Shown here in pieces: positions 1-26,784 of a stretch of 26,784 nucleotides of DNA (position 1 is the stretch's first letter; each line of letters opens with the position of its first letter). Below the pieces are notes generated by a model that was not told where the DNA came from, did not search any database, and was given only the letters and a program-made list of their open reading frames with translations. Source of the DNA: a virus; IMG/VR virus record IMGVR_UViG_3300020442_003817, positions 1 to 26,784 of that record; one strand, 5' to 3'. The translations under genes and the position numbers were made by a program.

Positions 1-596
1 CTTACAATTGCAGCACCAGGATTACCAGATGCTATATTTGCAATACCAGATGTAAGCTGACCAGTCAAACTTGTAAATGTTTCTTCTGGTATACCAAGTT
101 GTCTAAATTTTTCCTTTACTGCTGGATCTTCTGCAGTAATTTTTGCCTGATCAGCTGCCTGTTTAAATTTTGCATTAATTTCTGATTCTGAAAGTTGGAA
201 TCCATCTTGATTTGCTTTTCGTATACCTTCCATATTTCCTGGTACCAATACCTTTTTAATAACATTGGATGCCTTGGATGTATGGCCAGTAAGTATATCA
301 AGTGCAGATTTATTTTCAGGAGTTTGTGTATTACCCTTACCAGCATTTGGTCCAGATAATGCAGGTGTAGGATCGGGTTTGGAACTTGCACCTCTTTTTT
401 TCGTGCTTGCTGCTTTTGAAATATACCCTAATACCTCTTGCCCCATATCTTCAGATATTGTTGCATCTTTTTTAAATGCATTTTCCATCATCTTTTCAGC
501 CAAGGCCAAACCTTCCTTATCCAGTTCACTGGCCTCTTGAGTTTGTGCCATCTGGTTGCGCATGGCCGTTCTTGCGGCTTTAAATATTTCTTCCAT
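1..596 (-). CDS. Unfinished late gene after the gp5-like spike gene, function unknown
   Basis: The gene starts at 596 and stays open to the left edge, so the 3' end is missing and about 198 codons are visible. I do not recognise it. The N-terminal 50 residues look helical and charged (MEEIFKAARTAMRNQM, then a run rich in Glu, Lys and Ala). A basic Ser/Pro/Gly-rich linker follows, then another Ala/Lys/Glu-rich part, and the visible end becomes small and hydrophobic (Gly, Ala, Ile). The start codon overlaps the stop of the gp5-like gene by one base (TAATG), which implies translational coupling and the same late operon. By position it is probably a virion or tail-assembly protein, but that is inference from context only. 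Confidence 0.7.
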   Translation of the reverse strand, partial: MEEIFKAARTAMRNQMAQTQEASELDKEGLALAEKMMENAFKKDATISEDMGQEVLGYISKAASTKKRGASSKPDPTPALSGPNAGKGNTQTPENKSALDILTGHTSKASNVIKKVLVPGNMEGIRKANQDGFQLSESEINAKFKQAADQAKITAEDPAVKEKFRQLGIPEETFTSLTGQLTSGIANIASGNPGAAIV

Positions 597-1498
597 TATG
601 CCATTACCCTAAACAAATCTCTTGCAACTTTTTGTCTTTCCACTTGTCCCTTTTCTGCAGGATTTTCAAATCTGTCCTCAAATATAATTGCAGCTGCCTC
701 TGGTGAAGTTGCTCTTTTTAAATCATTTAAACGATAATATGTTTTTGATTCATATAATTCATGTATGGTAAATAATAATTGTGGATATAATGTATCCCAT
801 GCAAGATTTTTCTTTGCTGCAAATTCCACAAGATTTTGATATCTAAATCCTGCATTTGAACTTGAGTTCCATTGTGCAATACCAAATGACCTTTCAGGCG
901 GTGCAGATTGTGCCTTTACATCCAAGTCACCAATACGGTTTGCAAATGATTCCACCCAAAAATTTCCTATAATACCACAAGCTTGTGCTGGTGTAAATGA
1001 ACCACCTTCTGGTGTAATGAAAAAATTAAATGCCTTTTCCACATTTGTAGATCCTACCAAAAATGTTTCATCTGCATTTTTAAAATCAGGATTTGTAAAG
1101 TCATGAGGAGAACCAGTAAGTGATGGCCTTTGTACTTGATCAGGTACTGAACTTGATGTAGTTAAATCTATATCTGGTATTCGTTCAAATTTTGGTATCG
1201 AACCAAGTACAAGAGGTAATTGTGAAGCCTTACCATCCAGAAAAATACCATACACTTGTGCTTGTGGTTTAATACCAGTATTTGTGCCTATACCCGAACT
1301 ACCACCCTCAGTAATAGGTACTGCAACTTGGGCCCATGGTAAATCACCATCGGATATATCCTCTACATTTTCGGAGTGTATTCCGAATATTCTAACCTTA
1401 ACTCTACCAAGTTCAACTGGATCATTGATGTCCTTAACAACACCAACAAACCAACGTGTTTCATCTCCGTAATAATCTTTATATGATCTTGGTATCAT
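596..1498 (-). CDS. 5: gp5-like baseplate spike protein with OB fold and tail-lysozyme domain
   Basis: This 300-residue protein is the likely central spike at the tail tip, which locally digests peptidoglycan during infection. Residues about 15-65 match the gp5 OB-fold pattern (WFVGVVKDINDPVELGRVKV, then DGDLPWAQVAVP). Residues about 150-300 resemble the phage tail lysozyme family, with AQACGIIGNFWVES (E183 is the candidate catalytic Glu) and SFGIAQWN. T4 gp5 instead has a T4-lysozyme-type domain between the OB fold and a long beta-helix. Here no repeat typical of the beta-helix is seen, so the needle must be absent or encoded elsewhere. The start overlaps the stop of the hub gene (ATGA). Spike assignment is good; the exact lysozyme class is less sure. 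Confidence 0.8.
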   Translation of the reverse strand: MIPRSYKDYYGDETRWFVGVVKDINDPVELGRVKVRIFGIHSENVEDISDGDLPWAQVAVPITEGGSSGIGTNTGIKPQAQVYGIFLDGKASQLPLVLGSIPKFERIPDIDLTTSSSVPDQVQRPSLTGSPHDFTNPDFKNADETFLVGSTNVEKAFNFFITPEGGSFTPAQACGIIGNFWVESFANRIGDLDVKAQSAPPERSFGIAQWNSSSNAGFRYQNLVEFAAKKNLAWDTLYPQLLFTIHELYESKTYYRLNDLKRATSPEAAAIIFEDRFENPAEKGQVERQKVARDLFRVMA

Positions 1499-2832
1499 GC
1501 TATTACCTTTAACGGATTATCATCAGTGTAATTTGTAAGTTTTACACATTTTAAATGAATTTGGTATCTCGAATCACCAAATGCATGTTTTGCTCCATAT
1601 ATTAAATAATCACCTGATTTTTTAAGATCAAGTTTTATATCTCCAAGTGAATTAGGTCTGTTTGCAGAAAATAAAATTCTAACTACATTACCGGTGGTAT
1701 AGTGTCCATCAGGATTAGTAAATCCAGTTCCATCAATTCTAATCGTAATTGGAGTTTTTAATAAAAGCTTTTTAAGAGCCATAGAAACAATTTTCTTTTT
1801 ATGGCCATCCTTGGTATCTTCATCATACGATACAAAACGGTTTGTACCATCATCATATGCACCTGATTCAGATATTTGAGTGATACGTCGTGATTTTAGG
1901 TTTTGTAATTCAACATCATCAATTTTAAAATTATCTGCAAGTGTTATAACTTGATTTCTAATTTTGGTATCTAAAAAATCATCTAATGCATCGGTGTGTA
2001 TATTAAATGTGTTTTTCATGTCCTTAAATGTATGCGTATTTAAAAAATGATGATCTGCAGATATTAACCCATCTGCTATTAAATTATAAAGATCATCATT
2101 TTCTTCTAATGCATATTCTTTAATTGGAACATATCTTTGTTGTAAATTTGCCTCTAGGTCGTGCATACTAGGTCCATAAATGAAAGGTGCCCTTATATTA
2201 ATAGGTTGTTTTTCAATCATGGTTTTTAGGTCTGCATATATAAATCTGTTTAGTGTAAATGATGAAAAAAGATATGTAGGGTAACCTTCAGATGTGGTAC
2301 CTCTATTTTTAAGCCATATCATTGCATCGATAGGAGTCATATTTGGTATAATAACCTTTATCTGTTTTTGATAAACGTCTGAAAATATTTCTTCAACTTC
2401 CTTATTCAACCATTCTGATGCTATGGTTTTAATGATACCATCTGGTCTTCCATTATAGGCTTTATTTACATTTTTTGTATTTGATTTAAAAAGTATATCC
2501 TCAACAAGGTGTACCATAATTAAATCGGATTGTTCATTTGCCTTTTTATTTGAAATAATTTTATCAATTATAAAATTGTGTTCAACTGCTTTGGATGATA
2601 GTGTTTCCTTAAATCGTACCGTACAAGTTTCTGCACCTTGAAAATCAATTCTATCATAGAGTCTAAATGTATCAATAAATGCTATTTGGCCTGTAGTATA
2701 AGGTAAATCAATATGTTCAAATACTTCTATATCTGTAACCAAACCAACAATATCAACTGGATCTATCATCCGAGATGAATTAATGATTACGGACTCAAGT
2801 ATGTAACCTTTTTTTGTTTTGGTTTGTGCCAT
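1495..2832 (-). CDS. 27: Probable gp27-like baseplate hub protein
   Basis: This 445-residue protein lies directly upstream of the gp5-like spike gene and overlaps it by four bases, which suits the hub that binds the spike trimer (T4 gp27, about 390 residues). The N-terminal part (SRMIDPVDIVGLVTDIEVFE, then LPYTTGQIAFIDT) reads as beta-rich and resembles hub domains. The middle (IIPNMTPIDAMIWLKNRG) is typical of hub proteins of the gp27/gp44 type. The C-terminal part, with a Gly/Asp-rich stretch and GDYLIYGAKHAFGDSRYQ, looks like the last hub beta domain. There is no signal peptide or membrane segment. The family call rests on motif memory and gene order, not on an alignment. Confidence 0.65.
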   Translation of the reverse strand: MAQTKTKKGYILESVIINSSRMIDPVDIVGLVTDIEVFEHIDLPYTTGQIAFIDTFRLYDRIDFQGAETCTVRFKETLSSKAVEHNFIIDKIISNKKANEQSDLIMVHLVEDILFKSNTKNVNKAYNGRPDGIIKTIASEWLNKEVEEIFSDVYQKQIKVIIPNMTPIDAMIWLKNRGTTSEGYPTYLFSSFTLNRFIYADLKTMIEKQPINIRAPFIYGPSMHDLEANLQQRYVPIKEYALEENDDLYNLIADGLISADHHFLNTHTFKDMKNTFNIHTDALDDFLDTKIRNQVITLADNFKIDDVELQNLKSRRITQISESGAYDDGTNRFVSYDEDTKDGHKKKIVSMALKKLLLKTPITIRIDGTGFTNPDGHYTTGNVVRILFSANRPNSLGDIKLDLKKSGDYLIYGAKHAFGDSRYQIHLKCVKLTNYTDDNPLKVIA

Positions 2833-2834
2833 AA

Positions 2835-3590
2835 TTAATTTCTAATTGCTTGGAAAAATGCTGATGTTACTTCGCCAATAAGATCTGGTTTTACGACCCT
2901 TATATCTTTTAATTCATTATTTTTTCTTACATATCTATCATATTGAGTTATTTCTGTATAAATTGATGGAGCATCTTGACTAGGATCAATATCAACATAA
3001 TTACCATCGGCATCTTCATAATGATGAGCAGATAAGTGTTCTTGCATAGTTGAATGTGCTGTGATCAACCCGGATGCATCCAAACCAAATGCAACATTTG
3101 TTACTATTTCACCTGCAGTAAATGCTTTTTGTGATGCAATTGTAATTTGTCCTAAATCTAAATTTCGTTTTAATATTTCTCCTCTTGCCCCAGAGGTACT
3201 ACCAGATGCAGTTTGTCCCACTAACATAATACCTTCTGCAGCAAATGGAGTTTTTGTTCTTATAACAAAATGTGGAAAATCTGTTTTTACTTTATCTTCA
3301 AGTTGTTTTAATGTAAGAGGCCAACCACGGGACCTAAGATGATCATTCATCAAGTAAAAAGTCCAATGATATTCAGGCGTACCATACAACTTATAGGATA
3401 GTTGATCTGGTCGATCATTTTCTTGAATATTATATTTACGGTAAAAACTTACATTATCCTTTATAACATCCAATACATCTGAGTATCGCGATATATCTTG
3501 GAAAATTTCATATGTAACTTGTTCACCACCTTGTACTTCATTATCACCAAACACATATGCTGTACGTGGAAAATCTTTAAAAAATAACAT
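2835..3590 (-). CDS. 53: gp53-like baseplate wedge protein
   Basis: This 251-residue protein matches T4 gp53 (about 196 residues), a wedge component that joins neighbouring wedges around the hub. The recognisable part is residues about 40-100: NVSFYRKYNIQENDRPDQLS, LYGTPEYHWTFYLMND and RGWPLTLKQLEDKV. This is the LysM-like segment typical of gp53, where the short-chain 'disliked gap' wording of the family (YG-PE-HW-LMN) is well kept. The middle (about 120-180) is Gly/Ser/Ala-rich and looks like an inserted beta domain that T4 lacks. The start overlaps the stop of the gp48-like gene (TAATG), so the two are coupled in the leftward late operon. Confidence 0.85.
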   Translation of the reverse strand: MLFFKDFPRTAYVFGDNEVQGGEQVTYEIFQDISRYSDVLDVIKDNVSFYRKYNIQENDRPDQLSYKLYGTPEYHWTFYLMNDHLRSRGWPLTLKQLEDKVKTDFPHFVIRTKTPFAAEGIMLVGQTASGSTSGARGEILKRNLDLGQITIASQKAFTAGEIVTNVAFGLDASGLITAHSTMQEHLSAHHYEDADGNYVDIDPSQDAPSIYTEITQYDRYVRKNNELKDIRVVKPDLIGEVTSAFFQAIRN

Positions 3591-4807
3591 TAGTAACCTT
3601 TCTGAATATCTTGTTTTGCAAGTGCCCGATACTCTTGGAATATTAATGTCATATCAATTTCCGTTGGGTGGCCATCAGCATGAAATGTCATGCTGTTTGG
3701 ATTATAGGTTACTTGACAACTACGTAAATAAGATAATTGCATTTTAGGAAATCTTGCTTTTGAATTTAAAAACTGAAAGTCAACTTCAAAAAGATTTGGA
3801 AATCTATATCCCGCGGGAACATTATTAATTATACTTAATTCTTCTGGATACATTTCCTCTCTAAATGTTTTAATAATTTTTTCAACTTGTGATGCTTCTG
3901 CTGCAGATGTTGGAATAAATCTAAATTGAAAGGTAAATTGTCTAATATTTGGTCTATCAAATAATATTCTTGTACCTGGGTTTACACCAGTTTGTAATGC
4001 AGTTGCTGCAGCTGCCCTTAATCCTACTGAAGGTATTCTTTGTGATATTCTTGCAGCTGCAACTTGTGCGGCCGTACCAGAAATTTGACCTGATGCCAAA
4101 TTAAAGATACTTTCAAGTCCTTCGGATACTCCACGACCGATGGCACCTAAAAGATTTTGACCTGCATTTAATCCGGCAAGCGCTGTAAGTCCACCTGGTC
4201 CTAAATCAACTTGATTATACATTATGTCATCATTAACAACAAGAGATTGTGGCATATATAATGATATTATAGGAGAGGAACTTACACTTCTTGTTTTAAC
4301 ACCAGCCGTACCATCAGTGGTTAAGGATCCATCATTTGATTCTTTTTGTTTATCTGCAAGTGCTTGTTTTAATCCTGGATCTATGGCATTAGTAGTTCCA
4401 CCTGGATTGCCACCATCTCTTGCTTGCAATCTTGGCTCATTTAAATCCTGTGAAGTTAAGGAATCTGTAAGTTTTTGTGAGGCTGTAACAGCAAGAGGTA
4501 CGTCCCAATATTCCTTCACCTCTGTTGTATCAATGGTATATGCATCAACTTGTTTTACCTTAAACATCATTCTGGCAGGAAAATCTGCCTGTCCATCTAA
4601 AGGATATTTGTAAATGGCAGGTGGTGATGATATAGGTGAACCTTGACCATTAGGAAATTGATCCGCGACTGCTGCATCTAAATCCTCTAATCTACCTGAA
4701 TAAGCATTTTTGTTTAAAACCGAACCAATATTTTGTCTACCAGCTGCAGTGGCCGCGTTTCCGGCCTTTTGTGCTGCTATTTCTTGTTTTAACCCCGGAT
4801 CAGGCAT
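3590..4807 (-). CDS. 48: gp48-like baseplate tail-tube cap
   Basis: This 405-residue protein is the first gene of the leftward late operon. The C-terminal half carries the tube-like domain of gp48: FDRPNIRQFTFQFRFIPTSA, EEMYPEEL, RFPNLFEVDFQF, SYLRSCQVTYNPNSM and EIDMTLIFQEYRALAK. T4 gp48 (about 364 residues) caps the hub and starts the tail tube together with gp54. The N-terminal half has a Gly/Ala/Asn-rich low-complexity region, and PQSLVVNDDIMYNQVDLG precedes a Gly/Ala helix region. A ribosome site AGGA lies 9 bases before the ATG, and a late-promoter box lies upstream at 4846-4853. Confidence 0.8.
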   Translation of the reverse strand: MPDPGLKQEIAAQKAGNAATAAGRQNIGSVLNKNAYSGRLEDLDAAVADQFPNGQGSPISSPPAIYKYPLDGQADFPARMMFKVKQVDAYTIDTTEVKEYWDVPLAVTASQKLTDSLTSQDLNEPRLQARDGGNPGGTTNAIDPGLKQALADKQKESNDGSLTTDGTAGVKTRSVSSSPIISLYMPQSLVVNDDIMYNQVDLGPGGLTALAGLNAGQNLLGAIGRGVSEGLESIFNLASGQISGTAAQVAAARISQRIPSVGLRAAAATALQTGVNPGTRILFDRPNIRQFTFQFRFIPTSAAEASQVEKIIKTFREEMYPEELSIINNVPAGYRFPNLFEVDFQFLNSKARFPKMQLSYLRSCQVTYNPNSMTFHADGHPTEIDMTLIFQEYRALAKQDIQKGY

Positions 4808-4817
4808 AGCAATTTCC

Positions 4818-4825
4818 TATAAATA
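4818..4825 (+). promoter_or_regulatory. T4-type late promoter box for the rightward late genes
   Basis: A perfect TATAAATA is present on the plus strand, 36 bases before the gp4 start. In T4 this octamer alone defines late promoters, read by sigma gp55 with the coactivator gp33. A gp33-like gene is present at 10058. Initiation would be expected near 4831. It faces the opposite box at 4846-4853. Confidence 0.7.
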
Positions 4826-4845
4826 AAATTAGTAAATTATATCTC

Positions 4846-4853
4846 TATTTATA
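4846..4853 (-). promoter_or_regulatory. T4-type late promoter box for the leftward late genes
   Basis: A perfect TATAAATA is read on the minus strand, 39 bases before the gp48 start. Initiation is expected near 4840. The two late transcripts would start inside each other's promoter region and overlap for about ten bases at their 5' ends. Confidence 0.7.
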
Positions 4854-4860
4854 TGGAAAA

Positions 4861-5367
4861 ATGGCATATTCTGGAAAGTATAAACCAAAGAGTCTTAGCA
4901 AGTATAGAGGCGATCCTGATAAAGTGACATATCGTTCACATTGGGAAAAACTGTGCTTTTTATGGTGCGATCGCAATCCTGATGTAAAATATTGGTCATC
5001 AGAAGAAACAGTGGTACCATATTATTGGGATATTGATAAACGATACCACAGATATTATGTTGATTTAAAAATTACATTTAATGATGGTAAAACAATTTTA
5101 GTTGAAATAAAACCATCCAAGGAAACAGAACCACCCAAAAATCCAAATAAAAGTAAAAAATATATTGGTGAGGCAATGACATATGTAAAAAATATGAATA
5201 AGTGGGAGGCTGCAAATAAATATGCAAAGGATAGAGGATGGGAGTTTCAAATATGGACAGAGAAAACACTTGACAGCATGGGTATCATGAAAGGACAAAA
5301 AGGTAAACTCAAACCTTTAAAGCCCTTAAAACCATATCGCAGAAAATCTAAAAAACCATATAAATAA
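4861..5367 (+). CDS. 4: gp4-like head completion protein
   Basis: This 168-residue protein matches T4 gp4 (about 150 residues), which finishes the DNA-filled head before tail joining. The N-terminus (SLSKYRGDPDKVTYRSHWEK, LCFLWCDRNPDVKYWSSEE) is characteristic. A TnsA-like nuclease arrangement can be seen: E29 in SHWEK, D68 in YYVDLK and E82-I-K84 in LVEIKP, so the PD-(D/E)XK-type ligands look intact. The C-terminus is very basic (KLKPLKPLKPYRRKSKK), suitable for DNA binding. It is the first gene of the rightward late operon. Its weak ribosome site is GGA just before the start. Confidence 0.85.
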   Translation: MAYSGKYKPKSLSKYRGDPDKVTYRSHWEKLCFLWCDRNPDVKYWSSEETVVPYYWDIDKRYHRYYVDLKITFNDGKTILVEIKPSKETEPPKNPNKSKKYIGEAMTYVKNMNKWEAANKYAKDRGWEFQIWTEKTLDSMGIMKGQKGKLKPLKPLKPYRRKSKKPYK

Positions 5368-5371
5368 TGAT

Positions 5372-5962
5372 ATGAGTAATTTATTTCAAAAATTGGAATT
5401 TGAAGCCTTTCGTGCTGGTATTAACCCTCGTACAAAAGAAGCACAAAACTGGTTTCGTAAAAGAGCCAGAACAATGAAAGGTATTAATCGTAATGAATTA
5501 ATGAGTGATGAGGAAGTGAAACTTGTCAATAGGCAAAATCCTTTAATTGGATCTATGAATATGTTTTTCTATGATCCAAAACACAAGGAAACACTTCCTT
5601 ACTATGATAGGTTTCCTTTGGCAATTATTGTGGGTCCTGCGCCAAAAGGTTTTATGGGATTAAATTTACATTATTTACCACCAGTTTTACGAGCCAAACT
5701 ACTTGATGCATTACTTGATATCACAAATAATAACAAATATAATGAATCGACTAGGTTTCAGGTATCATACGATGTATTAAAAAGCACTAGTAAATTAAGA
5801 TATTTCAGGCCCTGTTTAAAACACTATTTAACTGCTCATGTAAAATCACGTTTGGCCCGTGTATCGGCACCAGAGTGGGAAATAGCTACATTTTTACCTA
5901 CAGCAAGTTGGGAAAAATCAAGTGCTGGTAATGTTTATAAAGATTCGAGGAAAGCAATATGA
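5372..5962 (+). CDS. Conserved T4-like phage protein, function not assigned
   Basis: This 196-residue protein has an N-terminal basic helix (KEAQNWFRKRARTM) and a central motif (LPYYDRFPLAIIVGPAPKGF, then GLNLHYLPPVLRAKLLDAL) that I associate with a conserved family of marine T4-like phages. I cannot give it a T4 gene name. Position between gp4 and a tail-tube-like gene suggests a virion or head/tail assembly role. T4 gp2, which protects DNA ends and is a neighbour of gene 4 in T4, is one possibility I cannot support by residues. It starts five bases after the gp4 stop with no clear ribosome site, so it is probably translated by coupling. Its stop overlaps the next start (ATGA). Confidence 0.8.
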   Translation: MSNLFQKLEFEAFRAGINPRTKEAQNWFRKRARTMKGINRNELMSDEEVKLVNRQNPLIGSMNMFFYDPKHKETLPYYDRFPLAIIVGPAPKGFMGLNLHYLPPVLRAKLLDALLDITNNNKYNESTRFQVSYDVLKSTSKLRYFRPCLKHYLTAHVKSRLARVSAPEWEIATFLPTASWEKSSAGNVYKDSRKAI

Positions 5963-6654
5963 GTAGTGTAGACCAAATAAAATCTCTTGCATCTTCAAAA
6001 CTTGGTTTTGCCAGAACAAATCAATTCCTTGTTGAGTTACCTACAACCTTTTCTGGTACCGGTGGGTTTCTAGGGCAACTCACTACCCTTCTTACAAGCG
6101 GTGTGGGACTTGGTTCTGGAGGTGGAGACCTTAATATACTATGTTCAGCTGCAACACTTCCTGGTAAACAGATATTAACACACGAACGTAGAATTGGAAT
6201 GGAATTCCAAAAAGTTGCATATGGATATGCCGTTGAGGATGTGTCACTTACCTTTTATGCATTAAATGATTATGGTACTCGCAAATATTTTGATTCATGG
6301 AGACAAAGAACATTAGATGAAAGTGGCCACATTGCTGGTTATAAAAAGGATTATGCAAAGGATGTTAAAATACACCAGTTGCGTAAACCTATAAAAAACA
6401 TTGGTGGTGGTCTCGGGCCGATAAAGGTAAATATAGGACTAGGAGGTGGATCTGTTTATTCTGTAAGACTAATTGATGCATTTCCTACAACAGTTCAAGC
6501 AGTTGAATTAAATAATGACATGGATGGATTGGTACAAATTAGTGTACAACTATCATATACAAATTGGGAAACAACATCAAGTGGACAAGGCTGGATTCAA
6601 GCAACTGCCGGTATCGGTGGTGGATTGGGTGGATTAACCAGTTTCTTATCATAG
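5959..6654 (+). CDS. 54: Tail-tube-like protein, probable gp54 tube initiator
   Basis: This 231-residue protein has features of the tail-tube fold shared by gp19, gp48 and gp54: FARTNQFLVELP at the N-terminus, CSAATLPGKQILTHERRIG, then VEDVSLTFYALNDYGTRKYF and W, and a terminal strand region (LVQISVQLSYTNWETTS). Gly-rich stretches sit at about 30-50, 145-165 and at the C-terminus. T4 gp54 (320 residues) starts the tube on the baseplate next to gp48. The main tube protein gp19 normally lies beside the sheath gene, which is not in this window, so gp54 is preferred. Ribosome site GAGG lies 8 bases before ATG. Confidence 0.6.
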   Translation: MSSVDQIKSLASSKLGFARTNQFLVELPTTFSGTGGFLGQLTTLLTSGVGLGSGGGDLNILCSAATLPGKQILTHERRIGMEFQKVAYGYAVEDVSLTFYALNDYGTRKYFDSWRQRTLDESGHIAGYKKDYAKDVKIHQLRKPIKNIGGGLGPIKVNIGLGGGSVYSVRLIDAFPTTVQAVELNNDMDGLVQISVQLSYTNWETTSSGQGWIQATAGIGGGLGGLTSFLS

Positions 6655-6663
6655 GAGTAAAAT

Positions 6664-7374
6664 ATGGCGCTACCGCGTTTGAATGATTCACCACAGTATG
6701 AATTAGTAATACCGTCAAGTGGAGATAAACTTAATTACAGACCATTTCTTGTAAAGGAACAAAAAATTCTTATGTTGGCATTTGAGTCCCAAGATAAGAA
6801 ACAAATATTAAATGCAATATTGGATACTATCGAGGCATGTTGTCCAAATGTGGAAAAAAATAAACTGGCATCATTTGATGTTGATTATATTTTTACACAG
6901 ATAAGAACCAAATCGGTTGGTGAAACAACAACCATTTCTGCAACATGCGAATGTGGACATGAAAATGATGTAGTGGTAAATTTAGATGAGGCCGTATTAC
7001 ATAATGAACACACAACCGATATTATTAAATTAAATAGTGAATATGCAATTAAAATGAGATGGCCGTCATATCACGAAATTGCAAATAATGATATAATAAC
7101 ATCGCAGTCTGCAAAGAATACAGATATTGTTTATGAAACAATTAAAATGTCAATCGATGGTATTATGACTGAAGATGAATTTATTTTATTAAAAGACGAG
7201 TCTGCAGAGGAAGTTGATAGGTTTGTAAATTCATTAACGACTGAACAGTTTAATAAAATTAATGAATATATTTCTGCAGCTCCTACTTTAAAATATGATT
7301 TAAAATATAAATGTGAAGGTTGTGAAAAGGAAATTACTAAAACACTGGAGGGCTTACAAGATTTTTTTTCCTAA
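6664..7374 (+). CDS. 26: gp26-like baseplate hub assembly protein (zero-frame product)
   Basis: This 236-residue protein matches the T4 gp26 family, baseplate hub assembly factors. The opening (MALPRLNDSPQYELVIPSSG, then YRPFLVKEQKILMLA) is typical. Four cysteines form a likely zinc ribbon: C95 and C97 in CECGHE, and C217 and C220 in CEGCEK. Residues 120-200 read as helical (IDGIMTEDEF, VDRFVNSLTTEQFNKINEYI). Ribosome site AGGAG lies 6 bases before ATG. The gene ends in a run of eight T residues followed by the stop, and an open -1 frame continues beyond it (see 7368-7550). The position just before the tape measure candidate fits a tail assembly chaperone. Confidence 0.85.
   Translation: MALPRLNDSPQYELVIPSSGDKLNYRPFLVKEQKILMLAFESQDKKQILNAILDTIEACCPNVEKNKLASFDVDYIFTQIRTKSVGETTTISATCECGHENDVVVNLDEAVLHNEHTTDIIKLNSEYAIKMRWPSYHEIANNDIITSQSAKNTDIVYETIKMSIDGIMTEDEFILLKDESAEEVDRFVNSLTTEQFNKINEYISAAPTLKYDLKYKCEGCEKEITKTLEGLQDFFS
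7362..7368 (+). promoter_or_regulatory. Candidate -1 ribosomal frameshift site (T TTT TTT)
   Basis: The last zero-frame codons are GAT TTT TTT TCC TAA. The heptamer T TTT TTT lets both ribosomal-site tRNAs re-pair exactly after slipping back one base. Reading then continues TTC CTA AAC in a frame that stays open to 7550. The zero-frame stop follows the slip site by one codon, an arrangement that favours slippage. Confidence 0.6.
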
Positions 7375-7550
7375 ACCTTTCTCATGATTCATTGGAAAAT
7401 TATTATAGGGTAAACTATCAATTACTACAAAATTTTAATTATTCGTTAACTGAGATTGATAGTATGATGCCATGGGAAAGGGAAATATATCTATCAATGC
7501 TTATAGATGATTTAAAAGAAAAAAATGAAAGGGCTACTCAAAGGGGATAA
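7368..7550 (+). CDS. Frameshift extension of the gp26-like protein (60 codons)
   Basis: This -1 frame is open from 7341 to the stop at 7548-7550. It encodes a sensible protein: FLNLSHDSLENYY, then YQLLQNFNYSLTEIDSMMPW and EREIYLSMLIDDLKEKNER. The 'MMPWEREIY' type of helix is what frameshifted tail chaperone extensions look like. There is no ATG with a ribosome site before it. The only internal ATG (7464) would leave 28 residues. Fusion to the zero-frame product gives about 295 residues. An alternative is independent translation from a rare start as a small gene (a gp51-like name is used in some relatives, which I cannot verify), or a sequencing error in the T-run. Confidence 0.65.
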   Translation, partial: FLNLSHDSLENYYRVNYQLLQNFNYSLTEIDSMMPWEREIYLSMLIDDLKEKNERATQRG

Positions 7551-7552
7551 CA

Positions 7553-9061
7553 GTGACCGATTTAAAAGCCATTAACGATACTCTAGAGGCACAAGGTGAA
7601 ATTCTAGAAAACGTTGAACACAATACCGAGGCAACCAATAAAGGTATTCTAGGTATTTTTAATGAACAAAGGAGAAGTAGACTAGATACTTTAGAGGCCC
7701 AAAGGGAAACTAAAGAACAAGGTGCTACAGTTCAAAGGGCAGCACAAAGTAGTGCCGGTGAAAGTGGTGGTGGTTTAAATATACCTGGCATGTTAGGTCT
7801 GGGTGCACTAGGCTCTAAATTAGGACAATTATTTACCCTCGGTATGTTAACTAAATTATTTAAACGTGGTATTATAGGTGGTGTTATAACATTATTGGCC
7901 GATGAGGTCGGTGATTATGTAAAAACACTTACCGGTAATGATCTTGCAGGAGCATTAACAGAGGCTGGACTTGTTGGAGGTGGTATTGGTTATGCATTAT
8001 TTGGTCCAAAGGGTGCAGTACTTGGAGCCATTGCCAGTGCAGTTGTTGTTGCAAGTAATAAATTAACACAATATTTGGAAAAGGAATTAAAGGATTATAG
8101 CCCGGATTATAATTCAGTAATTGCTGAAGCACTTGGTGCTGGTACAACAATTGCTGCAGGTGCTGGTGTAGGATTTATGGTAGGAGGACCACTTGGAGCA
8201 GTTGTAGGTGCTGTAGTAGCCGGAAGTGCCGAATTAGTAGGGATGATTTCCAGATATAAAAATGATGAAAAATTTAGAAACCAAGTTGATTCCATTGGTG
8301 CCAGAATTGAAAGTCAACTAGAAAAAATAATGTCAAATGCTGGTGGAGTTGTTACAGATTTTCTTGCAGCATTGGGATTACCTTTTTTATCAAGTGATGA
8401 AAAAAATGCATTTGCCGAACAATTTCCAGATTTACAAAAAGAATTACAAGATGCACAACGCAGATTAGGAACTGAATTTGCTGCAAAGATAAGTCAACCA
8501 GGTGGTATATCAAATTTAACTCAACCAGAATTAGAAGAATTTAGAGCCCTTACGGATAGAATTGCTGCGATAAAAAGACAACGAGAACTATTTCTAACAA
8601 AATCAAATGAACAACTTGGTATTACTGATGAAGTGCTTGATTTTGGAATGGATGATACATCATCAAATAATGTAGTAGATCCTGGCCCTGCAATAAAAAA
8701 TGCCGCTCAGGCTACAGTTGATGCAGTTTCAGATGTAATTGCCGATGGTAATACAGGCGTCATGAAAATACCAGGGTATATAGCAGATTTACCAATGAGG
8801 GCTCAAGAAAACTATTTAATGCAAAATCAAGGACTATCGCCAAGTGATATTACAAAATTTAAAACACTGGCAAATGAAATGAATATGGGACTTATAGAAT
8901 ATTTGGAAAAAACTCGTACCAGTGGATCCACAATCGTTATGGATAATTCAGATAGGTCAACCACTGGTAGTTCAACCACCGCTCTTGTAGGATCTGGTAC
9001 TAATGCATTAGATATGAATAATCCAATATTAAAAAGAGCGATGGCTGGTATGGGTATGTAA
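7553..9061 (+). CDS. Candidate tail tape measure protein (gp29 position)
   Basis: This 502-residue protein starts at GTG with AGGGG seven bases upstream. The first 70 residues are charged and likely coiled coil (NDTLEAQGEILENVEHNTEA, then RRSRLDTLEAQRETKEQ). Residues about 75-235 hold three Gly/Ala-rich hydrophobic stretches (MLGLGALGSKLGQLF, GGGIGYALFGPKGAVLGAI, AAGAGVGFMVGGPLGAVVG), as commonly found in tape measure proteins. The rest is helical, with a Ser/Thr-rich tail. Its place right after a frameshifting chaperone is the classic tape measure place. No direct motif of T4 gp29 was recognised. A membrane-active ejected protein is the main alternative. The stop is directly adjacent to the convergent gp32 stop. 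Confidence 0.5.
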   Translation: MTDLKAINDTLEAQGEILENVEHNTEATNKGILGIFNEQRRSRLDTLEAQRETKEQGATVQRAAQSSAGESGGGLNIPGMLGLGALGSKLGQLFTLGMLTKLFKRGIIGGVITLLADEVGDYVKTLTGNDLAGALTEAGLVGGGIGYALFGPKGAVLGAIASAVVVASNKLTQYLEKELKDYSPDYNSVIAEALGAGTTIAAGAGVGFMVGGPLGAVVGAVVAGSAELVGMISRYKNDEKFRNQVDSIGARIESQLEKIMSNAGGVVTDFLAALGLPFLSSDEKNAFAEQFPDLQKELQDAQRRLGTEFAAKISQPGGISNLTQPELEEFRALTDRIAAIKRQRELFLTKSNEQLGITDEVLDFGMDDTSSNNVVDPGPAIKNAAQATVDAVSDVIADGNTGVMKIPGYIADLPMRAQENYLMQNQGLSPSDITKFKTLANEMNMGLIEYLEKTRTSGSTIVMDNSDRSTTGSSTTALVGSGTNALDMNNPILKRAMAGMGM

Positions 9062-9970
9062 TTAGTCTTCCTGAGCCAGTTTAGCAAAATAAGACATTGT
9101 ATCCTCATCATCTTGCAGATTAACTTGTTCTGCAGTGATAGGTTCTGCAACCTTATATTCTGGTGCCGGTGCTGGAGTATTCATTTGAATTTCCTGTTGC
9201 ATCGTTTGTGCACCCATTGATACCTCTTCACCTAGAACCCTGGCCAATTTAGCCTTAAGTTCATCGTATGTCTTATAGTTTTTAGGATCAGTAAACTCTT
9301 CTAGATTGTGTAACTGATTATATACAGATTCCAGTTTTGCCTCATCAGACCCATATAAAGGTGTTGGTGATGCAAACTCGGATTTATCATAGTTACGATA
9401 ACCTTCAACTTGACGGATCTTTAATTTAAAGTCTGCACCTTCCCAGAAATCAAATGGGTTTACAGGCTTTTCATCTTGGAATGATGGCTGCATTACATCC
9501 ATCACTTTATCAAAGATCTTCTTGCCAAATTTATAGAGAACAACACGTCCCTCGTTATGAGGTGCAGATGGATCCTCTACAACAAGAGCATTCACTACGT
9601 AGTGTAGTCGCCGTTTTTGTTTACGGGCTGTTTCCTTATCTTCTTCGTGTCCTGAATTCCAAAGCCTGGAGTTAAGCTCCCCGACTGGATCAGGTTGACC
9701 AATAGATGTAAGGCTGTTCTCGATATACCACAAACCGGTTGGTCCTTTAAATCCATGGTCCCAGTATCTGACCCAAGGTAGGTCTGATCCTTCGGCAGCT
9801 GGGAGGAATCTGAGGACTGCATATCCATTTCCGGCTTTATCTACGGTAGGTTTCCAAATTCGATCATCATCATAATTTTTCTTTTCACCACCTGCGGCAC
9901 CTACGGCCTCTGCAGCTTGAACAAGTTTGGAAATATCTGTACGGTTACGTTTTAGTGCTTCGAATGACAT
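9062..9970 (-). CDS. 32: gp32-like single-stranded DNA-binding protein
   Basis: This 302-residue protein coats single-stranded DNA during replication, recombination and repair. The N-terminal cooperativity segment is present (MSFEALKRNRTDISKL, basic LAST-like). The OB core follows: RFLPAAEGSDLPWVRYWDHG, YIENSLTSIGQPDPVGELNS, RLHYVVNALVVEDPSAPHNE, GRVVLYKFGKKIFDKV and FDFWEGADFKLKIRQVEGYR. The acidic tail that recruits partner proteins is QVNLQDDEDTMSYFAKLAQED cut by few charges. There is no cysteine anywhere, so the zinc site of T4 gp32 (one His, three Cys) is gone. A leader of about 36 bases with AAGGA precedes the ATG, behind a strong promoter. Confidence 0.95.
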   Translation of the reverse strand: MSFEALKRNRTDISKLVQAAEAVGAAGGEKKNYDDDRIWKPTVDKAGNGYAVLRFLPAAEGSDLPWVRYWDHGFKGPTGLWYIENSLTSIGQPDPVGELNSRLWNSGHEEDKETARKQKRRLHYVVNALVVEDPSAPHNEGRVVLYKFGKKIFDKVMDVMQPSFQDEKPVNPFDFWEGADFKLKIRQVEGYRNYDKSEFASPTPLYGSDEAKLESVYNQLHNLEEFTDPKNYKTYDELKAKLARVLGEEVSMGAQTMQQEIQMNTPAPAPEYKVAEPITAEQVNLQDDEDTMSYFAKLAQED

Positions 9971-10012
9971 TGTATTTTTTCCTTATATTTGCAATGTATG
10001 TTTGTATAGTTT

Positions 10013-10041
10013 ATTATAACACAGTATGACTGTAATGTAAA
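10013..10041 (-). promoter_or_regulatory. Sigma70-type promoter of gene 32
   Basis: Read on the minus strand: TTTACA (10041-10036), 17 bases, TATAAT (10018-10013). Initiation is expected near 10006, giving a leader of about 36 bases. The spacer contains a perfect inverted repeat, ACAGT-n3-ACTGT (10021-10033), which could be an operator. It lacks the upstream box seen at other promoters of this family. Confidence 0.75.
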
Positions 10042-10060
10042 ACTATATATAATAGTTTTA
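10038..10060 (-). repeat. AT-rich inverted repeat overlapping the gp33 stop and the gene 32 promoter
   Basis: Arms TAAAACTA (10038-10045) and TAGTTTTA (10053-10060) are perfect, with a 7-base loop. The right arm contains the stop codon of the gp33-like gene and the left arm overlaps the -35 box. Without a following T-run it is not a standard terminator. It may slow read-through transcripts or modulate gp32 expression. Confidence 0.5.
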
Positions 10061-10300
10061 CTCAAAAAAGGCAGAGTCAATAGAATTAGTTTTTGGTAAA
10101 AAATTTAACCCCATTGCCTCGGCCTCTAGTTTTCCTTTTATGATCGGAGAAATGAATTTACCTACATCCTCCGGATCAATATTATTTTCATCACAAAGGT
10201 GAAGAATGGCATCCATATATGGGATCCTAAGATCAGATACCGTCTTCTCTATCAATTTAGTAAATCTACTTTTATTTAGGAATTGTTCCTCTACCGTCAT
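10058..10300 (-). CDS. 33: Probable gp33-like late transcription coactivator
   Basis: This 80-residue acidic protein lies immediately upstream of gene 32, as in T4 where 33 and 32 are near neighbours. The recognisable pattern is MDAILHLCDENNIDPEDVGK, then SPIIKGKLEAEAMGLNFLPK, which resembles gp33 of marine T4-like phages. T4 gp33 (112 residues) bridges RNA polymerase and the sliding clamp so that gp55 can fire at TATAAATA promoters, two of which occur at 4818-4853. The start overlaps the stop of the upstream gene (ATGA). The clamp-binding C-terminus is not obvious except for the final DSAFFE, which has the hydrophobic/aromatic character expected. Confidence 0.65.
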   Translation of the reverse strand: MTVEEQFLNKSRFTKLIEKTVSDLRIPYMDAILHLCDENNIDPEDVGKFISPIIKGKLEAEAMGLNFLPKTNSIDSAFFE

Positions 10301-11424
10301 TTATCACATGCCCTTAATATAATTGTATCACTATTTAACCTACCATTTGGTGTGGTGGTTTTTGTTGTTAATGTTTTCCACTCCTTGTCAATTTGATTTG
10401 GAGTTTTATTTAATACCAAGGGCAAGAAATCCAATGGTTTTCTTAATCGTGTTGAACGACTGGATGGACCAAAGTTTTTAATTGTGGTACCAGAGATTTC
10501 AAACCCACTAGGACTTTCGGTAACGTATTCAGTGAGTGACTTATGTTTAGTATTGAACACGTATATCCTAAACGAACCAATGATTTTAATTGGTGGTATG
10601 GATACCAATTTAAATTCTGTATCCTCTTTTTTGTATTTTACTTTTGCAACTTGTTTGTCTGCTGCACGAGGTTTGTTGTTGGACTTTATTGCCCGTGTGG
10701 CTCGTGCAGCAGATTTTATACGGTCTAGATCATCAAGCATTTTATTGCACTCTGATAGCCGTCGCTTGAGTTCGGGCCGTTTCAGGTGTGAGTATCCCTC
10801 AACTGCCTGATCACAACGCTTGTGCAGCGCATCTTCATAGTCTAGGGCCCATCCCTCAATTACTTTACGCACAGGAATTGTGGCAGAACCACTCAGTCCG
10901 TGCTTTTTAAATTGTTGATAAACATCAAGTTCTGCCTTTTCACCTTCGATCCAGGCATCTTCAAGATCCAATAAATCTTGCATAATGGTATTTGAAATTT
11001 TATTTGCAAGTCGTTGTGCAGGTGACAGTGTAATTACATTGTCATCTTTTTTAGTCTGTGCAGCCTTTTCTGCCTTGTAGGTTTTACCAGATTCGATAAG
11101 TCCTGCAAGATATTTTTTAAGACTGTTTTCCCAATATTCAGTTTTTTCATCTTGTGGTAAATCTGAATTTAACCAAAAGGCAATACATGAATAGTGGCTG
11201 AAACAAGTAAATTTATAATCCGGATTTGCCAGAATAGCAGACGATTCAGCCTTACTGTAAACACGTTTCACGTACGTTTTAAGGCTAGCTGCAAGATCCT
11301 TACGATCCAGTTCCATATGGAAATAATACTTGACTGCCTCATAACCTTTATCAATAGGTGCAGCTGCAATACCAGTACGTGCTCTTGCTCTTACTTTTTT
11401 CTGTTTACGTTTTACCATAGGCAT
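10297..11424 (-). CDS. Conserved hypothetical protein, basic N-terminus, upstream of gp33
   Basis: I do not recognise this 375-residue protein. The N-terminal 18 residues are strongly basic (MVKRKQKKVRARARTG). Residues 25-150 include AVKYYFHMELDRKDLAASLK and YKFTCFSHYSCIAFWLNSD. Residues 180-260 are rich in Lys, Arg, Asp and Glu and likely helical or coiled coil (RPELKRRLSECNKMLDDLDR). The last 120 residues look beta-rich (KIIGSFRIYVFNTKHKSLTE, then FEISGTTIKNF). It is the first gene of the operon that includes gp33, with ribosome site GGAG 8 bases before ATG and a promoter at 11457-11485. Expression with gp33 and gp32 suggests a DNA or transcription role, by context only. Confidence 0.85.
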   Translation of the reverse strand: MPMVKRKQKKVRARARTGIAAAPIDKGYEAVKYYFHMELDRKDLAASLKTYVKRVYSKAESSAILANPDYKFTCFSHYSCIAFWLNSDLPQDEKTEYWENSLKKYLAGLIESGKTYKAEKAAQTKKDDNVITLSPAQRLANKISNTIMQDLLDLEDAWIEGEKAELDVYQQFKKHGLSGSATIPVRKVIEGWALDYEDALHKRCDQAVEGYSHLKRPELKRRLSECNKMLDDLDRIKSAARATRAIKSNNKPRAADKQVAKVKYKKEDTEFKLVSIPPIKIIGSFRIYVFNTKHKSLTEYVTESPSGFEISGTTIKNFGPSSRSTRLRKPLDFLPLVLNKTPNQIDKEWKTLTTKTTTPNGRLNSDTIILRACDK

Positions 11425-11456
11425 TTAGATAACTCCTCTTTTTTTATCATACATAT

Positions 11457-11485
11457 ATTCTACTACACTTTTATGCATTTGTAAA
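11457..11485 (-). promoter_or_regulatory. Sigma70-type promoter of the 11424-10058 operon, with upstream box
   Basis: Minus strand: TTTACA (11485-11480), 17 bases, TAGAAT (11462-11457). Directly upstream is ATGCATTTTTTTG, close to the box found before other promoters of the set, and farther up a T/A tract that could act as an UP element. The leader to the ATG at 11424 is about 26 bases and includes GAGGAG. Confidence 0.75.
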
Positions 11486-11516
11486 CAAAAAAATGCATTT
11501 TTTTTAAAAAAAGTTT

Positions 11517-11696
11517 TTAATCGCAATTTTTTGGTCCGTTAATACATAATTCCTCACGAGTAAATTCACTAATAGGACCACTTGAAAAGCCGCCTATGAT
11601 GGAACTAATATCACTACTTAACATTAGTAATAATAATGATACAAATATAATACCAAAAAATATTATAAAAAAGTCAGGCCACCAAGGCATGTGCAT
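11517..11696 (-). CDS. Small single-helix membrane protein (59 residues)
   Basis: The gene runs from ATG at 11696 to TAA. The product begins MHMPWWPDFFIIFFGIIFVS and continues with LLLLML, so residues about 8-27 form one strong membrane helix. A short polar tail follows, with two cysteines (ELCINGPKNC). The ribosome site GAGGA lies inside the last codons of the upstream gene, 9 bases before ATG; a second ATG at 11690 is possible. It is the last gene of the operon started at the promoter 12227-12255. Function unknown: single-helix phage peptides of this kind can act at the inner membrane in lysis timing or exclusion, but nothing here proves it. Confidence 0.7.
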   Translation of the reverse strand: MHMPWWPDFFIIFFGIIFVSLLLLMLSSDISSIIGGFSSGPISEFTREELCINGPKNCD

Positions 11697-11701
11697 AGGT
11701 T

Positions 11702-12046
11702 TTATCCTCTACGCATTCTAGCAATTTCATGAGCATCGTTGCTGTCCTTACGAATAGGTACCATATTTGATTTATGAAGAGTGCCAATCCCAGCGATCTC
11801 ATCACCGGTATATTGGTTAGCCTTACGTCTACCTTCTACCTTCATGATGCGATCGCTGGTGGGCACAGTCTCGGCCACAGTATAATCTGGAAGGTCAGCT
11901 TTCCAGATACCACCTTTTTGATACCCAAGAGACTTGAGGAGTTTAGCCGTCTTGCGTTCTTCTTCTAGTACAGCAGCGGTCTTCTTGCGGGATTTGCGCT
12001 TACGAGTAGAAATGGTGGTCATACCGCGAACGAGGTGCATAGTCAT
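11702..12046 (-). CDS. Small basic conserved phage protein
   Basis: This 114-residue protein has a basic N-terminal half (STRKRKSRKKTAAVLEEERK, then LLKSLGYQKG) and a C-terminal motif (YTGDEIAGIGTLHKSNMVPI, then DAHEIARMRR) that I recognise from uncharacterised small proteins of marine T4-like phages. No enzyme motif is visible. The start at 12046 overlaps the upstream stop (ATGA). A later in-frame ATG at 12022 is less likely because coupling would be lost. The basic content suggests nucleic-acid contact, but this is inference. Confidence 0.75.
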   Translation of the reverse strand: MTMHLVRGMTTISTRKRKSRKKTAAVLEEERKTAKLLKSLGYQKGGIWKADLPDYTVAETVPTSDRIMKVEGRRKANQYTGDEIAGIGTLHKSNMVPIRKDSNDAHEIARMRRG

Positions 12047-12225
12047 CTGTAATACTGCCTTTCTTCCATTGATTTAATACGCATTTCCAAATATTTAATA
12101 ACCATAGAATATTGAGGCCAATCCTCGTGACTTTGATCAAACAAAGATTTTATTCTGTGTATCTCTCCATCAAATATCCTACAAGCCATCATCCGATCGG
12201 AAGACATATTTTCAAACATAGGCAT
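12043..12225 (-). CDS. Small acidic/helical protein directly at the promoter, start uncertain
   Basis: This reading frame gives 60 residues from the ATG at 12225 or 58 from the ATG at 12219. It includes MACRIFDGEIHRIKSLFDQS and YLEMRIKSMEERQYYR, likely two helices. The promoter -10 box (12232-12227) ends only one base before the first ATG, so transcription should begin near 12220-12219, at the second ATG. No ribosome site is present. If the promoter is real, the message is leaderless and the start is 12219. Function is unknown. Its stop overlaps the next start (ATGA). Confidence 0.65.
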   Translation of the reverse strand: MPMFENMSSDRMMACRIFDGEIHRIKSLFDQSHEDWPQYSMVIKYLEMRIKSMEERQYYR

Positions 12226-12226
12226 T

Positions 12227-12255
12227 ATTATATCACACTTCTATCTGTTTGTAAA
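12227..12255 (-). promoter_or_regulatory. Sigma70-type promoter of the 12225-11517 operon
   Basis: Minus strand: TTTACA (12255-12250), 17 bases, TATAAT (12232-12227). AATAGGGG lies directly before the -35 box, as in the promoters at 15507 and 25651. It sits in the 33-base gap after the lipoprotein gene stop, and the start codon follows almost at once. Confidence 0.75.
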
Positions 12256-12258
12256 CCC

Positions 12259-12912
12259 CTATTGTGCCTCGGGGTCAGGAATATTTCCAATTGCATCAAT
12301 AAGGATTTGTGCCTCGGCAAGTTCATCTGCCTTTTGCGCCTGAACATTTGCATCCAATTCCTTAAATGCCTTTGTTTCACGTAATTTATCCAATAGGACT
12401 TCATTCTGTTGGATACGTGTTTTAATTACGGCATTTGCAACAGCATTCTTATATTCCAGAAGTACGTATGCACGATATTGTGTACCATTTTGTACAATTA
12501 CATTTTCTTTGACTGTATAACCGGCAACGTCTGCATCTGCAATAAGATTACGAGTTACTTGTTCAAAGTTATTTTGTACACGACTATCAAAGTCTGTGGC
12601 ACCAAGTTTGGTTTTAAACATTTTCATTTGCGATCTGATTCGACTATCGACACGATCTGCAAGAGTTGTCTTTGCAGACAATACAGCAATGTCAACTGCC
12701 AGTTGAAGATCCGGTGTAACTGCAGTACCAACTGCATATACTGCATCTTCATCCTTAGGAATATTTGTATACCAACTTGGCATATCGTCAATTTGACTTT
12801 TTACCTGTTCTGATTGATACTCAAACATCTGCTTTGACATAGCTGTTTCAGGTGGGGTTTTGTCACAAGCAGCAACTGCTGCAACAAGAGGAATAAGTGC
12901 TAACCTTTTCAT
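12259..12912 (-). CDS. Secreted lipoprotein, LPP20-like
   Basis: With the start at 12912 the product is 217 residues. MKRLALIPLVAAVAAC is a lipoprotein signal with lipobox VAAC, Cys16 being the lipidated residue. The mature part contains DMPSWYTNIPKDEDAVYAVG, then DLQLAVDIAVLSAKTTLADR, the pattern of LPP20-type lipoproteins (bacterial outer-membrane or periplasmic proteins). The last 50 residues are helical and charged. The longer frame from 12924 is rejected because GGAG lies 6 bases before the 12912 ATG and the upstream gene ends one base before it. It is last in the operon from 14068. A host-envelope role (exclusion, lysis or envelope remodelling) is inferred from localisation only. Confidence 0.8.
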   Translation of the reverse strand: MKRLALIPLVAAVAACDKTPPETAMSKQMFEYQSEQVKSQIDDMPSWYTNIPKDEDAVYAVGTAVTPDLQLAVDIAVLSAKTTLADRVDSRIRSQMKMFKTKLGATDFDSRVQNNFEQVTRNLIADADVAGYTVKENVIVQNGTQYRAYVLLEYKNAVANAVIKTRIQQNEVLLDKLRETKAFKELDANVQAQKADELAEAQILIDAIGNIPDPEAQ

Positions 12913-12913
12913 T

Positions 12914-13039
12914 TTATACTCCATTTAAAACTGCGACAATATTATCGCGCATACCAGAGGTAACAAACCAATTCATAACCTCAGGGTTGTATATCACTAG
13001 TGCTGCACCAGCAATTATACCTAATACAAATCTAAACAT
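12914..13039 (-). CDS. Small single-helix membrane protein (41 residues)
   Basis: The gene runs from ATG at 13039 to TAA at 12914. It begins MFRFVLGIIAGAALVIYNPE, a clear membrane helix of about 16 residues, followed by MNWFVTSGMRDNIVAVLNGV. Ribosome site AGGAG lies 7 bases before ATG. The stop is one base before the lipoprotein start, and its last codons supply the lipoprotein's ribosome site, which supports both genes. Function unknown; it is presumably co-produced with the two secreted proteins on either side. Confidence 0.75.
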   Translation of the reverse strand: MFRFVLGIIAGAALVIYNPEVMNWFVTSGMRDNIVAVLNGV

Positions 13040-13317
13040 TACATAACTCCTAGACTGACCAATGTACTAAAGAGGTGAGTGATTCCATTGTTTTCTTCTT
13101 CCACGCCAAATAAAAACTCACCTACTGACCTGTTCTTGGCGGGTATTTTCTTTTCCACAATAATTGTTTTTGGTGGTGTTTTACAATCATAACTTTTGAT
13201 ATCATTAATTACACTACCGTCTTTGAAAAATGTTCTCTGTGAATAAAAACAGTCCTGTGCCTGGGCACTAGTTCCAATCATTATCCATAGCAACGGTATC
13301 GCGATACCTTTCACCAT
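13039..13317 (-). CDS. Small secreted protein with Sec signal peptide
   Basis: The start at 13317 is chosen because GGAG lies 8 bases before it and it opens a standard signal peptide (MVKGIAIPLLWIMIGTSAQA, cut before QDCFYS). The longer frame to 13422 would bury the signal. The mature protein of about 72 residues has two cysteines (QDCFYSQ, KSYDCKTPP) that could form one disulfide, a basic middle (IIVEKKIPAKNRS) and a hydrophobic end (THLFSTLVSLGVM). I do not recognise the family. It forms a group with the lipoprotein and membrane peptide downstream, so it probably acts in the periplasm. Confidence 0.75.
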   Translation of the reverse strand: MVKGIAIPLLWIMIGTSAQAQDCFYSQRTFFKDGSVINDIKSYDCKTPPKTIIVEKKIPAKNRSVGEFLFGVEEENNGITHLFSTLVSLGVM

Positions 13318-13564
13318 AGTATTTCTCCGCATATTGTGGTGCATCTTGAAAGTGATTATGGTTTTCATCCATACGGGAAACCATATCGTCAAGTTTTTTG
13401 CGCTCTGGTTTATCAATTTCATCTACATACCTACGAACCCGTGCAGCACTGGCTGCTAGTCTTGCACGTCGAGCCTTACGAGCAGCAAGTCTGTCTGCTG
13501 CATCTCTGATTGCTTGCATACGTTCTTCATAGGTAGAGTTTTTTGTAATTACAATATTAGACAT
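13268..13564 (-). CDS. Small Ala/Arg-rich helical protein
   Basis: The product from the ATG at 13564 is 98 residues. GGAG lies 8 bases before this start, while the longer frame (13585) has none. Residues 12-60 form a long helix rich in Ala and Arg (AIRDAADRLAARKARRARLA, then VRRYVDEIDKPERKKLDDMV), and the tail is acidic and aromatic. A basic helix of this kind may bind RNA or DNA or be a coiled coil. No family recognised. It overlaps both neighbours, so it is translationally coupled in the 14037-12259 operon. Confidence 0.75.
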   Translation of the reverse strand: MSNIVITKNSTYEERMQAIRDAADRLAARKARRARLAASAARVRRYVDEIDKPERKKLDDMVSRMDENHNHFQDAPQYAEKYYGERYRDTVAMDNDWN

Positions 13565-13766
13565 TATATTCGCTCCAAAATTCATTCCAAAGTTCTTCTA
13601 CAAATTCCAACTGTTCGTTAACAGACATATATTCAATGTCATTCCAACACTTATCTCTTGTCAGTGCCATGTGAAGTTCTGTAATATGTTCACATCCACC
13701 AATTCTAAGATTAACTGAGTTGATAAACTGCTCTTCACAATCCATTACGTAAGATGACATTCCCAT
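13557..13766 (-). CDS. Small acidic protein, unknown
   Basis: The product from ATG at 13766 is 69 residues, starting MGMSSYVMDCEEQF. GGGAGG lies 6 bases before this ATG and within the end of the upstream gene, which decides the start over the longer frame from 13844. The protein is acidic with four cysteines or near-cysteine positions spread over it (MDC, GGCEH, DKCWN) and ends with FVEELWNEFWSEYNV. No recognised domain. Confidence 0.7.
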   Translation of the reverse strand: MGMSSYVMDCEEQFINSVNLRIGGCEHITELHMALTRDKCWNDIEYMSVNEQLEFVEELWNEFWSEYNV

Positions 13767-13767
13767 A

Positions 13768-14037
13768 TTAAACCTCCCAACCAAGATTTTTAGCAACCCA
13801 ATCAGAACCGAGATCTGCAGCCAAAGCCAATACCACACCCTCACGTGGATGTGTATCCATACGGTCGATAAATGTTTTTAGTGAACCTATATGGCCACGA
13901 TTAAAACGTTCCTTAACCTCGATGACATCGTTACGATCCTCGGCATACATTTCAGCCATATCGTTGTCGACACCCATAAATTCTACGTGTGAATTCCAAA
14001 GGCTTTTTTCTAATTTTGTAAGGTTTTCCAAAAACAT
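13768..14037 (-). CDS. Small acidic protein, first gene of operon, unknown
   Basis: This 89-residue protein begins MFLENLTKLEKSLWNSHVEF and has NDMAEMYAEDRNDVIEVKER and REGVVLALAADLGSDWVAKN. It is probably all helical and acidic. Ribosome site GAGGAG lies 6 bases before ATG, and the promoter at 14068-14096 leaves a leader of about 24 bases. I do not recognise a family. Being promoter-proximal, it is likely among the most highly translated early proteins here. Confidence 0.75.
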   Translation of the reverse strand: MFLENLTKLEKSLWNSHVEFMGVDNDMAEMYAEDRNDVIEVKERFNRGHIGSLKTFIDRMDTHPREGVVLALAADLGSDWVAKNLGWEV

Positions 14038-14067
14038 TTTTTATCTCCTCTTTGATTTTATAAGTAT

Positions 14068-14096
14068 ATTATATACTATTTTTATGCGTCTGTAAA
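14068..14096 (-). promoter_or_regulatory. Sigma70-type promoter of the 14037-12259 operon, with upstream box
   Basis: Minus strand: TTTACA (14096-14091), 17 bases, TATAAT (14073-14068). GTGCGTTTTTTTG precedes the -35 box, matching the upstream box of the promoter at 11457 except for two bases. The leader contains GAGGAG before the ATG at 14037. Confidence 0.75.
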
Positions 14097-14147
14097 CAAA
14101 AAAACGCACTTAAATATGTTTTAAAAACAATAACTTGTAAAATAGTT

Positions 14148-14411
14148 TTAGGAACGATAAATTTTTTGCAGATGAGTTTCAAATTGTTCCACTTTTTCAA
14201 TACGATTTGGCCATAATATGTATTCCTTTTCAGGATTCTTTTTTAAATTATTTAATAATGGTACAATTGCATTGTAAAGTTTATCCAGTTTATCTTGAGT
14301 TGTTGTGGCCATTTGTTCGGCATTATTTGCCAAGGCCTGTGTTTGTTGAACTGCCTTTAATTCAGATTCGTCTACTGCAGTAAAACCAAAATCAAAAAAA
14401 TCATCAGACAT
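14148..14411 (-). CDS. Conserved small protein of T4-like phages, unknown
   Basis: The product from ATG at 14411 is 87 residues. GGAG lies 8 bases before it; the upstream in-frame ATG at 14417 is too close to that site. The opening (MSDDFFDFGFTAVDESEL) and the end (LLNNLKKNPEKEYILWPNRI, then EQFETHLQKI) resemble a small protein widely kept in marine T4-like phages. The middle is a polar helix (QTQALANNAEQMATTTQDKL), likely coiled coil. Function is not known to me. The start overlaps the end of the small membrane-protein gene by eight bases. Confidence 0.8.
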   Translation of the reverse strand: MSDDFFDFGFTAVDESELKAVQQTQALANNAEQMATTTQDKLDKLYNAIVPLLNNLKKNPEKEYILWPNRIEKVEQFETHLQKIYRS

Positions 14412-14547
14412 TTCCATCTCTCCTTTGATACATATATTGAACAAAGAACATCCAACCGACAAATGCCCAAAAGAAATTATAAATGATACCTTGCGATATT
14501 ACAAATGCAAACATCGATACCATTATGTGATCATACCATTTAAGCAT
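14404..14547 (-). CDS. Small membrane protein (47 residues)
   Basis: The gene runs from ATG at 14547 to TGA. The product begins MLKWYDHIMVSMFAFVISQG and continues with IIYNFFWAFVGWMFFVQYMY, then a basic end (QRRDGNV). Two short or one long aromatic-rich membrane segment is likely, with the C-terminus inside. Ribosome site AAGGA lies 5-6 bases before ATG. It sits just downstream of a structured, GC-rich stretch (14562-14676) and overlaps the next gene. Function unknown. Confidence 0.7.
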   Translation of the reverse strand: MLKWYDHIMVSMFAFVISQGIIYNFFWAFVGWMFFVQYMYQRRDGNV

Positions 14548-14687
14548 TTGAATCCTTAAAGCGGGAGAGGCCCGGAACCTCTCCCTAATAAAGCAGAGCC
14601 TAGTTATAGATCTAGGATGCGGTTCTCCATTGTTGTGTGTGTCCTGACATTAAGACACTTCGGGTCTATTAAGCGACCAACCTATTA
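14548..14687. ncRNA. GC-rich structured intergenic region, candidate small RNA or structured leader
   Basis: No gene covers this 140-base gap. By hand count about half of 14558-14677 is G or C, far above its surroundings. Hairpin A: GGGAGAGG (14563-14570) pairs with CCTCTCCC (14578-14585), eight perfect pairs. Hairpin B: CCTAG (14599-14603) pairs with CTAGG (14612-14616), or AGAGCC (14595-14600) pairs with GGTTCT (14621-14626). Hairpin C: GTGTC (14639-14643) pairs with GACAC (14654-14658), or a short stem closes a C-TTCG-G loop at 14658-14663. The G-U pair in B and the TTCG loop favour a plus-strand RNA, while flanking genes are minus, so strand is open. It does not fold as a tRNA. Confidence 0.45.
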
Positions 14688-14828
14688 CTATTTATTTTTC
14701 CGTTTGCGTCTATTTTTTGCATATTTTCTATCTAGCACATCTGCAATAATGGATTTATTTTTCTTCCGTCTTAATCTGGCAAATATTGATTGACCTAACC
14801 TTTTTGCTTTTGGTTTTAATTCAAACAT
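14688..14828 (-). CDS. Very basic small protein (46 residues)
   Basis: The start at 14828 is supported by GGAG five bases upstream; the longer frame to 14918 runs through a hairpin and has no ribosome site. The product has LKPKAKRLGQSIFARLRRKK and ends with DRKYAKNRRKRKNK, so about 40 per cent of residues are Lys or Arg. It should bind nucleic acid (RNA or DNA). It lies between two structured RNA elements (14848-14900 and 14562-14676), which makes an RNA partner conceivable, but that is a guess. No family recognised. Confidence 0.7.
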   Translation of the reverse strand: MFELKPKAKRLGQSIFARLRRKKNKSIIADVLDRKYAKNRRKRKNK

Positions 14829-14847
14829 TATATCTCCATTAATTGGA

Positions 14848-14900
14848 TTAGCAAAGGCGCATCTACTGAGAGAGGAGCGAGACAGGAGCACCTTTGCTAA
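14848..14900 (-). ncRNA. Long stem-loop with a CU-rich loop, between two small genes
   Basis: On the minus strand, a 13-pair stem forms between TTAGCAAAGGTGC and GCGCCTTTGCTAA, with one G-U pair. On the plus strand that pair would be an A-C mismatch, so the structure fits minus-strand RNA. The 27-base loop is pyrimidine-rich and contains CTCCT, plus a similar CTCCTG, complementary to the AGGAG ribosome sites used all over this window. It lies in the 77-base gap just before the start of the basic protein gene and could be a leader element, a processed small RNA or a translation switch. Confidence 0.5.
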
Positions 14901-14905
14901 ACTTG

Positions 14906-15154
14906 TTACGATACCCATTCAACTTCAATACCAAATTCTGGTTGTTTTTCTTGTTTTTGAGTAACATGATTGAAACCACTGTTATTATAGGTACGCATAT
15001 CCAAAATGGTTTTACCGGACTTTTGATATTCTTCTCTAAGTTCTGCAAACCTATTTGTTAAACTTGTACCATCACCATTATATTCATTAAAAGGGTGTGT
15101 AGTATAATAACAAAATTCACCTTCAGAATTATAAACTTGAATATAGTCAGACAT
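14906..15154 (-). CDS. Small hypothetical protein
   Basis: This 82-residue protein begins MSDYIQVYNSEGEFCYYTTH and continues with NRFAELREEYQKSGKTILDM; the end is FGIEVEWVS. It is mildly acidic with aromatic residues near the N-terminus and probably alpha/beta. No family recognised. The start overlaps the stop of the upstream gene by one base (TAATG), so translation is coupled. It belongs to the operon from the promoter at 15507. Confidence 0.75.
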   Translation of the reverse strand: MSDYIQVYNSEGEFCYYTTHPFNEYNGDGTSLTNRFAELREEYQKSGKTILDMRTYNNSGFNHVTQKQEKQPEFGIEVEWVS

Positions 15155-15477
15155 TATGCAACCTCCTCATCAAATTTCATTAAGTAACGCATCTGATCGC
15201 AGATCTGATGAAGCTCCTCATCAGTCATAATCTGCAGATCGAGAGACCGAGCATACCCTTTGCTCATGGCATCTGCTGCCATGTAGTATGTGGTCTCCTC
15301 AAGCTCGATACGCTTGTACTCTTTAAGAGTACCACTAGGAACACGAGACTCCCAGTATTCGAGGTCTGTTGCTTTAGGCATCATGCCCATAAAACAGCCA
15401 GGTTGCTTGCTGAACTCTTCAGCCTCTGCACGTTGTGCATTAATAAGATCCACTAAACCTTTTTCTAACTTGTACAT
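15154..15477 (-). CDS. Small hypothetical protein, first gene of operon
   Basis: This 107-residue protein starts MYKLEKGLVDLINAQRAEAE. It contains CFMGMMPKATDLEYWESRVP, then EYKRIELEETTYYMAADAMS, and ends DEELHQICDQMRYLMKFDEE. It is acidic and mostly helical. Ribosome site GAGGAG lies 7 bases before ATG and the leader is about 24 bases long from the promoter at 15507-15535. The codon usage is somewhat richer in G and C (gag, ctc, agc) than the nearby small genes, which could reflect recent acquisition. No function recognised. Confidence 0.75.
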   Translation of the reverse strand: MYKLEKGLVDLINAQRAEAEEFSKQPGCFMGMMPKATDLEYWESRVPSGTLKEYKRIELEETTYYMAADAMSKGYARSLDLQIMTDEELHQICDQMRYLMKFDEEVA

Positions 15478-15506
15478 AATTAACTCCTCTTTTTAATTAT
15501 ACATAT

Positions 15507-15535
15507 ATTATATACCAAAAAAACCGATCTGTAAA
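15507..15535 (-). promoter_or_regulatory. Sigma70-type promoter of the 15477-14148 operon, with upstream box
   Basis: Minus strand: TTTACA (15535-15530), 17 bases, TATAAT (15512-15507). Directly upstream is ATGCATTTTAGGGG, shared almost exactly with the promoter at 25651. The box lies in the 24-base gap after the glycine-zipper gene. Confidence 0.8.
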
Positions 15536-15559
15536 CCCCTAAAATGCATTTTTTTTAAA

Positions 15560-15967
15560 TTATTTTTGGAATTTTAATTGATACTCTTTTCCTTCATGTA
15601 AGAATGATACGATGGAATGTGAGTAGACTGTAACAACTTCTTCGTTGTATCGTGTTTCAACATTGCATACACGCCGTGTCCCACCAGTAGCATTACTGTT
15701 AGCATGCCCAGCCATAGCACCGAGAACCGCACCAATAGCGCCACCACCTTCTTCTCCTTTAATATTGTTACCTAGTATGCCACCAATAATTGCACCTTTG
15801 ATTGCATCGCCAGTTTTGTCACCAGATACTTGTTGGTCATAACAGACTTCCACTTGATATGGTGTTTTATTAATAACCTTTTTGGTTACATCAACTACGG
15901 TCTCAGCTGTGGCCGGGGTAATAACCAACATCGTCATCATCGTTGCCAGTAAATTTACGTTTTTCAT
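15560..15967 (-). CDS. Secreted glycine-zipper protein
   Basis: This 135-residue protein has a Sec signal peptide (MKNVNLLATMMTMLVITPAT, cut after ATA before ETVV). Residues about 53-88 are a glycine zipper (GDAIKGAIIGGILGNNIKG, then GGGAIGAVLGAMAGHANS), the two-helix membrane domain known from bacterial 17 kDa surface antigens and similar envelope proteins. Two cysteines flank it (EVCYD, RVCNV) and could form a disulfide. The end looks like a short beta domain (VVTVYSHSIVSFLHEGKEYQ). Ribosome site GAGGAG precedes the start by 7 bases. It should insert in or sit on the host envelope. Its task in infection is unknown. Confidence 0.8.
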   Translation of the reverse strand: MKNVNLLATMMTMLVITPATAETVVDVTKKVINKTPYQVEVCYDQQVSGDKTGDAIKGAIIGGILGNNIKGEEGGGAIGAVLGAMAGHANSNATGGTRRVCNVETRYNEEVVTVYSHSIVSFLHEGKEYQLKFQK

Positions 15968-16124
15968 TATTTAACTCCTCTATCCTTTTATATGAGTTTT
16001 GTAACTGTTCTTGCAATTCCTTTATGTTATTTTGCAAGATTTCTATCATACCGTCCTTATTTAATAATTCACGACGGAATAATTCTAGTTCTGATTGTTG
16101 ATGGTCTTTAAATTGTTGTGCCAT
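15903..16124 (-). CDS. Small coiled-coil protein
   Basis: This 73-residue protein is almost one continuous charged helix: HQQSELELFRRELLNKDGMI, then LQNNIKELQEQLQNSYKRIE and LNNEKRKF, with hydrophobic residues in heptad spacing. The tail is acidic (GNDDDDVGYYPGHS). GAGGAA lies about 11 bases before ATG, a long spacing. It overlaps the metallopeptidase gene upstream by 40 bases and the glycine-zipper gene downstream by 65 bases, an unusually deep overlap. Function unknown, possibly a partner of one of its neighbours. Confidence 0.65.
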   Translation of the reverse strand: MAQQFKDHQQSELELFRRELLNKDGMIEILQNNIKELQEQLQNSYKRIEELNNEKRKFTGNDDDDVGYYPGHS

Positions 16125-16489
16125 TTTTCTAATAATTCCTCTTGGACTCTATATGCCTCTACTTCCCATGGTAAATTAAGATATTCATCACGTGTTTTAT
16201 AAAAGTTGCATTCACTATAAAGTTCCTTTCTCACGTATTGTTTTACATGGACCATTTCGTGGAAAATTGTAGTGAGAAAATTATCTCCTAAACTTAATTT
16301 TTTATTAATTTCAATTACATATTCTCTATTATCAAAATCAAGACATGTGCCGTCATAACCTTTAAGAGCCTTTAATTCAATATTGACAATACATTTTTTT
16401 ATTCTTGGCATTAATTGTGACCAAGCAAAAGATGCTGCAGCATATCCAAGTTCACGTTGTTTACGACTACCGCCATCAATGAATAACAT
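16085..16489 (-). CDS. SprT-like zinc metallopeptidase (predicted)
   Basis: The product from ATG at 16489 is 134 residues. HEMVH (His77, Glu78, His81) is the HExxH zinc site, and LPWEVEAY about 30 residues later supplies the third ligand (Glu109 or Glu111), the SprT/zincin pattern. No signal peptide is present, so it should act in the cytoplasm. The start at 16489 has GGAG 6 bases before it. The ATG at 16501 is only about two bases from the expected transcription start (near 16503) and is not used. It is the first gene behind the promoter at 16510. Substrate unknown. Confidence 0.75.
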   Translation of the reverse strand: MLFIDGGSRKQRELGYAAASFAWSQLMPRIKKCIVNIELKALKGYDGTCLDFDNREYVIEINKKLSLGDNFLTTIFHEMVHVKQYVRKELYSECNFYKTRDEYLNLPWEVEAYRVQEELLEKWHNNLKTINNQN

Positions 16490-16509
16490 TTGTAACTCCA
16501 TTTTGTATT

Positions 16510-16538
16510 ATTATATCACATAATAATGTAAATGTAAA
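16510..16538 (-). promoter_or_regulatory. Sigma70-type promoter of the 16489-15560 operon
   Basis: Minus strand: TTTACA (16538-16533), 17 bases, TATAAT (16515-16510). A second TTTACA at 16532-16527 is too near the -10 box to serve. The -35 box directly follows the stop codon of the upstream glycan gene (16539), so no terminator separates them. The upstream box of other promoters is missing. Confidence 0.75.
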
Positions 16539-17174
16539 TCACTTTTTTTGTTTTATTTCGTCTCGGCCGCCATACACTTCAATATTTACATTATCGGAAA
16601 TATCAAATTTTAATTTGTTGTGCATGTGGTGTAATATAAATTCTGTTCGACCATCACTAAAATCTTTAAATATATTTTGCCATAATGGCCGCCAGTTATT
16701 GGCCAACCTATTATTATTCATATTTCCACGATCAGAGTTAATATAAAAGTCTGTACAAGATCTTAAATTAAAATCAAATATGGAATCAAATCCATACATG
16801 TGTACCCTTTCTGCTTTAAGATATTGACAAGCAAAATAAACTGCCATATGACCACAATTTAGGTCTGTATAATTGGCAGCATAACTTGGTAATCTTGTAT
16901 AAAACATTTTGATTTGGTGTGATCTTTGCATATGAAAATTAGGATTTTTTTCCATATATGCCTTAGGTCGTGCTCCTAATATCCATTCGCCTGGTACTTC
17001 CACATCTCCTTTGTGGATGTGTCGCATCATTTTAAAATCAACCATGCAAGTTGCATATGCATCTTCCACTGGAAATGGTGGTAAATTACAAGTTAGTTTT
17101 AATCCTTTTCTAGGTGCATCATGATAAAACGCTGCACCATCACCATTACCAACAACATGTACTGTTCTAGGCAT
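16539..17174 (-). CDS. Predicted glycan-modifying protein, Rossmann-like, exact class unclear
   Basis: This 211-residue protein opens with RTVHVVGNGDGAAFYHDAPR, a nucleotide-sugar style glycine loop after a strand. LKLTCNLPPFPVEDAYATCM follows, then SYAANYTDLNCGHMAVYFAC and QYLKAERVHMYGFDSIFDFN. That layout (GNG loop, CN, a GH-AVYFA helix, YGFDS) recalls sialyltransferase-like and DUF115-like proteins that work on surface glycans. No DxD motif is present. It is the last gene of the glycan cassette and overlaps its upstream neighbour by eight bases. A role in sugar transfer is supported mainly by context. Confidence 0.5.
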   Translation of the reverse strand: MPRTVHVVGNGDGAAFYHDAPRKGLKLTCNLPPFPVEDAYATCMVDFKMMRHIHKGDVEVPGEWILGARPKAYMEKNPNFHMQRSHQIKMFYTRLPSYAANYTDLNCGHMAVYFACQYLKAERVHMYGFDSIFDFNLRSCTDFYINSDRGNMNNNRLANNWRPLWQNIFKDFSDGRTEFILHHMHNKLKFDISDNVNIEVYGGRDEIKQKK

Positions 17175-17850
17175 TTATAAACTCCGCAATCTTCATCTTA
17201 CCTCTAATTCGATCATTACCTTTTTCACCAGTCCAATGCATAATTTTTTTATTTGGACTATCCTCATCATCATGTTCTATTTGTATTCTTAACCAGTTAT
17301 ATTCATTTGGTAATTCTTTTATGTATGTCATTCTTGTAATAGGATTTAACATACTATGTAATACTTCTTGATCTCCAATTTCTGGATTTTTATTTACTTG
17401 TTCTGCCCACTGTTTTAAAATATCTGGTTTTTGATAAAACCCTACGACGCCAGAATTAAACCATTCCTCTTTTCTACGTTTTAACCATGGTTTATCAATT
17501 GCCATGCATAATTTATTTGGCTCTATGTAATCAAACATTTTTTCAATATTACCAAGGACTTCACAGTCAGTATCAATCCAAAAACATTTCTTACCTGGTG
17601 CCTGTAACATGGCCGCTGGTTTACCAAACCAACCTTTTATCTCATCCTTTACTTTTATATCCATATGACAAAATAGTGCAGGATGAAAAGAATTTTTTAG
17701 GTTTTCCTTCATTTCACTTGACATACCGAAATCTGCAATTGCAAGTTGTATCTTATTATGCTTATAATAATTCTCAATAAACCACCATAATTGCCATTCT
17801 GTCTTTTCATCGCAACCAGTGACTATTAATTTTTCAGGCATTTTAGGCAT
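17167..17850 (-). CDS. Glycosyltransferase, GT8-like GT-A fold
   Basis: This 227-residue protein is likely a retaining-type sugar transferase. The DxD metal motif lies in KKCFWIDTDCEVLGNIEKMF, preceded by FGKPAAMLQAPGKK. WFNSGVVGFYQK is the acceptor-side motif and QEVLHSML and KKIMHWTGEKG (the HxxG-like end) complete the GT8-type order. No membrane segment is present, so it acts in the cytoplasm on an activated sugar. It overlaps its neighbours on both sides by eight bases. Confidence 0.75.
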   Translation of the reverse strand: MPKMPEKLIVTGCDEKTEWQLWWFIENYYKHNKIQLAIADFGMSSEMKENLKNSFHPALFCHMDIKVKDEIKGWFGKPAAMLQAPGKKCFWIDTDCEVLGNIEKMFDYIEPNKLCMAIDKPWLKRRKEEWFNSGVVGFYQKPDILKQWAEQVNKNPEIGDQEVLHSMLNPITRMTYIKELPNEYNWLRIQIEHDDEDSPNKKIMHWTGEKGNDRIRGKMKIAEFINA

Positions 17851-18493
17851 CGATTATTCCATATCCATCTTTATAATTATGTTTTGCTTGACAGCCTTCT
17901 GATTTTTGTATTGTTGTAAACCCATCTGCTGCCATACAGGCCCATGGGTAATATTCTTCCAACCAAGGAAATGTTTCTAAATTCATAAATACATCGGTTG
18001 GTCGACCGTGTGTTTTTGCTTTGGTAATTAATTGTTTAGCGCCCCAAGGATTTACAATATATCCGTGTGCACCACCAAAATATGGTTTCTGTACAAGACC
18101 ATCAATTCCAATTTTTAGTGGTGTGTTAAATTTACCATATGAGGGTTTTGAAAATGTCATGACACCTTGAAAAATTTCATCAGTAGGTATCTTACCAATT
18201 ATAAGTGCATCGTGTTCAAACACTATAATATTTTCATTATTCTTAACTGCCTTTTCCCACAATGAGTGATGTGATAAAAATGCCGCGGCACAATTTTCGT
18301 GTCTGGAATAAACCTCAGAAAAAAATGATGGCTGAATTCCTTTTTTATGTAACAGTAAAAAAGGATTATCTTTTGGTGTAAATGCTTTATGTTTTTCCAC
18401 GGTCAGTCCATGCTTATTTGCAGATTTAATACACCTTTCTGCAGATGCAACTGACTGTTCGTTCTCCATAATTGTAATAACAAATGCTTTCAT
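17843..18493 (-). CDS. Glycosyltransferase family 25-like (LPS type), copy A
   Basis: This 216-residue protein begins MKAFVITIMENEQSVASAER, as GT25 enzymes do, and has CAAAFLSHHSLWEKAVKNNE, then NIIVFEHDALIIG, the core GT25 pattern (AC-xSH-xxW, ExDA). GGAHGYIVNPWGAKQLITKA is the usual second motif. GT25 members add galactose or similar sugars to LPS outer cores. A paralogue lies at 18706-19401. It overlaps the start of the upstream small gene by four bases. Confidence 0.85.
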   Translation of the reverse strand: MKAFVITIMENEQSVASAERCIKSANKHGLTVEKHKAFTPKDNPFLLLHKKGIQPSFFSEVYSRHENCAAAFLSHHSLWEKAVKNNENIIVFEHDALIIGKIPTDEIFQGVMTFSKPSYGKFNTPLKIGIDGLVQKPYFGGAHGYIVNPWGAKQLITKAKTHGRPTDVFMNLETFPWLEEYYPWACMAADGFTTIQKSEGCQAKHNYKDGYGIIDA

Positions 18494-18705
18494 TCACAAG
18501 TCTTCTTTCCTGCACATTCTTTTGGAAAGCAGTGGCCTTTCATATGATAATATTCATTTTCAAAAGAAGCGATCCACATATCTTCTTCAATTAGCATATG
18601 ACATTGTTTTTCTGAAAATGGTTGCTGTAATGCAATTTGACCGATATAATGATCTGTAGCACCATCACTACCCCACATACTAATAACTAATATAAATTCT
18701 TTCAT
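18490..18705 (-). CDS. Small cysteine-containing conserved phage protein
   Basis: This 71-residue protein has a hydrophobic start (MKEFILVISMWGSDGATDHY), then QIALQQPFSEKQCHMLIEED and NEYYHMKGHCFPKECAGKKT. I recognise this type (WG-DG, QC, CFP-EC-GK-C) from uncharacterised small proteins of marine phages. Four cysteines, three near the C-terminus, suggest a disulfide-bonded or metal-bound product. It sits between two GT25-like genes but is probably a common phage gene that became part of the cassette. Confidence 0.7.
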   Translation of the reverse strand: MKEFILVISMWGSDGATDHYIGQIALQQPFSEKQCHMLIEEDMWIASFENEYYHMKGHCFPKECAGKKTCE

Positions 18706-19401
18706 TTAATTCACCGTTGTTGATGGAAGTCCTTGTACACTGGTAAAATATTCTTTTGTAACACCCAATTTAGGAATAATTTGTTTACACATTATTGCAT
18801 CATTAGGCCAAACACCATGTTCCTTTACTGCTCTTATTAAATTTTTAGCCCCACTTGGTTTAATTATATATGCAGAATTTCCAGCAAGGCCTTGTGGTAT
18901 ATTAAACTCATCAATATCTGGTACAGGTTGAATCCATGCAGGTTTACTTTGTACAATATCATGGAACAAGTGTGCCTTACGTGTAGCCGACGCAGGGGAG
19001 TTAATACCTATAATGTCATAGTTACTTTTTAGTATTGCATCTTGTTTTAATTGTTTTACGAATACAGCATCATGTTCCATAATAAGCATTGGTTGATTAT
19101 CATTTATGCATTTTTTCCATAAAAGCCAATGACTCATTGCACATGCAATTCTGTTTTCTGGTATTTTTGTTTGGTATGCAGATTTTACAAGTCCGGTTTT
19201 AAGATCTGTTTCTTGTCCTTGCCATGGATATTTCCATTTTAAACCATTACCAACCATAACAGTTTTGGCCATATCTGGAGTTACGCCTTCAAATAAGACC
19301 ACTTCAAAATTATTTTTAACCTTTTTGGAAGAAGTTATGCATACATTAGCACCTTTTTCTGATATTGAATTACCTTTTACATATATTACAAATGCATTCA
19401 T
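18706..19401 (-). CDS. Glycosyltransferase family 25-like, copy B
   Basis: This 231-residue protein shows the same core as its neighbour at 17843: RIACAMSHWLLWKKCINDNQ, PMLIMEHDAVFVKQL, then LAGNSAYIIKPSGAKNLIRA. It is longer by about 15 residues, with an insert after the first strands (LKWKYPWQGQETDLKTGLVK). The two copies are clearly diverged, which suggests different donors or acceptors rather than recent duplication. It begins four bases inside the end of the sulfotransferase gene (ATGA). Confidence 0.8.
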   Translation of the reverse strand: MNAFVIYVKGNSISEKGANVCITSSKKVKNNFEVVLFEGVTPDMAKTVMVGNGLKWKYPWQGQETDLKTGLVKSAYQTKIPENRIACAMSHWLLWKKCINDNQPMLIMEHDAVFVKQLKQDAILKSNYDIIGINSPASATRKAHLFHDIVQSKPAWIQPVPDIDEFNIPQGLAGNSAYIIKPSGAKNLIRAVKEHGVWPNDAIMCKQIIPKLGVTKEYFTSVQGLPSTTVN

Positions 19402-19919
19402 CTTTTTAAATAATTCCTATGAGGAAATTCTTCCATTGTTTTATTAATACCAAGAAAATCAAATAGTTTTTGTGGTTTATCAATACCATCTACAATGTTT
19501 AACACTAATAAATCATTTGGTCTTTTTTTAAAGTATTCCCGGATATTTTTTTCGTGATTATCAAATGACCTTTCATAGGCGGAATAATTAAACCACACAT
19601 CTCCATAAACTGATTCTCGGATATTTAGTGTCCTAGTTGACTGATTCCAATTTACCTTTCTTGCAAGATAAGTGGACATTGATTGTAACCATTTTTCCTT
19701 ATCCCTTGTTGTAAGGATAAATTTAGAGTTTGGAAACATGGTATCAAGTTTTTTGAACTTTGGAATTACCGGTATATCAGAAGCACCATCGTTATTAAAT
19801 GATAGCATTTCATCATCTGTTGGATAATGTATATGGTTATAACCTACTTCATTTAATACATATGTGAGTGTGGATGTACCAGTTCTGGATAAACCTAATC
19901 CCCATATTTTAGATTTCAT
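19398..19919 (-). CDS. PAPS-dependent sulfotransferase (predicted)
   Basis: The product from ATG at 19919 is 173 residues; the GTG at 19934 lies upstream of the ribosome site AGGA and is rejected. WGLGLSRTGTSTLTYVLNE carries the 5'-phosphosulfate loop (SRTGTST, residues 11-17) and FPNSKFILTTRDKEKWLQSM carries the 3'-phosphate motif (TTRD...W..S). This pattern fits the sulfotransferase superfamily, which moves sulfate from PAPS to a hydroxyl or amine. Position amid glycosyltransferases suggests sulfation of a sugar. Length is short for the family (usually 200-300). Confidence 0.75.
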   Translation of the reverse strand: MKSKIWGLGLSRTGTSTLTYVLNEVGYNHIHYPTDDEMLSFNNDGASDIPVIPKFKKLDTMFPNSKFILTTRDKEKWLQSMSTYLARKVNWNQSTRTLNIRESVYGDVWFNYSAYERSFDNHEKNIREYFKKRPNDLLVLNIVDGIDKPQKLFDFLGINKTMEEFPHRNYLKR

Positions 19920-20721
19920 AATTCCATTCCTCACGAGGTAAATTTACAACACGCCATAGTTGTTCTCCGGTCATTGCATCAGCGCCAGGAAATTGACAAT
20001 GCACAAAATTTGTATCAATTGTTCTATGGTCTACAATTCTTCTTTTTGGCTGTTCCTTATCCCTGGTACCGTGAACGTAACTGTTCCATTTATTATCCAT
20101 AATTTGATAATTCATACCGGTGGCAAAAATCATTGCATGTAAATATGGTTGATCACAGGTATAAAATGAATCCAAAGGTTTACTTTTAATTAATTTTACA
20201 TAATCCTTAAATTTTTTCCAGTCCCTTCTGGCATGTTCCGCTCCATATCGTGAGTACAAAACCATACCAGAATTATAAACCTTTAATAAACCTTCACTGG
20301 TTCTAGGTAACTTGCAAGTATACGCCTTTTCAATAGTTCGGGCCCATAATTCATCTTGTTGTGTATTAATACGACCTAAGGTAATTTGTCTTTGTTTTGG
20401 TTGGAATGGTTCTTCACAAATACCAATATCACATCTAAAATCTTCAAATATATTTTCCTTAATATTATCCACTGCAAATACATCTGTATCACAAAAAAGA
20501 ATATTATCATAGTCCCTATATTTTTTATTCCATAGTGGTTTAAATGCACCATAATGTGGACTGTAATTACCAAAGTCCATACCAATGCTTTTTAACCACT
20601 GTGGATTATTCTCAAAAACATATTCAGCGCCAATATAATTGGCATATTTTTTCATGTTATCCACACCAGCATTACAAGATGGTTTTACCTTTCCATCCCA
20701 GTATTGGTAAATAATATTCAT
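19909..20721 (-). CDS. Glycosyltransferase, GT-A fold, phage-type paralogue 1
   Basis: This 270-residue protein begins MNIIYQYWDGKVKPSCNAGV and has MKKYANYIGAEYVFENNP, then DNILFCDTDVFAVDNIKENI with the DxD metal site. VYNSGMVLYSRYGAEHARRD is the acceptor-side motif. It shares the YA-xxxGAxY, DxD and NIF order with the genes at 20718 and 23580, so the three form one diverged family. The substrate is unknown. It overlaps the sulfotransferase by about ten bases, and AAGGA lies 7 bases before its ATG. Confidence 0.75.
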   Translation of the reverse strand: MNIIYQYWDGKVKPSCNAGVDNMKKYANYIGAEYVFENNPQWLKSIGMDFGNYSPHYGAFKPLWNKKYRDYDNILFCDTDVFAVDNIKENIFEDFRCDIGICEEPFQPKQRQITLGRINTQQDELWARTIEKAYTCKLPRTSEGLLKVYNSGMVLYSRYGAEHARRDWKKFKDYVKLIKSKPLDSFYTCDQPYLHAMIFATGMNYQIMDNKWNSYVHGTRDKEQPKRRIVDHRTIDTNFVHCQFPGADAMTGEQLWRVVNLPREEWNYEI

Positions 20722-21386
20722 ATTAAATTCCTTTTTACTAATGCACGATAATTTTCTATTTTTGGTGCTTTAGGCCCGCCAAGTTTTACTTTTGGTCTGA
20801 TGTGTATAATATACGCCTCATCCACAGTTTCTTCAAATGAACTATAATTCCATTGTTGTCTATCAAAATAAATTCCTGGTTTTACTTTAAAATCTGCAAG
20901 TACTGCACAACGATGCATAATACCTTCATCATTATATGTACCATTAAATTGTATCATTTCATGTATATGTAAATGTTTACGAAATTCTTGCCTAATATCT
21001 TTTTCCAATCTGTAACACGAACCACCCCAATAAGGGTAGTCTGCATTACAAAGCAGTGGCCATTTAGCGGCAAGTTTTTTTACCAATGTTTCTTGGATAT
21101 TGTAATGACGACCCATGCCAGTTTCATCTGTAAAAATATTTGCAGTGCACCCTTTACGGACAAACATATCAATGTCCATCATAACGACCACATCGTAATC
21201 ATCAAATTCTTCACTCAGCATATGCATCTTTTGCGATTGTGTTGATACACCACGGTTAAATACAGAACCACGTAAAAGTTTATAATCGGCGCCACAAAAT
21301 TTTGCATATTTTTGTATATTGGCAGATGATAAATTTTCTAATTCGCCTAGTTCACCAGTCCAATGTTGTAATATTATTTTTTTCAT
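20718..21386 (-). CDS. Glycosyltransferase, GT-A fold, phage-type paralogue 2
   Basis: This 222-residue protein begins MKKIILQHWTGELGELENLS and has QKYAKFCGADYKLLRGS, then DYDVVVMMDIDMFVRKGCTA with DID as the DxD site, followed by NIF. GGSCYRLEKDIRQEFRKHL and AYIIHIRPKVKLGG follow. It is the shortest of the three paralogues and lacks part of the C-terminal acceptor region. It overlaps both neighbours with ATGA junctions, so the set is translated as one coupled unit. Confidence 0.75.
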   Translation of the reverse strand: MKKIILQHWTGELGELENLSSANIQKYAKFCGADYKLLRGSVFNRGVSTQSQKMHMLSEEFDDYDVVVMMDIDMFVRKGCTANIFTDETGMGRHYNIQETLVKKLAAKWPLLCNADYPYWGGSCYRLEKDIRQEFRKHLHIHEMIQFNGTYNDEGIMHRCAVLADFKVKPGIYFDRQQWNYSSFEETVDEAYIIHIRPKVKLGGPKAPKIENYRALVKRNLI

Positions 21387-22117
21387 TTTTTACTTGCAAT
21401 TAAATAATGGTCATTTGTTTTAAATGGACATTTTTCGTATTTTACATTATGTGATTCACTTAATTTATTTCGTAAGTCCTTAAAATATTTTTTATTATCC
21501 ACACCAAAAGAATCGTTGTGTTTATGTGCAATCATGATATACTTATACTGTTCATAAAATGGTTCAATTATTTGTCTATCATCTAATGGCATTTCACTAA
21601 TACTAAATGTACCAATTAAAAGACTGCAATCTGCATTTGGTAATAAATTTATTGGTCGCAAAGGTAAACATTTCCAGTCGGCATAGTCCAATGTTTCACC
21701 TAAAAAATATTTTTGAATAATATTCATAATTGGAAAATCCAAAATTATATATTTTCCATCAAATCCTGTTTGATGAAAACTATAACAAAGGTTACCATAT
21801 CCACCACCAATATCTGTAATCCAATTAAGGTCACTTGGTGTAATATCAAAAAGTTGTTTTAATTTATAAATGTAATATGCAGATTGCACTGCAGTAAGAC
21901 TATGTGTACCACTAAATTGTATACTTGGTTCTCCTGTTGATGGATCCTTTACTTTATCCAAATAATCCGTTTCTGTATTTAATTTTAAATACAAATTCAT
22001 ACCACCATGGACGGGATGTATTGTTCTGGCAATATTTTTTTGTTGTAAAAAAGAAGATTTATTTTCCACAAATTCCTTTTCAATTATATCCAACCAATCT
22101 AGCCAAGATTTACTCAT
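21383..22117 (-). CDS. Putative sugar O-methyltransferase
   Basis: The product from ATG at 22117 (AAGGA 6 bases upstream) is 244 residues. The SAM-binding loop is WITDIGGGYGNLCYSFHQTG at about residue 103-122, followed by KYIILDFPIMNIIQKYFLG, LIGTFSISEMPLD and YIMIAHKHND. The N-terminal part (GGMNLYLKLNTETDYLDKVK, then QFSGTHSLTAVQSAYYIYKL) fits the family of putative sugar O-methyltransferases found in surface glycan clusters. It is predicted to methylate a sugar in the product of this cassette. The earlier TTG at 22123 has no ribosome site. Confidence 0.7.
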   Translation of the reverse strand: MSKSWLDWLDIIEKEFVENKSSFLQQKNIARTIHPVHGGMNLYLKLNTETDYLDKVKDPSTGEPSIQFSGTHSLTAVQSAYYIYKLKQLFDITPSDLNWITDIGGGYGNLCYSFHQTGFDGKYIILDFPIMNIIQKYFLGETLDYADWKCLPLRPINLLPNADCSLLIGTFSISEMPLDDRQIIEPFYEQYKYIMIAHKHNDSFGVDNKKYFKDLRNKLSESHNVKYEKCPFKTNDHYLIASKK

Positions 22118-22713
22118 AAACAATCCTTTCTGGCAAAAACATAATCGTGTTGTATTATTAACTTACCATCTCTTTTGTGATCACGTTCCTTCCATTTATG
22201 TGTAAAACCGTACGACTCTAAAAAATCCAAATATTCTTGTTGTGTTGGTGAACCTTTATTAAATTCAATACCAACTGCTGGTATTTCACAATGGATTACC
22301 TTACAGTGATTCATGATTTCATCACAGCCAGTTAATATATCTAACTCGGCACCTTGTACATCAATCTTAATAAGATCGGGCAATGGGATATTATTTTCCT
22401 GGATATAGGAATCCAATCTTTTTGTTGGTAATATTGTTGTTTTATAATTTGATTTTAAAAACTCGTCTGTTTCACGATAGTATGTATCACCGGTTCCACC
22501 ATCATGGTAAAACGTAACAGTTGCATCATCCGTGTGTGATAATACCACATTGTGCCAGTTACCAGAACCTATTTTACCTGGACTGGCCTCGAATTGATAA
22601 AATATTGTATTAGGTAAATAATGTTTCATACGTTCAACAAATTGGCCTTTATGTGCACCAATATCATAGGCAACATTAATTTTATAATCTGCAATTACCC
22701 TGTCAAGCATCAT
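22114..22713 (-). CDS. FkbM-family methyltransferase
   Basis: The product from ATG at 22713 is about 199 residues (22710 is equally possible). VAYDIGAHKGQFVERMKHYL is the SAM loop, and LIKIDVQGAELDILTGCDEI is the highly typical FkbM acidic motif, followed by VIHCEIP. FkbM enzymes O-methylate polyketides or sugars and are frequent in surface polysaccharide clusters and in marine phage genomes. The GTG further upstream (22725) is not favoured because the AAAGG ribosome site lies between it and the ATG. Confidence 0.9.
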   Translation of the reverse strand: MMLDRVIADYKINVAYDIGAHKGQFVERMKHYLPNTIFYQFEASPGKIGSGNWHNVVLSHTDDATVTFYHDGGTGDTYYRETDEFLKSNYKTTILPTKRLDSYIQENNIPLPDLIKIDVQGAELDILTGCDEIMNHCKVIHCEIPAVGIEFNKGSPTQQEYLDFLESYGFTHKWKERDHKRDGKLIIQHDYVFARKDCL

Positions 22714-22996
22714 AAAACCTTTCACCCAAATCTTCAGGTGTACCTTTCCAGTTTTTATCCTTTTTTGTTAACTGTTCCATTGCACGGTATGTAGGTATTT
22801 TATCTATAGGGCAAATTAAAGTTGGACCTTTTCCACTTACCGGTTGATTTACATTTAAATTTTTAATATCTTTTGGATATATAAAATCGCTGGATGCCTT
22901 TACAAAAAATTTTACCTCTTGATGTTTACAGATAAGTGGTAACCAATACCAATGAAATTTTTTCTGATTACCTTTGTATTCTGTAATAATTACCAT
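22703..22996 (-). CDS. Small hypothetical protein in the glycan cassette
   Basis: This 97-residue protein begins MVIITEYKGNQKKFHWYWLP, then LICKHQEVKFFVKASSDFIY and ends with TKKDKNWKGTPEDLGERFYD. It is basic, with many aromatic residues near the N-terminus, and probably alpha/beta. No known domain was recognised. It overlaps the methyltransferase upstream by seven bases and the FkbM gene downstream by about eleven, so it is translated with them. GAGG lies about 10 bases before ATG. It might be a fragment or accessory subunit, but I cannot support that. Confidence 0.65.
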   Translation of the reverse strand: MVIITEYKGNQKKFHWYWLPLICKHQEVKFFVKASSDFIYPKDIKNLNVNQPVSGKGPTLICPIDKIPTYRAMEQLTKKDKNWKGTPEDLGERFYDA

Positions 22997-23595
22997 GGTT
23001 TTTGTGCCTCTACAACTCCAGAATGTAATGCACGAATTACACCGGCCGTATCAATATTATTAAATTCTGCCCTACTACTTTTCATATAATTACACTCCTT
23101 AACACTTATAAAACCAATATCCTTGAGTGTTTCTATCATTTCTTTTTTTGGCCAAATATATAAGTGTTCACCATTCTGATATAATAAACCGAGCGCACAT
23201 TGTTCCCTTTTACTTCTATGACCATTACCTGGTGCAGCAAACTTATGTTTTACAACATAAAAGGCGTGATAATGTTCAACAAAGTTTTTTTCTTGCTCAT
23301 TTAATTCCTCATCACTTACCAATTTTTCTACAAATTCATATGGTGGCCAAACGGTACGGATAATACCACCTGGTTTTAATATTCGTAATGCTTCTTTAAA
23401 AAAATTAATTCCTTGATATTTGTGCATGTGTTCAATAAAATGTTCTGAGTAAATACCGTCAAACTGATTATCACTATATGGTGTTGGTAAATTTGTAAGA
23501 TCAAGATTATCCACACCGGCTCTTTTTTGTAGATTTACAACTGTCCAGTTTAAACCTCTAGGTTTATCTGCAGCAATTTCTAGGAATTGTCCCAT
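22990..23595 (-). CDS. SAM methyltransferase-like protein missing the usual glycine loop
   Basis: This 201-residue protein contains the second half of a class I methyltransferase: FDGIYSEHFIEHMHKYQGIN, then FFKEALRILKPGGIIRTVWP (motifs II to IV). The N-terminus (MGQFLEIAADKPRGLNWTVV) replaces the normal GCGxG loop with a variant lacking Gly-x-Gly. Such short versions are common in phage and glycan clusters, so it may be active, with altered SAM binding, or it may be a structural partner. Start is supported by GGAG 8 bases upstream. It overlaps the upstream glycosyltransferase by 16 bases. Confidence 0.7.
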   Translation of the reverse strand: MGQFLEIAADKPRGLNWTVVNLQKRAGVDNLDLTNLPTPYSDNQFDGIYSEHFIEHMHKYQGINFFKEALRILKPGGIIRTVWPPYEFVEKLVSDEELNEQEKNFVEHYHAFYVVKHKFAAPGNGHRSKREQCALGLLYQNGEHLYIWPKKEMIETLKDIGFISVKECNYMKSSRAEFNNIDTAGVIRALHSGVVEAQKPW

Positions 23596-24344
23596 ACACT
23601 TAACTCCGTTTTTTCAAGTTGCGGCATATTAAATTTTGTTCTTGCAAGAAAGTGATTAATTTTACCGTCCGGTTTACCTTGCCATTGATATGGCATTCTA
23701 TTCCACATGGTATCTAATTCTGTTACATTAAATACACTTTGTGATAATTGCAAATTAATATACATCTGCTCTGTATATCTGGTATGCATTACATAATTAT
23801 CTATGCACGTGAAATGTTTACGAGCTTTTTGTCTACCCTCTTTTGACCATAGTTGTAATCCACCATTTAAATATCTAAATCGTTCATTTGGATATAAAAC
23901 TGATTTTGGAAACATCCATTCTTTTCCAAAAAGATGTTTACCATAAGCAATAATTCCTCTTTTGTATAAAGGTACATCCATTACGTTACGCATCCATCCG
24001 GCTGGGCCGCCGGTATGTACACCCAGTTCATGCACCATTGCAACATCAACAAAATTAGTATTAAATATATTTTCCCTTGTTGATATAAGCATGTCAAGAT
24101 CAATGGATAGAATGTGATCGTATTCATCCCATTTGTCGTCAAATATAATTTTTGTGGAATCTAGTCTTGGATCAATGTGTTCAAAATATCTGTCGTGGTC
24201 TAGAATATATTCAGCGCCACATATTTTTGCATATGCTTGGGCAGAGCGGCTACCAGCGTGTGCCCACTCTGGCATTTTAATTCCACCCATATCCTTATCA
24301 TTCATTTCATACGGTATATAATATTGAAATACTAAATTTTTCAT
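23580..24344 (-). CDS. Glycosyltransferase, GT-A fold, phage-type paralogue 3
   Basis: This 254-residue protein has SAQAYAKICGAEYILDHDRY and DEYDHILSIDLDMLISTREN with DLD as the DxD site, followed by NIF, matching the two paralogues at 19909 and 20718. FRYLNGGLQLWSKEGRQKAR is the acceptor-side motif and is longer than in paralogue 2. It is the first glycan gene in the transcription direction. A weak purine-rich site (AGAG) precedes the ATG. Eight bases separate it from the preceding small gene. Confidence 0.75.
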   Translation of the reverse strand: MKNLVFQYYIPYEMNDKDMGGIKMPEWAHAGSRSAQAYAKICGAEYILDHDRYFEHIDPRLDSTKIIFDDKWDEYDHILSIDLDMLISTRENIFNTNFVDVAMVHELGVHTGGPAGWMRNVMDVPLYKRGIIAYGKHLFGKEWMFPKSVLYPNERFRYLNGGLQLWSKEGRQKARKHFTCIDNYVMHTRYTEQMYINLQLSQSVFNVTELDTMWNRMPYQWQGKPDGKINHFLARTKFNMPQLEKTELSVWDNS

Positions 24345-24352
24345 TATAATCT

Positions 24353-24550
24353 CTAATAACGAAGTAGATAGTCCCAGTGTCCTTCTACTCTAACGCAAAC
24401 CCAATCTCGTTTCATTGTATCAAAATCATATTTAAATTCTTGTTCTGTCTTTGCAACATAACATTTGTTTAATCCATTGTATATATCAATTTGTTTTGCA
24501 ACTGGTTCACCATTTGTAATAGTGACCATCACTAACATCCATTTAACCAT
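24353..24550 (-). CDS. Small hypothetical protein, possibly exported
   Basis: This 65-residue protein starts MVKWMLVMVTITNGEPVAKQ, a short hydrophobic N-terminus that is weak for a signal peptide, and continues IDIYNGLNKCYVAKTEQEFK with RDWVCVRVEGHWDYLLRY at the end. Two cysteines (NKCYV, WVCVR) could pair if it is exported. The start overlaps the stop of the EF-hand gene by one base (TAATG), so it is translated by coupling. It resembles small phage proteins that I cannot name. Confidence 0.65.
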   Translation of the reverse strand: MVKWMLVMVTITNGEPVAKQIDIYNGLNKCYVAKTEQEFKYDFDTMKRDWVCVRVEGHWDYLLRY

Positions 24551-24897
24551 TATTTTTTAGGTGCTGGTTTTTTACCTTTCACAGCATCTGCTCCAAAAAA
24601 TGCAGCAACCAATACAGATATTGACACAAAGTATGTAGGTGCAATATCACTAATTAGTTGTGCGGCTTTATCTTGTCCAAGTATTGTTGTAATAAGAATA
24701 ATTGCTGGATAAAGCAACATACCAAATAATGCAAACCAAGTCATTTTTCTCATAGCATCACGTTGCGCATCTGCATCTTCAAGTTCTTTACGCCTGAATT
24801 CCAAATGCATCTCCAATTCTTCACTCGATATATGTCCATCACCATTTGTATCTACTCCTGGTAATGCATCAGGATCTATCGTAGTTTTTTCTGCCAT
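24550..24897 (-). CDS. EF-hand membrane protein, holin-like size and topology
   Basis: The product from ATG at 24897 (GGAG 7 bases upstream) is 115 residues; the longer frame to 24987 is rejected for lack of a ribosome site. Residues 16-27 (DTNGDGHISSEE) form a complete 12-residue calcium-binding EF-hand loop with all ligand positions suitable. A charged helix follows (LEFRRKELEDADAQRDAMRK), then two membrane helices at about 53-73 (TWFALFGMLLYPAIILITT) and 86-105 (APTYFVSISVLVAAFFGAD), and a basic end (KGKKPAPKK). Two helices and a basic tail resemble class II holins. An EF-hand on top is unusual. The role in lysis is inference. Confidence 0.75.
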   Translation of the reverse strand: MAEKTTIDPDALPGVDTNGDGHISSEELEMHLEFRRKELEDADAQRDAMRKMTWFALFGMLLYPAIILITTILGQDKAAQLISDIAPTYFVSISVLVAAFFGADAVKGKKPAPKK

Positions 24898-25090
24898 GTT
24901 CGTACTCCGTAATAATAGCCTCGGCAATTTCATATGCCTCTTGGTATCCATTACGAAGTGAGTTGGACTTATGTCCATCTCTAACAAACCATTTAAGAGT
25001 ATTTATATCAGAACCGGTACATTCAAGTTTAAAGTCACTTGTTGCTTCTTCAAATCGCGTCCTTAAGTTCAAAAGTTCTTGCACGTTCAA
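24869..25090 (-). CDS. Small hypothetical protein with TTG start
   Basis: This 73-residue protein probably starts at TTG (25090): GGAG lies 7 bases before it, and no in-frame ATG occurs near. The product begins MNVQELLNLRTRFEEATSDF, has LECTGSDINTLKWFVRDGHK and ends AEAIITEYEHGRKNYDRS. It is acidic and helical. The start lies 41 bases inside the end of the nucleotidase gene and its stop 29 bases inside the EF-hand gene. This depth of overlap and rare start may keep expression low. No family recognised. Confidence 0.65.
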   Translation of the reverse strand: MNVQELLNLRTRFEEATSDFKLECTGSDINTLKWFVRDGHKSNSLRNGYQEAYEIAEAIITEYEHGRKNYDRS

Positions 25091-25622
25091 CTGCTATCTC
25101 CAATTTACTAAATAATGCTAATAAATCATCTTGGTCAGTCTGGAAGACTATACCAATACCACCAGCATCTATCCATCTGCGGATATTATCTGGACGATCA
25201 TCAACAAGTATGTTTGGTCTACGTGTTAATTTATTCCATGCATACCTGTGCTTGTTGGAGGTGAAGATCATATTTTCCACTAATGGTGGTACATAACCTT
25301 TATCCTCTAACCAACGACGTTTCCAATATGATGAGTTATTGTGATCACCACGTAACGGTGAAGAACAAATACCCCAATCACCTTTTGAAATTTGTTTTAC
25401 AAAATTTACGATTTCACAAGATAGACTAGCACCGTGATCACTTATATTACCATCCTTATCTTCTCTAAAGATAGGAAGTGTCATGAACCAATCTGTATTT
25501 TGTAGAGATGCAAATGCCGCTTCTCTATCGTTTAAGGATTTCCAATGGTCTACGCCAAATTTCTTTTTAACTGCTCCGAAGAAATCGGCAATCACGCCAT
25601 CCATATCTAAGTATATTGTCAT
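25050..25622 (-). CDS. HAD-family 5'(3')-deoxyribonucleotidase-like phosphatase
   Basis: This 190-residue protein begins MTIYLDMDGVIADFFGAVKK, the HAD DxDGV motif (Asp6 nucleophile, Asp8 acid/base). ICSSPL is the second motif and NILVDDRPDNIRRW holds the metal-binding acidic pair. The short cap and overall length match the deoxyribonucleotidase group, which removes phosphate from deoxynucleoside monophosphates and could tune the nucleotide pool during replication. It is the first gene behind the promoter at 25651 and leads the largest operon of the window. Substrate is predicted from family only. Confidence 0.8.
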   Translation of the reverse strand: MTIYLDMDGVIADFFGAVKKKFGVDHWKSLNDREAAFASLQNTDWFMTLPIFREDKDGNISDHGASLSCEIVNFVKQISKGDWGICSSPLRGDHNNSSYWKRRWLEDKGYVPPLVENMIFTSNKHRYAWNKLTRRPNILVDDRPDNIRRWIDAGGIGIVFQTDQDDLLALFSKLEIAVERARTFELKDAI

Positions 25623-25650
25623 ATTTACTCCTCTTTTTTATTATGGTACT

Positions 25651-25679
25651 ATTATATACCATTTTTCGCTGCTTGTAAA
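25651..25679 (-). promoter_or_regulatory. Sigma70-type promoter of the 25622-16539 operon, with upstream box
   Basis: Minus strand: TTTACA (25679-25674), 17 bases, TATAAT (25656-25651). TTCATTTTAGGGG directly precedes the -35 box, overlapping the tail of the nuclease gene. The leader of about 22 bases includes GAGGAG before ATG at 25622. No other recognisable promoter lies before 16538, so it may drive the whole glycan cassette. Confidence 0.8.
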
Positions 25680-25693
25680 CCCCTAAAATGAAA

Positions 25694-26368
25694 TTAATTA
25701 AAAAAAAGTTTACGGCGATCATATTCTTGTTTTGTGTCAAGGAGGAGTTGGATGTGATTATCTCTATGTTCTTTAAATACAAGAGGTTCGTTATCATCTA
25801 CATCCATAATAACTACTGTATTTGTAATTGGTCTGTTAGTGCGTTCTTCCCACATAACAGCATATCCGGCCATTTGTGCAAAATAACCTGAAATGTTTTC
25901 GTGTTTCTTTACACGTCGTGATGTTTTAAAGTCTATGATAGATGGGACACCATCAAACTCAGCAACACAATCAACTCGGCCAGCAAGACCAAGGTAAACA
26001 GAATAAAGAGGTACCTCAAGACCATATATTGTTCCAATCCTCTCATCAAGAATCGGACGTAGATTTTCGAGGCTTTGTCTAATGTGCGGTAGGAATTCAT
26101 CCGTGTCTTCATTTTTTAAATACCTTTCAACAATAGAATGTACCAGAGTACCACGGCCGCTGGCCCTTCTACCTATTTTATTTGCCTCATCATCGCCTAC
26201 ACGTTTACGCCATGCTGCAATTGCCTCTTCACTAAGAATACTTAAAACTGTTGTAATACTAGGATAACGACTACCATCAGGAGTAACATAAGTGCGGCCT
26301 GTTGGGCGTGTGTCTGCATCCAAATCATCATATCCGAGATCCACTGTCTCATGTATAAATTCCTTCAT
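25694..26368 (-). CDS. PD-(D/E)XK nuclease, MGME1/Cas4-like
   Basis: This 224-residue protein has the set of motifs of RecB-like exonucleases of this family: RGTLVHSIVERYL (His77), YGLEVPLYSVYLG (Glu118), AGRVDCVAEF (Asp133), SIIDFKTSRR (Asp146, Lys148) and the motif QMAGYAVMW (Gln165, Tyr169). The N-terminal third includes RYPSITTVLSILSEEAIAAW. Such nucleases trim single-stranded DNA ends in replication or recombination. It ends 15 bases before the -35 box of the next promoter. The start overlaps the stop of the upstream small gene (ATGA). Confidence 0.85.
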   Translation of the reverse strand: MKEFIHETVDLGYDDLDADTRPTGRTYVTPDGSRYPSITTVLSILSEEAIAAWRKRVGDDEANKIGRRASGRGTLVHSIVERYLKNEDTDEFLPHIRQSLENLRPILDERIGTIYGLEVPLYSVYLGLAGRVDCVAEFDGVPSIIDFKTSRRVKKHENISGYFAQMAGYAVMWEERTNRPITNTVVIMDVDDNEPLVFKEHRDNHIQLLLDTKQEYDRRKLFFN

Positions 26369-26598
26369 GTTTTAATTGTATTACCTTTACCAGAGCCTTT
26401 TTTAATGCGGCCAAGTAAATCCTTCCATCCATCATCAGTTTTACTATTTACGTGTGTAGCACCACCAGTTGATGAAAAATTTGGTGGTGTTATAATACGA
26501 ATGGTTTCATCGTTTAACATAGCCTTCATTTCATTGTAGCTACAATTGACGTTCCATTCTTTATTTGTATTTTTATTTTTTAGAGTGTACAATGGCAT
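26365..26598 (-). CDS. Small conserved phage protein, FmdB-like length
   Basis: The product from ATG at 26598 is 77 residues: MPLYTLKNKNTNKEWNVNCS, then EMKAMLNDETIRIITPPNFS. The MPLYTxxx...SYxEM...L pattern resembles small phage proteins with a FmdB-type beginning, but the paired CxxC zinc ligands are absent (only one cysteine), so metal binding is doubtful. The end is basic and Gly-rich (LLGRIKKGSGKGNTIKT). AGGA lies about 11 bases before this start. The longer frame to 26622 overlaps the upstream gene more deeply and is not favoured. Confidence 0.7.
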   Translation of the reverse strand: MPLYTLKNKNTNKEWNVNCSYNEMKAMLNDETIRIITPPNFSSTGGATHVNSKTDDGWKDLLGRIKKGSGKGNTIKT

Positions 26599-26743
26599 TA
26601 CGGATTTCTTCCTGAATCTCATTCACACGATGATTCATCCAACTAATTGCAGTTGAAATATGCCCTGTGTCATGAGGTTGTAAACATGATTTTGCATGTT
26701 CAATTTCTTTATATAAAAAATCCAATTGATCAAGTTTATCCAT
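26573..26743 (-). CDS. Small helical conserved protein (56 residues)
   Basis: The gene runs from ATG at 26743 to TAA at 26573. The product begins MDKLDQLDFLYKEIEHAKSC and contains DTGHISTAISWMNHRVNEIQ and EEIRNAIVHSKK. The DTGHI-TAI-xL/M-xxRV pattern resembles a small helical protein shared by marine T4-like phages. AGGTG lies 8 bases before ATG. It overlaps the next gene by 26 bases. Function unknown. Confidence 0.75.
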   Translation of the reverse strand: MDKLDQLDFLYKEIEHAKSCLQPHDTGHISTAISWMNHRVNEIQEEIRNAIVHSKK

Positions 26744-26745
26744 TA

Positions 26746-26784
26746 TCACACCTGTAATGCAACATAAATGAGTGTGCCTAATAT
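26746..26784 (-). CDS. Possible C-terminus of a gene entering from the right edge
   Basis: Twelve open codons (ILGTLIYVALQV) before TGA at 26746 look like the end of a hydrophobic protein, and the stop lies two bases before the next ATG, the usual spacing here. The fragment is too short to judge. Confidence 0.3.
   Translation of the reverse strand: MLGTLIYVALQV

Follow-up and report, generated by a model that had tools for sequence, protein, structure and literature searches.

A probable −1 programmed frameshift joining a gp26-like protein to a gp51-type extension ahead of the tape measure gene of a T4-like virus

The locus described here raises the question of whether two overlapping reading frames, the second of which stays open past the stop codon of the first, are decoded as two separate proteins or as a short and a long form of the same protein. 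It is located in the window, i.e., the whole stretch of viral DNA that was analyzed (26,784 nucleotides, positions 1 to 26,784 of the IMG/VR record IMGVR_UViG_3300020442_003817). A sequence-only reading of this DNA had suggested a probable −1 frameshift fusing a gp26-like protein to an extension just before the tape measure gene. The coordinates it gave, including the heptamer T_TTT_TTT at 7362–7368 and the −1 frame open to 7550, were confirmed from the sequence, and the suggestion itself gained strong support from the comparison with related phages. The features of the locus are as follows.

5959–6654, plus strand: tail tube protein gene, directly upstream of the gp26-like gene (phrog_45, E 1.1e-31)
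6664–7374, plus strand: gp26-like gene encoding the short form (TAC-N), 236 aa (PF12322, phrog_150, AF2 model)
7347–7352, plus strand: internal Shine–Dalgarno (SD)-like element GGAGGG, 9 nt before the heptamer (anti-SD duplex energy −9.8 kcal/mol)
7362–7368, plus strand: putative slippery heptamer T_TTT_TTT inside a run of 8 T (7362–7369); T_TTT_TTN in 194/194 distinct junctions
7372–7374, plus strand: zero-frame stop codon, one sense codon past the heptamer (from the sequence)
7368–7550, plus strand: −1 frame extension (gp51 C-terminal domain), 60 residues and a stop (phrog_634, phrog_150, dN/dS)
7553–9061, plus strand: probable tape measure gene, GTG start, 502 aa (phrog_167, E 4.9e-6; phrog_1272, E 5.8e-6; position after the chaperone)

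The gp26-like frame ends in ...CAA GAT TTT TTT TCC TAA, and over this 3′ end no stop interrupts the −1 frame between 7341 and its TAA at 7548–7550. A slip at T_TTT_TTT adds 60 residues (7368–7547) and gives a 295-aa fusion with the peptide ...GLQDFF/FLNLSHDS... across the predicted junction; by this layout, the short and the long form have their N-terminal domain in common. Profile matches place genes for head closure, the DNA end protector and the tail tube upstream of the gp26-like gene, and the ORF 7553–9061 directly 3′ of the chaperone locus; since the matches of the latter to tape measure profiles are weak (E ~5e-6), its naming rests partly on position. Elsewhere in the window, the minus strand harbors a gp5-like hub protein gene (596–1498), whose product combines an OB domain at the N-terminus with a phage tail lysozyme domain (PF18013) instead of the T4 lysozyme type, and a run of accessory genes (16539–24344), possibly for glycan modification, which includes a sulfotransferase (19398–19934), an FkbM methyltransferase (22114–22725) and a further methyltransferase (22990–23595).

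The product of the zero frame belongs to the gp26 family, as follows from its match to PF12322 “T4 bacteriophage base plate protein” (E 1.5e-55; 188.7 bits vs. the cutoff of 24.5; residues 10–235, the whole domain) and to phrog_150 (E 2.4e-58). The −1 product is matched over its residues 2–59 by phrog_634 “baseplate hub assembly catalyst” (E 8.7e-24) and by positions 232–282 of phrog_150 (E 4e-9). Judged by this homology, the 60 residues are no new peptide but correspond to the C-terminal portion of the T4 gp51 family. The frameshift reading stands for this locus with two amendments, namely this identity of the extension and the fact that T4 encodes its long form in a gene apart, within a single frame. 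Among the phage records searched with tblastn, the extension was detected in 1118 and gp26 in 820.

PF12322 matches both gp26 and gp51 of T4, and T4 gp51 consists of the gp26-like domain (residues 1–201, E 3.9e-52) followed by the extension; hence, T4 gp51 represents the long form in one frame, and the fused protein exists in nature. Relatives with the two parts joined without slippage had been named as evidence against a frameshift; T4 gp51 is precisely such a case, yet it supports a fused product. T4 gp26, for its part, terminates in ...LKEFFELL, i.e., at the same end point as the short form of the window. The T4 pair and the window locus share the families (the PF12322 gp26-like domain and the phrog_634 extension), the short and long form of one domain and the proximity of tail genes. 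They differ in that the window holds one locus with a −1 shift, whereas T4 and the other T4-type Straboviridae examined devote a gene of its own to the long form, in one frame and on the strand opposite to gp26 (T4, Pectobacterium phage PM2, Acinetobacter phage W16, IME13 and avDM2). The gp51 protein of T4 has been described as required for assembly and absent from the final particle (PMC3004832).

Two further observations concern the T4-type genes. T4 gene 26 (2303–2929 of its record, L002) displays a weak match (E 9e-4) to phrog_1140, the profile of the gp28 family, T4 gene 28 itself being located at 4849–5382; judging by this similarity, the hub distal subunit (gp28) may belong to the same superfamily as gp26. 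Two T4-type gp51 genes are disrupted, one by an internal frame break near residue 115 (L250, 2501–3246) and the other by a deletion of the middle part (L157, 2237–2626), which reflects either assembly errors or gene decay.

The conservation of the junction was assessed in relatives collected by protein similarity, never by the presence of the heptamer. The extension was found in the −1 frame at all 155 loci that carry the two parts on one strand (tblastn) and at all 235 loci with the overlapping arrangement (profile/HMM search). After the removal of duplicates, 194 distinct junctions remained, which grouped at 60% identity into 88 clusters and at 50% into 43. Alignment of the T run and the downstream frame over relatives, proposed earlier as a check, revealed T_TTT_TTN at every one of these 194 junctions (N = T in 102, C in 50, A in 38 and G in 4), and the heptamer coincided exactly with the first residue of the extension homology in 194/194. 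The zero-frame stop lies 0–2 codons past the second slip codon in 187 junctions, and for 27 of the 194 the open part of the −1 frame starts no earlier than the heptamer. Other in-frame copies of T_TTT_TTN in the same genes are rare (15 of 31,798 codon positions, 0.05%). Given the codon usage of the genes, the occurrence of a T-ending codon followed by TTT at the site in 43/43 clusters at 50% identity has a log10 P of −18.7, an approximate value, as the clusters are related.

Homopolymer runs are error-prone, so a frame break located in one might be an artifact of sequencing or assembly, the true gene being one continuous frame. The probability of this is practically negligible here, considering that the identical −1 break at the identical codon recurs in 194 distinct junctions, including those from finished genomes of cultured phages, and that the run of 8 T is also present in a near-identical second public contig (L003), whose gp26 is 99.6% identical to that of the window. 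The distribution of run lengths bears on another possibility, namely fusion via slippage of RNA polymerase on the T run (transcriptional frameshifting) instead of ribosome slippage. The 8 T of the window are long enough for some slippage of this kind, but the run length varies among relatives, with only 6 T in 92 of the 194 junctions and 9 T reached in just 2, while the heptamer always keeps its codon phase; besides, transcriptional slippage leaves the SD-like element without a role. It was rejected as a general mechanism on the T-run lengths, and we consider it most improbable for this locus.

The heptamer is also widespread taxonomically: 20 of the 22 named phages with the overlapping arrangement carry T_TTT_TTN, and they represent several families and genera (Kyanoviridae, Schizotequatrovirus, other large Vibrio phages, Nanhuvirus, Ceceduovirus, Emdodecavirus, Pootjesviridae, Otagovirus and Menderavirus, the extension match in Menderavirus Ps15 being weak, E 0.002). 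The remaining two, Klebsiella phage Madison (L262, 3200–3400) and Pseudomonas phage Cygsa01 (L263, 3130–3336), are distant relatives that keep the −1 overlap with ATT TTC instead of T_TTT_TTN; Cygsa01 features, in addition, a TAATG stop–start overlap of gp26 and the extension. This points to a loss of the shift in these phages, or to coupled re-initiation having taken its place. A single-frame fusion of gp26 and gp51 was considered for the cyanophages S-WAM1, Sf-CH1b and S-CAM4, in which one annotated feature only covers the match, and was rejected: all three have the ordinary −1 overlap with T_TTT_TTC.

The opposite answer to our question would be that the extension constitutes a small gene of its own, gp51, translated by re-initiation after the gp26 stop or from an internal start, with no fusion. 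Public annotations of S-PM2, P-SSM2, phiM12 and others do present gp51 as its own CDS, and an ATG just after the gp26 stop is found in S-PM2 and P-SSM2, as are TAATG overlaps in Vibrio phages and Cygsa01. However, the annotated starts vary between genomes and often trim the conserved N-terminal part, and some records omit gp51 altogether. The sequence-only reading had noticed no usable start for the extension, and in the window none precedes the conserved region: the only candidates in the −1 frame are the near-cognate TTG at 7392 and the ATG codons at 7464 and 7467, both inside the conserved block. A separate ATG with a ribosome site is likewise rare among relatives, with an ATG within the extension residues 1–10 in just 8/88 clusters and any common start with a fair SD in 2/88. 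On this survey of start codons, independent initiation was rejected as a general mechanism. Moreover, the homology of the extension begins exactly at the heptamer in every junction, and re-initiation does not need T_TTT_TTN. For the window, we regard a separate gp51 gene as a very unlikely reading.

As judged by its substitution pattern, the extension is coding, and purifying selection acts on it in the −1 frame alone: its median dN/dS was 0.15 in this frame vs. 1.0 and 2.5 in the other two, a wide gap even though the 1300 pairs are non-independent.

Upstream of the heptamer, the core of the SD-like element ends 7–9 nt before the slip site, a spacing fixed among the relatives. The mean anti-SD duplex energy of this element over the 88 clusters was −6.05 kcal/mol; synonymous shuffles gave −4.62 and other positions of gp26 −1.13 (Wilcoxon p 3e-9, with relatedness ignored). 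The element is as strong as the ribosome site of gp26 itself (−5.48); a conserved Gly codon accounts for part of this signal. With −9.8 kcal/mol, the GGAGGG of the window ties for the lowest energy in the set.

Downstream of the heptamer, no significant RNA structure was found in the window (z about 0.4), and the group mean was modest (z −1.12 vs. about 0 for control stretches). About a quarter of the relatives possess a strong downstream hairpin, possibly a clade-specific stimulator; in L137, L151, L214 and others it is situated in the extension coding region, 10–60 nt past the heptamer (e.g., AGTCTTGAGAA..TTCAAGACT). Conserved downstream structure as a universal stimulator was rejected for the window, notwithstanding the group mean. 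The −1 site of E. coli dnaX comprises a heptamer, an internal Shine–Dalgarno sequence about 10 nt upstream and a strong downstream hairpin; the window resembles it in the heptamer and the upstream SD-like element and differs from it in having no strong downstream hairpin.

The AF2 model of the window gp26, built from a 53-sequence alignment, has a pLDDT of 91.8. Its best match in the PDB found with VIA-align was 3fgx, an uncharacterized Bacillus protein (Z 7.9), followed by 2ob9, the HK97 tail assembly chaperone gp14 (Z 7.6, i.e., below the caution line of the tool at Z 8); the subsequent rows were unrelated, from Z 5.0 down. A Foldseek search of the same model against the PDB returned no significant match, and a BFVD search retrieved gp26-type baseplate hub proteins of many phages. 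The alignment with HK97 gp14 covers the N-terminal ~85 residues of the model and 84 of the 107 residues of gp14 (rmsd 3.1) at 13% identity. Beyond it, gp26 has ~150 more residues, in which Cys pairs suggestive of a zinc ribbon are present. This model supports, without proving, a chaperone fold for the N-terminal third of gp26. For the extension, three helices were predicted, and Foldseek with the extension alone gave no informative match.

Taken together, the comparison establishes the sequence anatomy of the locus, shows that it is conserved and that purifying selection acts on the extension, and adds a resemblance in fold. On these grounds, −1 programmed frameshifting that would give a short and a long tail assembly chaperone is the best explanation, to which we assign a probability of about 0.9; the slippage itself, its efficiency and the chaperone action are what we infer. 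Most ribosomes would terminate at 7372–7374 and produce the 236-aa short form (gp26-like, TAC-N). With both Phe codons of T_TTT_TTT in the P and A sites, a minority would slip back by one base, assisted by the pairing of GGAGGG with the 16S rRNA, and read on to 7550, yielding a long form (TAC-NC) of 295 aa with the gp51 helical domain at its C-terminus. If the roles correspond to those of lambda G/GT, the tape measure protein would be coated by the short form, and tail tube subunits would be recruited by the C-terminal helices of the long form. In lambda, the −1 shift that yields the short and the long form of G/GT likewise occurs where the first gene ends, and the tape measure gene follows directly. 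The slippery sequence of lambda is G_GGA_AAG; that of the window differs, and the extension in the window, a homolog of gp51, is a helical domain of 60 aa. A −1 extension that had gone unrecognized, preceding the tape measure gene and marked by a conserved T-rich motif, was also reported for the chaperone locus of Pakpunavirus Adele and Andersonviridae (PMC12846349); these belong to other phage families, the motif is given as GTTTTT and not as T_TTT_TTN, and the likeness is one of description.

According to PRFect (PMC10885494), citing Vladimirov et al. 2022, some T4-like phages have a short gene and a longer fused gene with no frameshifting. The Adele paper (PMC12846349), citing the same work, refers to poly-T slippery sequences as known in T4-like TAC-N genes. 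Both papers credit the T4-like tail assembly chaperones to Vladimirov, Gautam and Davidson (2022, Virology 566:9). As far as these citing papers convey, the core idea of frameshifted chaperones with poly-T in T4-like phages is already published, and this locus is a further case of it; measured against the idea as they present it, the breadth, the SD and the selection results are additions. The proposal that the gp26 family may be the T4-branch counterpart of G/GT is supported by the gene order and by the tentative HK97 chaperone fold match, but it is not new.

Outside the branch of T4 itself, the frameshifted arrangement seems, from the genomes compared, nearly universal. A tentative reading, which we consider less likely than not, is that the frameshifted gp26/gp51 is ancestral and prevailing in T4-like phages (Kyanoviridae, Schizotequatrovirus, Ceceduovirus, Pootjesviridae and others), that the separate genes of T4 were derived via duplication and divergent placement replacing the shift, and that a few distant phages arrived at a third solution that has the −1 overlap but no heptamer (in Cygsa01, with TAATG). 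In the gene tree, gp26, gp51 and the frameshift group are separate; the tree is not confidently rootable, and the use of the gp26 and gp51 N-domains to place the root and time the duplication was abandoned as unreliable, the identities between the groups being about 15–25%. If the ancestral reading is true and the breadth is not in the 2022 paper, represented here by the papers citing it, its headline of a mechanism other than frameshifting in T4-like phages would need revising.

None of the annotated records examined marks a frameshift at the junction of gp26 and the extension. Many public cyanophage genomes omit gp51 or show it as independent with an implausible start, and a −1 frameshift annotation is due in them. 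Two chaperone forms in a set ratio are needed for the control of tail length; in most T4-like phages the same locus would set this ratio by frameshifting, in T4 through separate genes, which allows the genetics of T4 gp26/gp51 and the work on lambda G/GT to be read together.
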